This document shows positions 1 through 64,000 of a stretch of DNA of 64,000 nucleotides, in pieces. Position numbers and translations under genes: made by a program. The stretch is from Roseicyclus sp. (GTDB lineage Bacteria; Pseudomonadota; Alphaproteobacteria; Rhodobacterales; Rhodobacteraceae), in the NCBI RefSeq assembly GCF_018402035.1, contig NZ_JAGYJN010000001.1:620001-684000 (forward strand), in the 5' to 3' direction. Within the stretch, counting starts at the first letter, position 1. Every line of letters starts with the position of its first letter. A model generated the notes under the pieces. It saw only the letters and a program-made list of their open reading frames with translations. It made no database searches and was not told the DNA's origin.

Positions 1-168
1 GCGAAAGCCCACGGGATTGCCCTGAAAGCCGTTGCGCGTCAGCGAAACCGTATCGCGCGGGCTCCAAGCCACGCGCCCAACGCTTCCCCAAACCGCCACG
101 CGCGCGGCTGCCGATGCCTTTCTCTCAACCTGCGTTTCCTTGCCCTTATGAAATAATTTCAAACCCAT
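1..168 (-). CDS. GTA phage portal protein (HK97-type), N-terminal part, cut by window edge
   Basis: This is the first 56 codons of a gene that continues beyond the left edge. It starts at an ATG preceded by a GAGGAG-like ribosome site. The encoded start reads MGLKLFHKG and continues into VAWSPRDTVSLTRNGFQG, a stretch I associate with the portal protein of Rhodobacter-type gene transfer agents. Portal proteins form the dodecameric ring through which DNA enters the capsid. The gene lies directly downstream of the large terminase gene on the same strand, which is the usual GTA order g1, g2, g3. The ORF track misses it because it is truncated. The family call rests on recalled sequence similarity plus gene order. 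Confidence 0.72.
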   Translation of the reverse strand, partial: MGLKLFHKGKETQVERKASAAARVAVWGSVGRVAWSPRDTVSLTRNGFQGNPVGFR

Positions 169-267
169 GCACCGCACTCCTCAGGCAGAAAGAAAGACAG
201 GGCAGCCCCAAGGTGCGCCCCGTGCCGACCCCGCGGGGCCATGGTTCATTCCAAAAATCGACCTCGG

Positions 268-1567
268 CTAGATCGCCCGGATCTGCGGGCTCAAGGCCCG
301 CATGCCGGGTCGCAAAAGCCCATCGGTCAAAGCCCAGACCAAGGCGTCAAGTCGGTCAGGGCTGCCCCCACCCTCATAGCCACGCAGGGTCATCAGGCAC
401 ATCTCGTCTTCCAGCATCGCCAACCCGCCCAGATGGCGCACCCGCCCCCTGCTCGTACAAAGCCGCGACAGGCTCGGCGCGCGCGGCCTTGCCGATGACC
501 GCGCGCACAGGGCGCAAATTCACATGCGGATCGACCTGCCGCATGATCAGCCCGACCATATCGCCGCCCTGATTGACCTCGGCCACCATCCGCGTGGCCC
601 CATGCCGATGATAGGCCGCCGCTGCAGCCTCGGCCCAAGCCATGGGGCTTGCGGCCTTGACGCTGGCATCTTCCAGCACGACCGCGCGCCATTCATGCGG
701 ACCACCAATCTCTTCGATTGCCACCGCCACGATCCCACAAGCATCCGAGCGGGCATGGCCCGTCACCGGCGGATCAACCGCGATGATCACCCGCGCGTCT
801 TCGGGGGCGTGATCAACCCTAAGCCCGTCCAACATGGCCCGCGTCCACAGCGCATCCTGCGCATCTTCCAATAGCTCGCCATCCAACTCCTGCCGGCCAA
901 GCCGTGACTTGCCATAGCGCGCACGCACTTCGCGCAGGAAACTGGGCGCAAGATTGGCCCGGTTGGCCTCGGTCGCGGCTTGCGTCACCACCGTGCTGTT
1001 GCGCTGCAACAGCGATTTCAGAACCGCCACATTGCGCGGCGTCGTCGTCACCACCTGCCGGGGATGATCGCCCAACCGCAAACCGAATTGCAGCATATCC
1101 CACGTCTCTTGCCCTTTCGGCCATTTCGCCAGCTCGTCGGCCCAGGCCGCGTCGAACTGCGGCCCGCGCAGCGCCTCAGGGTCATGCGCCGAATAAAGCC
1201 GCGCCTCCGCCCCGTTGGGCCATTCCAACCGCCGCTCACCGGCAATCCAGCGCGGCGCACGGTCAGGCGGCGAACAGGCAATGATCCCGCTCTCGCCCTT
1301 CACCATCACCGCCAAGGCCTGATCATAGGTTTCGCCCACCAAGGCCAGCCTGCGCGCCTGCCCCGGTGCCGCCGCCGTTGGCCCCTCGACCATGGCGCGC
1401 ACCCATTCGGCACCCGCCCGCGTCTTGCCCGCACCGCGCCCACCCAAGATCACCCAGCTGGTCCATTCCCCATCGGGCGGCAACTGATGGGCCAAGGCCC
1501 AAAACTCGAACACATAGGGCAGCGCCGCCAAAGCCTCGTCACTCAACCCCTTCAGAAACGCATCCAT
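268..1567 (-). pseudogene. GTA terminase large subunit (g2), apparent +1 frameshift near the 3' end
   Basis: This is the DNA-packaging ATPase/nuclease of a gene transfer agent. The Walker A loop GGRGAGKTRAG lies near residue 42 and a WADE Walker B-like motif follows. IIAVDPP and MVAEVNQGGD supply acidic residues of the RNase H-like nuclease. The reading frame derails after ALYEQG. Dropping one base of the C5 run at 445-449 restores EQGRVRHLGGLAMLEDEMC and then DRLDALVWALTDGLL, ending at the TAG at 268-270, for about 432 residues. The ATG at 1567 is preferred because the longer ORF (start 1675-1678) mostly duplicates DNA coding for the end of g1. However, the earlier start has the better ribosome site (GGAGGTG). 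The shift may be a sequencing error. Confidence 0.8.
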
Positions 1568-1892
1568 CGTCGCGGGTGGCGCGCAAGCGAGCCAATCTGC
1601 GCCCGATCTCAGCACGGGCAGAATCGAGATCAAGCTGCCCTGTTCCACGTCGTGTATATCTCTGGCTTCCTGCATCACGCGCTTTCACCTCCACCTGAAG
1701 CGCAGTCTGAAAGGCGGCGGCAACTGCGCGCACATCCTTGACCACCTCGGTTGCATCGCCTTTGGGTGCCGCGCGTGCCGCGTCGAGCGCGCTCTCCAAC
1801 AGCTCGACCGCGACCTCCAGCGCTTTATAGGCCCGCGCCACTGTCCGGTCGGCCTGGGCGAGATCCTCACTCTCGGTCATGTTGTCGATCAT
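1539..1892 (-). CDS. GTA small terminase-like protein (g1)
   Basis: This is a 117-residue, largely helical protein immediately upstream of the large terminase gene, overlapping it by about 29 bases. It contains ARAYKALEVAVELLESALDAAR and ends near LDLDSARAEIGRRLARLR, which matches my recollection of GTA gene g1 in Rhodobacterales. That product is regarded as the small terminase that works with TerL to package host DNA. The internal ATG at 1892 (MIDNMTESED) is chosen over the upstream track start because the extra 15 residues look random. The gene opens the GTA head cluster, and the roughly 240 bp upstream would hold the GTA promoter. Confidence 0.65.
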   Translation of the reverse strand: MIDNMTESEDLAQADRTVARAYKALEVAVELLESALDAARAAPKGDATEVVKDVRAVAAAFQTALQVEVKARDAGSQRYTRRGTGQLDLDSARAEIGRRLARLRATRDDGCVSEGVE

Positions 1893-2132
1893 CGAAGAAC
1901 CTCGCGTGGGAAACCCTCCCGGACACGAGCAGCACATGAGTTCGGATCAACGCACCTGTTTTGCACGTCAGGCACAAAAAACGGCCAGAGGATCAAACCC
2001 CGGACCGTTGCCCATGTATTCCAGCTTGCCAAAACAGATGCCACGGAGCGCACGGCGGGTCAATATGTTTTTTATTTACAAAGGGTTAACAGCGATTTCC
2101 GTATTAACACCTTGGTAATAAACGCCCCCGCC
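1893..2132 (-). promoter_or_regulatory. Upstream region of the GTA cluster
   Basis: This spacer lies between mltG and GTA g1. It holds a markedly A+T-rich block around 2060-2110 with a run of Ts and two GTTAAC/TTAAC elements 14 bases apart. The spacing does not match the canonical TTAA-N7-TTAA CtrA site. It is the only place for a GTA promoter, but no -35/-10 pair can be assigned with confidence. Confidence 0.35.
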
Positions 2133-3296
2133 TCACTGGCCCGATGCGGCGCGCTCTGCTTCGATCTGCCGCCAGCGCGCGACATTTCTGTTATGTTCAT
2201 CAAGGGTTTCGGCAAAGGCATGCCCCCCCGTCCCATCCGCCACGAAAAATATCAGATCGGTGTCCTCAGGGTTCACCGCCGCCTCGATTGCCGCGCGTCC
2301 GGGGTTGGCGATGGGCGTCGGTGGCAGCCCATCGATGACATATGTGTTCCATGGCGTCTCTGCGCGCAGTTCGCTGGCGCGAATTCCGCGCCCCAAAACA
2401 CCGCGCCCTTCGGTGATTCCATAGATCACCGTCGGGTCCGTCTGAAGCCGCATGCCCCGGTTCAGACGATTGATAAACACACTCGACACCAGCCGCCGTT
2501 CCTCAGCCACGCTGGTTTCCTTCTCGATGATCGAGGCAAGGATCAACGCCTCCTCCGCACTGGCCAGCGGCAGACCATCTTGCCGATTGGCCCAAGCCGC
2601 CGCCAAGATCGCCGCTTGCGCCGCGACCATATCGTCGACAATCGCTTGCCGATCCTGCCCGCGCCGCACCTCAAAGGTATCGGGCGCCATCGCCCCTTCG
2701 GCCGGTATTTCTGCAATCTCGCCCGACAAGAAATCGGCGGCGCGCAAACCCTCGACGATCTGCCAACTGGTCAGCCCCTCGGGCACCGAAACACGATAGG
2801 CAATGGGCGATCCATCCGAGATCAAGCTGGAATAGACCTCTGGCACCCCATCCTCATAGGCGAAATCGGCCAGCGCCACGACCTCACCAGACCCCGGCAC
2901 GCGTTCGCGCAGCCGCAACTCGCCGCTACCCTCAAGCCGCAACACATAAGTCGCCGTATAGCGATAGGTCGACGGCCCGCCCGTCGTCACGATCGCCAGC
3001 ACCTCCTCCATCGAGGCACGTGGCGGGATCTCGTAATTGCCGAACCGCAGCTGACCGGCCATATCGGCGTAATCAGCACCCAACCGAAACAGCATCGCCG
3101 ACGAGATTACCCCCGCCGCCTCCAACTGCTCCGACACACGCCTCAGCGTAGCACCGCGCGGCACTTCGAAAAACGCCGCTTCCGTCAACGGGCCTTGAGC
3201 ACGAAATTCCCGCTGGCCCCACGCGATTGCCCCCGCCAAGGCGATCAAAACAATGATCAGGAAGCTCATACCATTGGCGGCGACACTCTTCCACAT
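2133..3296 (-). CDS. mltG: Endolytic murein transglycosylase MltG (YceG family)
   Basis: This 387-residue inner-membrane enzyme cleaves nascent glycan strands and is thought to terminate their elongation. One N-terminal membrane segment (about residues 10-27) is followed by the periplasmic YceG domain. The family signature IIEKETS appears near residues 256-262 and contains the catalytic Glu, followed by FINRLNRGMRLQTDPT. Length is normal. It lies 7 bases downstream of fabF on the same strand, so it is probably the last gene of the fab operon, as in many proteobacteria. Confidence 0.95.
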   Translation of the reverse strand: MWKSVAANGMSFLIIVLIALAGAIAWGQREFRAQGPLTEAAFFEVPRGATLRRVSEQLEAAGVISSAMLFRLGADYADMAGQLRFGNYEIPPRASMEEVLAIVTTGGPSTYRYTATYVLRLEGSGELRLRERVPGSGEVVALADFAYEDGVPEVYSSLISDGSPIAYRVSVPEGLTSWQIVEGLRAADFLSGEIAEIPAEGAMAPDTFEVRRGQDRQAIVDDMVAAQAAILAAAWANRQDGLPLASAEEALILASIIEKETSVAEERRLVSSVFINRLNRGMRLQTDPTVIYGITEGRGVLGRGIRASELRAETPWNTYVIDGLPPTPIANPGRAAIEAAVNPEDTDLIFFVADGTGGHAFAETLDEHNRNVARWRQIEAERAASGQ

Positions 3297-3303
3297 CAGC
3301 GCG

Positions 3304-4561
3304 TTACACCCGTCCCATGATCAAGCAGGCATTGGTCCCGCCAAAGCCGAAGGAGTTGGATTGCACGATGTTGATCTCGCCCTTCTGCGCGGCATTGGCG
3401 CAAAGGTTGATCGCGGTCTCCGCCGCTGGATTATCAAGGTTGATCGTCGGCGGTGCGATCTGATCACGAATGGCAAGCATCGAGAAAATCGCCTCAATCG
3501 CGCCAGCGGCACCCAGCAAATGGCCGGTGGCCGATTTCGTCGATGACATCATCACCTTGGCCGCGTGATCGCCCATCAGACGCTCAACCGCACCAAGCTC
3601 AATCGTGTCGGCCATGGTCGATGTGCCATGCGCATTCACATAGTCAATCGCCGAAGGTGCCAACCCCGCCCGCTTGAGCGCCGCGCGCATCGCGCGCTCC
3701 GCCCCTTCGTGATTGGGTGGCGGCGCGGTGATGTGATAGGCATCGCCTGACAGCCCATAGCCCAAGATCTCGGCATAGATCTTAGCGCCGCGCGCTTTTG
3801 CATGCTCGTATTCTTCCAACACGACCACACCCGCACCTTCGCCCATCACGAAACCATCACTATCGGCATCCCAAGGACGGCTGGCTTTCTCCGGCTCATG
3901 GCCGCGCTTGGTCGATAGCGCCTTGCAAGCGTTGAAACCCGCGATCCCGATGGCGCAAATCGGGCTTTCGGCACCGCCCGCCACCATCACATCGGCGTCA
4001 CCCCATTGAATCAGCCTTGCCGCATCACCAATCGCATGCGCCCCCGTCGAACAGGCCGTCACGACCGCATGGTTCGGCCCCTTGAAACCATACCGGATCG
4101 ACACCTGACCCGAGATCAGATTGATCAGCGCGCCCGGCACAAAGAATGGCGAAACCCGGCGCGGCCCTTTTTCTTGCAGCGTGATCGAGGTATCGGCAAT
4201 CGACGAGAGCCCCCCGATCCCCGAGCCGATCAAAACGCCCGTGCGCTCTTGCCCATCGGTATCGCTGGGCATCCAACCCGAGTCTGTCACCGCCTGCACC
4301 GCAGCAGCAACACCATAAAGGATAAATTCATCGAACTTGCGCTGGTCCTTGGGCTCCATCCACTGCATCAGGGTTGAAGGTGCCATCGCTGCCATCACCG
4401 CGCGGCAATTCACAGGCATAGGTCGTTGCATGACCGGTGGTGTCAAAGCGCGTGATCGGCCCTGCACCCGATTTGCCCGCCAATAGGCGTTCCCAAGTCT
4501 GTTCAACACCGCAAGCCAGCGGCGTCACCAGCCCTAGCCCCGTCACAACCACTCGACGCAT
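3304..4561 (-). pseudogene. fabF: Beta-ketoacyl-ACP synthase II (FabF), apparent frameshift near codon 65
   Basis: FabF condenses malonyl-ACP with acyl-ACP in fatty-acid elongation. The start [16 protein letters not shown] lies in one frame (ATG at 4561). The rest, from [13 protein letters not shown] onward, lies in another frame that ends at 3304. The downstream part keeps the catalytic Cys in TACSTGAHA, His in NAHGTSTMAD and His in KSATGHLLGAAG. Removing one base near 4364-4368 gives a 418-residue protein, the normal FabF size. Two separate ORFs in the track are therefore one gene. Since FabF is a core enzyme and the rest is well conserved, an indel in the assembly is the most likely explanation. 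Confidence 0.85.
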
Positions 4562-4665
4562 GCCCCTGAGCCCCTTTGTCCAACATCTCGACTGTGTATT
4601 CTGATACCGCGCCCAATGGTACGGGCGCAATCCCTCGCCACCCTATGACAGCACGGCCAATGCGA

Positions 4666-4695
4666 AACGGCCCTTGCATCGCTGCAAGGGCCGTT
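4666..4695 (-). other. Perfect 13-bp hairpin between acpP and fabF
   Basis: AACGGCCCTTGCA pairs perfectly with TGCAAGGGCCGTT across a 4-base loop, 25 bases after the acpP stop. No T-run follows in the transcribed direction, so this looks like an mRNA 3'-end stabiliser or attenuator. It may keep acpP mRNA more abundant than fabF mRNA. Confidence 0.6.
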
Positions 4696-4719
4696 CGGAT
4701 CATCCGATCAGAAATCGGC

Positions 4720-4953
4720 TTATTGTGCGCCTTCGATGAATTTCACCGCGTCGCCAAAAGTCTGGATCGTTTCGGCCGCATCATCGGGGATCTCGATGCC
4801 GAACTCTTCTTCGAAAGCCATGACCAGCTCGACTGTGTCGAGCGAGTCGGCACCCAGATCGTCGATGAACGAGGCGTTTTCAGTCACCTTGTCTTCCTCG
4901 ACGCTCAGGTGCTCCACCACGATCTTCTTCACGCGCTCTGCGATGTCGCTCAT
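4720..4953 (-). CDS. acpP: Acyl carrier protein
   Basis: This is a 77-residue acidic helical protein that carries growing acyl chains in fatty-acid and lipid A synthesis. Ser37 in GADSLDTVE is the 4'-phosphopantetheine site. The whole sequence, beginning [16 protein letters not shown], is typical of alphaproteobacterial AcpP. It sits between fabG and fabF, separated from fabG by a 196-bp spacer that probably holds its own promoter and from fabF by a strong hairpin. This suggests higher expression than its neighbours. Confidence 0.98.
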
Positions 4954-5092
4954 CTTAATCCTCGTTCGTTACGGTGCCGCTTGTCTTCCGGCGCCTCGTT
5001 TGCACTGTGCCTCTCGGGCCGCTCATGGGGCGCCCGTACAGGCCACGCCCTTGCCTGTCGGAAACGCTCGCCTCCCCGACAAATCTGCGCCG

Positions 5093-5120
5093 CCTATAGC
5101 ATAGTACAAAACGAAGGCAA
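5093..5120 (-). promoter_or_regulatory. Candidate acpP promoter
   Basis: On the minus strand TTGCCT and TATAGG are separated by 16 bases. They lie about 140 bases upstream of the acpP start inside the only long spacer of the fab cluster. The match to sigma-70 consensus is moderate and unverified. Confidence 0.35.
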
Positions 5121-5149
5121 CTGCCTTAGCGTCATCGCGGCTTGATCCG

Positions 5150-5887
5150 TTACACCATCGCCATGCCGCCATTCACATGCAAAGTGGTCCCCGTCACGTA
5201 ACCCGCCTCGGCACTGGCCAGATACAGCGCTGCCGCTGCGATCTCATCGGCATGGCCCATGCGCCCCGACGGGATCTGAGCCAAGATCTTGCCCTTTTGA
5301 TCCTCGTTCAGCTTATCGGTCATCGCGGTTTCGATGAATCCGGGCGCGATGCAGTTCACCGTGATGCCCCGGCTGGCAACCTCATAGGCAAGGCTTTTCG
5401 ACATGCCCACCATCCCCGCCTTCGAGGCGGCATAGTTCCCCTGCCCCGGATTACCCGTCGCGCCCACCACCGATGAGATATTCACGATGCGGCCCCAGCG
5501 CGCCTTCATCATGCCGCGCAACACCCCCCGGCACAGCCGCATGGTCGAGGTCAAGTTTACCTCGATCACCTCGGCCCATTCTTCATCCGACATCCGCATG
5601 AACAGGTTATCGCGCGTGATCCCCGCATTATTGACCAAGATATCGACAGCGCCCATCGCCTCAATTGCTTGCTTGGGCAAAGCCTCGACCTCGGCGGCAT
5701 CGCCCAGATTACAGGTCAAGACATGCGTCCGCGCGCCTAACTCACTGGCCAGCGCCTCCAACGGGGCCAGCCGTGTGCCCGACAAGGTCACACTCGCCCC
5801 CGCACCATGCAAGCAACGGGCAATCGCCGCACCGATCCCGCCCGAGGCACCCGTTACCAATGCCGATTTTCCTGTCAGATCAAACAT
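5150..5887 (-). CDS. fabG: 3-oxoacyl-ACP reductase FabG
   Basis: This is a 245-residue NADPH-dependent short-chain dehydrogenase that reduces beta-ketoacyl-ACP in the fatty-acid cycle. The cofactor loop TGASGGIG lies near residues 13-20. NNAG follows, and the catalytic Ser-Tyr-Lys set is present in NISSVVGATG and NYAASKAG. It ends with the usual HVNGGMAMV. Length and context (fabD upstream, acpP downstream) are canonical. Confidence 0.97.
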   Translation of the reverse strand: MFDLTGKSALVTGASGGIGAAIARCLHGAGASVTLSGTRLAPLEALASELGARTHVLTCNLGDAAEVEALPKQAIEAMGAVDILVNNAGITRDNLFMRMSDEEWAEVIEVNLTSTMRLCRGVLRGMMKARWGRIVNISSVVGATGNPGQGNYAASKAGMVGMSKSLAYEVASRGITVNCIAPGFIETAMTDKLNEDQKGKILAQIPSGRMGHADEIAAAALYLASAEAGYVTGTTLHVNGGMAMV

Positions 5888-5906
5888 GTTTGCCCCTCTC
5901 CGCCCT

Positions 5907-6479
5907 TCAATTCGCTGTCAAAAGACCAAAGCGCGCTAGATCCGCGTCGGTCAGCAAGTATTCATCACGCGTCGCCCGCATCTGTCGCATGAAATCGGCA
6001 AATTGTGTGCCGCCCAACATGCTCGCGACCAAACGCTGACGATCGGCATCGGCGGCGATACTGCGATCCACGCTCACACCGTTGCGCTGCTGCAAGGCGT
6101 CGGATTGCAAGACCAGCGCGCCACCCGCGCGCCTGCGCTCTGCCCCGCCCAAGAAAAGCAAGATCGCGTCATTAACGACCGCTCCTTCGATCTGCGTGTG
6201 CAACCCCGCCGACCGGATCAGCCCGGCCATCTGCGCGGCCCAAACCACATCATCGGCCCCCGGCATATCACCCAAGGCAATTGCCGCGATCTGGGGGTTT
6301 TCTTCCATCATCCGCTGCAACTTGTCAGCCGCCGCCCCATTCACCGGCCCCGACAGATGCAACACCTGCCCCTCCAGCCGAAAGGCTGTGGCACCCGATC
6401 CGGCAAGCTGGATCAATGCCGCACCCCCCAAGACAAAGGCCAACACAACCGCAGCTATGATCGCAAGCCGCTTACCCAT
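5907..6479 (-). CDS. Membrane-anchored ClpP/crotonase-fold protein in the fab operon
   Basis: This is a 190-residue protein of unknown function. An N-terminal membrane anchor (about residues 4-26) precedes an alpha/beta domain. The pattern LSGPVNG, then MAGLIRSAGLHTQ, then LLFLGGAERR resembles the periplasmic ClpP-like family I know as COG3904. The Ser-containing segment usual in that family reads VVNDAILLFLGG here, so the catalytic Ser seems to be missing. The ATG at 6479 overlaps the fabD stop region, so fabD and this gene are translationally coupled. The track start at 6569 lies inside fabD and is rejected. A possible role in lipid or envelope quality control is speculation. Confidence 0.7.
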   Translation of the reverse strand: MGKRLAIIAAVVLAFVLGGAALIQLAGSGATAFRLEGQVLHLSGPVNGAAADKLQRMMEENPQIAAIALGDMPGADDVVWAAQMAGLIRSAGLHTQIEGAVVNDAILLFLGGAERRRAGGALVLQSDALQQRNGVSVDRSIAADADRQRLVASMLGGTQFADFMRQMRATRDEYLLTDADLARFGLLTAN

Positions 6480-7416
6480 CGCGCAGGCTTTCGGCAGCGG
6501 CGCGCACCTCATCGGCGGTGCCGATACTGCGCGTTTCAACCTCGCGCGCAATCCGCTTGACCATCCCACTCAGCGCCTTGCCTGCGCCGATCTCCCATGT
6601 CTCGGTAACGCCGTTTTGGGCCATCCAGCCGATGCTTTCGCGCCAGCGAACCCGCCCCGTGACCTGTTCGATCAACCGCGCCCTGATCTCGGCCGGGTCA
6701 CTGCCCGCGCAAGCCGTGATATTGCCCACCAAGGGCACTAATGGCGCGCGCAAATCTACTTCGGCCAAGGCTTCCGCCATCGCATCGGCCGCCGGTGCCA
6801 TCAAGGCACAATGAAACGGTGCCGAGACCGGCAGCAACAAGGCGCGCTTGGCACCTTTTTCCTTCGCGATCTCGACCGCGCGCAGGACAGCCGCCTCATG
6901 GCCAGAGATGACCACTTGCGCCGGGTCATTGTCATTGGCCGCCGCGCAAACCTGATCTTGCGCCGCCTCTGCGGCAATCGCGGCCACGGCGTCGAAATCC
7001 AAGCCCAAGATCGCCGCCATCGCCCCTTGGCCTGCAGGCACCGCTGCCTGCATCGCCTCCCCGCGCAACCGCAAAAGCCGCGCTGCATCGCCAAGCTCCA
7101 AAGCACCCGCCGCCGCCAGTGCCGCATATTCCCCAAGGCTATGGCCCGCCACGAAAGCCGCCGCCGTGACCGTCACGCCCTCTGCCTCCAAAGCCGCCAT
7201 CACCGCCATGGATGTCGCCATCAGCGCAGGTTGTGCATTGCGCGTCAGCGTCAACTGATCCTGCTCGCCCTCCCAGATCAGCGCCGAAAGCTTCTCTCCC
7301 AAGGCATCATCAACCGCGTCAAAAACCGCACGCGCTTGCGGATATGCCATGGCCAGATCGCGCCCCATGCCGATGGTTTGCGCCCCTTGGCCGGGAAAGA
7401 GAAAAGCTCGTGTCAT
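6472..7416 (-). CDS. fabD: Malonyl-CoA:ACP transacylase FabD
   Basis: This 314-residue enzyme loads malonyl groups onto ACP. It starts MTRAFLFPGQGAQTIGMG, the classic FabD N-terminus. The active-site Ser is in GHSLGEY (near residue 91), and the C-terminal half contains APFHCALM with the catalytic His. It is the first gene of the fab cluster. Its 3' end overlaps the following gene by 8 bases. Confidence 0.97.
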   Translation of the reverse strand: MTRAFLFPGQGAQTIGMGRDLAMAYPQARAVFDAVDDALGEKLSALIWEGEQDQLTLTRNAQPALMATSMAVMAALEAEGVTVTAAAFVAGHSLGEYAALAAAGALELGDAARLLRLRGEAMQAAVPAGQGAMAAILGLDFDAVAAIAAEAAQDQVCAAANDNDPAQVVISGHEAAVLRAVEIAKEKGAKRALLLPVSAPFHCALMAPAADAMAEALAEVDLRAPLVPLVGNITACAGSDPAEIRARLIEQVTGRVRWRESIGWMAQNGVTETWEIGAGKALSGMVKRIAREVETRSIGTADEVRAAAESLRDG

Positions 7417-7551
7417 GCGCGACCCCTCGTTTTGCTGGCCTCATGGGCTAGCGCAACCAAGACCAAGGCGCAACGCGCAGCTTGGGATTTTTGGCGTTCC
7501 GACGCCATGGCGCAAGATGCACCCTCGAGGACACTAAAAAAGACAGGCGGT

Positions 7552-7767
7552 TTATTGCGTCCAGCTCGTGTGGAAATAGGGTGCCTGTACCTCGTCGCGG
7601 ACATTTTCACTATAAACGCTGAGCCCGGATTGCCCCAACTCCAGCGTCGCAATGGCCAAGCCAGTGGCCGCCGCGCAAACCACCACCCAATCAACCGTCA
7701 CCGCCCCATCTTCGGCGCGAAGAAACGCCAGCATCAAGGGCTGCGTCTTTGATATCGATCTGCGCAT
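7552..7767 (-). CDS. Small Flp/TadE-like single-membrane-segment protein
   Basis: This 71-residue protein has a short basic N-terminus, then AEDGAVTVDWVVVCAAATGLAIA, then a short polar tail. The E-x-G-A-V-T-V-D-W pattern preceding a hydrophobic helix resembles Flp-type pilins and TadE-like pseudopilins and is common in small Rhodobacterales proteins. No tad secretion genes are nearby. The ATG at 7767 is preferred over the TTG at 7797. It lies between fabD and rpsF as a single gene. Its function is unknown. Confidence 0.6.
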   Translation of the reverse strand: MRRSISKTQPLMLAFLRAEDGAVTVDWVVVCAAATGLAIATLELGQSGLSVYSENVRDEVQAPYFHTSWTQ

Positions 7768-8028
7768 TGCAACACACCCGCCAATCGACGGCTCCAAACA
7801 GAATCACTCGCCCCCGCTCTACCCGTCAGAATTGGTGAAATTAAGGCAATCGCCCAACCCGGCTTGCGCGGTGCGCCGCCACAAGGGCTTGCCAGCCCGG
7901 CTCACGCGGTGTAAGCGCGGCACATCTTCGCCACATGTCATATGAACGGCGTTCTCCCTCGTGGTCCGGGGGGCGGAGATGTGACACCCCGGCCTTTGAA
8001 AGACGCTCGCAACAGAACTGGAGTTTCC

Positions 8029-8469
8029 ATGCCTCTCTATGAGCATGTGATGATTGCGCGCCAGGATCTCTCCGGCACGCAGGCTGAAGGGCTGGTTGAG
8101 CATTTCGGCACCGTCCTCAAGGACAATGGCGGCAATGTCGTCGAGACCGAATACTGGGGTCTCAAGACGATGGCCTACAAGATCAACAAGAACCGCAAGG
8201 GTCACTATGCCTATTTCCGCACCGATGCGCCCTCGGCCGCCGTGCAGGAAATGGAACGCCTGATGCGCCTGCATGAAGACGTGATGCGCGTCATGACCGT
8301 CAAGGTGGAAGCCCATGAAGAGGGTCCGTCGGCGCAGATGCAAAAGCGTGATGACCGTGATCGCGGCGACCGTGGTGATCGCGGCGACCGCGGTGATCGT
8401 GGTGATCGTGGTGATCGTGGCGACCGTGGTGATCGTGGCGACCGCGGTGATCGCGGCGACCGTCGCTGA
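8029..8469 (+). CDS. rpsF: 30S ribosomal protein S6 with a long DRG-repeat tail
   Basis: This is a 146-residue S6, a primary binder of the central 16S domain that pairs with S18. The core [16 protein letters not shown] through [16 protein letters not shown] is canonical. The ATG at 8029 is chosen because the 29 upstream residues of the track ORF have no S6 character. The C-terminus is unusual: 11 consecutive Asp-Arg-Gly units, then DRR. S6 tails vary between species, but a perfect tripeptide array is odd. It is the first gene of rpsF-rpsR-rplI. Confidence 0.97.
8359..8457 (+). repeat. 11 x 9-bp tandem repeat encoding (Asp-Arg-Gly)11 in rpsF
   Basis: The repeat unit is GAY-CGY-GGY, varying only at third codon positions. 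The array is in frame and ends just before the S6 stop codon. Such an array can lengthen or shorten by slippage without shifting the frame. Confidence 0.95.
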
Positions 8470-8486
8470 GAGGAAGGAAAGAGATC

Positions 8487-8714
8487 ATGGCATCTAAACC
8501 GTTTTTCCGTCGCCGTAAGTCCGACCCTTTCGAGGGCGAAGGCGCACCCAGCATCGATTACAAAGATGTGCGCCTGCTTCAGCGCTACATCTCCGAGCGT
8601 GGCAAGATCGTCCCGTCCCGCATCACCGCAGTCAGTGCAAAGAACCAGCGTAAGCTCGCGCAAGCGATCAAGCGCGCCCGGTTCCTCGCCCTGCTGCCCT
8701 ACGCCGTCAAGTAA
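8487..8714 (+). CDS. rpsR: 30S ribosomal protein S18
   Basis: This is a 75-residue small-subunit protein that forms a heterodimer with S6 on 16S r[17 protein letters not shown] at the start, [17 protein letters not shown] and [16 protein letters not shown] at the end are diagnostic. It sits 17 bases after rpsF and 11 bases before rplI, with an AGGAAGG-like ribosome site. Confidence 0.98.
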
Positions 8715-8725
8715 GGAGACAGACG

Positions 8726-9319
8726 ATGCAAGTCATCCTACTCGAACGCGTGGCCAAGCTTGGCCAGATGGGCGAAGTCGTGACCGTCAAGGATGGTTAC
8801 GCGCGCAACTATCTGTTGCCGCAGAAAAAAGCGATGCGGGCCAATGACGCCAACCGCGCCGCTTTCGAAGCGAAAAAAGCCCAACTCGAAGCCCGCAACC
8901 TCGAGACCCGTAAAGAAGCTGAACAGCTTGCCGCCCGTCTTGACGGCCAGCAGTTCATCATCATCCGCTCGGCATCTGACGCAGGCGCGCTTTACGGCTC
9001 CGTCACCACCCGTGACGCGGCAGATGCGGCAACCGCTTCTGGCGTGACGGTCGATCGCAATCAGGTGCAATTGCTGCGCCCGATCAAGGATCTGGGCCTG
9101 CACGCCGTCCGCGTCGTGCTGCACCCCGAAGTGACGCTCGAGATCGTGCTCAACGTCGCACGTTCCACCGAAGAGGCAGAGCTTCAGGCATCGGGCAAAA
9201 CGATCCAAGAACTTGCCGCCGAGGAAGAAGCCGCCGCTGAATTCGAGATCGCCGAACTCTTCGACGATCTGGGTGGTGCGCAACTCGACGACGAGGGCGG
9301 ATCGAGCAACGACAACTAA
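8726..9319 (+). CDS. rplI: 50S ribosomal protein L9
   Basis: This is a 197-residue large-subunit protein. The N-terminal signature [22 protein letters not shown] is followed by [12 protein letters not shown] and the long connecting helix. The C-terminal domain is present, and an acidic tail ([18 protein letters not shown]) makes it longer than the roughly 150 residues of E. coli L9. This extension is common in alphaproteobacteria. It is the last gene of the operon and is followed by a strong terminator. Confidence 0.98.
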
Positions 9320-9342
9320 GCGAACGCCAAACAAAGATCTTA

Positions 9343-9372
9343 GGCCGTATCCCCTTGGGATGCGGCCTTTTT
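9343..9372 (+). terminator. Rho-independent terminator of rpsF-rpsR-rplI
   Basis: GGCCGTATCCC pairs with GGGATGCGGCC (one G-U pair) across a CTT loop, followed by five Ts. It starts 23 bases after the rplI stop. Confidence 0.92.
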
Positions 9373-9488
9373 CGTCCCGGACAGCTGAAACAACACCTAA
9401 CCCTAGCGCACGGCACAGCGCTCACAGTAGGGCATGCTGAGCGATGGTGCCGGATCTGGCCTGATAGAAAAGGCTAGCAAAAGAGAAA

Positions 9489-9513
9489 ATCATTGCGTTC
9501 TTGCGGCAATGAT
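9489..9513. repeat. 8-bp inverted repeat upstream of the A+T-rich gene pair
   Basis: ATCATTGC and GCAATGAT flank a 9-base spacer about 75 bases before the first membrane-protein gene. It could be an operator or a small hairpin, with no further support. Confidence 0.4.
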
Positions 9514-9586
9514 GCAAGATAATGCCTCAAAGAAGGGCGTCACGCCTATAAAATAAGCAGTCTGGAAATTCGCTGGATACCCGAAC

Positions 9587-10038
9587 ATGCTGGAAAATCT
9601 AGCAGTCCGCATTTGGGAAAATACGCCAAAGCTATCAATCGTATTTTGGCTAGCCACTGCGCTAGGTTACCTCATTGGGGTAATGGCCATCGTGTCATTT
9701 CTTTCTTCTGACTACAGCCATCTTGATGCAATAGGTGCAGTGGGAGAGCGCGCAGCTTTTCACCTCAGCGTGGTGCGATTGATCTTTGTCAGCATAATAC
9801 TGGTTGTTTTCCCAATACTACTCTTTACGTCCCTACGCCGCCTTTTCTATTTCATGGTAGGCATCACGGCTTGGGTGGTCATCATTTATATCGACGATGT
9901 TTTAGTGCTTTATGAGATCATGCAACGCCCTCAATCAGCTATGGTGAGTATTGTTTGTCACCCTAAGGCCATTTGCTGATAATTGGCCTCCTGTGGATGT
10001 GCTTTGAGTTGAACATGCGACTCAAAAACGGATCATGA
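9587..10038 (+). pseudogene. Predicted four-helix membrane protein A, one frameshift near 3' end
   Basis: As sequenced the ORF stops at 9979. Adding one T to the TTT at 9972-9974 continues it as AILLIIGLLWMCFELNMR to the TGA at 10036-10038, giving about 150 residues. Four hydrophobic segments are visible, with a short conserved-looking core around RRLFYFMVGITAWVVIIYIDD. The restored stop overlaps the start of the next gene as ATGA, which strongly supports the corrected frame. Base composition is much more A+T-rich than the surroundings. I do not recognise a function. The layout resembles small integral membrane proteins of unknown role in Rhodobacterales. Confidence 0.55.
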
Positions 10039-10525
10039 ACCGCATGAACAAGAAGCTAAATGATGAAGAATATCATGCATTTCTTCAGATGTTTGATGGG
10101 CAATCGGTACAAATTCGGCGCCTATCAACGCAGACAAAATCTTTTATATTTCTCATTCCATTTTGTGAACTTATACTCACTAAGCTTTATTTGTATATTT
10201 TTTCTCATGTCGCGGATGTTTGTCGACCTGATCGACAAAAGTATTTTCACCGATGGATATATCGCTGTACTGAATGCAAGAGCATATGCATCACTTTGGC
10301 TACTGGCGGGATTGAACATCGCTTATCTACTTTAGTTTCTATTTCCGCTTCTTCGTCGTGCTTATGCTGATGTATCTCTTGAATGCGACAATTGATCAGA
10401 CCCTGCTTTTTTACATGCATTACAACTTTGAACAAACGCCAATCCTTTTGACCTTTTATTTCACAAGGCCGTTTCTTATTTTGGCATTACTCGTGACGCT
10501 TTTCAGATATAAAGAAGAAAAATAG
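10035..10525 (+). pseudogene. Predicted membrane protein B, likely paralogue of A, two frameshifts
   Basis: Three frames chain into one roughly 162-residue protein. MNRMNKKLNDEEYHAFLQMF opens frame one. MSRMFVDLIDKSIFTDGY lies in frame two after the T6 run near 10196-10201. YFRFFVVLMLMYLLNATIDQ to LFRYKEEK lies in frame three after about 10330, ending at 10525. Hydrophobic-segment order and the spacing of RxFxxxxxxxxxxxxxxIDx match protein A, so the pair may be a duplication. Either assembly indels or genuine decay would explain the state. The start overlaps the restored stop of A. Function is unknown. Confidence 0.5.
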
Positions 10526-10596
10526 GGCGATGTAGATCCGCCACTATCCATTGAAATCTTTTTCTACGATAAGTTAATGAGATAACCGGTGAGAAA

Positions 10597-10634
10597 TTGC
10601 GTGGCCTGCTTCCTTTTCGAAACTTGCCACGCAA
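10597..10634. repeat. 9-bp inverted repeat between convergent genes
   Basis: TTGCGTGGC and GCCACGCAA are separated by 20 bases in the spacer between the membrane-protein pair and the secreted three-repeat gene. It may act as a shared terminator. The T-run is weak (AATTTCTC on the minus strand). Confidence 0.4.
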
Positions 10635-10697
10635 GACCTCCATTATTTCAACCGACTTCCAGTTGTTCTCGGCCCATCAGGCCACGCACACAAGATG

Positions 10698-12217
10698 TCA
10701 GTTGGCCCAAGTCTCCATTTCGACCGTAGCCTGGCAATTGCTGTTGCCATCATAGGTACCCATCCAAATATCCAACCGTCCGTTGAGCATCCCGGTATTA
10801 TAAAGATCCAGCATCGGGTTCATGTTGCCATTGCTGTCATCATCGAAATACCAGCTTCCATCCGGGGTGCGGACGAGAAACACGGTATCGCAGGTCGATT
10901 GCCCCTGTATCTCCAACCTTGCGTAATCCTGCATCCCCGACAGGAAGAAAGTCAGGTTCGGCTGGGCCGCAAAAAAGCCCGAGGCAAAAATCGGCAGGCC
11001 GCACTGGCTCACATCTTGCGTACCGCCAGCGGCGACATAGAAATCGGTCGGGGTAAACAGGTTCGCCCCGGTGGTCGTAACAGGCACGCCTTGCAAGCCC
11101 GGATTGGGGCAGCCTTGCATCCCCATCGCAGGGGCGCTTGGTGCCATGCCGACCGCCGAGCGAAACACGACTGTACCTTGGCAAGCGGCGCCAGAAAAAC
11201 TGCCAACCCAGATATCGACACGCCCATTCAACTGCGCGCCGTTCAAGACAATCTGCGGCTGCACCCCGTTGGGACCGTCATCATTGAAATGCCACTGCCC
11301 ATAGGCATCGCGCATGATCATCGTGGGATCGCAATCCGATGCCGTCTCGGCGGTGAACTGGTAGCCATCCATTTGCGACATGTACAAGGTAAAGCTTGGC
11401 GCTTCATAGGCCATGCCATAACCAGTAATGCCGGGGCAGCCATCGATACTATGGTTGCCGCCGATCTGCGCGACATAGGCTTGCGGTGCCACGAGTTGCG
11501 GCCCTGTCACCGTCAAGGATGGCCCAACCAAATTGGGGTTCGGACAAATCGCAGCCGGAACAGGTGCAGGTACCGGTGCGGGTATCGGCACAGGCACAGG
11601 CACAGGGATCGGTGCTGGCATCGGCGCGGGCATCGGCAAGGGCGCAGGCATCGGTGCCTGCGCTTGCACGGGCTGTAGCGCAGATGGATCAACCGCACCC
11701 AGCGGCACAGCTGAAATGGGGCCGCGTGAAAACGGCGTGATCGGTGCAGCGACCGCCGCTTGCGCGATCTGCAACGTCGCTGGGCAACCGTCGTCGTTCA
11801 GGCTCCCGACCCAAACATCAACCGTCCCGTCCAAGGCTGCACCTGCGGCAAGCGTCAATCGCGGGTCCAGATTGCCATTGCCATCATCATTGAACCGCCA
11901 GCGCCCATCGGCACCATGAACCAGCAAGCTCGCGTCGCAATCCGAGGTCACGGCCAAAACAACATCATCTGTGGTTTGATCAGAAACGACAAAGGAATGA
12001 TCGGGGGCTGCACCAAACCGACCAAATCCGAGTGCCGCCATATCGCAGCCTTGCAGCGCATGCGCGCCACCCGCGGTCAGTGCGCGTGTCTGCACCTGCG
12101 CCAATGATGTGCCGCATCATAACCCACCACCTCTGCCGATAGCCCAACATCGGGACAGGCCCAAGCAGCCGTTCCTGCGCTCAAAACACCGATCAAACCT
12201 AGTGCCACAACTCTCAT
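10698..12217 (-). pseudogene. Secreted protein with three beta-sandwich repeats and Pro-Ala linker, frameshift after signal peptide
   Basis: An export signal (MRVVALGLIGVLSAGTAAWA) starts at the ATG at 12217 with a good ribosome site (AGAGGGA). The mature part lies in another frame, so one missing base near 12105-12115 must be restored, giving about 506 residues. The mature protein has three copies of a roughly 125-residue unit. Each begins near CPxxxL and contains SxCDxxxxxRxxxGxWxFxDD, then NGxxDxWVGS and a closing Cys pair. Repeats one and two are joined by a linker built from P-x-P-A units. The fold resembles PPC-type (pre-peptidase C-terminal) beta-sandwiches, but this is inference. The cysteines suggest disulfides and an extracellular or periplasmic location. 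Confidence 0.65.
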
Positions 12218-12405
12218 TTGCCGTCCCTCTTGATCCCGCCCCATATCAGCACGGACATGGGGCCAATTCATTCACCGCTGACCGGGCTGTTTGGTCCACG
12301 ACACGCCGCGCGGGCCACAAACGCCGATCACGCTTGACCCATCAAGATTACGCTGCCCTCTGAATTGACGCTAGGTGAATTCGTGGCGGCATCCGGTCCG
12401 CAACG

Positions 12406-12431
12406 AAAAAGGGCGACCCTGCGGCCGCCCT
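12406..12431 (-). terminator. Rho-independent terminator of tig
   Basis: On the minus strand AGGGCGGCC pairs with GGTCGCCCT (one G-U pair), followed by five Ts, about 30 bases after the tig stop. Confidence 0.85.
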
Positions 12432-12462
12432 ATTCCACCAATCCGATCAAAACCGGCGTGAT

Positions 12463-13788
12463 TTATTCCACTTCCAGCGCGTCGACGGCTGCCTTCAGCT
12501 CATCCTTGGTCACGGTCTTTTCGCTGACATCGGCCAACTCGACGATGAAGTCGATGACCTTATCCTCGAACAGCGGCGCGCGGAGTTGCTGCTGAGCGGC
12601 CTGATTTTGCTGGATGAATTCAAAGAAGGCACGCTCCTGGCCGGGATACTGGCGGGCCTGCATCATGATGGCCTGCGTCATCTCGGCGTCCGAAACGGTC
12701 ACCGCGTTCTTCTGGCCCAGCTCGGCCAACAGCAAGCCCAGCTTCACACGGCGCGCGGCCAGCTTCTGATGCTCATCGCTTGGCGTGATCTCGGGGTGAT
12801 CATGGCCATGCACATCGGGGTTTTCTTCATGCCACAGCTGATGGGCGATTTGACCAGCCTCGGCCGCAACCAAGCTGGACGGCAGATCGACGGAAACCTG
12901 TGCATCAAGCTGATCAAGCAGCTTGCGCTTAAGAACCTGACGCGCAGCACCGGCATATTCGACGCCCATACGCTCGCTGATCTGGCCCTTCAGCGCCTCA
13001 AGGCTTTCGGCCCCGTATTTCTTGGCCAATTCGTCATCGACCGTTGCGGGAACGGGCTTTTTGACTTCTTTGACGGTGACGTCGAAGACGACATCCTTAC
13101 CGGCAAGATGCGCGGCACCATATTCAGCCGGGAAAGTCACGTTGACGGATTTCTCGTCACCCGCCTTGGCACCAAGCAACTGCTCTTCGAAGCCGGGGAT
13201 GAACGACCCTGATCCCAAGACCAGCGGGTAATCCTCGGCCGCGCCACCTTCAAAGGGCTCGCCATCAAGCTTGCCCACGAAATCGATCACGGCTTGATCG
13301 CCATCGGCGGCCTTGCCCTTCTTGGTTTCGAAATTCTGCGCGCTGGCGGCAAGATTGTTCAGCGCCTCGTCGATTTCCGCATCACCGGGCTTGGCGACCA
13401 GCTTTTCGATCTTGAGGGCCTTGAAATCGACCGCAGGGATCTCGGGCAGCTTTTCATACGAGAGCGAGACGATAATATCATCGCCCTCTTTCCAATTCTC
13501 GTTGGTCATCTTGACATCGGGCTGCATCGCCGGGCGATCGCCGCTTTGTTCCAGATGCTCTTGCATCGCGCCGTCGACAGCCTCTTGCATGGCTTCGCCC
13601 AAGATGCGCGGGCCAAACTGCTTTTTCAAAAGCGCCATAGGCACCTTGCCCTTACGAAAGCCCTTCATGGCGATCTCGGGCTGCGCTTCGACCAGCTTTT
13701 CGTTCACCTTCGCCTCAAGATCGGCACCGGTGATGGTGATCTGGTATTCGCGCTTGAGGCCCTCGGCCAAGGTCTCGGTGATTTGCAT
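12463..13788 (-). CDS. tig: Trigger factor (ribosome-associated chaperone/PPIase)
   Basis: This is a 441-residue chaperone that binds nascent chains at the ribosome exit. The N-terminal domain contains the ribosome-binding signature [17 protein letters not shown] (about residues 43-60). The FKBP-type PPIase domain lies around residues 150-245, and a helical C-terminal arm follows. The ATG at 13788 ([15 protein letters not shown]) has a GAGG ribosome site. The 23 upstream residues of the track ORF are unrelated. Both flanks look monocistronic. Confidence 0.97.
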
Positions 13789-13965
13789 CGCATCCTCACG
13801 AAAGTCGGGGCCGGACCGGGCCGCAGCATGCAACCCAGGACAGCCCAATGGCGTCAAGAAATTTGCGCTCTTCTAGGGTTGGCAGCGGGGCACTGCAAGC
13901 CCAATCCGGCCCGCCCTGCCCTGTTTGCGCGCATCGGACACGGCACGCATAGCCAAGTCAGGTCG

Positions 13966-15285
13966 CTATCCGATGATGCTCGCCCGCCCAATACAATCAT
14001 AGCGCGCAAAACCGGCCCGTTTCGCATCACGCGGGCTATAGATATTGCGCAGATCGGCCATATGCGGGCTTGCCATCTTCTTGGCCAGCTTCTTCAGGTC
14101 GAGCGCCCGAAACTCATTCCACTCGGTCAAGATGACGACCAGATCGGCATTCTGCGCCGCCTTGTAGGGATCATCGTGCCAGACCACGCCGGGCAACAGC
14201 CCCTCGCCCTCGCGCCGCCCTTGCGGATCGACCACCCGCACCTTGGCGCCACCGCCCACCAGCGCCGGCACAATGGTCAGGCTCGGGGCATCGCGCATAT
14301 CGTCGGTGTTGGGCTTAAAGGTCACGCCAAGCACCGCGATGGTCTTGCCGTTGAACGAGCCGTCGCACAGATCTCGCAGCTTTTCGATCATACGGTGCTT
14401 GATCCCATCATTCACCCGGATCACCGTCTCCACGATGCTTTGGGGCACGGCATGTTCTTGACCAATCCGCGCAAGCGCTTGCGTGTCCTTTGGAAAACAT
14501 GACCCGCCATAACCGGGGCCTGCATGCAGGAACTTGTTGCCGATGCGCCCGTCCAGCCCCATGCCCTTGGAGACTTCCTTCACATCCGCGCCCACCCGTT
14601 CACACAGCGCGGCGATCTCGTTGATGAAGGTGATCTTGGTCGCCAGAAACGCATTGGCCGCGTATTTGATCATCTCGGCCGATTCCAGATCGGTGGTGAC
14701 AATCGGGAAATCGCGCAAGAACAACGGGCGGTAAATCTCGGCCAGCACCTCAGCCGCGCGCTCGGTCTGGACGCCGATCACAACCCGGTCAGGCTTCATG
14801 AAATCATCAATCGCCGCCCCCTCGCGTAGGAACTCGGGGTTCGAGGCGACGTCGAATTCCGCATCAGGCCGCGCCTTGGCCATGACCTGTTTGACCTTAC
14901 GGTTGGTGCCCACCGGCACCGTCGATTTGGTCACGATCACTGCATAGCCGGTCAGCGCGCGCGCCACATCTTCGGCCGCCGCCATCACATAGCTCAGATC
15001 GGCATGCCCATCGCCGCGCCGCGTGGGCGTGCCGACCGCGATAAAGATCGCCTCCGCCCCATCAACCGCAGTCGCCAGATCGGTGGTGAAGGAAAGCCGC
15101 CCCGCCTCCACATTGCGCGCCATCAGCTGATCAAGCCCCGGCTCGAAAATCGGCACCTCGCCACGATTGAGTTTCTCGATCTTGCCCGGGTCTTTATCGA
15201 CGCAGATCACATCATGCCCGAAATCCGAGAAACACACACCCGAGACAAGGCCAACATAGCCCGTGCCGATCATCGTAATACGCAT
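13966..15285 (-). CDS. ugd: UDP-glucose 6-dehydrogenase
   Basis: This is a 439-residue enzyme that oxidises UDP-glucose twice to UDP-glucuronate with NAD, for polysaccharide or glycolipid synthesis. The Rossmann loop GTGYVGLVSG is at the N-terminus, GTPTRRGDGHADLSYV follows, and the catalytic Cys is in YGGSCFPKDT. The C-terminal UDP-binding domain contains GVTFKPNTDDMRDAPS. The ATG at 15285 gives the standard start MRITMIGTGYVG. It stands alone. It could supply UDP-glucuronate for surface glycans and is not linked to the glucuronate catabolic genes. Confidence 0.95.
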   Translation of the reverse strand: MRITMIGTGYVGLVSGVCFSDFGHDVICVDKDPGKIEKLNRGEVPIFEPGLDQLMARNVEAGRLSFTTDLATAVDGAEAIFIAVGTPTRRGDGHADLSYVMAAAEDVARALTGYAVIVTKSTVPVGTNRKVKQVMAKARPDAEFDVASNPEFLREGAAIDDFMKPDRVVIGVQTERAAEVLAEIYRPLFLRDFPIVTTDLESAEMIKYAANAFLATKITFINEIAALCERVGADVKEVSKGMGLDGRIGNKFLHAGPGYGGSCFPKDTQALARIGQEHAVPQSIVETVIRVNDGIKHRMIEKLRDLCDGSFNGKTIAVLGVTFKPNTDDMRDAPSLTIVPALVGGGAKVRVVDPQGRREGEGLLPGVVWHDDPYKAAQNADLVVILTEWNEFRALDLKKLAKKMASPHMADLRNIYSPRDAKRAGFARYDCIGRASIIG

Positions 15286-15598
15286 GGAAAATACCCTGTC
15301 CTTGTCATGGCGCGCCGCCACTGCCCCGGTGTCGCCCAAAGGCGGCAAGGGATCAAGCAGGCGTACGCAATCAATTGCGCAATGTCACCCTTGCGCCAAA
15401 CCCAGCTTGCGCGCGGATGACCTCTCTCTTGTTGTGCCGATATGACACCCCTGTGCGGCAAAGCTAAAAGTGGCGCGCTGCCACGCCATTGACCGCACGC
15501 AACACATCGCCGGGTTAAACCACAGGTCATGTGCGCCATCGCACGAGACCTTGATGCCATTGTGCGCTAGTTTCCAATCATCTTCAGGAGGAACACCC
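15286..15598. promoter_or_regulatory. Divergent promoter region between ugd and the VOC gene
   Basis: This 313-bp non-coding spacer serves two divergent genes. A 10-bp palindrome ATTGCGCAAT lies at 15374-15383. No convincing -35/-10 pair, tRNA or gene remnant was seen. Confidence 0.4.
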
Positions 15599-16195
15599 AT
15601 GACCGATACGCAGCCGCGCAAGATCCAGACCCAAGGCGTGCATCACATCACCCTGATCGGTGCGGACCGCCAAAGCAGCATCGATTTTTGGGAAGGTGTG
15701 CTGGGCATGCCCTTCATCTTCGATCAACCAAATCTCGACGATCCCAAAGAGGGGCATCTGTATTTCGATCCGGGCGATGGGCGGCTGATCACTGTCTTCA
15801 CCAATGAAAACCGCACCCCCGATGCCGCGCCGGTGCCCGAAGCGGTGGGCGGGCTGCATCACCTTGCCTTCAATGTCAGCCAAGCGACCTTTTCGCAAAT
15901 CGCTCAACGCCTCGATGCGCGCGGCGTGCGACATTCGGGGCCTGTGGATCGCGGCTTTATGGATTCGCTCTATTTCCGCGATCCCTTGGGCCTCAGGATC
16001 GAGCTTGCATCTTATCGCTTCGCACCACCCGAAGGCATGCGCCACGCAGATGTGCTGCTCGAGGCCCACAAAATCCGCGTCGCGCGCGGCGACCACCATA
16101 TCGACCGCACCCATCTTGCCGATGCCATCGAAACCCTCGTGACCCGCAGCCAAAACTCACTGTCTGAAGATCGCAGCGCCAAACACGGATACTAG
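15599..16195 (+). CDS. VOC-family (glyoxalase/extradiol dioxygenase-like) metalloenzyme
   Basis: This is a 198-residue protein with two beta-alpha-beta-beta-beta modules. The first starts VHHITLIGADRQSSIDFW and the second GGLHHLAFNVSQATF. Conserved His residues at each module start and a Glu in LGLRIELASYRF fit the VOC metal site. A strong AGGAGG site precedes the ATG at 15599. The fold covers glyoxalases, ring-cleaving dioxygenases and resistance proteins, and the substrate cannot be told from the sequence. It is transcribed alone, divergently from ugd. Confidence 0.8.
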   Translation: MTDTQPRKIQTQGVHHITLIGADRQSSIDFWEGVLGMPFIFDQPNLDDPKEGHLYFDPGDGRLITVFTNENRTPDAAPVPEAVGGLHHLAFNVSQATFSQIAQRLDARGVRHSGPVDRGFMDSLYFRDPLGLRIELASYRFAPPEGMRHADVLLEAHKIRVARGDHHIDRTHLADAIETLVTRSQNSLSEDRSAKHGY

Positions 16196-16360
16196 GAGCA
16201 AAACGCTGAACGACATTCGCCGCTGACGCGGAATAAAGATCGGTTGCGCAGTCAAGACATATCCAGATTGGCCTTTCGCGGTAGGCGGCAGCTCAGTAAC
16301 AGCAAGCCTATCGCGGCGACAAGTTCCGGCGCGCGATTGGCTGCCAAGCTACGGATTGGC

Positions 16361-17379
16361 TTAAGGCTGCGAAAGCAGGTCAAGCCAAAGCATTGCGGCA
16401 ATCGCAAGGCCCAGCAAGGCTAGGGTTTCAATCACGACAATCGCCAGATGGCCCGCGCCCACAGCGGTCAATGACTTGAGCGAGGTCTTGATCCCCAGCG
16501 CAGCAATCGCCGTGATCAGGCAGGCGCGCGACACCGTATTCACCTGTGCGACCACATCTTGCGGCAAATCCACAAGGCTACCCAAGGCGACCAGCGCCAG
16601 AAACAGCGCCATGAACCACGGCACAAGGGCGATCTTGCCTTGGCCAGAATTCAGCCCCGTGGCGCGCAGCACCAAGACGATCGTAATAAGCACCAGCGGC
16701 AACATCGCCACGCGAAACAGCTTGGTGACGGTCGCGATCTCGCCCGCTTGGTCAGAGACCGAAAACCCTGCGCCGACCACCTGCGCCACATCATGGATCG
16801 TGGCGCCGATCAAAAAGCCTTGCTGCAAATCCGAGAAACTAAGCGCTTGGAACAGCAAAGGATAGATGACCATGGCGATGGTCGACAAAGCCGTGACCGC
16901 AATAACGGTGAAAAGCGTATTTCCCTCGGATTTGTCATTGGCCGGGATCACGGCGGCAATCGCAAGGGCCGCCGATGCGCCACAGATCGCCACAGCACCC
17001 CCGTCAGCAGCGCAAAACGCCATTTCCGACCAAAAAGCGGCGCGGCCAGAAAGCCCGTGGTGATGGTAAGCGCGATCAAGCCAATCAAGACACAGGCGCC
17101 CAGAACGCCGATCTGCGCCAGATCATCCAGCACGATCCGCATGCCCAATAACCCAACACCTAGCCGCAGAATGAACTTCGCGGCAAAATCAACGCCCGCG
17201 CGGCAAGTGCCATCTTGGTATAGAAAGTTGAAGGCCATGCCCAACAACAGCGCAAAAAGCATCGCTGGTGCGCCGTAATGAGAGGCAAGAAAAGCCGCCG
17301 CTGCCGCAATGGTGGCCGCCAACATCGCGCCGGGTAGAAACATCGCGGCTTTTGCATGCAGGCGGGCTAGCGACGGCAT
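16361..17379 (-). pseudogene. YeiH-family putative sulfite/sulfate exporter (PSE), apparent -1 frameshift
   Basis: This is an integral membrane protein of the YeiH/UPF0324 family. The N-terminal half (MFLPGAMLAATIAAAAAFLA to GRKWRFALLTG) and C-terminal half (AVAICGASAALAIAAVIP to the end) lie in different frames. Adding one C to the run at 16998-17002 joins them as LLTGGAVAICGASAALA, the strongest family signature, giving 339 residues with about ten hydrophobic helices. Related exporters accompany organosulfonate degradation genes and remove sulfite or sulfate. Here it lies next to an SsuD-like monooxygenase locus, which fits sulfite release. The shift is probably a homopolymer error. Confidence 0.8.
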
Positions 17380-17491
17380 GGGTCTGCTTGGCGGCGAAAG
17401 CAGTGATGGGGCGCAAAACGCGGCATGGATGGCAAGATCCTTTTGTGACAGAGATTGGCCCGGCGTGAGGCTGGCAAAGCCGCATGGATTA

Positions 17492-18601
17492 TCAGGCCGA
17501 CATTATCCGACCTTGTTCATCCAGCCTGACGGCCTGCCCTGTTTGGGCCGCTTGCTGCGCGGCAAGACCCATCTGGACCGCCCACAGACCATCGTTCAGC
17601 CCAACCTCGACATGGCCCTGCCCCCGCACGACATTGGCAAAGCGATCATGTTGATAAAAGGTTGATCCGTTATGATCGCCCGCCGCCAACAAGGTGGGGT
17701 CAACCGGCACCTCGATCAAATGCGGCCCCTTTGGGCTGCGCGGGCTGACAATCAACTGCGGCACCGGCGGCGCGCCAAGATGTTCGGGCCAGAACCGGCC
17801 CGGACCCGGCACAAGGCACTCGATGCGCGCATCTGGCCCTACGGCGGTGATTTCTTCTTGATAGCGCGCACCCTCGGCGAACATGCACAATTCCAGCATC
17901 GCGCGTGCGCCCCGCGCGAAATCGACGATCACATAGGCATTGTCCCAGATATCAGAGGGTTGGCCATCATAGCGCTCGTCGCGGTGGTTCACATCTTGCC
18001 CGCCCGAGGCCATGATGCGCACCGGGTTATCTTGCAAGATCACCCGCATCAGGTCGAAGAAGTGGCAGCATTTTTCCACCAGCGTGCCGCCGGTCTTGCT
18101 GTTGAATCGGTTCCAATCCCCGACTTTCTCAAGAAAGGGAAAGCGATGCTCGCGGATTGTCAGCATCTTGATGCCGCCGGTCACCGCTTGCGCTTGTTCG
18201 ATCAACGCGGCCACGGGGGGCATATAGCGATATTCCATCGCCACCCAGATCGGCGCCGGATAATCGAGCGTGGACAGCACGGCAAAATCGGCAGGGTCGG
18301 TGAAGACAGGCTTTTCAACCAAAATCGGCAAAGGGCGCGTGGCTGCGATCTCGCGGATTTGGGGCACATGTAGGTAATTTGGGCTGGCGATCAGCAGGGC
18401 ATCCAAACCCGGACATGCCAAAAGCGCGGCGATGGAGGGCATGAATTGCGCATCCGGCACAAGTGCTGCAGCGCGCGCGCGCATTGCAGCATCAGGTTCG
18501 AAAATCGCGGCCACTTCGGCCCCGTCGATCAGCGCAAGGTTGCGCAGATGCTCTTGCCCCATCATGCCGCAACCGATGATGCCGTATCGTATCTTATCCA
18601 A
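17492..18601 (-). CDS. Gfo/Idh/MocA-family NAD-dependent enzyme (possible oxidoreductive glycosidase)
   Basis: This is a 369-residue protein. The N-terminal Rossmann loop is YGIIGCGMMGQEH, and the family EKP motif appears as VEKPVFTDP. A distinctive block REHRFPFL, WNRF and GGTLVEKCCHFFDLMR follows in the C-terminal domain. Members oxidise sugars or inositols, and some are NAD-dependent glycosidases. It is co-transcribed with the GntR gene 10 bases upstream and faces an SsuD-like monooxygenase operon. This makes a sulfoquinovoside-cleaving role (like the NAD-dependent sulfoquinovosidases) attractive, but this is inference. A plain sugar dehydrogenase is the alternative. Confidence 0.75.
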   Translation of the reverse strand: MDKIRYGIIGCGMMGQEHLRNLALIDGAEVAAIFEPDAAMRARAAALVPDAQFMPSIAALLACPGLDALLIASPNYLHVPQIREIAATRPLPILVEKPVFTDPADFAVLSTLDYPAPIWVAMEYRYMPPVAALIEQAQAVTGGIKMLTIREHRFPFLEKVGDWNRFNSKTGGTLVEKCCHFFDLMRVILQDNPVRIMASGGQDVNHRDERYDGQPSDIWDNAYVIVDFARGARAMLELCMFAEGARYQEEITAVGPDARIECLVPGPGRFWPEHLGAPPVPQLIVSPRSPKGPHLIEVPVDPTLLAAGDHNGSTFYQHDRFANVVRGQGHVEVGLNDGLWAVQMGLAAQQAAQTGQAVRLDEQGRIMSA

Positions 18602-18611
18602 GATCTTGTCC

Positions 18612-19313
18612 TTACTTCAGTCTGACGGTGTAGCGCACGCGGTCGGGGTCGTACCAAGTCCACGAGGCTTCGACGGGGGCATTCTCATAGCCATAGCTGA
18701 CACGGGTGACCATCGGCAGCTGGGTGCCAGCGGCATGTGGAAAATCGCGTGGCACCCAATCGGGCAATGGCCCCAGCCCCACACGGTCCTCGGCACGCGC
18801 AATGCGCAGGTTCAGGTTTCTGGCATAGAAATAATACAGCGACTCAGAGAGTTCTTCGGCCGATAGGCGCACGGCATAACTTGCATCAAGCCAGATTTCT
18901 TCCGCTGCCGCGATCGTGCCCGACAAGAAACGCAAGCGGCGAATACGGTGGCCATGCGTATGTGGGCCGAAATAGGGGAGTGCCGGGTTCTTGGGCAAAA
19001 GGTCCACCGCCAGCACACGCGCCTGTGGCAGACCGCCACCCTCGACCAGTTCCAAGCGCAAGAATGCATAGACCGAACCGGTGTCTGCCTTGGTGCGGAT
19101 ATAGTTACCCGATCCCTGCACCCGCTCCAACAATCCCTTCTCCTGAAGCGAGGCGAGCGCCTTGCGCAATGTGCTTACCGCGATACCGAAACTTTCAGCC
19201 ATATCGCGTTCAGGCGCGAGCCTTTCGCCATCCACAAGGCGGCCCGCCGCGATGTCGCGAATGATGAGTTCTGTGATCTGCATATGCAGCGGCAGAGCGC
19301 CGAGTTTATCCAC
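18612..19313 (-). CDS. GntR-family regulator, HutC/UTRA type
   Basis: This is a 233-residue repressor-like protein. The N-terminal winged helix includes LAPERDMAESFGIAVSTLRKALASLQEKGLLERVQGSGNYI (about residues 31-72). The C-terminal UTRA effector domain spans residues 90-230 and ends GTQLPMVTRVSYGYENAPVEAS, a typical ligand-pocket strand. It heads an operon with the Gfo/Idh/MocA gene and is divergent from the monooxygenase operon. It probably controls both from the 105-bp intergenic region. UTRA domains usually bind sugar phosphates, amino sugars or related small molecules. Confidence 0.9.
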   Translation of the reverse strand: MDKLGALPLHMQITELIIRDIAAGRLVDGERLAPERDMAESFGIAVSTLRKALASLQEKGLLERVQGSGNYIRTKADTGSVYAFLRLELVEGGGLPQARVLAVDLLPKNPALPYFGPHTHGHRIRRLRFLSGTIAAAEEIWLDASYAVRLSAEELSESLYYFYARNLNLRIARAEDRVGLGPLPDWVPRDFPHAAGTQLPMVTRVSYGYENAPVEASWTWYDPDRVRYTVRLK

Positions 19314-19418
19314 AGCCCCCTCCCCTGGACAGCTAGGATCGCAAAATTGATATGCTATTGATTTACAAAAATCCGGGTGCTACGCAATTGCAAAAGCGAC
19401 ACGGAGAGCAAGATTTCA
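19314..19418. promoter_or_regulatory. Divergent control region of the monooxygenase/TRAP locus
   Basis: This 105-bp A+T-rich spacer lies between the GntR gene and the LLM monooxygenase gene. It contains the imperfect repeat TTGATATGCTATTGAT followed by TTACAAAAATCC. It is the likely GntR operator area, but no exact operator can be assigned. Confidence 0.4.
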
Positions 19419-20576
19419 ATGACCATCGTGCCAGTCACATCGGCCGATTTGAACGGCGCAGAGGTCAGCTGGTTCGCAGCGCTTTGCTCGGATGATTACC
19501 AATTTCTGGGCGTGCCGGACGGGCAGCTTCGCTCAAGTTGGGAGCATTGTTCCAGCATCGTCAAAACGGCCGAGCGCAACGGCTTTCGCAACATCTTATG
19601 TCCCTCAAGCTATCAGGTCGGCCAAGACACGCTGTCTTTCGTGGCGGGGTGCGCGCCGATCACCGACAAGATCAATTTCCTTGCCGCCATCCGCTGTGGC
19701 GAGATGCAGCCCGTGATGCTTGCGCGCACGGTGGCCACGCTTGATCACATGCTCAAGGGGCGGCTGACGCTGAATGTCATTTCCAGCGACTTCCCCGGCG
19801 AAGTGGCCGACAGCGCCTTTCGCTACAAGCGCAGCCACGAGGTGGTCGAAATCCTGCGACAGGCATGGACGCGCGACGAGATCGCATATGATGGCGACAT
19901 CTATCAGATCAGCAAGCTAAGCGCCGATCCCGCCCGCCCCTATCAACAAAACGGCGGACCGCTTTTGTACTTCGGCGGCTATAGCCCCGATGCGCTCGAG
20001 CTGTGCGGCGCGCAATGCGACGTCTATCTCATGTGGCCCGAGCCGCGCGAAGTTCTAGCCCAACGCATGCGCGACGTGCATGCCCGCGCCGCCGCCCATG
20101 GCCGTACGCTCGATTACGGCCTTCGGGTGCATATGATCGTGCGCGATACCGAAGCCGAGGCCCGCGATTACGCGGAACACATCGCCAGCAAGCTTGACGA
20201 TGAATATGGCAAACTCATCCGCGAGCGCGCCCATGACAGCATCAGCCTCGGCGTGGCCCATCAAGCGCGCGCACGCGAGCTGGCCGATAAATTCGGCTAT
20301 GTCGAACCCAATCTTTGGACTGGCATCGGACGCGCGCGCTCTGGCTGTGGCGCAGCACTTGTGGGCTCTGTCGATCAGGTGCTCAGCAAGATCGAAGATT
20401 ACCGCAAGATGGGTATCCGCGCCTTTATCTTCTCGGGCTATCCCCATCATGACGAGGCCGAGATTTTCGGGGCCAAGGTCATGCCGCATCTGCAAACCGT
20501 CTCGCTGCCCCATATCTATGGCCGCGTGCCAACGGATACCCCTGCAACACCTCTTGGAAATGGACCGCGCCGCTGA
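19419..20576 (+). CDS. LLM-class FMNH2-dependent monooxygenase, SsuD-like (candidate sulfonate/sulfoquinovose monooxygenase)
   Basis: This is a 385-residue bacterial-luciferase-like protein with the TIM-barrel pattern of alkanesulfonate monooxygenases. Visible blocks are CGEMQPVMLARTVATLDHML, LNVISSDFPGE, LYFGGYSPDALELCG with VYLMWPEPREVLAQRM, and a C-terminal IFSGYPHHDEAEIFG. Such enzymes use reduced FMN and O2 to cleave C-S bonds, giving an aldehyde and sulfite. The gene for an NAD(P)H-flavin reductase lies two genes downstream and a sulfite exporter-like gene lies nearby, which supports a sulfonate substrate. The ATG at 19419 is favoured. The stop overlaps the AKR start (TGATG). Confidence 0.85.
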   Translation: MTIVPVTSADLNGAEVSWFAALCSDDYQFLGVPDGQLRSSWEHCSSIVKTAERNGFRNILCPSSYQVGQDTLSFVAGCAPITDKINFLAAIRCGEMQPVMLARTVATLDHMLKGRLTLNVISSDFPGEVADSAFRYKRSHEVVEILRQAWTRDEIAYDGDIYQISKLSADPARPYQQNGGPLLYFGGYSPDALELCGAQCDVYLMWPEPREVLAQRMRDVHARAAAHGRTLDYGLRVHMIVRDTEAEARDYAEHIASKLDDEYGKLIRERAHDSISLGVAHQARARELADKFGYVEPNLWTGIGRARSGCGAALVGSVDQVLSKIEDYRKMGIRAFIFSGYPHHDEAEIFGAKVMPHLQTVSLPHIYGRVPTDTPATPLGNGPRR

Positions 20577-21463
20577 TGGACCGCTCTGACCTGACCCCCG
20601 ATCTGTCGCTGTCGCGCATTGTCTATGGCATGTGGCGGCTTGGCGATGACGCCGACACTTCGCCTGCCCATGTGCAAGCAAAGGTCGAAGCCTGCCTTGC
20701 GCAAGGTATCACCACCATGGATCAGGCCGATATCTATGGCGGCTATACCGCCGAAGACATCTTGGGTGACGCTTTGCGGGCCGCACCCGGGCTGCGCGAC
20801 CAGATCGAGATCGTGACCAAATGCGATATCGTGGCCCCGGTTGGGCGTCACGCGGGCGCGCGCGTCAAATATTATGACACATCAAGCGCCCATATCACCG
20901 CCTCGGTCGAGGCCAGCCTAAAGGCGATGGCGACCGACTGGATCGACCTGTTGCTGATCCATCGGCCCGACCCGCTGATCAACCCCGATGAAACCGGTGC
21001 AGCACTGGACCGGCTGGTTGATTCTGGCAAAGTGCGCGCGGTGGGCGTGTCGAATTTCCGCCCTTGGGATACCGACCTGTTGCAATCGCGGATGGACGCG
21101 CCGCTGACCTGTAACCAGATCGAGTTGAGCTTGATGGCACATGAAGCCTTGGTGAATGGCGATCTCGCGCATTTGCACCAGCACAGGATTGCCCCCATGG
21201 CATGGAGCCCCTTGGCCGGCGGCAAAATGGCCGGGGCCGGCGCGCTGCGCGAAAAACTCGACGCGCTGGGGGCGGCGGCGGATACAGATTGGAGTGCCGT
21301 GGCCATCGCGTGGCTTTTGCATCATCCGGCGGGCATCTTGCCAGTTCTCGGCACCAACAACCTTGACCGCATCGCGCGTATTTCTGACGTGCTGCGCGTG
21401 CCGATGGACCGTCAAACATGGTACGAGCTTTACACGCTCGCCTTGGGGCGCGAGGTCGCATGA
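20576..21463 (+). CDS. Aldo/keto reductase (YdhF-like; SmoB-like candidate)
   Basis: This is a 295-residue NADPH-dependent oxidoreductase. The catalytic tetrad is visible: Asp and Tyr in MDQADIYGGYTAE, Lys in IVTKCDI and His in LLIHRPDPL. The NADP-binding end has GTNNLDRIARI. It starts one base inside the monooxygenase stop codon and ends overlapping the flavin reductase gene, so all three are tightly coupled. In the sulfo-SMO pathway an AKR reduces 6-oxoglucose, formed after C-S cleavage, to glucose. By context this gene could do that. Reduction of another aldehyde is possible. Confidence 0.88.
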   Translation: MDRSDLTPDLSLSRIVYGMWRLGDDADTSPAHVQAKVEACLAQGITTMDQADIYGGYTAEDILGDALRAAPGLRDQIEIVTKCDIVAPVGRHAGARVKYYDTSSAHITASVEASLKAMATDWIDLLLIHRPDPLINPDETGAALDRLVDSGKVRAVGVSNFRPWDTDLLQSRMDAPLTCNQIELSLMAHEALVNGDLAHLHQHRIAPMAWSPLAGGKMAGAGALREKLDALGAAADTDWSAVAIAWLLHHPAGILPVLGTNNLDRIARISDVLRVPMDRQTWYELYTLALGREVA

Positions 21464-21981
21464 TGGACGATGGCGGGCAAATGCACCCTGTCGAAATCAT
21501 CCCCGGCCCAGACACGCAGCGTGCCTTGCGTGATGCCTTGGGCTGCTTTGCCACGGGCGTCACGCTCATCACCATCGAAAGCACGGATGGGCCGATGGGC
21601 TTTGCCGCCAATAGCTTTGCGGCCGTCTCGCTGGACCCGGCACTCGTGCTGTGGTCACCTGCCAAATCCTCGCGCCGCTTTGGCCATTACATCGCAGCCA
21701 CCCATTACGCGATCCATGTGCTGTCGCGTGACGATTTTGGGCTGTTAGATCGTTTCGCCCGCGATGGCGCAGGTTTTGCGGGGCTGGCATTTTCGCGCAA
21801 TGCCGAGGGGGTGCCGGTGCTGGATCAGGCCGTGGCACGGTTCGAATGTCGCCAACATGCCACGCATGACGGCGGCGATCACATGATCATTGTCGGTGAA
21901 GTTTTGCGCGCCACCCATCGCGGCGGCGCGGCCTTGGTGTTTCATCAGGGACAATACGGCGGCTTCAACCCACTGGGCTAG
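21460..21981 (+). CDS. Flavin reductase (HpaC/NTA-B-type), partner of the monooxygenase
   Basis: This is a 173-residue FMN-binding split-barrel protein. ALGCFATGVTLITI, GFAANSFAAVSLDPALVLWS and FGHYIAATHYAIHVLS match the flavin reductase-like domain. FHQGQYGGFNPLG closes the protein. It reduces FMN with NAD(P)H and hands it to the LLM monooxygenase. Its ATG overlaps the AKR stop as ATGA. A downstream gap of about 50 bases leads to the TRAP genes. Confidence 0.92.
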   Translation: MMDDGGQMHPVEIIPGPDTQRALRDALGCFATGVTLITIESTDGPMGFAANSFAAVSLDPALVLWSPAKSSRRFGHYIAATHYAIHVLSRDDFGLLDRFARDGAGFAGLAFSRNAEGVPVLDQAVARFECRQHATHDGGDHMIIVGEVLRATHRGGAALVFHQGQYGGFNPLG

Positions 21982-22032
21982 GCCAAAGACACGCCCTTTG
22001 GGAGAGGGGCGATAAAGGGAGGAGAGACACGC

Positions 22033-22623
22033 ATGCAGGCGCTCATCGCCCTGTCCAAGCTTGTGGCATTGGTCAATGCCGGCGCGCTGACAATCGGCCG
22101 CTGGCTCGGGGCGTTTTGCATTCTGTTGATGGTCATCGTCATCCTGACACAGGTGTTTTTCCGCTATGTGATCGGCCTTGGCCTGCCATGGCCGGAAGAG
22201 GCTGCGCGCTTTTTGATGCTCTGGTCCGCAGGTTTGATGATCGGGACAGCCTACCGCCGCGGCGGGTTCGTGGCGATTGATCTTATGGTCGCCTTGTTGC
22301 CCCGCCTCTTGCGGCATCTTCTGACATTGACGCTTTTTGCCTTGGCGCTGATCGTGTTGTGGAAAGCATGGCAAATCGGTCTGCGCGAAGTGTCTGGGCT
22401 TGCCGGTCGCTTTGGCACCGACAGCCTGAATGTGCCGACCAGCTGGGATCTGTCGACATGGCACAAGGTGCCGAAATCTTGGCAGATGATGTCGATGCTT
22501 GTGGGCATTGGTGCGCTGGTCATGGTGACGTTTGAATTGATCCTGCGCGAAGTGATCGCGCTCTTTGGTCGTGCGGGCGATCTGCCGCCCATTTCCGATC
22601 AAGTCGTGCTGGGGTCAGAATGA
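22033..22623 (+). CDS. TRAP transporter small permease (DctQ)
   Basis: This is a 196-residue four-helix subunit. The first helix region IGRWLGAFCILLMVIVILTQVFFRYV and the following LGLPWPEEAARFLMLWSAGLMIGTA are typical DctQ signatures. It pairs with DctM and the periplasmic receptor to import an acid or sulfonate using the sodium gradient. A longer than usual loop with DSLNVPTSWDLSTW appears between helices three and four. It is in the same operon as the monooxygenase set and is followed immediately by dctM. Confidence 0.92.
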   Translation: MQALIALSKLVALVNAGALTIGRWLGAFCILLMVIVILTQVFFRYVIGLGLPWPEEAARFLMLWSAGLMIGTAYRRGGFVAIDLMVALLPRLLRHLLTLTLFALALIVLWKAWQIGLREVSGLAGRFGTDSLNVPTSWDLSTWHKVPKSWQMMSMLVGIGALVMVTFELILREVIALFGRAGDLPPISDQVVLGSE

Positions 22624-22624
22624 C

Positions 22625-23914
22625 ATGCTGAGCTTTTTCCTCCCGGTCTTTCTGATCTTCCTCTTTCTTGGCCTGCCGGTGTTTTTCGCCCTGCTGGCTG
22701 CACCGGGCATCTTGCTTTGGGGCGCAGGGATGGAGCGCGACATCACGCTCCTGTATCGCAATGTCTATAACGGGATGGACAGCTTCCCGCTGATGGCGAT
22801 CCCGTTCTTCATGCTGGCGGGCGAATTGATGAACCGTGGCGGCATCACCATGCGGCTGGTCGAGTTCAGCCAAGCGCTTGTCGGCCATCTGCGCGGCGGG
22901 CTTGCGCATGTGAATGTGCTGTCATCGATGCTGTTTGCGGGCATGTCGGGTTCGGCTGTGGCGGATGTGTCGGCGCTTGGGTCCATGCTGATCCCCGCGA
23001 TGGAAAAGAACGGCTACAAAAAGCGCTTTGCGGCGGCGATCACGGCAGCAAGCTCGATCATTGGCCCGATCATCCCGCCCTCGGGCATCATGATCATCTA
23101 TGCCTATGTCATGGGTGAAAGCGTGGCCGCGCTGTTTCTGGCGGGCATCATTCCGGGCATCATGATGGCGGTCGGCCTGATGATTGCCCTGTCACTGCTG
23201 GCTGACCGATACGAGCTTCCGGCCGCCACAAAGCGTGCAAGCTGGGGCCAACGCGGACAGGCAAGCCTGCGCGCCTTTTGGCCGCTGATGACCCCGGTGA
23301 TCATTCTGGGCGGCATCCTTGGCGGCGTGATGACACCCACCGAAGCCGCGGCCGTGGCGGTGGGCTATGCTTTCATCGTGTCGCTGTTCATCATGCGCAC
23401 GCTCAAGCTGTCGGATATCCCCGATGTGCTGATGCGCGCGGGCATTACCTCGGCGGTGGTGCTGCTTTTGGTCGGCGCTGCGATGGCCTTCAAGACCGTG
23501 GCCGCAATGGCGCGCACCCCGGAACAGATGGCCAGCATTATCTTGTCCCTTTCGGATAATGTGTTGATCTTGTTGTTCTTGATCAACCTGCTCTTGTTCC
23601 TTGTCGGCATGTTCTTGGATGCGGGCCCCGCGATTATCATCCTTGGGCCGATCCTTGGGCCGATCTTCATCGAACTGGGCGTCGATCCGGTGCATTTTGC
23701 CATCATCATGGCAGTCAACCTGACCGTCGGCCTTTTGACGCCGCCCATGGGGCTGGTGCTGTTTGTCACCTCATCCGTTTCCGGCCTCAGGCTGGAAACG
23801 TTGTCCAAGGCGATCTTGCCGTTTCTGGCGGTTCAGATCGTCGTAATTTTTCTACTCACCTACATCCCCGCACTGACGCTCACGATCCCGCGTCTGTTCG
23901 GGTTTGTTCAATGA
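22625..23914 (+). CDS. TRAP transporter large permease (DctM)
   Basis: This is a 429-residue multi-helix transporter core. LFAGMSGSAVADVSALGSMLIPAM and ITAASSIIGPIIPPSGIMIIYA are the strongest family marks, and LTPPMGLVLFVTSSVSG appears near the C-terminus. The start at 22625, one base after the dctQ stop, gives MLSFFLPVFLIFLFLGLPVFFALL. About 12 hydrophobic segments are visible. It works with the adjacent DctQ and DctP. Confidence 0.95.
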   Translation: MLSFFLPVFLIFLFLGLPVFFALLAAPGILLWGAGMERDITLLYRNVYNGMDSFPLMAIPFFMLAGELMNRGGITMRLVEFSQALVGHLRGGLAHVNVLSSMLFAGMSGSAVADVSALGSMLIPAMEKNGYKKRFAAAITAASSIIGPIIPPSGIMIIYAYVMGESVAALFLAGIIPGIMMAVGLMIALSLLADRYELPAATKRASWGQRGQASLRAFWPLMTPVIILGGILGGVMTPTEAAAVAVGYAFIVSLFIMRTLKLSDIPDVLMRAGITSAVVLLLVGAAMAFKTVAAMARTPEQMASIILSLSDNVLILLFLINLLLFLVGMFLDAGPAIIILGPILGPIFIELGVDPVHFAIIMAVNLTVGLLTPPMGLVLFVTSSVSGLRLETLSKAILPFLAVQIVVIFLLTYIPALTLTIPRLFGFVQ

Positions 23915-23943
23915 TCTTCATATCCAAAGGGAGGAAAACCAAG

Positions 23944-25002
23944 ATGTTGAAGACAACCCTCAAGTCGATGTTGCTCGCGACAATGTTGGTCGCACCGGTG
24001 ACAACGGCTTTCGCGCAAGAGATTATGCTGCGCGCAACCGCGACCTCGAACGATCAAGACGAGGATTATGACGGTCTCGTCGTATTCAAGAACTTTGTCG
24101 AAAACGCTTCGAACGGCGCGATCGGTGTCGAACTGTTCATCGGCACCCAGCTTTGCACCAAAGGCGATGAATGCTTGGCAGGCGTTGCAGACGGTTCAAT
24201 CGACATTTTCGTGTCGACCTCGGGCGGTGCGGCCGGTCTTTTCCCCTATATTCAGGTGCTCGACCTGCCCTATCTGATGAGCGATGACCGCGTGGCCGAG
24301 CATGTTCTGTCCGGCCCCTTCGTTCACGAAATGCGCGAACTGATGCTGGAAGATAGCGACGGGCTCATCCGTTTGATGACGGTCGGCAACACCGGCGGCT
24401 GGCGCAGCTACGCAAACACCCAGCGCCGCATCGAAACGCCCGCCGATCTGGCAGGCCTGCGGATGCGGACCGTTCCCGCCGATCTGCCGCAGACATTGGC
24501 AACAGCGCTTGGCGCGGCCCCCACGCCGATTGCATGGCCCGAGTTGTTCACCTCGCTGCAAACCGGCGTCGTGGAAGGCACCGCAAACGGTATCACCGAC
24601 ATCATGAACATGCGGTTCACCGATGCCGGGCTGAAATACCTCACGCTCGACAACCACAGCTACATGGGCGCGTTCTGGTTCATGAATAACGAGCGCTTCC
24701 TTGGCATGTCCGATGAACATAAGCGCATCGTGATCGACGGCTTTGCAGCCCTGCAACAGGCCACATTCGCAAGCCCCAAGCGCAAGGAAATCGCCGCCTA
24801 TGAGGCCTTCCGCGCCGCCGGCGGCGAGATCTATGTGCCCACCGAAGCGCAGCGCACCATGTTCATGGAAGCCGCGGCACCTGCCTTTGATTGGTTCCGC
24901 GCGAATGTCCGCCAAGGGCCCGAGGTTCTGGACAGCTTCAGCGCCCATGCCGCCGCTGCGGCAGAGGCCATCGAAGCCGCCCGCATCGCGGATATGAACT
25001 GA
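23944..25002 (+). CDS. TRAP transporter periplasmic binding protein (DctP)
   Basis: This is a 352-residue receptor with a clear signal peptide (about residues 1-26, ending TTAFAQ). The mature domain has the DctP layout: GVELFIGTQLC, PYLMSDDRVAEHVL, then LAGLRMRT whose Arg usually binds the carboxylate or other anionic group of the ligand. ALGAAPTPIAWPELFTSLQTG follows. A GGAGG site precedes the ATG at 23944. It is the last gene of the operon and is followed by a strong terminator. The ligand is unknown, and context suggests a sulfonate. Confidence 0.93.
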   Translation: MLKTTLKSMLLATMLVAPVTTAFAQEIMLRATATSNDQDEDYDGLVVFKNFVENASNGAIGVELFIGTQLCTKGDECLAGVADGSIDIFVSTSGGAAGLFPYIQVLDLPYLMSDDRVAEHVLSGPFVHEMRELMLEDSDGLIRLMTVGNTGGWRSYANTQRRIETPADLAGLRMRTVPADLPQTLATALGAAPTPIAWPELFTSLQTGVVEGTANGITDIMNMRFTDAGLKYLTLDNHSYMGAFWFMNNERFLGMSDEHKRIVIDGFAALQQATFASPKRKEIAAYEAFRAAGGEIYVPTEAQRTMFMEAAAPAFDWFRANVRQGPEVLDSFSAHAAAAAEAIEAARIADMN

Positions 25003-25023
25003 TCGCGTCTGATCACACGATCG

Positions 25024-25056
25024 AAAAGCGCCACGCTCGTCGTGGCGCTTTTTTTT
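25024..25056 (+). terminator. Rho-independent terminator of the monooxygenase/TRAP operon
   Basis: AAAGCGCCACG and CGTGGCGCTTT form an 11-bp perfect stem with a 5-base loop followed by a long T-run. It closes the operon about 20 bases after the dctP stop. Confidence 0.95.
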
Positions 25057-25196
25057 GCGCTGCGAGGATCATCTCGATCCACTGACCATGAATGCATCGT
25101 CGTGGTTATCAGCATGCCCCTCGCCAGAGCATGCGCCACACCGATCATCTTGAGCGCCCCTGCGTTCAAGCAAGAAGCCCAAGTCACGCATCTCGG

Positions 25197-26320
25197 TCAG
25201 ACAAAGGTAGATTGCAGCAAACGGCGATAGTCCTCCCCGTTCAAAGACGCGGGGTTTGTCGGATGGCTGTGATCTGCCAAAGCACCCTGAATGACGACAT
25301 CAAATTGATCCTCGCGCAGGCCCAATGTCTTGAGGCCCACGGGAATACCAAGGCGGCGGTTACGCGCATCAAGCGCGTCTTCCAATTCGCCCTGCCCCAG
25401 ATCAAGGGCACGTTCGATCCGGGCAAATTTCTCGGGCGCGGCAGAACGGTTCATCCGCATCACCGCAGGCATCAAAATGGCGTTAAGTGTCCCATGGTGC
25501 AGATTGGGGATTTCAGCCCGCCCAAGGCATGCGACAGCGCATGAACCCCGCCCAGACCCTTTTGGAAGGTCAATCCGCCCTGCAAGGAGCCCATCATCAA
25601 GCCATGGCGCGCGGCAAGGTTCGCGCCGTCTTCAAAGGCAGGGATCACATTCGCCCAAATCCGCGCCGCCCCATCAAGCGCAATCGCTTCTGCCGGGGGA
25701 TTGTCGCGTGGCGATAGATAAGTTTCCAGACAATGCGAGAGCGCATCCAGCGCTGTGGCGGCGGTCAGTGCGGGCGGCATGCCCAAGGTGAGCTCGGGGT
25801 CACAAATCGCGGCCTTGGGGATAAGATACGGGCTGACGATGCCCAATTTCCGGCCATCGGCCAAAGTGATCAGCGCGGCGCGCCCCACCTCGGACCCGGT
25901 GCCTGCTGTGGTCGGTATCGCAATCACCGGCGCAACAGCGGCCGTGATCAAGGGCAGCCCCCCTTCGATCAAGGCAAAGCGCGCCAGCGGTCCGCCATGG
26001 GTTGCCAAAAGCGCCACTGCTTTTGCCAAATCGATGGGCGAGCCCCCGCCCAGCGCCACGACACCGTCACATCCCGACGCCTTGTAAAGACCGACGGCTT
26101 GCAGCGTGGCCTCTTCCGTCGGGTTCGAGGGGACATCGAAAAACTGGGCCGTGTCTTTGGGCAAATAGGGCAAGATGCGATCCACCAGACCGGCCGCAAG
26201 CACCCCGCGATCAGAGACCAGCAAAGGCCGCTTCACCCCCAGCCGCTCAAGCCGTGCGGCCACTTGCGCAATCGCGCCTGCGGCAAACTCAATATCAGTC
26301 AGATAAGTGATGACGCTCAT
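25197..26320 (-). pseudogene. Iron-containing alcohol dehydrogenase / maleylacetate reductase-like, apparent -1 frameshift
   Basis: This is a group III (iron) dehydrogenase of about 374 residues once joined. The main frame carries GGGSPIDLAKAVALL (NAD-binding), IPTTAGTGSEVGRAALI and metal-ligand regions LDALSHCLETY and [12 protein letters not shown]. It then goes out of frame. Adding one C to the G4/C4 run at 25506-25509 continues into [18 protein letters not shown], the normal C-terminal domain start. Family members include maleylacetate reductases, lactaldehyde reductase-like enzymes and glycerol dehydrogenases. The ATG at 26320 is chosen. It is divergent from an EamA exporter gene. No aromatic ring-cleavage genes are nearby, so the substrate is open. 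Confidence 0.75.
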
Positions 26321-26508
26321 TCGTCCCGACCCTTCTCGCGTGGATTGTGACCTACTGAGCCATATTTTTGATCGCGATGCTTCCGGAATCGTCAGCTTGG
26401 CGGGCAAATCCGCCCAACCTGTCATGCGCTGCCATCGCAACGGATCGCTTTGTTGGGCCCATTCGGAAATCGATAGACGCGTCTTGGGCGTCATCGTATG
26501 CGAGGTGC

Positions 26509-27456
26509 ATGACAAGCGCGCATGCCGAAACCCCATCGACCGACCGCATCTTGACCGGTGTGGTGCTGATGCTGGGGTTTTGCGTGACAGCCCCCTTGTT
26601 AGATGTGGCAGCCAAGCTTGCGTCAAGCAGCGTGCCGGTCGGCCAAATCACCGCCGCCCGCTTTCTCGTGCAATGCCTTTTGATGGCACCGATCATGTGG
26701 ATCATGGGGCTGACCTTGCGGGTCGCGCGGGCGCAAATGCTGGCGCTGGTCTTGCGCGCCGTATTCTTGCTTGTCTCGACCTTTTGTTTCGTCGCGGCCA
26801 TTCGCGTTATGCCGTTGGCCGATGCGCTGGCCATCGCCTTCATCGCCCCATTCATCGTGCTGTTGATTGGCAAATATTATCTGGGCGAAGATGTCGGCCC
26901 TCGCCGGGTTGGGGCGGCTATGGTGGGTTTTGTCGGTGTTCTCTTCGTGATTCAGCCGAGCTTTGCAGCCTTTGGCGCGCTGTCGCTGTTTCCCTTGGGC
27001 ACGGCGGTGTCATTTGCGCTCTATATTCTTGTGACGCGCGGATTGTCCCGTCGGGTTCATCCCGTCACGCTGCAATTCCATACCGGCCTGCTCGCAAGCC
27101 TCATCTGCCTGCCGGTGCTGATGCTGGCCAATGGCACGGGCTCTATGATGCTCGACCCGGTTTGGCCGCAGGATATCGCATGGCTCTGGCTTTTTGGCGT
27201 CGGGTTTTTCGCAGCCCTGAGCCATATGATGATGACCTATGCGCTGTCGCTGGCACCCTCGGCCACATTGGCACCGATGCAATATCTTGAACTGCCGATG
27301 GCGACCTTGATGGGCTATCTGGTGTTCCAAGATTTCCCCAACACGCTGAGTTTGGCGGGCATCGCGATCATCATCGCAGCGGGGCTATACATGATCCACC
27401 GCGAACGGGTAACGGCGCGACGGTCACACATGCCAAACGTCCTCCCGCCGATCTAG
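26509..27456 (+). CDS. EamA-family (DMT) transporter
   Basis: This is a 315-residue membrane protein with ten predicted helices in two EamA repeats. PVGQITAARFLVQCLLMAP and AIRVMPLADALAIAFIAPFIVLLIGKYYLGE mark the first. PSATLAPMQYLELPMATLMGYLVFQD marks the second. It probably exports a metabolite, but the substrate is not predictable. The ATG at 26509 has a GAGGTG site. It is divergent from the dehydrogenase gene and ends before the uxuA promoter region. Confidence 0.85.
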   Translation: MTSAHAETPSTDRILTGVVLMLGFCVTAPLLDVAAKLASSSVPVGQITAARFLVQCLLMAPIMWIMGLTLRVARAQMLALVLRAVFLLVSTFCFVAAIRVMPLADALAIAFIAPFIVLLIGKYYLGEDVGPRRVGAAMVGFVGVLFVIQPSFAAFGALSLFPLGTAVSFALYILVTRGLSRRVHPVTLQFHTGLLASLICLPVLMLANGTGSMMLDPVWPQDIAWLWLFGVGFFAALSHMMMTYALSLAPSATLAPMQYLELPMATLMGYLVFQDFPNTLSLAGIAIIIAAGLYMIHRERVTARRSHMPNVLPPI

Positions 27457-27643
27457 AAACGATCACGGTCACAGACCGGTAAAACCTTCGCTCGCGGCGC
27501 AAACTGCGCCGATGGCACAGGTTGGGGCGGCATCTCCCCCGCATCTGTTGAGGTGCGGGTGCCGGCATCCCACCCCTTTTCACAGCACAATGCGCCCGGG
27601 CCGAGACGCAAGATCACGATACATGTCGGCCGGAATAAAAAGA

Positions 27644-27673
27644 TTGCACAATGGTAAAGCGACATACTAGTAT
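27644..27673 (+). promoter_or_regulatory. Candidate uxuA operon promoter
   Basis: TTGCAC and TAGTAT are separated by 18 bases, 27 bases upstream of the uxuA ATG. The -10 element touches the ATACCGGTAT palindrome, a position suited to repression. Confidence 0.5.
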
Positions 27674-27681
27674 ACCGGTAT
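27672..27681. promoter_or_regulatory. Putative GntR operator ATACCGGTAT (uxuA site)
   Basis: This perfect 10-bp palindrome overlaps the likely -10/+1 region of the uxuA operon and lies just before its ribosome site. The same 10-mer occurs upstream of the FCD-type GntR gene at 36761-36770. Two matched copies at the two promoters of one pathway make it a good operator candidate for that regulator. Confidence 0.65.
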
Positions 27682-27699
27682 CAGAAGGAGCCTTGCTGC

Positions 27700-28980
27700 A
27701 TGCGACAAACCTGGCGATGGTTTGGCCCGGAGGATCGGGTCACAGTGCGCGACGCGCTTCAGGCTGGCGCGCAGGGCATCGTGAGCGCATTGCATCACTT
27801 GCCGCCCGGCGCGCCCTGGCCCTTGGACGACATCGCCAAACGGCAAGCGCAGATCGCAACGGCATCAGGCGGGGCACTCGCGTGGGAGGTGGTCGAAAGC
27901 CTCCCGGTTTCAGAGGCGATCAAAACACAAGCCTCCGATTGGTCGGCGCATATCGACGCCTACAAGGTCTCGCTCACAGCATTGGCCGCCGCTGGCATCA
28001 GCACGGTATGCTACAACTTCATGCCTGTGCTGGACTGGACCCGCACGAGCTTGCGTGCCGAACTCCCCTCGGGCGCGACGACGATGCGGTTCGACCTCGC
28101 CGCTTTCGCCGCTTTTGATGTGCATATCCTCAAACGTCCCGGCGCAGCAGAGGCATATACACCCGAAATCCTCGACAAGGCCAAAGCGGCTGCAGCGGGC
28201 ATGGATGATGCAGCAAGGCAGGCGCTTGAAAAAGCCGTGCTTGCTGGGCTTCCCGGATCAGCGGAAAGCTGGACACTCGAGGGGGTGCGCGCCGCGATTG
28301 ATACCTATGCCGCCTTGTCGTCCGATGCGCTGCGGCAAAACCATATCGATTTCTTGTCCGAGGTTGTGCCTCTCGCTGAACAGCTTGGCATGAGGCTTTG
28401 CTGCCATCCCGACGATCCACCCTTCGCGTTGCTTGGCCTGCCACGTACCATGTCGACGCTTGCTGATTATCAAACGGTGCTCGCTGCCGTCGATCATCCA
28501 AGCTTTGGTGCAACTTTTTGCACCGGGTCATTCGGCGCAAGGCCAGACAATGACTGCGTGGCCATGGCCAAGGCATTAGCGCCACGAATTCATTTCGTGC
28601 ATTTGCGCAATGTCGCGCGGGAAACATATCGCGTTCCATGCAGCTTCGTTGAATCCGAGCATCTGGCAGGCGATGTCGACATGGTCGGCGTGGTCGAGGT
28701 TTTGCTTGACGAAGAGGCGCGCCGCCGTGAGCAAGGTCGGGCGGATGACACCATCCCCATGCGCCCAGACCATGGGCAAGATATCCTCACAGATCTCATT
28801 GCAGGTGCGCAGCCGGGCTATCCTGCTGTCGGCAGGCTCAAGGGTCTTGCCGAGTTGCGTGGCGTGATGGCTGCCATTTCACACGGGCGTGCCAAGCGCG
28901 CCACAAAAGATCACGAGCAGACAAGAAACGGAAAACAGGATCAAACATTCCAGGGAGGAAACTATGAAAACATCCTATAA
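27700..28980 (+). CDS. uxuA: Mannonate dehydratase
   Basis: This 426-residue enzyme dehydrates D-mannonate to 2-keto-3-deoxygluconate, the last step of the hexuronate branch. Metal and active-site marks are visible: CCHPDDPPF, TFCTGSFGARPDND, FVHLRNV and MRPDHGQD. It starts MRQTWRWFGPED, typical for UxuA. The C-terminal tail (about the last 25 residues) is low in complexity and is encoded over the ribosome site of the next gene, overlapping it by 17 bases. It heads the ABC-transporter operon. UxaC and UxuB lie 8.5 kb downstream. Confidence 0.95.
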   Translation: MRQTWRWFGPEDRVTVRDALQAGAQGIVSALHHLPPGAPWPLDDIAKRQAQIATASGGALAWEVVESLPVSEAIKTQASDWSAHIDAYKVSLTALAAAGISTVCYNFMPVLDWTRTSLRAELPSGATTMRFDLAAFAAFDVHILKRPGAAEAYTPEILDKAKAAAAGMDDAARQALEKAVLAGLPGSAESWTLEGVRAAIDTYAALSSDALRQNHIDFLSEVVPLAEQLGMRLCCHPDDPPFALLGLPRTMSTLADYQTVLAAVDHPSFGATFCTGSFGARPDNDCVAMAKALAPRIHFVHLRNVARETYRVPCSFVESEHLAGDVDMVGVVEVLLDEEARRREQGRADDTIPMRPDHGQDILTDLIAGAQPGYPAVGRLKGLAELRGVMAAISHGRAKRATKDHEQTRNGKQDQTFQGGNYENIL

Positions 28981-30232
28981 ACTCTTGGCGGCAAGTTCTC
29001 TGTTCGCACTTGCGGCTGGGTCTGCCGCGGCGCAGACCGAACTGCGTATGATGTGGTATAATGACGGCATCGAAGGCGAAGTGATGCAGTCGCTCCTCGA
29101 TGGCTTTCATCAAGCCCATCCCGACATCAACGTGACCCTCGACGTTGTTCCCTACCAGATGGTTTTGGAATCCTTGCCGATCCAGCTTGCGGCTGGCAAT
29201 GGCCCTGACATCGCGCGGGTGACTGACCTTGGCGGCTTGTCCCAGTACTATCTGGATCTGCGTCCACATGTTCAGAACCCGGAATACTGGGAAACGAACT
29301 TTGGTCCCTTCCTGTCCTGGCTTGATCCCGATGGCGACGCGATCAACGGCTTCATGACGCAGCTGACCGTGACCGGCCCCTATGTGAACCGCACATTGTT
29401 TGAACAGGCCGGTATCGATATGCCCGGCGCGGGCGCAACATGGGACGATTGGGCAACCGCGGTAAATGCTGTGGCCAAAGCGTTGGATATCCCAATTCCC
29501 ATGGCATGGGACCGCTCGGGTCACCGCGTTGCAGGCCCAGCAATCTCGCAAGGCGCGATGATGTTCGATGCCGAGGGCGCACCCGCTTTGGTGGACGATG
29601 GGCTGAAGCGCATGGCGCAGATGCTCTATGACTGGCACCAGGACGGCACCATGTCGAAAGAGCTTTGGGGCTCTGTTTCCGGCTCGACCTACCTTGGTGC
29701 GAACGAGGATTTCGCCAACGCCAACGTCGTGATGTATATGTCCGGCTCTTGGCAGATCCCGCAGTTTACCTCGACGATCGGCGATGCCTTTGATTGGTGG
29801 GCTGTCCCCGCGCCTTGTGGTGCCTCTGCCTGCACCGGCATGCCCGGCGGCGCTGCGCTTGTGGCCATCGGGGATACCGAGCATCCCAAAGAAGTTGGCA
29901 TCTTGATGGACTATCTGGCGCAAGAAGAGGTCTTGGCCGAGTTCTATGGCCGCACCCTGTTCATTCCGGGTCACCTTGGCCTTGCAAGCAGCGGCATCGA
30001 TTTTGCCACGGATGACCCCCGCGCGGCCCATGCCTTGTCAACCTTCGCCGCAGCGGTGCCGACGATTTCACCGACAGCCTTCCAACTGCAAGGCTACCCG
30101 TCCAACCGCGTGTTGTTCAACGCGCTCATCTCGCGCCTGAACGAAGCCATCGTGGGTGAATTGACCCTCGAGGATGCCTTTGCCCGGATGGAAGAAGACG
30201 TCGCGAACCAACTGGCCGAGAGCGGTCGCTGA
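28964..30232 (+). CDS. ABC transporter solute-binding protein (carbohydrate type 1)
   Basis: This is a 422-residue periplasmic receptor. A signal peptide (MKTSYKLLAASSLFALAAGSAAA) precedes TELRMMWYNDGIEGEVMQSLLDGF and the GNGPDIARVTDLGG region common in MalE-like binding proteins. The ATG at 28964 follows a GGAGGAAAC site. It probably binds a uronate, glycuronide or oligosaccharide given the uxu context. It precedes two permease genes and an intergenic hairpin. Confidence 0.92.
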   Translation: MKTSYKLLAASSLFALAAGSAAAQTELRMMWYNDGIEGEVMQSLLDGFHQAHPDINVTLDVVPYQMVLESLPIQLAAGNGPDIARVTDLGGLSQYYLDLRPHVQNPEYWETNFGPFLSWLDPDGDAINGFMTQLTVTGPYVNRTLFEQAGIDMPGAGATWDDWATAVNAVAKALDIPIPMAWDRSGHRVAGPAISQGAMMFDAEGAPALVDDGLKRMAQMLYDWHQDGTMSKELWGSVSGSTYLGANEDFANANVVMYMSGSWQIPQFTSTIGDAFDWWAVPAPCGASACTGMPGGAALVAIGDTEHPKEVGILMDYLAQEEVLAEFYGRTLFIPGHLGLASSGIDFATDDPRAAHALSTFAAAVPTISPTAFQLQGYPSNRVLFNALISRLNEAIVGELTLEDAFARMEEDVANQLAESGR

Positions 30233-30255
30233 ACCTCACTCAACCAACGCATGAT

Positions 30256-30279
30256 CGGTCCCGCAGCTTTGCGGGGCCG
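30256..30279 (+). other. Intergenic hairpin after the binding-protein gene
   Basis: CGGTCCCGCA pairs with TGCGGGGCCG (one G-U pair) across a GCTT loop, 23 bases after the stop. No T-run follows. Such hairpins commonly stabilise upstream binding-protein mRNA and lower expression of the permeases. Confidence 0.6.
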
Positions 30280-30304
30280 ATTGCCTGAATGGATAGGACG
30301 CGCC

Positions 30305-31327
30305 ATGGCCCGGGTTTATGACAAACCGCAAACAACTGGCGAAGCACTAACGCATGTAGCGGCCACACCGGTGCGTGTCCTGTTCCGGCTGCTTGACTAC
30401 CCCATGTCCGCGATCCAACGCCTGCTTGGTATCGGCGGGATGCCTTGGTTATTTCTGCTGCCGAATTTGGTTTTCTTCGGCATGTTCGTCGTCATCCCTT
30501 TATTTCTCAATTTTGCCTATTCGCTGACCGGTGGGACGGCCCTGTTTCTCAGTGACCGCCCCTTTGTCGAGGGCGAGCAATATGGCTTTCTTTTCGATTG
30601 CGAGAATTACGCCGATCCGTTGAGTTGCCGCGAAGACCGCTTTTGGAAGGGCATATTCAATACGGCAATTTTCATCTTCTTTCAGGTCAGCTTCATGGTG
30701 CTGTTCTCGCTGATCACCGCGCTTGTCTTGAACCGCGAAATCCGCGGGCGCGGTTTTTGGCGCGCTGTCTTTTTCTTTCCCGTGCTGCTTTCGCCGGTCG
30801 TCGTCGCCCTGATCTGGAAATGGATCTTGCTGCGCGATGGGATCTTGAATGCCTTTTTGGTGTCCATCGGGCTTGAGCGCATCTTGTTCTTCGTCAGCCC
30901 CGATTGGGCGATGTTCTGGGCCGTTTTCGTGTCGATCTGGGCGCATATGGGCTTTTACATGCTGATTTTGCTGGCCGGCCTCCAAGCGATCCAGCCCGAT
31001 CTTTACGAGGCCGCCGAAATGGATGGCACCAGCAAAGAGCGCGTTTTCTTCCGCATTACCCTGCCGCTTTTGTGGCCCAACATGCTCGTGGTGATCGTGC
31101 TGGCGCTGATCAAGGGCGTGCAGGTCTTTGACGAGGTCTATGTTTTGACAGGTGGCGGGCCGGGAACGGCGACGCAGTTCATCGTGCAATATATCTACAA
31201 CACGGCCTTCACGAACCAGGTGCAGAACTTTGGCTTGGCGTCAGCGGCCTCGATGGTGCTTGGCGGCGTCTTGTTTGTCTTGACCTTGACGCAGTTGGCG
31301 GCAACCCGGAGGCGCGACAATGCCTGA
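30305..31327 (+). CDS. ABC transporter permease, MalF-type
   Basis: This is a 340-residue inner-membrane permease with six or more helices. It has a long first periplasmic loop rich in charged and Cys residues (FDCENYADPLSCRED). The EAA motif is YEAAEMDGTSKERVFFRITL. The ATG at 30305 (MARVYDKPQ) has a GGATAGGA-like site and is favoured over 30251, which lies at the base of the hairpin. Its stop overlaps the next permease start. Confidence 0.9.
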   Translation: MARVYDKPQTTGEALTHVAATPVRVLFRLLDYPMSAIQRLLGIGGMPWLFLLPNLVFFGMFVVIPLFLNFAYSLTGGTALFLSDRPFVEGEQYGFLFDCENYADPLSCREDRFWKGIFNTAIFIFFQVSFMVLFSLITALVLNREIRGRGFWRAVFFFPVLLSPVVVALIWKWILLRDGILNAFLVSIGLERILFFVSPDWAMFWAVFVSIWAHMGFYMLILLAGLQAIQPDLYEAAEMDGTSKERVFFRITLPLLWPNMLVVIVLALIKGVQVFDEVYVLTGGGPGTATQFIVQYIYNTAFTNQVQNFGLASAASMVLGGVLFVLTLTQLAATRRRDNA

Positions 31328-32393
31328 CACGGCACAATCCAGCCATGCGGTCTGGCATGTCCTGACCGCCCGTCGCGGACAAGGCAAGCTGCACTGGACC
31401 GATATCTTTACCTATCTCTACCTTGGCTTTGGCCTGTTCTTGATGTTTGCGCCTGTGGTCTGGCTGGTGCTTTCTTCGTTCAAGACGCCGGCGGGCCTGC
31501 AAGAGTTTCCACCGACACTGCTGCCGCTTGGGCAGGTGAGCGTCGCCGTCGAAGGACATGCAGAACCCCTCTTGCTCTTCGATGTCACAATGGAAGACGG
31601 CAGCGTGCGCCAGCTTGCGCAAATCCGCCGTGTCGGGATCACAGCGCAGATGATCGACCCGGCCAACCCGGAAGAACGCTTGCAGGTTCCAATCGCAACG
31701 CGCGAACCGGTGCGCGAATTTCGGATGGCGTTGGAGAACTACCGCGACCCGCTCGAGCGCTTCAATTTCATGCGCTACTTGTGGAATACGGTCGTCGTGA
31801 CCTTCGCGGCAACCTTGGTGACGCTGCTGATCAACTCGATGGCGGCTTACGGGCTTTCGATTTACGAATTTCGTGGGCGCAATGCGATCATGCTGTTCGT
31901 GATCGGCACGCTCATGATCCCGATCACCGTGATCTTGGTGCCGGTGTACTTGGTGGTGACGAACCTTGGGATGATCAATTCGCTCTGGGCGGTCATTTTA
32001 CCCGGCGCGGCGACACCCACGGGCGTTTTCTTGTTGCGCCAATACATGCTCACAATCCCGCGTGACCTGATCGAGGCGGCGCGGATGGACAAGGCCTCGG
32101 AATGGCAAATCTACTGGCGGGTGGTCATGCCGCTGGCGATGCCCGCCGTGGCGGTGCTTGCGATCTTTTCGATCATGTGGCGCTGGAACGAGTTCCTTTG
32201 GCCGCTCATCGTTCTGAACCGCTCCGAGGTCTATACGCTTCAGGTTGGCCTCAACTCCTTCCAGGGTGAGCTGGATGTGCAATGGCACTACATTCTGGCG
32301 ATGACCGTCGTCACGCTGATCCCGGTCGTCATCGTTTTCGGTTTCCTGCAACGTTTCATAACAACCGGCATTGCCTCCTCAGGGATGAAATGA
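31320..32393 (+). CDS. ABC transporter permease, MalG-type
   Basis: This is a 357-residue permease. The EAA loop reads IEAARMDKASEWQIYWRVVM near residue 245. It is longer than a standard MalG because of a roughly 100-residue periplasmic insert between the first two helices (around residues 60-150). The start overlaps the MalF-type gene by 8 bases, and the stop overlaps the hydroxyacid dehydrogenase start, so translation is coupled throughout. Confidence 0.9.
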   Translation: MPDTAQSSHAVWHVLTARRGQGKLHWTDIFTYLYLGFGLFLMFAPVVWLVLSSFKTPAGLQEFPPTLLPLGQVSVAVEGHAEPLLLFDVTMEDGSVRQLAQIRRVGITAQMIDPANPEERLQVPIATREPVREFRMALENYRDPLERFNFMRYLWNTVVVTFAATLVTLLINSMAAYGLSIYEFRGRNAIMLFVIGTLMIPITVILVPVYLVVTNLGMINSLWAVILPGAATPTGVFLLRQYMLTIPRDLIEAARMDKASEWQIYWRVVMPLAMPAVAVLAIFSIMWRWNEFLWPLIVLNRSEVYTLQVGLNSFQGELDVQWHYILAMTVVTLIPVVIVFGFLQRFITTGIASSGMK

Positions 32394-33406
32394 TGACCAA
32401 CGCTCCGTTAATTTTCATGGACCCGTTTCCTCGGAACGAGGCCATGGTCTACACGCCCGACTGCGCCGAGAAACTCTCCCAGATGGGACGCGTCGTTGCC
32501 CATTGGGGTAGCCGCGCACCCGATGATCTGGTCGAGGCGCATCTGGCCGACATGACCGTGCTGATCGGGCAAACCGCCATGCCAAAGGAACGGCTGGACC
32601 GGGCGCCCAACCTGCGCGCGATCTTGAACGTAAAGGCGAATTGGGAACCCAATATCGACTATGCCGAATGTCATGCGCGCGGCATCCATGTGCTGAGCGC
32701 CGCACCCGCCATGGCCCCTGCCGTGGCTGAATTCTGCATTGGTCAGTCCATCAGCTTGCTGCGCGGCTTGCACCGGGCCGACGGGCTGTTCCGCTCTGGC
32801 CAAGAGGCCTATGGCATCGGCGGCAACGGCAAGGCGGAAAGCCTCTATAATGCGACGGTCGCGCTGATTGGATACGGCAATCTTGGGCGCGCTTTAGCCC
32901 CCTTGCTCCGCCCCTTCGGTGTGCAATTGCTTGTGCATGACCCGTGGCTTTCTGATGGCTACCTTGCCAGCGAGGGTCTGGAACCCGTGTCGCTCGACGC
33001 GGCGCTGTCGCGGTCGGATGTGATCTATCTTTTGGCGGGTGTCACCTCGGAGAATGAGGGATTTCTTGACAAAAAGAAGCTGTCGTTGATCCGGCATGAC
33101 GCCTGCGTCGTCTTGGCCTCGCGCGCCGAGATCGTGGACTTCGACGATTTCCTGGCACTGGCCGCCACTGGGGCCTTCCGCGCCGCAGTGGATGTTTTCC
33201 CAGAAGAGCCCGTGCCCGCAGGTCACGCTTGGCGCGAGACACCCAATGTCTTGTTCTCTGCGCATTTGGCGGGCGGGCTGCGCGCCTCTTATGCGCGTAT
33301 CCGGGACATGATGCTGGATGATATCGGCCAGATCCTCAAAGGTCTGCCGCCCCTGCGCATGCAGAAGGCTGACCCACAACTCGCCAATAAGATGCGCAGC
33401 CGGTAA
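32390..33406 (+). CDS. D-isomer-specific 2-hydroxyacid dehydrogenase family protein
   Basis: This is a 338-residue NAD-dependent dehydrogenase. It contains VALIGYGNLGRALAPLLRP (cofactor loop), the catalytic Arg in LASRAEIVD, Glu in VFPEEPVPAGH and His in FSAHLAGGLR. It is embedded between the permease and ATPase genes of the ABC operon, an unusual place that ties it to the imported substrate. It may reduce or oxidise a hydroxyacid related to aldonates or uronates. The exact substrate is unknown. The start may be the ATG at 32390 or at 32393. Confidence 0.88.
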   Translation: MMTNAPLIFMDPFPRNEAMVYTPDCAEKLSQMGRVVAHWGSRAPDDLVEAHLADMTVLIGQTAMPKERLDRAPNLRAILNVKANWEPNIDYAECHARGIHVLSAAPAMAPAVAEFCIGQSISLLRGLHRADGLFRSGQEAYGIGGNGKAESLYNATVALIGYGNLGRALAPLLRPFGVQLLVHDPWLSDGYLASEGLEPVSLDAALSRSDVIYLLAGVTSENEGFLDKKKLSLIRHDACVVLASRAEIVDFDDFLALAATGAFRAAVDVFPEEPVPAGHAWRETPNVLFSAHLAGGLRASYARIRDMMLDDIGQILKGLPPLRMQKADPQLANKMRSR

Positions 33407-33419
33407 TGAAAGACGAACA

Positions 33420-34508
33420 ATGACCGAAATTCATCTCAAGAACGTGCACAAAGCCTATGGGGAGTTGGAGGTGATCCACGGGATCAACCTTCAGGTTCAA
33501 ACCGGGGAGTTCTGCGTGTTCGTGGGGCCATCTGGCTGTGGAAAATCCACCCTTCTGCGCATCATCGCCGGGTTGGAAGGCATCACCTCCGGCACGGTCG
33601 AGATCGACGGTAGCGTCGTCAATGATGTCAGCGCCGCAGAGCGCGGCTTGGCGATGGTGTTCCAGTCATACGCGCTTTACCCGCATATGTCGGTTTATAA
33701 GAATATGGCCTTTGGGTTGGAAAACTCCAAAATGCCGCGCGCCCAGATCGATGAGCGCGTCAGGAATGCGGCTGAGCTGCTGCAAATCACCGACTATCTG
33801 GACAGAAAGCCAAAGGCATTGTCCGGCGGACAGCGTCAACGCGTCGCCATCGGGCGGGCCATCGTGCGCGATCCCAAGGCCTTTTTGTTTGACGAACCCT
33901 TGTCAAATCTTGACGCGGAATTGCGGGTCGTGATGCGCAAGGAACTGTCCGCGCTGCATGCCAAAATCGGCGGCACGATGATCTATGTGACCCATGATCA
34001 GGTCGAAGCGATGACGCTGGCCGACAAGATCGTGGTTTTGCAAAAGGGTATCGTGGAACAGGTTGGCGCGCCTTTGGAATTGTATAACCGCCCCTGCAAC
34101 GCCTTCGTGGCGGGTTTCATCGGCTCACCCCGGATGAATATGTTCGAAGGCCACGCCGTGCGCGACGCAGCGGGCCTTGCGATCAGCATCGAGGGTCTGC
34201 GCCTTGATCTATCGGATCTGCCCAGCATCAAGGACGGCGACAAGCTCACCATCGGCATCAGGCCCGAGCATATTGCCGTCCACGCCGATGGATTGGGCGA
34301 GTTGACCACGACGGTGAAAGTGACAGAGCAGCTCGGTGGCGAGACCTACCTCTATTGCGATGCTCCGGGACTGCCGCAGATTACCGTCCACCAGCCCGGA
34401 CAATTGCCCATCGTGAAGGGCCAAGCCCTGTCGCTCAGCTTTTCCCGCGCACAGATGCATGTCTTCGATGCAACCGGTAAAACGGTGGCAAATGGCCTGA
34501 CGGTTTAG
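33420..34508 (+). CDS. Sugar ABC transporter ATPase (UgpC/MalK-type)
   Basis: This is a 362-residue ATPase. Walker A is GPSGCGKST, the signature is LSGGQRQRVAIGRAIV, Walker B is FLFDEPLSNLD, and the switch His is in VTHDQVEAM. The C-terminal OB/TOBE domain typical of MalK-like proteins follows residue 235. It drives the two permeases encoded just upstream. It is the last gene of the operon, with an inverted-repeat terminator behind it. Confidence 0.95.
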   Translation: MTEIHLKNVHKAYGELEVIHGINLQVQTGEFCVFVGPSGCGKSTLLRIIAGLEGITSGTVEIDGSVVNDVSAAERGLAMVFQSYALYPHMSVYKNMAFGLENSKMPRAQIDERVRNAAELLQITDYLDRKPKALSGGQRQRVAIGRAIVRDPKAFLFDEPLSNLDAELRVVMRKELSALHAKIGGTMIYVTHDQVEAMTLADKIVVLQKGIVEQVGAPLELYNRPCNAFVAGFIGSPRMNMFEGHAVRDAAGLAISIEGLRLDLSDLPSIKDGDKLTIGIRPEHIAVHADGLGELTTTVKVTEQLGGETYLYCDAPGLPQITVHQPGQLPIVKGQALSLSFSRAQMHVFDATGKTVANGLTV

Positions 34509-34553
34509 GGCGTCTTGCGGGAAATCGGTGGCTAGGCTTCACCGGTTCCAGCG

Positions 34554-34582
34554 ACGCCGCGTTTGCAATGCAAACGCGGCGT
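34554..34582. terminator. 14-bp inverted repeat between convergent operons
   Basis: ACGCCGCGTTTGCA and TGCAAACGCGGCGT flank a single A. A TTGGTTT stretch follows on the plus strand. It probably ends the ABC operon and may also act for the convergent Gfo/Idh/MocA operon. An extra copy of CAAACGCGGCG occurs about 20 bases later. Confidence 0.7.
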
Positions 34583-34635
34583 TGGTTTGATTGAAAGCCA
34601 TCAAACGCGGCGGGCTGCGCGAACAGCCAAGCGGG

Positions 34636-35646
34636 TCACGCCAAACGACCCTCAGCCATGGCTTGTGCCTTGAGTGACAACTCGCACACCTTGAAGACAT
34701 GCGCTTGCGTCATTGCGGTTTCACTGCGGTCGCGCAGATCGGCCGCGAAACGGGCAAAGAAGGGCAGCGGCGCGCCCGATGCGTCGATCTTTTCACAGCG
34801 ATCACCATTGACGAGGATCAGATGATCGGTGCCGGGGATGCCGACATCGACGTATTTACGCAGCTCGATATAGCCTTCGGTCCCAAGGATCGTCAGCCGC
34901 CCGTCGCCCCAGGTCGGCAAAGCATCGGGCGTGTACCAATCAACGCGGATATAGCCATGCCCATTGTCGCTGCGCAGAACGATCTCGCCGAAATCCTGAA
35001 GACCGTGATCATCGGGGCTGGCGTAATTGGCCACACTCGCATGCACGACTTCGGCGTCTGTTGAGCCGGTGAAGAACAGGAATTGGTCGATCTGATGGCT
35101 GCCGATATCGGTGAGGATGCCACCATATGCCTGCCGGTCAAAGAACCAGTCGGGCCTTGTGCTGCGATTAAGCCTGTGCGGCCCCATGCCAAGCGTCTGG
35201 ATCACCCGGCCGATGGCCCCTTCCGCGACCAGCTCTGCGGCGCGGGTGGCGGCGGGCACCTCGAAACGTTCGGAAAAATCGATAGACCAAATGCGCCCGG
35301 TCTTTGCGACCGTTGCCTGGATCGCTGCAAGCTGGTCAAGCGTGGTGCAGCCCGGCTTATCGGTCAAAACATCTTTGCCAGCCTCCATCGCCGCAATGGC
35401 CCAAGCGGCCCGGTCAACGGGGATGCACGAGAGCAAGATAAGATCGATGGACGGATCATTCAGCAGCGCCTCGGCACTGTCTGCGCGTGCGACATCGGGG
35501 AAACGCGCGACAAAGCTGGCCTCGGTATTGGGGTGGCCGGCGGTCCACCATCCAGCGAACTCCGCGCCCACATCCATCATATTGGACGCCATCCCAAAGA
35601 TATGGCGGTGATCAATGCCGATTGCGGCAAATCTAAGGGGGGTCAT
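34636..35646 (-). CDS. Gfo/Idh/MocA-family oxidoreductase (second of pair)
   Basis: This is a 336-residue protein. The N-terminus FAAIGIDHRHIFGMASNMMD departs from the usual GxGxxG loop, so its cofactor use may differ. The TDKPGCTT segment replaces the usual EKP Lys-Pro motif with DKP. C-terminal YGGILTDIGSHQIDQFLFF gives the GGxxxDxGxHxxD family pattern. It starts overlapping the stop of the upstream family member as ATGA. Two tandem oxidoreductases in a uronate locus suggest oxidation and epimerisation of a sugar acid or glycoside. The substrate is unknown. Confidence 0.85.
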   Translation of the reverse strand: MTPLRFAAIGIDHRHIFGMASNMMDVGAEFAGWWTAGHPNTEASFVARFPDVARADSAEALLNDPSIDLILLSCIPVDRAAWAIAAMEAGKDVLTDKPGCTTLDQLAAIQATVAKTGRIWSIDFSERFEVPAATRAAELVAEGAIGRVIQTLGMGPHRLNRSTRPDWFFDRQAYGGILTDIGSHQIDQFLFFTGSTDAEVVHASVANYASPDDHGLQDFGEIVLRSDNGHGYIRVDWYTPDALPTWGDGRLTILGTEGYIELRKYVDVGIPGTDHLILVNGDRCEKIDASGAPLPFFARFAADLRDRSETAMTQAHVFKVCELSLKAQAMAEGRLA

Positions 35647-36692
35647 GCGCTTAACTCCGTGGCTCCGCCGCTGCGGGCGGATGTGATGATGGCGTCAATC
35701 AGGTCGTGGGCCGCGAGCGCGTCTTGGCCGGTGATGGCCGGCCGCCTACCGCTGGCAAGCGCAGACGCGAAATCTTCGATAACGCTTTGGTGCCATTCAT
35801 GGGTAAAGGCCATTGGATCGGCCCCGCCCCCGGTTCCACCCGCCGCACCAAAGCTTTCTTCATGTCCGTCGCGCCACTGCACCACGAGCCGCCCAGACGC
35901 GAGGCCCAGACTGGCCTTTTCAAAGTGCAGTGTGATCGTTTCCGCCTTGCCCGGAAAACTCGCGGTGCTGGCCACCAAAGACCCGACCGCGCCATTGGCA
36001 AATTGCAGACCGGCGGTAACGAAATCCTCGGCTTCCATCCTGTGAAACCGGGTCGTTGCAGCCATCGCGCGGACAGACCGGACGGGGCCAGCCAGTGAAA
36101 GCGCCAAGTCGATGGTATGGATCGCTTGTGAAATCAGAACGCCGCCGCCATCGCGCGCATAGGTGCCGCGCCCGGGTTCGTCATAATAGCCCTGATCACG
36201 CCACCAAGGCACCGCAATCTCCACCAGACCAAGCGCGCCCAGATCGTTGTCGGCGATCATCTGCGCCGCCTTGCGAGACGCTTCGCGCATCCTGTGCTGG
36301 AACACGATCCCCAAGGTCACACCCGCCTCATGACACAGGCGGACCACCTCGCGCGCCTCGGTGGCGTTTCGCCCAACGGGCTTTTCCAGCAAGATATGCT
36401 TGCCTGCCGAGGCCAAGATGCTGACGATCTCGATACGCGCATTTGGCGGCGTCAAGACAATGGCAAAATCAATCTCAGGATCGGCGGTCACGGCCGCGAG
36501 GCTGTCATAGACGCGGATGTTCTCGCCGGTCTGCGCAGTATGCGCGTCCGCAAGCGCGCGGGCGCGATCCGGGCTTCTGGACTGGATCCCATGAACACGG
36601 ACACCCTGCGCAGCGGCACAGGCCGACAGATGCGTCCGCGCCACCATTCCTGCACCGATCAGGACCGCCCGTTTTGGCAATGCATTTCCCAT
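35643..36692 (-). CDS. Gfo/Idh/MocA-family oxidoreductase (first of pair)
   Basis: This is a 349-residue NAD(P)-dependent enzyme. The Rossmann loop AVLIGAGMVARTHL is followed by ILLEKPVGRN with the catalytic-type Lys and DGGGVLISQAIHTIDLALSL with the metal- or substrate-near His-Asp. It is divergent from the GntR gene, and the ATACCGGTAT operator lies in the 111-bp gap between them. It probably belongs to the same regulon as uxuA. Confidence 0.9.
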   Translation of the reverse strand: MGNALPKRAVLIGAGMVARTHLSACAAAQGVRVHGIQSRSPDRARALADAHTAQTGENIRVYDSLAAVTADPEIDFAIVLTPPNARIEIVSILASAGKHILLEKPVGRNATEAREVVRLCHEAGVTLGIVFQHRMREASRKAAQMIADNDLGALGLVEIAVPWWRDQGYYDEPGRGTYARDGGGVLISQAIHTIDLALSLAGPVRSVRAMAATTRFHRMEAEDFVTAGLQFANGAVGSLVASTASFPGKAETITLHFEKASLGLASGRLVVQWRDGHEESFGAAGGTGGGADPMAFTHEWHQSVIEDFASALASGRRPAITGQDALAAHDLIDAIITSARSGGATELSA

Positions 36693-36745
36693 AACCGCGC
36701 CCTTTGACCGTCTGCGCTATGCCCTTAAAATGCGGGACATCTCCG

Positions 36746-36773
36746 TTGCGCTTTCATTACATACCGGTATACT
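36746..36773 (+). promoter_or_regulatory. Candidate promoter of the GntR-uxaC-uxuB operon
   Basis: TTGCGC and TATACT are separated by 16 bases. The -10 overlaps the ATACCGGTAT operator, so autoregulation is plausible. It is a moderate consensus match only. Confidence 0.45.
36761..36770. promoter_or_regulatory. Putative GntR operator ATACCGGTAT (gntR/Gfo site)
   Basis: This palindrome is identical to the one before uxuA (27672-27681). It lies 34 bases before the GntR start and between two divergent genes of the same locus. Confidence 0.65.
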
Positions 36774-36803
36774 GGCTACTGTCAACTCGGGATAGATCTT
36801 CAA

Positions 36804-37532
36804 ATGAAACAGAAATTAGCGCTGCTTGACGCATCTTTCCGAGATGTGGCGCCCCTGAATATGGCCCGTCCGGCGGCAGAACAAATCTGCTCGGCGCTGC
36901 GGGCCGCGATCCTTAACATGCAGATCCGACCCGGTGCGCTGATTTCGGAAAACGAGGTTGGCCAAGTCTTTGGTGCCAGCCGCACGCCCGTGCGCGAAGC
37001 CTTTGCGCAATTGCGCGAAGACGGTCTGATCATGACCTGGCCAAGCCGGGGAACCTATGTCTCGAAGCTGTCCGAGCAGCAGATCATCGGCGCCCAATTC
37101 CTGCGTGAAGCCTTGGAAAGTGCTGTGGTCGAACGGCTCTGCACGCAAGGCTTGTCGCAGGACTCGCGCGAGAAAATTCTCGCGGTTCTCGAAAGCCAGC
37201 GCATCGCTGTCGCGGCTGGAGAGAAGCTGGAGTTCCAACAACTTGACGATCGTTTTCACCTTCTGCTCGCCGAAGCGACAGGCTTTGAGCGGATCGGAGG
37301 GCTGCTGTTGCGCGAAAAGTCGGCGCTGGATCGGTTACGTGTCTTGTCGCTCAACGACTCCGACCGCATGGGAGAGTTGTTGTCCGAGCATGAAGGCATC
37401 TTTAACGCCATCCAGAAAGGGGACAAGGACCAAGCCTTTGAGCGGATGCGCCAACATTTGCGCCGCGTGTTGGCAACGCTGTCGGACCTGGTCGCTGCGA
37501 ACCGCGATTTCTTCGAAGAGGCGGAGGTCTGA
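36804..37532 (+). CDS. GntR-family regulator, FadR/FCD type (hexuronate regulator candidate)
   Basis: This is a 242-residue protein. The winged helix includes LISENEVGQVFGASRTPVREAFAQLREDGLI (about residues 47-77). The C-terminal FCD helical domain contains FLREALESAVVERLC, LDDRFHLLLAEATGF and MRQHLRRVLATLSDL, whose Asp and His residues usually hold a metal next to the effector. It is the first gene before uxaC and uxuB and resembles UxuR/ExuR-type control of uronate genes. It is probably a repressor of both ATACCGGTAT-bearing promoters. Confidence 0.92.
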   Translation: MKQKLALLDASFRDVAPLNMARPAAEQICSALRAAILNMQIRPGALISENEVGQVFGASRTPVREAFAQLREDGLIMTWPSRGTYVSKLSEQQIIGAQFLREALESAVVERLCTQGLSQDSREKILAVLESQRIAVAAGEKLEFQQLDDRFHLLLAEATGFERIGGLLLREKSALDRLRVLSLNDSDRMGELLSEHEGIFNAIQKGDKDQAFERMRQHLRRVLATLSDLVAANRDFFEEAEV

Positions 37533-37535
37533 TCA

Positions 37536-38915
37536 ATGACAGCCGGCGTAATCCTCCCGTCAAGCGCCGCCGCTTTATACGCGCGCATCGCCGATCTTCC
37601 CATCGTGTCGCCGCATGGGCATTGCGACCCTGCGTGGTGGGCAACAAATGCCGCTTTTCCCAACCCCGCCGCGCTGTTGATCCAGCCCGATCACTATGTC
37701 TTTCGCATGCTCTATTCGCGCGGGGTACCGCTTGCCGCCTTAGGGATCGGCCCCGGCGGCGAAGACCATGATCCGCGCGCAGTGTTCCAGCTTCTCGCGC
37801 AGCATTGGGATGCGTTTCTTGGGACGCCGAGCCAGCAATGGATGGCGTTCACCCTGACCCAAACACTTCAGATCGATACCCCCCTCTCGCCGCGCACGGC
37901 GCAGGTGCTCTATGATGAGATCGCGGCGAAATTGGCGACGGATGCATTTCGGCCCCGCGCATTGTTCGACCGTTTCGGGATCGAGGTGCTGGCCACGACC
38001 GATCCGGCAACAGACCTGCTGTCACATCATGCCGCCATCGCCGCATCTGCTTGGCAGGGTCGGATCATTCCGACCTTCCGCCCAGATGATGTCTTGAACC
38101 CAACGCGCCCCAAGCATGCGGCCGCTTTGGCGCAATTGGCGCAGATCACCGGCCGCGACGTCGCGCATTATGGCAGCTTTTTGGATGCGCTGCGTGATCG
38201 GCGCGCGGCCTTTCGCGCCTTGGGTGCCACCGCGACAGACCATGATGTGCCAGAGCTTGCGACATGCTGGCTTGATCGCGACCAGATCGAGGCGCTTCAT
38301 GCGCAAGCCATGGCGGGCACATTGCGCAACGCTGAGGCCCGCGCCTATTACGGTCACATGCTGGTCGAGATGGCGCAGATGTCGGTTGACGATGGGCTGG
38401 TCATGCAGATCCATGCAGGCAGCCGCCGCAATACCAACGCGCCGCTATTTGCCAGCCATGGGCCAGACATGGGCGCAGACATCCCCGGTGTCATCGACTG
38501 GGTCGCTGGCATGGGGCCGCTGCTCAATCGCGTGGGCAACGCGCCAGAGCTCAAAGTGATCCTCTTCACACTCGACGAAAGCAGCTATGCCCGCGAACTT
38601 GCGCCAATGGTTGGCCATTGGCCCTGCCTTCGCCTTGGCCCACCTTGGTGGTTCCATGACAGTGTGAATGGCATCCGCCGTTACTTTGACCGGGTGGTGG
38701 AAACAGCGGGATATCACAATCTTTCGGGCTTCAATGATGATACCCGCGCTTTTCTGTCGATCCCGGCCCGGCATGACACATGGCGCCGCGCGGTTGCCCT
38801 ACACCTTGCAGGGCAGGTCGATTGTGGCATCCTTGCGCAAGCGGATGCTGAGCGGCTCGCCCCCTTCTTGGCGCGCGATCTTGCGCTTGATGCCTATGGC
38901 TTGCACGAAAGCTGA
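37536..38915 (+). CDS. uxaC: Glucuronate isomerase
   Basis: This is a 459-residue enzyme of the amidohydrolase-like UxaC family that converts D-glucuronate to D-fructuronate (and galacturonate to tagaturonate). VSPHGHCDPAWWA at residues 27-39 carries the HxH metal motif. LFDRFGIEVLATTDPATD and MQIHAGSRRNTN are also diagnostic. It begins 3 bases after the GntR stop and ends 3 bases before uxuB. Confidence 0.96.
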   Translation: MTAGVILPSSAAALYARIADLPIVSPHGHCDPAWWATNAAFPNPAALLIQPDHYVFRMLYSRGVPLAALGIGPGGEDHDPRAVFQLLAQHWDAFLGTPSQQWMAFTLTQTLQIDTPLSPRTAQVLYDEIAAKLATDAFRPRALFDRFGIEVLATTDPATDLLSHHAAIAASAWQGRIIPTFRPDDVLNPTRPKHAAALAQLAQITGRDVAHYGSFLDALRDRRAAFRALGATATDHDVPELATCWLDRDQIEALHAQAMAGTLRNAEARAYYGHMLVEMAQMSVDDGLVMQIHAGSRRNTNAPLFASHGPDMGADIPGVIDWVAGMGPLLNRVGNAPELKVILFTLDESSYARELAPMVGHWPCLRLGPPWWFHDSVNGIRRYFDRVVETAGYHNLSGFNDDTRAFLSIPARHDTWRRAVALHLAGQVDCGILAQADAERLAPFLARDLALDAYGLHES

Positions 38916-38918
38916 GAC

Positions 38919-40211
38919 ATGCCCCGCATCCTGCACCTTGGCCTTGGCAATTTTCATCGCGCGCATCAGGCGTGGTATACCGCGATGGCGGGCGACTGGA
39001 GCGTGACAGGCGTCGTGATGGGCAATGCCGCGCTTTACGCAGCGCTGGTGGCGCAGGGCGGTGCCTATCACCTCGGCATTCGAGGGGCCGATGGGCTACA
39101 TATTCAAAAGATCGCCGTCCATGACCGGTTGCTTCTTGCGCAGGCCGCGCCACAGGCGGTGGTTGCCGCAATCGCCGATCCCGAAGTGCATATCATCACC
39201 CTGACCGTCACCGAGAAAGGCTATGGCTTGGGGGCGGATGGGCGATTGGACCTTAAATCTCCCGCGATTGCGGCGGATCTGACACAAGATCCGCGCAGCG
39301 CGATTGGGCTTCTGGCCCATGGGCTTGCCCTGCGATCTACGCCGGTCACGGTCATCAGCTGCGACAATGTCTCGGGCAATGGTCACAAATTGCGCGCGGC
39401 AATCACCGACTTCGCCCGCGCAGCCGGGTTGCGGCTTTCCGTGGACATCCGTTTCCCCGACACGATGGTTGATCGGATCACGCCGGCGACCACTGACGCG
39501 ATCCGGTCCGAGATCGAAGCCGCCAGCGGCGCAACCGATCCGGCCGCCGTACTGACCGAAGCCTTTTCTGAATGGATCATCGAAGATGATTTCGCAGGGC
39601 CCCGACCCGCGTGGGAGAACGCGGGGGTCGAAATCGTCCCTGATGTGGTGCCCTATGAAGTGCGCAAGCTGCGACTATTGAATGCCGCGCATTCCTATCT
39701 TGCCTATGCGGGCCTGCTTGCCGGCTATCGCTATGTCCATGAGGCAATCGCAGACACCGCATTACGTGCGGCGGTTGAACAGCTCTGGAACGAGGCGCAG
39801 GCAACCCTGCCTGACAATGTGCAGGCCTCAACCCCTGCTTATCGCGCGGCTTTGGTTGAACGCTTCGCGGTTGCCGAAATGCGCCATGAACTGGCGCAAA
39901 TCGCCTGCGACGGCAGCCTTAAGCTGCGGGAACGGATCGTGCCATTGTTGACCGGCGCATCCGATGCGCCGCAAGCCCGCCGAGCCTTGGCGGCATGGAT
40001 CGCCTTTGTCGTTTGGAAACGGGACCGGGGCGAAAGGTTGCAAGATCCAAACGCAAATCAGATCGCCGCGCTCTTGGCCGCAAACCTCGACACTTGGTCG
40101 CTGTGCAAATCACTCATGGGGTTGATCGGCCTGCCGGATGCGCCTTTGGAATGGCATGCGGCGCTCGTGTCCGATGTGGACAAGCTGATTGGGAACGGCC
40201 CTGTCGCCTAA
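38919..40211 (+). CDS. uxuB: Fructuronate reductase / mannitol dehydrogenase family
   Basis: This is a 430-residue polyol dehydrogenase-like enzyme. The N-terminal cofactor loop is LGLGNFHRAHQAWY and the family signature is YEVRKLRLLNAAHSYLAY, with the catalytic Lys. In this operon it most likely reduces D-fructuronate to D-mannonate, linking UxaC and UxuA. Mannitol or arabinitol dehydrogenase activity is the alternative, as the family is broad. Confidence 0.9.
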   Translation: MPRILHLGLGNFHRAHQAWYTAMAGDWSVTGVVMGNAALYAALVAQGGAYHLGIRGADGLHIQKIAVHDRLLLAQAAPQAVVAAIADPEVHIITLTVTEKGYGLGADGRLDLKSPAIAADLTQDPRSAIGLLAHGLALRSTPVTVISCDNVSGNGHKLRAAITDFARAAGLRLSVDIRFPDTMVDRITPATTDAIRSEIEAASGATDPAAVLTEAFSEWIIEDDFAGPRPAWENAGVEIVPDVVPYEVRKLRLLNAAHSYLAYAGLLAGYRYVHEAIADTALRAAVEQLWNEAQATLPDNVQASTPAYRAALVERFAVAEMRHELAQIACDGSLKLRERIVPLLTGASDAPQARRALAAWIAFVVWKRDRGERLQDPNANQIAALLAANLDTWSLCKSLMGLIGLPDAPLEWHAALVSDVDKLIGNGPVA

Positions 40212-40395
40212 ACCAAGCGCTCTGGCACCGTACGAATGAGCAGCGTTCACCTCGGGCACCACCGCGGCTTTCGAGACATCAACAGGTGCAAACCTTAGCG
40301 CGGTAGCTTATTGCGATATCTCTGGTCGCGACGGGTTCGAAAGCGGCTCTCAGCCATGGGCCTTGGTTCGCAACAGCGCGACCGGCATGATCCCC

Positions 40396-40812
40396 CTATC
40401 CACGCGCGCCGGTGAAATTCAGCATCCAAGGCGTGCCAAAACGGTCAGTGAACATTGCAAAGCACTCGGCCCATGGCGTCTCACCGGGCGGCACGGGGAT
40501 GTCGGTTGCCCCCTCCGCCAGCGCTGCAAAGATCCTCTCGAACGCGTCCGCCGAGGGCGTCTCGATCTGGACGCGGAAGCCCTGTGGCCGCTCATACATC
40601 TCTTCGGAATTGTCGGACGCCATCATCAGCGTATCGCCAAGCCGCATCGCAAGGTTCATCACCAAATCGTCGCCGCCGGGCATCCGGTCTTCCGGCGCTG
40701 CGTCCTTGTTCAAAAACACCCCCTCGATGGTGCCGCCCAGCGTCTTCGCGTAAAGGGTCATGGCCTCAAGGCAGTCGCCCTTGAAGAACAGATAGAGTTG
40801 TGGGGTCATCAT
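40396..40812 (-). CDS. VOC-family PhnB-like protein
   Basis: This is a 138-residue small single-module VOC protein. TPQLYLFFKGDCLEAMTLYAKTLGG, LGDTLMMASDN and WAECFAMFTDRFGTPWMLNF match the PhnB/glyoxalase-like group (often labelled 3-demethylubiquinone methyltransferase-like). Its function is not established. It is divergent from a MarR gene across a 118-bp gap with a 12-bp palindrome, so MarR probably controls it. Confidence 0.85.
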   Translation of the reverse strand: MMTPQLYLFFKGDCLEAMTLYAKTLGGTIEGVFLNKDAAPEDRMPGGDDLVMNLAMRLGDTLMMASDNSEEMYERPQGFRVQIETPSADAFERIFAALAEGATDIPVPPGETPWAECFAMFTDRFGTPWMLNFTGARG

Positions 40813-40913
40813 GGGGCCTTTACCTTTCGCGTCACTTGGCCATCGCCACCCTTTCGGCCTTGGCCGATGAAAGGGTCAACGATGGCGTACTGCATTGATC
40901 ATGTCCGATTTAA

Positions 40914-40925
40914 GTTGATATCAAC
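40914..40925. promoter_or_regulatory. Putative MarR operator GTTGATATCAAC
   Basis: This perfect 12-bp palindrome sits five bases before the MarR start and within the divergent gap to the VOC gene. MarR proteins bind such AT-centred palindromes and usually repress themselves and their neighbour. Confidence 0.6.
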
Positions 40926-40930
40926 ATATC

Positions 40931-41431
40931 ATGCCAGAATCCACGCGAAAGACACTCGATCGCGCGATTGTTGCAGATGTCGCGCAAACCTGCCTGTGCC
41001 TGCACACGCAGCGCGCGGCGCGTGCCTTGGCGCGGCTCTTTGACATGGCGCTGCGCCCCTTTGGGCTCAACAATGGGCAATTCTCGCTGTTGATGGCGCT
41101 GAACGCGCCCGAACCCCCAACCATTGGCCGTCTGGCAGAGTTCCTCGCGATGGACCGCACCTCGCTTACCGCGGCGCTCAAGCCGCTGGAGCGGCGCGGC
41201 CTTGTGCGGGTCGAGCCGGACAAGACCGACCGCCGCGCGCGGATCGTGCACATCACACAATCCGGCTTGGATGCCTTGACGGCGGCGCTGCCGGTATGGC
41301 GCGACACCCATGCACAGCTCGACGCGGCCTTGGGCGGGGATGCGCCGCAACGCCTGCGCGCCGATCTGGGCCATGTGCTTCGTGCCACGACGCTTGCAGG
41401 TGATGCGCGCACAGACAAACCGGCACCCTAG
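40931..41431 (+). CDS. MarR-family transcriptional regulator
   Basis: This is a 166-residue protein. The winged helix runs through NGQFSLLMALNAPEPPTIGRLAEFLAMDRTSLTAALKPLERRGLV (about residues 52-98), and the wing carries DKTDRRARIVHIT with the Asp-Arg pair typical of MarR. No clear ribosome site precedes the ATG, so translation may be leaderless. Its probable target is the divergent VOC gene. Confidence 0.9.
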   Translation: MPESTRKTLDRAIVADVAQTCLCLHTQRAARALARLFDMALRPFGLNNGQFSLLMALNAPEPPTIGRLAEFLAMDRTSLTAALKPLERRGLVRVEPDKTDRRARIVHITQSGLDALTAALPVWRDTHAQLDAALGGDAPQRLRADLGHVLRATTLAGDARTDKPAP

Positions 41432-41955
41432 CCCTCGGGCGGCCTTAACGCGGAACCAGCGCGCGCATGCGAGCCCACCGAGCGTTGCACATTGCGCATA
41501 AAGGCGCGCGCCAATGTTGCGGCGCTGACACCCGCTGCCACCTTCGCTACGATGCGCGCAGGCTATCAGCTAAGTTGGCCTTGCAATTTATGCAACCTAG
41601 CAAGCCCCATATGCGGCGCGCTGCATAAATAGTGAGTGCCAGAGCGCCCCAATAAAGCAGCGGTGACTTGCGGCCATACGACTGTTGCAAAAAATTTCAG
41701 CAAACAACAAACAACAAAACGACATAAAATATCTTATGATAGAAGTTTTGACCCTAAATTTCGTTTATTAAATCTGATATTATATCCCATTGTGATACCA
41801 AAATACGCCGAAGCAGAGCTTCGCTGGGGATCACAATTGCTAGATGCAGCCGCTTTTTGCTACCAAAACTTCTGGAAATCGTCCAAAGAAAAAGCGAACA
41901 TTGCACGCTAGGCTGTTCCCCTGCGGTTTCATTACCGCATATCAATTGGTGTATT
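41432..41955. other. Long non-coding A+T-rich spacer
   Basis: This 524-bp region lies between marR and the next gene. It becomes very A+T-rich from 41640 on. It contains the near-palindrome TATGCGGCGCGCTGCATA near 41611-41628 and a small hairpin TGCGGT-N6-ACCGCA at 41922-41939. The 91-residue ORF at 41636 shows no family features, so it is not called. The region probably holds promoters for the downstream group. Confidence 0.4.
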
Positions 41956-42246
41956 TTGGGCAATCAACTTTTAAAGGCGGTCAGCCGATTGCGGGCGACG
42001 CTTCTCGAGATGGAGGCAGACCTCGGGTTAACGACTTTGACCGAGGCCGAAAAGACTGTGCTTGCCGCAGCCGTGCTTGCAGCCGACCACGATGGGATCT
42101 TCGAAATCAGCGTATTGCAAAGCCAGTCAATGGTTGCGCAGATGTCCCACAGTACCTTTTTTCGTGTGATCCGCACCCTCGGAGAGAAGGGGCTCATCTA
42201 TCGCATGACGGACGAGAAGCGCTCCTTGTACCGTCTCAAGGCATAG
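41956..42246 (+). CDS. Small winged-helix regulator
   Basis: This is a protein of about 96 residues. LTTLTEAEKTVLAAAVLAADHDGIFEI is followed by a recognition-type helix STFFRVIRTLGEKGLIYRMTDEKRSLYRL, a winged-helix pattern as in MarR-like regulators. The start is uncertain. A TTG at 41956 keeps the helix LLKAVSRLRATLLEMEADLG, while an ATG at 42010 would shorten the protein to 78 residues. The track start at 41857 adds sequence of no clear character. It precedes a membrane gene and the Wzz-like gene, so it may control that envelope group. Confidence 0.55.
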   Translation: MGNQLLKAVSRLRATLLEMEADLGLTTLTEAEKTVLAAAVLAADHDGIFEISVLQSQSMVAQMSHSTFFRVIRTLGEKGLIYRMTDEKRSLYRLKA

Positions 42247-42292
42247 CGTCCGACCACGGGTGCCATCACCGATCTGTTGCGCGGTCGCTGTC

Positions 42293-42844
42293 ATGAAGCT
42301 GACAGACGCGCTGACGCATCTCTTGATCACCGTACTTTTGTCGCTGTGCTATGCGCTGTCTTTCGAGGCCGTCAAAACCCTCTCCAATCCTGTGCAAGCA
42401 TTGCTGGGGCTTGCTAACCCACAGGCGAGCCTTTTGTTCTTCCCGCATGGCGTTCGCGTCGTTGCAGCCTACTTGTTCGGCTGGCGAAGCGTCGCCTACC
42501 TTTTTCCAGTAAAGCTTTGCTACGCGACATGGGTTTTCCCAGAGGCAGAGCTGGCAGCGCAAGCCGTGACCGCGCTGACCGCGCAGATAGGGTGCGTCCT
42601 GGCGTTTGTTTGCATGGCGAAACTCGGCATCATCGCGCGCGACTGGACCTGCGCAATGATGCCTTGGAAAAGCTTGCTTATATGCGGCTGCGCGGCTGCG
42701 GCATTCAACGCGCTCTTCGTTTTCCTACTTTCCAACTACAGCAGCTTCGCAACCGCCAAGCATTTTCTTGGTGATATCGCCGGCCTCGCCTCTGTCATGG
42801 TCATCTTCATGGCAGGCTTTCGCGCTTGGCGCCTTCGGGCTTGA
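42293..42844 (+). CDS. Integral membrane protein with MASE1-like features
   Basis: This is a 183-residue protein with five or six hydrophobic segments and little soluble sequence. LLFFPHGVRVVAAYLFGWRSVAYLFPV resembles the sensor-type MASE1 domain entry, where LP-G-R-x(6)-FGWR-like blocks are common, but no signalling output domain is attached. The ATG at 42293 (MKLTDALTHLLI) is chosen. Function is unknown. It lies between a small regulator and a Wzz-like gene. Confidence 0.55.
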   Translation: MKLTDALTHLLITVLLSLCYALSFEAVKTLSNPVQALLGLANPQASLLFFPHGVRVVAAYLFGWRSVAYLFPVKLCYATWVFPEAELAAQAVTALTAQIGCVLAFVCMAKLGIIARDWTCAMMPWKSLLICGCAAAAFNALFVFLLSNYSSFATAKHFLGDIAGLASVMVIFMAGFRAWRLRA

Positions 42845-42869
42845 CCGAAAAACATATTACTGCCATTTC

Positions 42870-42889
42870 GATACCAAATCGGGGGTATC
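42870..42889. repeat. Inverted repeat GATACC-N8-GGTATC upstream of the Wzz-like gene
   Basis: GATACC and GGTATC flank an 8-base spacer 128 bases before the Wzz-like start, in a strongly A+T-rich spacer. It may be a regulator site. Confidence 0.4.
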
Positions 42890-43017
42890 ATGAGACAAAA
42901 ATATCTCAAAATGCACTGTTTTTTATTATTTTTGTGATATTTGGATCTCTGGCTTCAACTATCAGTTATGTAGTTTTGATTCTATCTTCCCTGCAATATT
43001 GATGCGGATGTGACACC

Positions 43018-44469
43018 ATGAAAGATGGCATTGCCAATGATCAGCCCTCAGCAATGGATGATGAGATTGATCTCAGCCATCTCGCCCGAACCATTTGGCG
43101 CGGGCGCGGTGTGATCATTGCCACGGTTTTGGCCTCGGTACTGCTTGTGTCAGCTTACGCAATCTTTGATCAATATAGAAAATCTTCGGTTAAATTTGTT
43201 CAATCTTTCGTTTCGCTCAGCGGGATCGTCGATCAGCAATACCCCAACGGATCATCATTCTCGCCATCTGACCTCGTGTCCGAGGAAGTGCTGTCCGAGG
43301 TGATCACCTCGCTTGATTTGCAGGGTGTCAGCGCAGATGCATTGCGGCGCGCTGTTACGGTCCAATTTGGCCACCCTGATACAAACCAAATTCGTATGGA
43401 GTGGCAGGCAACAATTCAAGCTGCTGTCGATCAAAATGCAAGCGCGGCTGAATTAACTGAGATTAACACCCGCTATTCGGACCGGCTTGCAAGATTGAAT
43501 ACCACCTCTGTGTCGATACAGGTGAACTTTGCGCTGTTAAACCTTGATAGCGGTGCGGCGATCATTATTGCTGAGGCTATTCCAGCCGCATGGCAAAAGG
43601 TATTTGTTGAAGTCTATAGCTTTACAGCACCGCCAGAACTTATTCCAGTCAGTGGTCTTTCCCCACCGCGCGATCTATCAACGACACGCAGCCTATTGGA
43701 AGCGCAGCAGTTTCTTGTCGCCGTGAAGCAGATTGCTACCGTCGCGAGCGATGATCCGCGGTTGTCATCGTTGCGCGCTAAAGGGGGTATTAATACCGCA
43801 GAGCTACAGTTCCAAATTGAACGGTTTAATTCATTCTATCTGAACCCGTTGTTGAGTGGTTCAGTGCAAAGCGACGATAGCTTTGCTGCCGTTCGGCTGC
43901 AGCAGTTGCGGCGTGAGCGCTCTCGGATCGCCTCCCTCCAAGACGCGACGAATGCTAGAATTGACCAGTTGGCCAGCCTGCGCGGCAGAGGTGCATCGGA
44001 TAGCGGGTTTATGCCAAATGGGGGAGAGAGGAATAGCACGATGCTATCGCTTGATAATAGCGGATTGGCGTCTGTTATCGATCTTGCACAACAAGCTCAG
44101 CTCAACCAATATGTGATACTTCTGTTTGAGCGCACTTGGGAACTTACAGAGCAGCTTGCGGAGGTGGACTTTCAAATTGCGCAGCTCACGAGCGAGTCTT
44201 ACTCGGGCCTAGATGTGACCGACGAAGCAGAGGTTGCTTTCGCCAACTTATCCCAGCAAATTGAAGCCTTGTTCTCTCGTCTTATGGATGAAGAAATCCA
44301 AGGGATAGGTGTTCTTTACGCCACCCAAGTCCCCCCGCAAGTGTACTCAAACTGGGAACAAACCTCGCAACGGTTTTCGCTGCTTTTTGCGCTGGCCATC
44401 GTTCTTGGGGTGATGCTGGGGTCGGCTACCGTTTTGATCAGAGGTTCAATCGCAAGATCTACCCAGTGA
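43018..44469 (+). CDS. Wzz-like chain-length-determinant membrane protein
   Basis: This is a 483-residue protein. One N-terminal helix (about residues 35-54, GVIIATVLASVLLVSAYAIF) and one C-terminal helix (about 455-475, LLFALAIVLGVMLGSATVLI) flank a long coiled, mostly periplasmic domain. This is the Wzz/BcsE-like co-polymerase topology used in polysaccharide export and chain-length control. No kinase domain is present, so it is not a full Wzc. The next gene, 27 bases downstream, encodes an LptA-like protein. Confidence in the topology is higher than in the exact role. Confidence 0.7.
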   Translation: MKDGIANDQPSAMDDEIDLSHLARTIWRGRGVIIATVLASVLLVSAYAIFDQYRKSSVKFVQSFVSLSGIVDQQYPNGSSFSPSDLVSEEVLSEVITSLDLQGVSADALRRAVTVQFGHPDTNQIRMEWQATIQAAVDQNASAAELTEINTRYSDRLARLNTTSVSIQVNFALLNLDSGAAIIIAEAIPAAWQKVFVEVYSFTAPPELIPVSGLSPPRDLSTTRSLLEAQQFLVAVKQIATVASDDPRLSSLRAKGGINTAELQFQIERFNSFYLNPLLSGSVQSDDSFAAVRLQQLRRERSRIASLQDATNARIDQLASLRGRGASDSGFMPNGGERNSTMLSLDNSGLASVIDLAQQAQLNQYVILLFERTWELTEQLAEVDFQIAQLTSESYSGLDVTDEAEVAFANLSQQIEALFSRLMDEEIQGIGVLYATQVPPQVYSNWEQTSQRFSLLFALAIVLGVMLGSATVLIRGSIARSTQ

Positions 44470-44496
44470 AAGATCACTCGTATCTGAATTGAGGCG

Positions 44497-45045
44497 ATGG
44501 TGGTACACGACGGATCAGATGCGAGCAAAGCGGTTCAGCTCAATAAGTGCGCCCTTATTGCATCTGTTTTGTGCTGTGCGCTTTCGGTTGCGCCCTCTGC
44601 AACGCTCGCACAAAACGAAGCACAATCGCAACTCGATGGCGATCAAGAAAACTTACCAATAGAAATTCAATCACACATTCTTGAATTCTTTCGATCCCAA
44701 AATGTCGCGACATTCAAAGGCGCTGTGGTAGCACAGCAAGGGGCGTTGATGATCACCGCCGAAACGCTGATCTTGCACTTTTCTGGCTCTGCAGATGGAC
44801 AGAGGTTGAACGAGATCTTCGGTGAAGGTGGCGTATCAATATCACAAGGTGAGGGCACCGCCAAAGGCGCGGCACTGCATTATCCGCTCGATAGTGGCTT
44901 TGCAACATTATCGGGCGATGTTGAAGTGCGTGAAGGGCCATCCACTTTCACGGGTGATCGAGCGACCTTTAACGTCGAAACAGGCAACAGCGTCCTTGAA
45001 GGATCGGTGAAGGCAATTTTTGTCCCGGATGCGCGCATCCCATAG
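44497..45045 (+). CDS. Stand-alone LptA/OstA-like periplasmic protein
   Basis: This is a 182-residue exported protein. A signal peptide (ALIASVLCCALSVAPSATLA) precedes a beta-jellyroll-like repeat pattern: FKGAVVAQQGALMITAETLIL, FGEGGVSISQGEGTAKGAALHY, LSGDVEVREGPSTFTGDRATFNVETG. This is the OstA/LptA pattern of LPS transport bridge proteins. GAGG precedes the ATG. It is separate from the lptF/lptG genes and is paired with the Wzz-like gene, so it may serve another lipid-linked glycan route, or it could be the genome's LptA. Confidence 0.72.
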   Translation: MVVHDGSDASKAVQLNKCALIASVLCCALSVAPSATLAQNEAQSQLDGDQENLPIEIQSHILEFFRSQNVATFKGAVVAQQGALMITAETLILHFSGSADGQRLNEIFGEGGVSISQGEGTAKGAALHYPLDSGFATLSGDVEVREGPSTFTGDRATFNVETGNSVLEGSVKAIFVPDARIP

Positions 45046-45172
45046 CGGATCATGCGCGGCCCCTGTCAGAACCACTCCGCTGCCCGCCATGCCACAAAAC
45101 CCACAGAAACCGCCCTTGCGCTTTTCCGATTGGGCGAGCCTCTGATAGGCTACGCGCAGAGGTGCAATCACC

Positions 45173-45520
45173 ATGCCGCAGCCGCAAGATGACGATCCCG
45201 TCACCGCGATCCGCAATATTGGGCCCGCCATGGCGGCCGATATGGCGCGCGCGGGCATCACCACTGCCACCGCCTTGCGCGCGATGGGCGCGGATGCCGC
45301 CTATGGCGCGATGATCACGGCAGGAACACGGCCGCATTTCATCGGCTATTACGTGCTGCACATGGCGCTACAGGGCCGGCCGTGGAATGATTGCAAAGGG
45401 GCGGAAAAGGCCGCGCTGCGCGCAAGTTTCGATGCGCTCAAAGCCGCGCTCGCCGATCCGCTGAATGACAGCGCCTTTGAGCGGCACCTAGATGAAATCG
45501 GGACAGGACGCAGGCGTTAA
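45173..45520 (+). CDS. TfoX C-terminal-domain protein
   Basis: This is a 115-residue protein. AIRNIGPAMAADMARAGITTATALRAMGADAAY is the helix-hairpin-helix start of the TfoX/Sxy C-terminal domain. The rest (FIGYYVLHMALQGRPWNDC) completes that domain. There is no TfoX N-terminal domain. Such short proteins are common, and a competence role is not shown. It is convergent with ndk, with a terminator in between. Confidence 0.88.
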   Translation: MPQPQDDDPVTAIRNIGPAMAADMARAGITTATALRAMGADAAYGAMITAGTRPHFIGYYVLHMALQGRPWNDCKGAEKAALRASFDALKAALADPLNDSAFERHLDEIGTGRRR

Positions 45521-45526
45521 CCCGAT

Positions 45527-45557
45527 AAAAAAAGGGGCCGCCCGGCTGGGCGACCCC
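45527..45557 (-). terminator. Rho-independent terminator of ndk (possibly bidirectional)
   Basis: GGGGTCGCCC and GGGCGGCCCC (one G-U pair) are followed by seven Ts on the minus strand, 30 bases after the ndk stop. It also lies just after the convergent TfoX-domain gene. Confidence 0.9.
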
Positions 45558-45586
45558 GTGATCATGATCGCAACGATCAGCCTGAT

Positions 45587-46009
45587 TTAGCCGACCAACT
45601 CAAGACCTGCGAAGAAATAGGCGATTTCTTCGGCTGCGGTTTCTGGCGCGTCCGAGCCGTGGACCGCATTCTCGCCCTTGGACAGCGCGAAATCCTTGCG
45701 AATGGTGCCCTCGGCCGCTTCGGCCGGATCGGTGGCGCCCATGACAGCGCGGTAGGCCGCGATGGCGTTCTCACCCTCGAGCACCTGCACGACGACAGGC
45801 GCGGAGGCCATGAATTCGCACAATTCGCCATAAAAGGGGCGCTCTTTATGGACAGCGTAGAAATGACCGGCCTGTGCCAGCGTCATGTGGATGCGCTTTT
45901 GCGCGATGATGCGCAGGCCCGCGGCCTCGATCTTGGCGTTGATTGCGCCGGTCAGGTTACGCTTGGTTGCATCGGGCTTGATGATCGAAAAAGTGCGCTG
46001 GATGGCCAT
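45587..46009 (-). CDS. ndk: Nucleoside diphosphate kinase
   Basis: This 140-residue enzyme transfers gamma-phosphate among nucleotides. [21 protein letters not shown] and the active-site block [16 protein letters not shown], with the phosphorylated His near residue 117, are canonical. The ATG at 46009 is chosen since the 14 upstream residues of the track ORF are unrelated. It is monocistronic. Confidence 0.98.
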
Positions 46010-46113
46010 GTGTTCGCTCCGTGGGGTTGGGATTTGGCGCGGCATTAGCATGGGGGGGGCGGGATGAAAAGCGGGGCGTTGACAGCACCCCCTCGCCCGG
46101 TCAGACAGCGCCC

Positions 46114-47964
46114 ATGTTGCGCATTTCCGATATCTCCTACAGCGTCGCGGGCCGCCCCCTTTTGGAAGGGGCGAGCGTCACGATTCCGGCTGGCCATAAG
46201 GTGGGCATTGTTGGCCGAAACGGCACCGGCAAAACCACGCTCTTTCGCTTGATCCGGGGGGAATTGACCCTTGATGGCGGCAGTATCGACCTGCCCGCGC
46301 GCGCACGCATCGGCGGTGTAGCGCAAGAGGTGCCGGGCTCGGAGGTGTCGCTGATCGATACCGTGCTTGAGGCCGACACAGAGCGCGCATCGCTCTTGGC
46401 CGAGGCCGAGGGCGCCACAGGCACCCGCATGGCCGAAATCCAAACCCGGCTGCAAGATATCGACGCATGGTCTGCCGAGGGGCGCGCGGCCAGTATCCTC
46501 AAGGGCTTGGGCTTTACCGATGAGGAAAGCCGCATGCCCTGTTCGGCCTTTTCGGGTGGCTGGCGGATGCGGGTTGCACTGGCCGGCGTGCTCTTTGCGC
46601 AGCCTGATCTGCTGCTGTTGGACGAACCGACCAACTATCTCGATTTGGAAGGGGCGCTGTGGCTGGAAAGCTACCTGATGCGCTATCCCCATACTGTGCT
46701 GGTGATCAGCCATGACCGGGGGCTGTTGAACCGCGCAGTCGGCCATATCCTGCATCTCGAGGGGCGCAACCTGACGCTCTACACCGGCGGCTACGACATT
46801 TTCGCCCGCACCCGGGCCGAGGCACGCGCGGTGCAAACGGCGGCTGCCAAAAAGCAAGACCTCCAGCGCGCCCATCTGCAATCCTTTGTCGATCGCTTCA
46901 AGGCCAAGGCCAGCAAAGCCAAACAGGCGCAAAGCCGCGTCAAGATGCTGGAAAAGATGACACCGATCCGCATGCCCGAGGATGCGGCGCGCACGGTTTT
47001 CACCTTTCCCACGCCGGACGGGCTTTCGCCGCCCATTCTGGCGCTTGACGATGTGGCGGTGGGCTATGACGGCAAGCCGGTTTTGTCGCGGCTCTCGCTC
47101 AGGATCGACCAAGACGACCGGATCGCGCTTTTGGGCCGCAATGGTGAGGGGAAATCGACCCTTTCCAAGCTTTTGGCCGCCAAGCTTGCGCCGCTTGCGG
47201 GGCAACAGACCGCCTCCTCCAAGCTGCGGGTGGGGTATTTCGCGCAGCATCAGGTCGATGAGCTGCATCTTGACGAGACGCCGCTGCAACATATCCAGCG
47301 CGACCGCCCCGACACGCCACAGGCCAAGCTGAGGGCGGTTTTGGCAGGTTTCGGGCTGATGGCCGAACAAGCGGAAACGGTGGTGGCCAAGCTGTCGGGT
47401 GGGCAAAAGGCGCGGCTGTCGCTGTGTCTTGCTACGCTGCATGCGCCGCATCTGTTGATCTTGGACGAACCGACCAACCACCTTGATATCGAAAGCCGCG
47501 AGGCGCTGGTCGAGGCGCTGACCGCCTATTCGGGCGCGGTGATCTTGGTCAGCCACGACATGCATCTTTTGTCGCTGGTGGCCGACCGGCTTTGGTTGGT
47601 CAAAGATGGCCGCGTCACCCCCTATGAGGGCGATCTTGATAGCTATCGCTCCCTTCTTCTAAAGGGTGAAGAAAAGCCCGCAAAGCCACAGAAAGAAAAG
47701 GAAAAGGTGAAAACCTTTTCGCGCGACGAGATCAAGGAACTCCGCGCCCAGCTGCGCAAATGCGAGGCGCGGGTCGCCACCATCGAAGAGATGCGCGGCA
47801 AGCTTGCCACCAAACTCGCCGATCCCGCCCTTTACGAAGATGGGCGCATCGGTGAGCTTGAGGTTTGGCAAAAGAAATACGCCGAGCTGATGGAAGGGCT
47901 TCAGCGGGCCGAGGCGATGTGGGTGGCGGCCGCCGAAAAGCTGGAAACCGCCGAAAAGACATGA
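46114..47964 (+). CDS. ABC-F family ATPase
   Basis: This is a 616-residue soluble twin-ATPase of the ribosome-associated ABC-F group (Uup/YheS-like). The first ATPase has [23 protein letters not shown] and [14 protein letters not shown]. The second has [25 protein letters not shown] and [14 protein letters not shown] long basic linker (about residues 245-290) and a C-terminal coiled coil from residue 515 are present. It probably acts on stalled or idle ribosomes. Its stop overlaps marC as ATGA. Confidence 0.92.
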
Positions 47965-48578
47965 GTATTTTCGACTATATCCCTGCGTTTGTTGCGCTTT
48001 TCGTGGTGATCGACCCCATCGGGCTTGCGCCGCTGTTCGTGGCACTCACGCGCGGGCAAAGTGTGCGCCAACGCCGCTCGGTCGCTATTCGCGCCACGCT
48101 TGTGGCAGTGGGGATCTTGACGCTTTTCGGTCTGGCGGGTGAGGCGGTTTTGAATTTCTTGGGCATCTCGATGCCTGCCTTCCGCATGGCGGGTGGGATA
48201 TTGCTGTTCCTGACCGCGCTCGACATGCTGTTTGAGCGCCGTAGCCAGCGCCGCCAGGGCCAAGCCGATGGCGCGCCTGCCGATGACCCATCGGTGTTTC
48301 CGCTCGCCATTCCGCTGATCGCGGGACCGGGTGCGATTGCAACCATGATCCTTTTGACCGGCGAGGGTGGCGGCGACACGACGCATATCTTGCTTGTGCA
48401 TCTGGTGATGCTGGCCGTTCTGGCCGTGGTGTTCACGCTATTCTTGCTAGCGGCCCCGCTTGAGCGGCTTTTGGGGCCCACGGGGATCAATGTGGTCACA
48501 CGGCTTTTGGGCATGCTTTTGGCGGCACTGTCTGTGCAATTCGTGATCGATGCGATGCGCGATCTGCAGGTGATCTAG
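47961..48578 (+). CDS. MarC-family membrane protein
   Basis: This is a 205-residue six-helix protein. DYIPAFVALFVVIDPIGLAPLFVALT and FRMAGGILLFLTALDMLF, then PLAIPLIAGPGAIATMILL, are family marks (UPF0056). The biochemical function of MarC proteins is not established. It is coupled to the ABC-F gene by a 4-base overlap. Confidence 0.92.
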   Translation: MSIFDYIPAFVALFVVIDPIGLAPLFVALTRGQSVRQRRSVAIRATLVAVGILTLFGLAGEAVLNFLGISMPAFRMAGGILLFLTALDMLFERRSQRRQGQADGAPADDPSVFPLAIPLIAGPGAIATMILLTGEGGGDTTHILLVHLVMLAVLAVVFTLFLLAAPLERLLGPTGINVVTRLLGMLLAALSVQFVIDAMRDLQVI

Positions 48579-48625
48579 GCCCGCCTGCACCCTATATTGA
48601 TGCGCAAGCGACGAAAGGGCAGCGC

Positions 48626-49207
48626 GTGTCAGGCGATCAGATTGCATCCTTGATGTTTCTTGGCCTCTTGGGCGGCGCGATTGCGCTGTCTTATGTCGCG
48701 GCCAATCGTGGCAATCTAAGCCGCGTGGCGCGACAGGCGGCGCTGTGGGTGCTGATCTTCATGGGGGCCATCGCCGTAGTCGGGCTTTGGCCCTTGATCC
48801 AAGACACGTTGGTGCCGCGCCAAGCCGTGATGCAAGACGGGCGCGAGATTGTCGTGCCGATGTCGCCCGACGGGCATTACTATCTGACCTTGGAACTCAA
48901 CGGCATGCCGGTGCGCTTTGTCGTGGACACGGGCGCCAGCGAAATCGTGCTGACGGCCGAGGATGCCGCGCGGATCGGGTTTGACCCCGCGACACTGGTC
49001 TATTCAGGCCGTGCGCAAACGGCCAATGGCATGGTCGAAACGGCACCCGTGCGGATTGCGACCATCGCCCTTGGCGGTGTCGTCGATGAAGGAGTACGCG
49101 CCGTGGTCAATCGCGGGGATCTGTTCGAAAGCCTGTTGGGGATGAGTTACCTGCGCCGCTTTGCCCGGTTGGAAATCGCCGGCGGGCAATTGCGGCTGGC
49201 GCGTTAG
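48626..49207 (+). CDS. Membrane-anchored retropepsin-like aspartic protease (TIGR02281 type)
   Basis: This is a 193-residue protein with two N-terminal hydrophobic segments and a periplasmic clan AA domain. The active-site triad appears in FVVDTGASEIVLT near residue 95, and LLGMSYLRRFARLEI closes the domain. A GTG start at 48626 is used. The family is widespread in alphaproteobacteria, and the substrate is unknown. It is convergent with holC, whose stop overlaps its end by four bases. Confidence 0.9.
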   Translation: MSGDQIASLMFLGLLGGAIALSYVAANRGNLSRVARQAALWVLIFMGAIAVVGLWPLIQDTLVPRQAVMQDGREIVVPMSPDGHYYLTLELNGMPVRFVVDTGASEIVLTAEDAARIGFDPATLVYSGRAQTANGMVETAPVRIATIALGGVVDEGVRAVVNRGDLFESLLGMSYLRRFARLEIAGGQLRLAR

Positions 49208-49662
49208 CTTTCCGCCTTCATTTCCCAACGCCCGGTTTCCTCGGACCAATATTTCGCTTTGACCCCCGCCTCGGTCAACGCCTTCCACTGCGCGCGCGCG
49301 GTTTGCAAAGCGGTGGTGTCATGACCATCGAACAAGATCATCGCGCGTTTCAGACCGGCCACCTCCTCGGGCGCGATGGGCGCACCCTCGACGGTGACGA
49401 GGCAGTCGGGCTGGTTGGCGGCAATCTGCGACAGGGTCAACAGAATGGGTTGATCGGCGTCATGCGCCCCGCCATCGCGGCCATGGGCCAAGAAGCTTTC
49501 ATCAGGCCCGGCCCAAAGCGCGCGATCAAGCTGGTCGAGCAACGCATCACTTTGGGCGCGCAACGCCACGCGCCAACCCGCGGCGCGTGATTTCTCAAGC
49601 AACAGGCGCAGCGTCACCTCAAGCGGCGTTTGGGTCAGATGGTAGAAAAACACCTCGGCCAA
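49204..49662 (-). CDS. holC: DNA polymerase III chi subunit
   Basis: This is a 152-residue clamp-loader accessory protein that contacts SSB. EVFFYHLTQTPLEVTLRLLLEKSRAAGWRVALR at the N-terminus and LWAGPDESFLAHG in the middle are diagnostic. It follows pepA on the same strand after 10 bases. Linkage of pepA and holC is common in proteobacteria. Confidence 0.95.
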   Translation of the reverse strand: MAEVFFYHLTQTPLEVTLRLLLEKSRAAGWRVALRAQSDALLDQLDRALWAGPDESFLAHGRDGGAHDADQPILLTLSQIAANQPDCLVTVEGAPIAPEEVAGLKRAMILFDGHDTTALQTARAQWKALTEAGVKAKYWSEETGRWEMKAES

Positions 49663-49672
49663 ATGGCTGTCC

Positions 49673-51136
49673 TCACCCCTCGAAATGGTCGCGGATCAAA
49701 CGATCCAAGGCCATGACACCCCACCCCGTCGCACCCTTGGGCGCAAGCATCGTATCGGATTTCACGCTGGCTACACCCGCGATATCAAGGTGAATCCAAG
49801 GCATCTCGGGCTTGACGAAGCGCTGAAGGAATTGCGCCGCCGTGATCGCCCCGCCATCGCGCCCGCCGACATTCTTCATATCAGCAATGCGGCTTTTGAG
49901 CTTTTCGTCATAGGCCGCACCCAAGGGCATGCGCCATGCCCCCTCGCCCTCGGCCTGTGCGGCCTTGAGAAAGGCGTTGCACAGCGTGTCATTGTTCGAA
50001 AATACGCCTGCGTTCTCATGCCCCAGCGCGATGATGATCGCCCCCGTCAATGTGGCCAGATCGATCATGCCCGTGGGGCTAAAGCGGTCTTGAGCATACC
50101 ACATCACATCAGCCAAGACCAAACGCCCCTCGGCATCGGTATTGATCACCTCGATCGTGTCACCCTTCATCGATGTCACCACATCGCCCGGCCGCTGCGC
50201 CGTGCCAGAGGGCATATTTTCGACCAGACCGATCAGGCCGACCACATGGGCGGGCGCGCGGCGACGGGCCAGCGCATGCATGACACCCGCCACGACACCG
50301 GCACCGCCCATATCCATGGTCATATCTTCCATGCCGCCCGGTGGCTTGAGGCTGATCCCGCCTGTGTCGAAAACCACGCCCTTACCAATCAGTGCCAGCG
50401 GCGCACCTTCTGCGCCTTTCCATTGCAGAACCGCGATCTTGGAAGGGCTTTCCGACCCCTGCCCCACACCCAAAAGCGCGCCCATGCCCATCTTGGTCAG
50501 ATCCGCCTCTTCAAGGATCTCGACCTCAAGCCCAAGTGCGCGCATCCCCTCCAGCCGGGCGGCGAAATCGCGGGTGGTCAAGACATTGGCGGGTTCGTTG
50601 ATTAGGTCACGGGTAAAAAACACCCCCTCGGCCACGGCAAATAGCGGTGCGGCGGCTGCGCGGGCTTCATCAGGTTTGGCCACCATGATGGTCGCATCTT
50701 GCGGCGGCTCTTTCTCGCCGGTCTTGTGGACGGTGAAATCATAGCCGCGCAGCGCAAGCCCAAGGGCCAGATCGGCGATGCGTGCCGTGCCACCCGCAAC
50801 CACCAAGAGCGCCTCGGCCCCTTTGAACTTGGCCAAGGCTGCGCCTGCACGGCGCGCCTCCGCCACGCTGGGGCGGCGGGCGAGCTTGATCACCATCAGC
50901 CCGGTTGCCGCCAGACCAGCGGGCCAGTTCAGCGTCACATCTTCGCCGGGCTTAACCTTTTCCCACGCCGGACCTGCGACCAAACGGGCCAGCGCACCAC
51001 GCGTCAGCCGGTCCAGCCGCCGCCCAGCAGGGTCGAGCTTGCCATCGGGGCTGACCAAAAGACCAAGCTTGCCTTGGGCATGCGACAGCGCTGCAAGATC
51101 GGTGTCGGCGAAAGAGATGGCAATCGGCGATGTCAT
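49673..51136 (-). CDS. pepA: Leucyl aminopeptidase (cytosol aminopeptidase, M17)
   Basis: This is a 487-residue two-metal aminopeptidase. GKGVVFDTGGISLKP and the signature NTDAEGRLVLADV hold the metal ligands. The N-terminal non-catalytic domain precedes residue 170. The ATG at 51136 (MTSPIAISFADTD) is chosen over the track start. It is divergent from lptF and followed by holC. Confidence 0.96.
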   Translation of the reverse strand: MTSPIAISFADTDLAALSHAQGKLGLLVSPDGKLDPAGRRLDRLTRGALARLVAGPAWEKVKPGEDVTLNWPAGLAATGLMVIKLARRPSVAEARRAGAALAKFKGAEALLVVAGGTARIADLALGLALRGYDFTVHKTGEKEPPQDATIMVAKPDEARAAAAPLFAVAEGVFFTRDLINEPANVLTTRDFAARLEGMRALGLEVEILEEADLTKMGMGALLGVGQGSESPSKIAVLQWKGAEGAPLALIGKGVVFDTGGISLKPPGGMEDMTMDMGGAGVVAGVMHALARRRAPAHVVGLIGLVENMPSGTAQRPGDVVTSMKGDTIEVINTDAEGRLVLADVMWYAQDRFSPTGMIDLATLTGAIIIALGHENAGVFSNNDTLCNAFLKAAQAEGEGAWRMPLGAAYDEKLKSRIADMKNVGGRDGGAITAAQFLQRFVKPEMPWIHLDIAGVASVKSDTMLAPKGATGWGVMALDRLIRDHFEG

Positions 51137-51302
51137 GGCATGGTTCCTTTTGGGCAAGATCGGCGCGTCCCGGGGCCGGTTCACGCATCAACCTAGGGCG
51201 GGCTTTCGCCAATGGCCAGATCACCCTCGCGCGGGACGGCGGTTTAGCCTAAAAGAGGGCAAAGCCCGTCATTGGCGCGGCATTGAGGTGGAGGGGCGCT
51301 CT

Positions 51303-52433
51303 TTGGGGCGATATGATCGCTATATTCTGTCCCAGCTTGTCGTGCTGTTTGGCTTTTTCAGCCTCGTCTTGATCTCGGTCTATTGGATCAACGAGGCCGT
51401 AGACCTGTTCGATTCGCTGATTGCCGATGGCCAGAATTTGCGCGTCTTTCTGGAATTCACCGCGCTGACCTTGCCGCAGATCATGATGATGGTGCTGCCG
51501 GTCGCGGGGTTTGTGGCCACGCTTTACATCTTCAACCGGTTGATCGGCGAAAGCGAATTGGTGGTGCTACAGACCGCGGGGCTATCGGCGGTGCGGCTGT
51601 TGCGCCCGGTCTTGCTTTTTGGGCTGCTGCTTGGGCTTTTGATCGCAGTCTTGGGCAATGTCCTTGCACCTGCCGCGCGGGGGCAGTTCAACGACCGCAG
51701 CGCCGATGTGCAGGCCGATCTGACGGGGCGTTTCTTGCGCGAGGGGCAGTTTATCCACCCTGCCCCCGGCCTCAGCGTCTATGCACGCGAAATCACCGAT
51801 CAGGGCGAGTTTCGCGATATGTTCCTACAAGATCGGATCGATCCGGCGGCAGAGACGACCTACACCGCGCCGCGCGCGCTGTTGCTCGAGGCGGACACCG
51901 GCCCACAGCTGGTGATGTTCGATGGTATGGCGCAGACCTATGACTTTGCCACCGGGCGGCTGACCACGGTGCTTTTTGATGATTTCACCTATGATCTGGG
52001 CGCGCTTGTCGCAGAGCAAGCAAGCGCCGGAACAGAATTGCGCGCGCTATCCACATGGGTCTTGATCGGCGCGGATGCTGAGCTTGCCGCCGCCTTGGGC
52101 CTGTCGCTGGCGCAGATGCGCTTTGTCGGCCATGACCGGATCGCGCGGGCGCTTTTCGTGATCTTCCCGCCCCTGATCGCGGCGGCCTGTTTGATGCTGG
52201 GTGGCTTTTCGCGCTTTGGGGTCTGGCCGCAGATCATGCTGGCCGTGATCTTGGTCATCCCCTTGCAAATGGTGTGGAACGCCGCCGAGGCGAATGCGAT
52301 CCGCAATGTCGATTTGCAGCTTTTGGCCTATGCACAGCCGATTTTGGCGGCAGCCTTGGCCGGGGTCTTGACGCTTTTGGCGATGGCGCGCAAACGCAGA
52401 CGCCGCGCGCCGATCGGGGCGGGTGCGGCATGA
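51303..52433 (+). CDS. lptF: LPS export permease LptF
   Basis: This is a 376-residue inner-membrane subunit of the LptB2FG exporter that extracts LPS for transport. LGRYDRYILSQLVVLFGFFSLVLISVYW forms the first helix. A periplasmic jellyroll and three C-terminal helices follow. No ATG fits. The TTG at 51303, preceded by GGAGGGG at good spacing, gives the usual GRYDRY start. The track ORF runs far upstream in antisense of pepA and is not used there. The stop overlaps lptG as ATGA. Confidence 0.93.
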   Translation: MGRYDRYILSQLVVLFGFFSLVLISVYWINEAVDLFDSLIADGQNLRVFLEFTALTLPQIMMMVLPVAGFVATLYIFNRLIGESELVVLQTAGLSAVRLLRPVLLFGLLLGLLIAVLGNVLAPAARGQFNDRSADVQADLTGRFLREGQFIHPAPGLSVYAREITDQGEFRDMFLQDRIDPAAETTYTAPRALLLEADTGPQLVMFDGMAQTYDFATGRLTTVLFDDFTYDLGALVAEQASAGTELRALSTWVLIGADAELAAALGLSLAQMRFVGHDRIARALFVIFPPLIAAACLMLGGFSRFGVWPQIMLAVILVIPLQMVWNAAEANAIRNVDLQLLAYAQPILAAALAGVLTLLAMARKRRRRAPIGAGAA

Positions 52434-53524
52434 TCTTGCATCTTTACATCGCGCGGCGATTCTTGCGCGCCTTGGGCATCGTGACGGCGGTTTTCATCGC
52501 TATTCTCTTGCCCATCGATCTGGCCGAACAATTGCGCCGGATTGGGCCAGAACTTGGCTTTGGGCCGGTCTTTGAACTGGCCATGCTGAACCTGCCCCGA
52601 ACGCTCTATCAGTTGGTGCCGCTATTCGTGCTTCTGGCGACATTGCTGCTTTTTTTGGGGCTGGCGCGTAGTTCGGAATTGGTGGTGATCCGCGCCTCGG
52701 GCCGCTCGGCGCTGCGCGCGGTCGCCTCGCCGATGATCGTGGCGGCGGGCTTTGGCGCCATGGCCGTGGCGGTGCTGAACCCCATCGTGGCCACCACCTC
52801 GCAGCAATATGACATGAAAACCGCCCAGTATCGCGGTGCCGAGGAACGCACGGTTTCGATCACTGCCGAAGGGCTATGGCTACGCCAAGGCAGCGCGACC
52901 GAGCAGACCGTCATCCGCGCAGGCGCCACCAATGCCGATGGCACACATCTTTTCGATGTCAGCTTTTTCCAATTCGCCCCCGATGGCACGATCACGGGCC
53001 GCATCAACGCCGCCGAGGCGCGGCTGATGGACGGGGAATGGGCCTTGCGCGATGCGCGCCAATGGACCTTGGCAGGCACACCCAACCCAGAGGCGAGCGT
53101 GACGGTCACAGCGGAATATGCGCTGCCCTCCACGCTGACGCGCGACCAGATCCGCGATAGCTTTGGCAAGCCCGAAACCGTGCCGATCTATCAGCTTCCC
53201 GGCTTTATCGGGCAACTTAACCAAGCGGGATTCGCCGCATTGCAACATCGTGTCTGGTTGCAGATGGAGCTTTCCAGCCCGCTGATGCTGGCCGCGATGG
53301 TGCTGATCGCGGCGGGGTTGAGCATGCGCCATACCCGGTCGGGCAAAACCGGCATCTTGGTCTTGGCCGCGATCTTGCTTGGCTTTAGCCTGTTTTTCCT
53401 GCGCTCTTTTGCAGAGGTCTTGGGCGAGAACGGGCAATTGCCCGTCGCCATCGTGGCATGGACACCGCCGCTGGCCGCGATTTTGCTGGCCGTGGGGCTG
53501 ATTTTGCATACCGAGGATGGCTAG
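52430..53524 (+). CDS. lptG: LPS export permease LptG
   Basis: This is a 364-residue partner of LptF. The N-terminal helix is MILHLYIARRFLRALGIVTAVFIAILLPIDL, and LARSSELVVIRASGRSALRA lies between helices, as in YjgP/YjgQ proteins. The C-terminal helices end near residue 360. In many alphaproteobacteria lptD follows, but here only 111 bases separate lptG from surA. Confidence 0.94.
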   Translation: MILHLYIARRFLRALGIVTAVFIAILLPIDLAEQLRRIGPELGFGPVFELAMLNLPRTLYQLVPLFVLLATLLLFLGLARSSELVVIRASGRSALRAVASPMIVAAGFGAMAVAVLNPIVATTSQQYDMKTAQYRGAEERTVSITAEGLWLRQGSATEQTVIRAGATNADGTHLFDVSFFQFAPDGTITGRINAAEARLMDGEWALRDARQWTLAGTPNPEASVTVTAEYALPSTLTRDQIRDSFGKPETVPIYQLPGFIGQLNQAGFAALQHRVWLQMELSSPLMLAAMVLIAAGLSMRHTRSGKTGILVLAAILLGFSLFFLRSFAEVLGENGQLPVAIVAWTPPLAAILLAVGLILHTEDG

Positions 53525-53635
53525 GCCGATGCACAGCCATCCACACATGCGGTTGCCTTCGCGCAAGAGGCAGTCCAAAAGAAGGGGCAAAGCCGCGATG
53601 AACGCATTCCACGAGCATAACGGAACAAAGACGCG

Positions 53636-54868
53636 ATGAACAAACGCCCGACATTCACGGTCCGCCGCGTTTTGCGCGCCCTGGCTTTGACTTTGCCCTT
53701 GGGCCTTGCGCTGGGTCAGCCCGCGCAAGCGCAATCACCCTTTTCAGCCGCAGCGCATGTCAATGACGCCATCGTCACCTATTACGAGATCGACCAGCGC
53801 GCGTTGTTCTTGGAGGTGATCCGCACCCCCGGCGATTTGCGCGCCGTGGCGCTCGAGTCCTTGGTCAATGAGCGCCTCCAAATGGCCGAGGCGCGCCGCC
53901 TCGAGGTTGTGGCCAGCGAGCAAGAGATTGCCACAGGCATCGCCGAGTTCGCCGCCCGCGCCGAGTTGAGCGCCGAGGACTTCATTGCTGCCATCGGCCA
54001 AGAAGGTGTCGCGCCCGAAACCTTCCGCGATTTCATGGCCAACAATATTTCATGGCGCAATGTGGTGCAGACGCGGTTTGGCGCCCGCGCCCGCGCCGCA
54101 ACAAGCGATGCAGCCGTGGCCCGCGCGCTTGCCCATGATCCCCAGCTTGGCAGCGGCCAGATCTTGCTGGCCGAGGTGATCGTGCCGGTCACGCCCGAGA
54201 ACCGCGAAACCCTGCGCGATGATCTGGCACAGTTGGCCGTTGATCTGAATTTCGAGATCGATCTGTTCACCGAGGCTGCACGCCGCTTTTCGGCCGCCCC
54301 CACGCGTGAACAGGGCGGTCTGACCGGATGGCGCGCGCTTGATAGCATCCCTGCACAGCTGCGCGAGGATATGGTGTTGCTGTCGGTGGGCGAGACTTAT
54401 GGCCCAGTGGTCTTGGGCCCGGCAATCGGGATTTTCCAACTCCGTGGCCTGTCGCAAGGCAGCTTTCGCGCACCTGCCACCGCTTCGGTCGATTATGCGA
54501 CGCTCAGCTTGCCCGCGCTTGGGTCCGAGGCGGGCCAAGCCGCACTCGCCGCGCTGCGCGCCGAGATCGATCAATGCAATGATCTCTACGCGCTACGCCC
54601 CGGTGCTTTTGTGCGCCAGGATCAACCGCTTTCGGCCATTCCCAATGATATCGCCATGGTGCTGTCGACCCTCGATACGGGCGAGATCGGCGTCACGACC
54701 GCCCCTGACGGCATGGTAACAGCGGTGATCTTGTGCGCGCGCACCATCACCCCGCCCGAGGGCGGGATCGAGGCGGTGCGCCAACGGCTATTCGCCGCCC
54801 AGCTTGAAGCCAATGCCGCCGCATTGCTGGAAGAGCTGCGCGCCGACGCCATCATTACCTTCGACTAA
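53636..54868 (+). CDS. surA: SurA-type periplasmic peptidyl-prolyl isomerase/chaperone
   Basis: This is a 410-residue protein with a signal peptide (about residues 1-32, ending AQPAQAQ-like) and the SurA N-terminal domain (HVNDAIVTYYEIDQRALFLEV, ESLVNERLQMAEARRLEV). A parvulin-type domain lies about residues 170-280. It helps outer-membrane proteins such as LptD fold. The context after lptG and before pdxA fits the conserved order. The isomerase domain looks less conserved than the chaperone part. Confidence 0.88.
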   Translation: MNKRPTFTVRRVLRALALTLPLGLALGQPAQAQSPFSAAAHVNDAIVTYYEIDQRALFLEVIRTPGDLRAVALESLVNERLQMAEARRLEVVASEQEIATGIAEFAARAELSAEDFIAAIGQEGVAPETFRDFMANNISWRNVVQTRFGARARAATSDAAVARALAHDPQLGSGQILLAEVIVPVTPENRETLRDDLAQLAVDLNFEIDLFTEAARRFSAAPTREQGGLTGWRALDSIPAQLREDMVLLSVGETYGPVVLGPAIGIFQLRGLSQGSFRAPATASVDYATLSLPALGSEAGQAALAALRAEIDQCNDLYALRPGAFVRQDQPLSAIPNDIAMVLSTLDTGEIGVTTAPDGMVTAVILCARTITPPEGGIEAVRQRLFAAQLEANAAALLEELRADAIITFD

Positions 54869-54869
54869 G

Positions 54870-55850
54870 ATGACGCGCCCCGCCCCGATCGCTGTCAGCA
54901 TCGGTGAGCCCGCCGGGATCGGCCCCGAGATCGCGGTCAAGGCTTGGCAACGCTTGGGCGCGCGCCTGCCGTTTTTTGTGATCGGTGATCTGACGCATCT
55001 GGCGGGTTTTGGTGCCCATCCCGTACCTATCGCGCGGCCCCAAGATGCCGCCCATGCCGCCCTCAGCGGCCTGCCGGTACTCTCCCACCCTTTTGCCGCG
55101 CCCGCCGTCGCGGGCCAACCCGCCCCCGAAAACGCCGCTGGCGTGATTGCGGCCATCGCGCGCGGTGTCGATCTGGTGATGCGTGGCGAGGCATCGGCGC
55201 TCACCACGCTGCCGATCCACAAAAAAGCGCTCAAAGATGGGGCCGGTTTCCGCTTTCCGGGTCATACCGAGTATCTGGCCCATCTGGCCGGTGTCGAGAC
55301 CGTGGTGATGATGTTGGCCTGCCCCGCGCTGCGCGTCGTGCCCGCCACGATCCATATTCCGCTTTCCGAGGTGCCAGCGGCGCTGAATGCTGGGCTTTTG
55401 ACCGATACGATCCGCATCACCGATGCAGCACTTCGCCGCGATTTCGGCATTGCGCGCCCCCGCATCGCCATCGCCGGGCTAAACCCGCATGCGGGTGAAG
55501 GTGGCACGATGGGCCGCGAAGAGGACGATTTGATCACCCCCGTCATTGCCGCGCTGCGCGCCGAGGGGCTGACCCTGTCAGGTCCACATTCGGCCGACAC
55601 CATGTTTCACGCAGGCGCGCGTGCGCAGTATGACGCGGCCATCGCCATGTATCACGATCAAGCGCTGATCCCGATCAAGACCATCGATTTCGCGGGTGGG
55701 GTGAATGTGACGCTCGGGCTGCCCTTTATCCGCACATCACCCGATCACGGCACGGCCTTCGATATCGCGGGAACGGGTCGGGCCGATCCAACCAGCTTTA
55801 TCGCGGCACTCGAAATGGCCGCACTCATGGCGCAGGCACGCGGCAACTAA
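54870..55850 (+). CDS. pdxA: 4-hydroxythreonine-4-phosphate dehydrogenase
   Basis: This is a 326-residue enzyme of pyridoxal phosphate synthesis. SIGEPAGIGPEIAVKAW opens the protein. Metal His residues are visible in FPGHTEYLAHL and MYHDQALIPIKT, and RTSPDHGTAFDIAGTG is the C-terminal signature. It starts two bases after the surA stop. The often following rsmA gene is not present here. Confidence 0.96.
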   Translation: MTRPAPIAVSIGEPAGIGPEIAVKAWQRLGARLPFFVIGDLTHLAGFGAHPVPIARPQDAAHAALSGLPVLSHPFAAPAVAGQPAPENAAGVIAAIARGVDLVMRGEASALTTLPIHKKALKDGAGFRFPGHTEYLAHLAGVETVVMMLACPALRVVPATIHIPLSEVPAALNAGLLTDTIRITDAALRRDFGIARPRIAIAGLNPHAGEGGTMGREEDDLITPVIAALRAEGLTLSGPHSADTMFHAGARAQYDAAIAMYHDQALIPIKTIDFAGGVNVTLGLPFIRTSPDHGTAFDIAGTGRADPTSFIAALEMAALMAQARGN

Positions 55851-55894
55851 TGGCGTTGCAGTCTGCCAAGCGGGCGACGCAGCTACCCCTTGGC

Positions 55895-56212
55895 CTATGT
55901 CGCGCAGCGGCGGCAAAACGGGGTATAGGGCAAAAGATCAAGCCGCTTTTCGGTGATCTTGGCACCGCATTGCACGCAAATGCCGTAGTCGCCCCGATCC
56001 ATCCGAACCAAGGCGGCGCGGATGCGCGCGATCTCGGCCTCGCCCGATTGGCCCAGTTTCTCAAGCACCTCGTCGCCCTCGCGTTCGGTGGCCAGCTCTT
56101 CCCAATCCTTGGATTGATGGCTGTCCAACTCGGCATCAAGCGCGCGCAGGCGCGCGTCCAACACCGCCAAGCGGCCTTCGAGTTCTGCGCGGCGCGCGGC
56201 CAAATCCTTCAT
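55895..56212 (-). CDS. DksA/TraR-type zinc-finger protein
   Basis: This is a 105-residue short protein. A coiled N-terminal region (RRAELEGRLAVLDARLRALDAEL) precedes ALVRMDRGDYGICVQCGAKI and a second pair in TPFCRRCAT, a four-Cys zinc finger. It lacks the long coiled coil of full DksA, so an RNA polymerase role is possible but not certain. It is convergent with pdxA. Confidence 0.88.
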   Translation of the reverse strand: MKDLAARRAELEGRLAVLDARLRALDAELDSHQSKDWEELATEREGDEVLEKLGQSGEAEIARIRAALVRMDRGDYGICVQCGAKITEKRLDLLPYTPFCRRCAT

Positions 56213-56367
56213 CTGTGACTCCTTGGGCGCATGCCGCCCGCTCGCTTTCGGATAGGCCCAAACTATCGGCCTGCCCCGCCATCGGCCTTGATATGCATCA
56301 AGCTGGCCTTTTCCTTGCCCGCCGCTTCAGGCACACTGGCACCAAGCACAGCCAAGGAGCCCCAAGA

Positions 56368-56799
56368 ATGGATCTGCGCCAGATCACCGACAGCTACAGC
56401 GTCGCCCCGCAACTTGCCCCGACCGACATGGCCGCCTTGGCCGAAGCGGGCTTTACCACCGTGATCTGTAACCGCCCCGATGGTGAAAACCCCGCCCCCC
56501 TTCAGGCCGCCGCGATGCAGGCCGCAGCCGAAGCCGCAGGGCTGCATTTCGTCTTCAACCCCGTGGTCGGCGGCCAGATGACCATGGATAATGTCGAAGA
56601 ACAGCGCGACGCGATCGATGCCGCCGATGGTCCGGTGATTGCCTATTGTGCCTCGGGCAACCGCTCGACGCTTGTGTGGGCGCTTGGTCAGGCGGGCGAT
56701 CTACCCACCGATGAGATCATCACCCGTGGCGAGGCTTGGGGCTATCAGCTTGCATGGCTGCGCCCCCAGCTGGAGGCGCTGGCCGCCCAGCGGGGCTAA
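56368..56799 (+). CDS. TIGR01244-family sulfur transferase/phosphatase-like protein
   Basis: This is a 143-residue protein of the DUF442/beta-lactamase-hydrolase-like group. TVICNRPDGENPAPLQAAAMQAAAE is followed by the P-loop-like active site VIAYCASGNRS, the CxxGxR-type motif of rhodanese/PTP-fold enzymes. AAGEGG-like site AAGGAG precedes the ATG at 56368. Members act in sulfide or persulfide metabolism when fused to other domains. This one stands alone. Confidence 0.88.
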   Translation: MDLRQITDSYSVAPQLAPTDMAALAEAGFTTVICNRPDGENPAPLQAAAMQAAAEAAGLHFVFNPVVGGQMTMDNVEEQRDAIDAADGPVIAYCASGNRSTLVWALGQAGDLPTDEIITRGEAWGYQLAWLRPQLEALAAQRG

Positions 56800-56804
56800 G
56801 GCCC

Positions 56805-57680
56805 TTGGCACGGCTCACGCCGGTCGCACAGGGTATCTTGCTGATGCTGGGGGCGATCTTTTTGTTCTCGGCGATGGATGCGACCGCCAAGATGCTGATG
56901 GCGCGCTATGATCCGATCCAAGTGGTCTGGGCGCGCTACGCCGGCATGATGGCGGTGGTGGCCTTGGTCCTTGCCCCGCGCCTTGGCCCGCTTTTGCGCA
57001 CGCGCCATATCGGGCTGCAACTGCTGCGCTCTGCCTTTCTTTTTGCCGCGACCTACACGTTCTTCACCGCGATCAGCCGGATGGATATCGCCGCCGCGAC
57101 AGCGGTGATGCAGGTCCATCCGATGCTGTTGATGCTGGGGGCGGCAATCGTGCTGCGCGAGGGGTTGGGGCCAAGGCGTATCTTCGGCATCATGGCCGCG
57201 CTGATCGGCGCGCTGATCGTGATCCGCCCGGGATCAGAGGTTTTCACCTTGACCGCGCTCTTGCCACTTTTGGGCGGGCTGTTTTACGCCAGCTATGCGC
57301 TGACCACCCGGTTCTTGGGCCGCGATGAGCCGATCCTGACCTCGTTTCTCTATACCGCGATCATCGGCACAGTTGTGGCCAGCATGTTGAGCGTGCCGGT
57401 TTGGCAAACGCCCAGCGCGGACGATTGGGGGGTATTTCTCGCTTTGGGGGCCATCGGTGCCACCGGTCAGTTCTTGCTCATCCGCGCGCTGACCATTGCC
57501 GAGGCAGGCGCGGTCGCCCCTTTCAGCTATGCGGGCGTGATCTTTGCCACCTGCTGGGGCTATTTCGTCTTTGGCGAATTGCCCGATGCGCTAAGCTTGC
57601 TTGGCGCGCTTGTGATCGTGGGGGCCGGGGTTTATGTCTGGTACCGCGAAACCCGCACAAGTGCCGCAAAACCGGCCTGA
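56805..57680 (+). CDS. EamA-family (DMT) transporter
   Basis: This is a 291-residue ten-helix membrane protein. GAIFLFSAMDATAKMLMARYDPIQVVWARYAG is the first repeat start, and PFSYAGVIFATCWGYFVFGELPDALSLLGALVIVGAG is the second repeat end. No ATG precedes the first helix in a suitable place. The TTG at 56805, six bases after the previous stop, is used. The exported substrate is unknown. Confidence 0.88.
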   Translation: MARLTPVAQGILLMLGAIFLFSAMDATAKMLMARYDPIQVVWARYAGMMAVVALVLAPRLGPLLRTRHIGLQLLRSAFLFAATYTFFTAISRMDIAAATAVMQVHPMLLMLGAAIVLREGLGPRRIFGIMAALIGALIVIRPGSEVFTLTALLPLLGGLFYASYALTTRFLGRDEPILTSFLYTAIIGTVVASMLSVPVWQTPSADDWGVFLALGAIGATGQFLLIRALTIAEAGAVAPFSYAGVIFATCWGYFVFGELPDALSLLGALVIVGAGVYVWYRETRTSAAKPA

Positions 57681-57715
57681 GCCTCCGCGACAGGCTGACA
57701 ACCCCGAAGGATCGC

Positions 57716-58618
57716 ATGGCTAAACCCCGCCGCCTCTGGCTTGACTGGACGGTTGATCGCGCATTGCGCGGCCTGCTGTGGGTTGCGCTGCGCCTGCCCT
57801 ATGCTTGGCGGGTGCCGCTGATGGGGGGCATGTTGCGCGCTTTGGGGGGCATCGCCGGTTACCGCGCGCGCGCCGATGAACAGTTGGCTTGGATTTTCCC
57901 GACACTGACGCCCGCGGCGCGGCGCAAGATCACCGCGGCGGTGCTTGATAACTTTGGGCGGGTGGTGATCGAGAATTACTCCACCGCCGACCAGCTTGCA
58001 CGGGCTGAGCGCTGGGTGCCCCATGGGCCGGGGCTAGAAGCTTGCGAGGCCGCGCGCGCCGCGAACCGGCCAATCCTGTTCGTCTCGGGGCATTTTGGCA
58101 ATTACCAAGCGGCCCGCGCGGCGATGAATGTGCGCGGCTACGCCATGGGCGGGCTTTACCGGCTGATGAACAACCCTTTTTCTAACGCCCGCTACATCGC
58201 CTCGGTCGAGGGGGTTGGCGGGGCGGCCTTTCCGCGCGACCGGCGCGGCTTGGCGGGCTTTGTCAAAACCCTGCGCGAGGGAGGGCAAGGGGCGATCTTG
58301 ATCGACCAATATGTCGCCCAAGGCGCGCTTTTGGACTTTCTCGGCCAACTTGCGCCCACGGCACTCTCGGCTGCTGAAATGGCGCTGAAATATGATGCGC
58401 TTTTGGTGCCGATTTATGCCGAGCGGTTGGAGAACGGGCTCGATTTCGATGTCGTGATCGAGGCACCGATCCCCCATAGCGATGCGTCGCGCATGACCCA
58501 AGCGCTCAATGACAGCTTGGCCGCGCGGGTGCGCGCGCGCCCTGAGCAATGGCTGTGGATACATCGCCGCTGGAAACCGCACCGGGTGAAGGCCTATCAC
58601 CTACCGCCCGAGGTCTAG
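57716..58618 (+). CDS. Lysophospholipid/lipid A acyltransferase (LpxL/HtrB family)
   Basis: This is a 300-residue membrane-associated acyltransferase. FVSGHFGNYQAARAAM carries the HxxxxD/E-type region (His present). FPRDRRGLAGFVKTLREGGQGAILIDQYVAQGA and LWIHRRWKPH are family blocks. It probably adds a secondary acyl chain to lipid A. The ATG at 57716 with GAAGGA upstream is used. It follows the EamA gene after 35 bases. Confidence 0.88.
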   Translation: MAKPRRLWLDWTVDRALRGLLWVALRLPYAWRVPLMGGMLRALGGIAGYRARADEQLAWIFPTLTPAARRKITAAVLDNFGRVVIENYSTADQLARAERWVPHGPGLEACEAARAANRPILFVSGHFGNYQAARAAMNVRGYAMGGLYRLMNNPFSNARYIASVEGVGGAAFPRDRRGLAGFVKTLREGGQGAILIDQYVAQGALLDFLGQLAPTALSAAEMALKYDALLVPIYAERLENGLDFDVVIEAPIPHSDASRMTQALNDSLAARVRARPEQWLWIHRRWKPHRVKAYHLPPEV

Positions 58619-58651
58619 CGACAGCTCCGCGCGCCGATTTGAGCCTTTGGC

Positions 58652-59368
58652 TCACTCAAGCCGTGCCGCAGCCAAGATCGGGCCATAACCCGCTTGCTGC
58701 ACAATCACGACATGCGGGTTGTCTTGCTGTGGGATCACGCGAAAGCGCATCGGGGCTTGCCCATCCCACTCGCCTACCACCTGCCATGATGTGACGACAT
58801 TGAAATGTTGGCTGACGGTGCCTGCCCTTTCGCCATGGGCGATATGCACCTCGTTCTGGGGGCTGTAGGTGATGACCTGCACCACCATGCGCGCAAAAGG
58901 CGGCGCGGTCAGGGTCGCTACCTCGACCGCAAAGCCATTATCATCAGCGGCAAAGGCGATGCTGACAGGATCGGGGGCGGCGCGATGGGCCTGCACCAGA
59001 TCCGAAACCGCCATGGGCCGCACACCGACCACCCTGTCGCTGCCGCCAACGATCATCTGCGGCGTGTAAACAACGGTCGAGCCTGCCGCATGGCCATAGC
59101 CATGCTGGCGCGCGGTAAAGGCGGGTTGGGCGAATGTGTCTTGCCAGCCGATATAATCCCAATAATCGACATGCAGCGCCAGCGCGATGACATCGTCGCG
59201 GCGGGCCAATTCACCCAATAGCGCATCAGCAGGCGGACAGGCCGAGCAACCCTGCGAGGTGAACAGCTCGACCACCACTGGCCCACGGACCTCTTGCGCC
59301 GTAGCAGCCGTTACCGCCCAAAGCGCGATCAGACCCGCCGCCAATGTGCTTGCACGCCGCATCCCCAT
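58652..59368 (-). CDS. DUF1223 secreted thioredoxin-like protein
   Basis: This is a 238-residue exported protein. A signal peptide (STLAAGLIALWAVTAATAQ) precedes VVVELFTSQGCSACPPADALLGELARRDDVIALALHVDYWDYIGW, the DUF1223 hallmark with a CxxC-like pair. Function is unknown. The ATG at 59368 (MGMRRAST) is used because the 99 upstream residues of the track ORF do not resemble the family. It lies downstream of acnA on the same strand, beyond a terminator. Confidence 0.9.
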   Translation of the reverse strand: MGMRRASTLAAGLIALWAVTAATAQEVRGPVVVELFTSQGCSACPPADALLGELARRDDVIALALHVDYWDYIGWQDTFAQPAFTARQHGYGHAAGSTVVYTPQMIVGGSDRVVGVRPMAVSDLVQAHRAAPDPVSIAFAADDNGFAVEVATLTAPPFARMVVQVITYSPQNEVHIAHGERAGTVSQHFNVVTSWQVVGEWDGQAPMRFRVIPQQDNPHVVIVQQAGYGPILAAARLE

Positions 59369-59517
59369 TGCCCTGTCCACTCCTGCCTCAGTTTCATCTG
59401 CTACACCTAGCCCCATATGCCAACACAGGCCAATCAAGCCTTTGCGACCGAGGTTACAAACCGCATCGTGCATCTCCGCGATCCCTGATGGATTGCACCG
59501 CGCGACACCGCAGACAA

Positions 59518-59546
59518 GAAAAAGGGGCGCACAAAGGCGCCCCTTT
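59518..59546 (-). terminator. Rho-independent terminator of acnA
   Basis: On the minus strand AAAGGGGCGCC and GCGCCCCTTT enclose a short loop followed by TTC and further Ts, 20-odd bases after the acnA stop. Confidence 0.85.
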
Positions 59547-59562
59547 ACTCGATTTTGGTAGC

Positions 59563-62262
<2,700 letters not shown>

Positions 62263-62414
62263 CAAAGCCTCCCTTCATCCGGTCATGTGGGGGTCGTCAT
62301 CTCTGCATCGCGATTGCCACCCCGCCGCCTGTCTTTCAAGGTCAAACTGGGGGCTGCGACATTATTGTATGCGATTGCATACCGGATGTGAAGGGCCAAG
62401 CGCATGAAACGGAT

Positions 62415-62436
62415 GGTGCGCCTGTCAAGGCGCACC
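62415..62436 (-). terminator. Terminator-like hairpin after yebC
   Basis: GGTGCGCC and GGCGCACC form a perfect 8-bp stem with a 6-base loop, 20 bases after the yebC stop. The T-run is weak (ATCCGTTT), so this may need other factors. Confidence 0.5.
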
Positions 62437-62455
62437 GCCCGACCATTGCGCCGGC

Positions 62456-63196
62456 CTAAAGCTGCGCCATCACCGCGTCGGAAATCTCGAAATTGGCGGT
62501 GACGTTTTGCACATCATCGTCATCTTCCAGCGCATCGATCAGCTTCATCAGCTTTTGCGCATCTTCCAGACCCAGCTCGGTCGTCGTGCCCGGACGCCAG
62601 ACCAGCTTGGTCGAAAGCGACTCGCCCAAAGCTGCCTCCAACGCGCCCGAGACTTCGGCCAGATCGGTATCTGCGCACCAAACAACGTGACCCTCGTCAT
62701 CGCTTTCGGCATCTTCGGCACCGGCCTCGATCGCAGCCATCATCACGGTGTCGGCATCGCCCACGCTTGCGGGATAGATCACTTGGCCCTTGCGCTCGAA
62801 CATGAAGGCCACGGAATTTGTCTCACCCAAATTCCCGCCATTCTTGCCAAAAAGCGAGCGCACGTTAGACGCGGTGCGGTTGCGGTTATCGGTCATCGCC
62901 TCGACAATCACGGCCACGCCGCCGGGGCCATACCCCTCATAGCGGATTTCATCGTAATTCTCGGCGTCGCCCCCCATGGATTTCTTGATCGCGCGGTCGA
63001 TCACATCCTTGGGCACAGAGCTTGATTTCGCCTCTTTCACCGCAAGGCGCAGGCGCGGGTTCTTATCGGGGTCGGGATCGCCCATCTTGGCGGCCACGGT
63101 GATTTCCTTGGCGAGCTTGGAAAACAGCTTGGAGCGCGCGGCATCCTGCTTGCCCTTGCGGTGTTGGATATTCGCCCATTTGGAATGACCGGCCAT
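62456..63196 (-). CDS. yebC: YebC/PmpR-family regulatory protein
   Basis: This is a 246-residue protein. [32 protein letters not shown] is the invariant start, and [22 protein letters not shown] follows. Family members are described as transcription regulators or as factors easing ribosome stalling. The ATG at 63196 is chosen because the 64 upstream residues of the track ORF are unrelated. It often lies near ruvC in other genomes, but that gene is not visible here. Confidence 0.96.
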
Positions 63197-63275
63197 GAGA
63201 CCCTCGATTGTCTGACAGATTTGAGAACCCGCGCCTCTTAGCGCAGGTCTGGCCGCTTGGGCAATGGGCGGCAGG

Positions 63276-64000
<725 letters not shown>

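Follow-up and report, generated by a model that had tools for sequence, protein, structure and literature searches.

The window, the 64,000-nucleotide stretch C1:620001-684000 of a Roseicyclus genome (G000; a 3.03-Mb MAG in 89 contigs, 92% complete), contains the following features around lptG and surA.

51315-52433, plus strand: lptF, coding part as read (Pfam LptF/LptG, 191 bits), its 3' end overlapped by lptG
52424-53524, plus strand: lptG, intact, upstream of the gap (PF03739, 214 bits; ORF list)
53541-53562, plus strand: eroded remnant, the last ~8 codons of a deleted type I lptD (alignment to G001)
53563-53635, plus strand: former lptD-surA intergenic leader, kept upstream of surA (aligns to the leader of type I genomes)
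53636-54868, plus strand: surA (PF13624/PF00639), present in all relatives of the genus
54867-55850, plus strand: pdxA (PF04166, 350 bits)
55895-56212, minus strand: DksA-like gene, at the place of rsmA in other genera (PF21173/PF01258; synteny)
57680-58618, plus strand: lipid A acyltransferase, LpxL-type (PF03279, 132 bits)

Only 111 bp separate the end of lptG (53524) from the start of surA (53636), and the ORF list places no gene inside. The coordinates and the Pfam assignments of the neighbors agree with the initial annotation, which reported no lptD between lptG and surA. That annotation also held that no remnant was left. We found instead that the gap still contains the old lptD-surA leader and, from the lptD 3' end, about 22 bp. 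The lptD gene of same-genus G001 ends in cacacgcgcagttgccttcgctga (HTRSCLR*); the counterpart in the window is cacacatgcggttgccttcgc, which has lost the stop codon, and the window sequence aligned to the G001 lptD end reads, from 53542 on, cacacatgcggttgccttcgcgca. The local alignment of the gap to the G001 lptD 3' end plus leader scored 63, and the best of 500 shuffles scored 30. The gaps of G007 and G009 matched likewise (scores of 76 and 57), and those of G002, G006, and G008 matched G005 with scores of 120 to 159, with more of the surA leader included. Because the final ~8 codons of the old gene survive in the gap, we concluded that lptD was deleted in place. Separately, lptD_I matches recorded at lptG-surA were rejected as an artifact of an over-extended, out-of-frame ORF start, for which the true start was found.

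We read the same region in 28 genomes. In the genus, lptG and surA are joined without lptD in G000, G007, G009, G002, G006, and G008, and lptD is kept between them in G001, G003, G004, G005, G010, G011, and G012. Outside the genus list, lptD is missing from this position in G023, G336, and G221 and kept in G129, G231, and others. The losses in {G002, G006} and in G336 are independent. One could argue that, since the MAG is fragmented (89 contigs), a true lptD between lptG and surA is hidden by an assembly error or a local deletion. However, G007 and G009 have the same layout as the window with a closely similar gap sequence, lptD is absent there in G002 and in G006, a single-contig genome, and an aligned, eroded lptD remnant lies inside the gap. 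With these independent genomes, one a closed chromosome, a misassembly that hides an lptD at the locus is excluded for practical purposes. As a side observation, G023 (L079; 98% complete) has tens of codons of the lptD 3' end left in its lptG-surA gap; its lptE is intact, and we found no LptD of either type in it.

The initial annotation had also reported rsmA missing after pdxA, and the DksA-like gene on the minus strand does occupy that place. This arrangement after pdxA is genus-wide. In the 28-genome reading, rsmA does not follow pdxA in any readable genus member or in the nearest outgroup, G023, and most other genera retain it there. We found an intact rsmA elsewhere in the genome (C34:30349-31119; 230.9 bits versus a cut-off of 171). 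The proposal that both genes had moved therefore held for rsmA and failed for lptD, where the old gene was deleted and an LptD of another clade is found instead. The lptD gap occurs in some genus members and the rsmA gap in all that are readable; rsmA moved in its own genus-wide event, and, as judged from these gene orders, the two absences are unrelated, separate events.

A genome-wide search returned a single LptD, which is not the old gene relocated. It lies at C25:3-1526, on a 5.25-kb contig, and is cut by the contig end (508 residues). We call the resident gene type I and the surviving one type II. PF04453 (cut-off, 22.4 bits) scored 22.5 to 25.2 in G000, 46.0 in G007, and 33.5 in G009 and fell below the cut-off for the L188 copy and for a copy on a Marivivens plasmid. 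In the complete genome G006, the LptD escaped PF04453 and was found with a type II sequence profile, so we did not trust a Pfam-only absence of LptD. No LptD was found in G008 (73% complete).

We compared the LptD tree with a species tree built from pepA, lptF, lptG, surA, pdxA, an ABC-F gene, and marC. In the species tree, the type II clades branch from among type I genomes: {G000, G007, G009} stand beside type I G001 (support of 100), and {G002, G006} stand beside type I G005 (support of 93). In the LptD tree, type II forms one clade (support of 100) far from the type I clade of the genus, and the two types from the same family are 27 to 35% identical. The simplest account would be that the resident lptD merely relocated and diverged, with no foreign gene involved. 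The two types do share a fold family, and the type II sequences of the genus fall in one clade. Yet a tree that unites type I and type II LptD of the genus in a single clade was rejected (AU test, P = 3.6e-41), type II groups with the copies of G336, G221, G162, and the Marivivens plasmid, the old site is a deletion with a 3' remnant, and both types coexist in G162. Relocation is thus refuted unless the model badly misplaces fast-evolving rows, and we consider it very improbable. By its placement in the tree, the surviving LptD is a member of a distant clade and not the relocated old gene. Within the genus, two gains of type II are indistinguishable from one gain followed by later sorting. We also noted that the type II copy of G162 (L127:306-2645), adjoining a fructose-bisphosphatase gene, has two in-frame TGA codons and shares 86% identity with the plasmid-borne Marivivens gene; the same genome also has an intact type I lptD.

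LptE is considered to plug LptD and to be required for its folding. In type I genomes, lptE lies between leuS and holA, and it was kept in 11 of 11. The leuS-holA gap that holds it is 474 bp in all readable type I genus members, 465 to 489 bp in other genomes that keep lptE, and 462 bp in G181. Without lptE, the gap shrinks to 33 bp in G000 and G009, 51 bp in G002, G006, and G008, and 10 bp in G336; holA was not found in the G007 assembly. PF04390 detects LptE in every type I genome tested, and a whole-genome search with it found no LptE anywhere in G000, G002, G006, G009, or G336. The absence in G000 rests on an incomplete MAG and is backed by better genomes, among them G006, which is lptE-less and consists of a single contig, a complete chromosome. 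Thus, lptE was cleanly deleted in five of the six readable genomes that have only type II LptD, a link that comprises few lineages and one exception. These losses map to at least three distinct type II branches. G221 is the exception: it retains lptE beside a sole type II LptD, so the loss of lptE is not obligatory. The initial annotation had offered, as its alternative to movement, that the outer membrane export route differs. This is nearer the truth, because the outer membrane translocon belongs to a different type and lptE has been lost as well.

We next consider the predicted structure of type II LptD. The alignment shows ~58 to 66 extra residues near the C terminus, which are lacking in all 22 type I rows; the insertion is present in G221 too. 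The fold was tested on the G009 homolog, which has an N-terminal LptA-like domain and a large barrel, as the G000 copy is truncated. In the models, nine strands follow residue 643 in type II (G009; pLDDT of 73), and five follow residue 613 in type I (G005; pLDDT of 75). By our own count on these models, which are middling (pLDDT of 73 to 75, pTM of ~0.6, fewer than 30 sequences), the type II barrel is suggested to have ~30 strands versus 26 in type I. Both models match LptD best, and the top Foldseek matches for the G009 homolog were all LptD (E value, 3.5e-26). Superposed on LptD cores, the type I model fits at 4 to 5 Å (TM score up to 0.74), and the type II model fits at ~10 Å (TM score of ~0.55). 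The conserved cysteine pairs able to form the disulfides of LptD (C165, C168, C756, and C796) are found in G009 and G007; the truncated G000 copy shows the N-terminal pair only. From the models, the larger predicted barrel may be linked to LptE independence.

The translocon could instead still be two-part if some LptE-like lipoprotein that Pfam does not recognize is encoded elsewhere and acts as a substitute. Among Lpt proteins, LptE is conserved least (PMC10353723), a larger predicted barrel would seem to require a plug, and the LptD structures that our models matched are mostly LptD-LptE complexes. PF04390, however, was blank in the five type II genomes and positive in all type I genomes tested, and no lipobox ORF adjoins type II lptD by a strict home-made filter, in a search where a poorly conserved lipoprotein encoded far from lptD could be missed. 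We regard a substitute as somewhat unlikely and infer that type II LptD is independent of any LptE-like partner.

Type II lptD is found mostly among polysaccharide genes. The G000 and G009 genes adjoin a Wzy_C O-antigen ligase/polymerase gene and have a glycosyltransferase gene nearby, and in G007, the context is a glycosyltransferase gene and a Wzz gene. A Wzy_C-type gene is directly upstream in G336 and L188, and a weak Wzy_C match adjoins the G221 gene. The G002 and G006 genes have a thioredoxin-like gene and cytochrome c maturation genes nearby, and in G002 an aminotransferase gene as well. The copy on plasmid NZ_CP018573.1 of Marivivens sp. JLT3646 resembles these in belonging to the same type II clade and differs in being plasmid-borne. 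It sits inside an O-antigen cluster with an O-antigen ligase, an MraY-family glycosyltransferase, RfaH, kdsB, a Kdo transferase, and lptC. We observed that lptC, kdsB, and a Kdo transferase gene adjoin type II lptD on the plasmid (L220:6389-13626), so that part of an LPS export and core gene set is plasmid-encoded.

At 41857-45045, the window has an island of low GC (51 to 52% versus 60% for the window) with the following genes.

41857-42246, plus strand: small HTH-like protein, at the island start (blastp E value of 4e-14, 34% over 89 aa versus a Marivivens plasmid gene)
42260-42844, plus strand: membrane protein (blastp E value of 8e-13 versus a Marivivens plasmid gene)
43018-44469, plus strand: Wzz-type chain length determinant (PF02706, 26.3 bits, above the cut-off; GC 51%)
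44497-45045, plus strand: second LptA-like protein (PF03968, 47.8 bits; cut-off, 20.4)

On the plasmid, type II lptD is followed directly by the genes for the homologs of the HTH-like and membrane proteins. The second LptA-like protein is 36% identical to the main LptA of the genome (C23). The island is absent from the corresponding place in G009. It suggests that such clusters can carry LptA as well.

In G000, lpxC lies on C78, lptC-lptA lie on C23, and lptF and lptG are in the window. LPS is presumably made in this genome, since lpxC and lptC-lptA are present, and the LpxL-type acyltransferase gene in the window is a sign of lipid A synthesis. As the sole LptD beside lpxC and lptACFG, type II LptD would be the protein that carries LPS. 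Its position inside polysaccharide clusters might mean that it exports another glycolipid or polysaccharide and that LPS is surfaced otherwise or not made. We consider this improbable: lpxC, lptA, lptC, lptF, and lptG are kept, type II is the only LptD, and G274, a genome without lpxC, is also without lptG, lptD, or lptE matches, unlike the type II genomes. As an observation in its own right, both G274 (L183; 99% complete) and G181 (97%), which are Rhodobacteraceae, gave no LpxC, LptD, or LptG match, and G274 additionally has neither lptE nor LptA. Both genomes may represent LPS-free bacteria in a family that normally makes LPS.

Read from the genome sequences, these results demonstrate a deletion of lptD in place, a surviving LptD of a distant clade, and a clean loss of lptE, with lpxC and the other lpt genes present and type II lptD in polysaccharide and plasmid contexts. 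They are probably best explained if LptD-LptE was repeatedly displaced by an LptD that is carried horizontally and acts without LptE. According to this model, the ancestor would have had lptF-lptG-lptD-surA-pdxA and leuS-lptE-holA. A lineage would then have gained type II LptD, which travels with O-antigen or exopolysaccharide clusters and, in one case or more, on a plasmid. The newcomer would have coexisted with the resident pair and then taken over, after which an in-place deletion would have removed the resident lptD down to its last codons (53541-53562), and lptE would have been lost from between leuS and holA. Type II LptD would take LPS from LptA and, with no need of LptE, insert it into the outer membrane. 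A stage-like series, though not one lineage, would be formed by G162 (both types), G221 (type II plus lptE), and the rest (type II alone). The fuller proposal is possible, and we hold it tentatively: that type II translocates LPS on its own, independently of LptE, has an enlarged barrel of ~30 strands, has spread by way of plasmids and O-antigen clusters, and has repeatedly taken the place of the essential LptD-LptE pair in Rhodobacteraceae.

Compared with LptD of the LptDE translocon (PF04453; Escherichia coli and relatives, e.g., PDB 4q35 and 5iv9), type II shares the best fold matches, the Pfam match, the N-terminal domain with a large barrel, and the two N-terminal and two C-terminal cysteines. 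It differs in its extra C-terminal residues, its predicted ~30 strands, its gene position, and the lack of an LptE match in five of six type II genomes. LPS export without LptE has a parallel in Neisseria meningitidis, where LptE is dispensable for LPS transport (Bos and Tommassen 2011, cited in PMC7204523); Neisseria retains lptE, which affects LptD levels, whereas in type II genomes the gene is deleted. Borrelia burgdorferi also has an Lpt-like system, with an LptD-like protein and no recognized LptE ortholog (PMC10353723), but it makes no LPS and its LptD lacks the cysteines, unlike the type II genomes with lpxC and cysteines. In the limited literature that we searched, we found no report of such a displacement or of an LptE-less LptD in alphaproteobacteria.

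The type II gate appears to do the LPS export job alone in this marine alphaproteobacterium. Here, an essential machine part is exchanged by riding in surface-polysaccharide clusters. In the best-studied bacteria, neither LptD nor LptE is dispensable, and the LptD-LptE pair serves as a target for antibiotics. The loss and replacement of this pair several times among close relatives provides matched genomes with and without LptE, and in harmless marine isolates, the purpose of LptE, a long-standing question, and the ability of LPS export to proceed in its absence therefore become directly testable.
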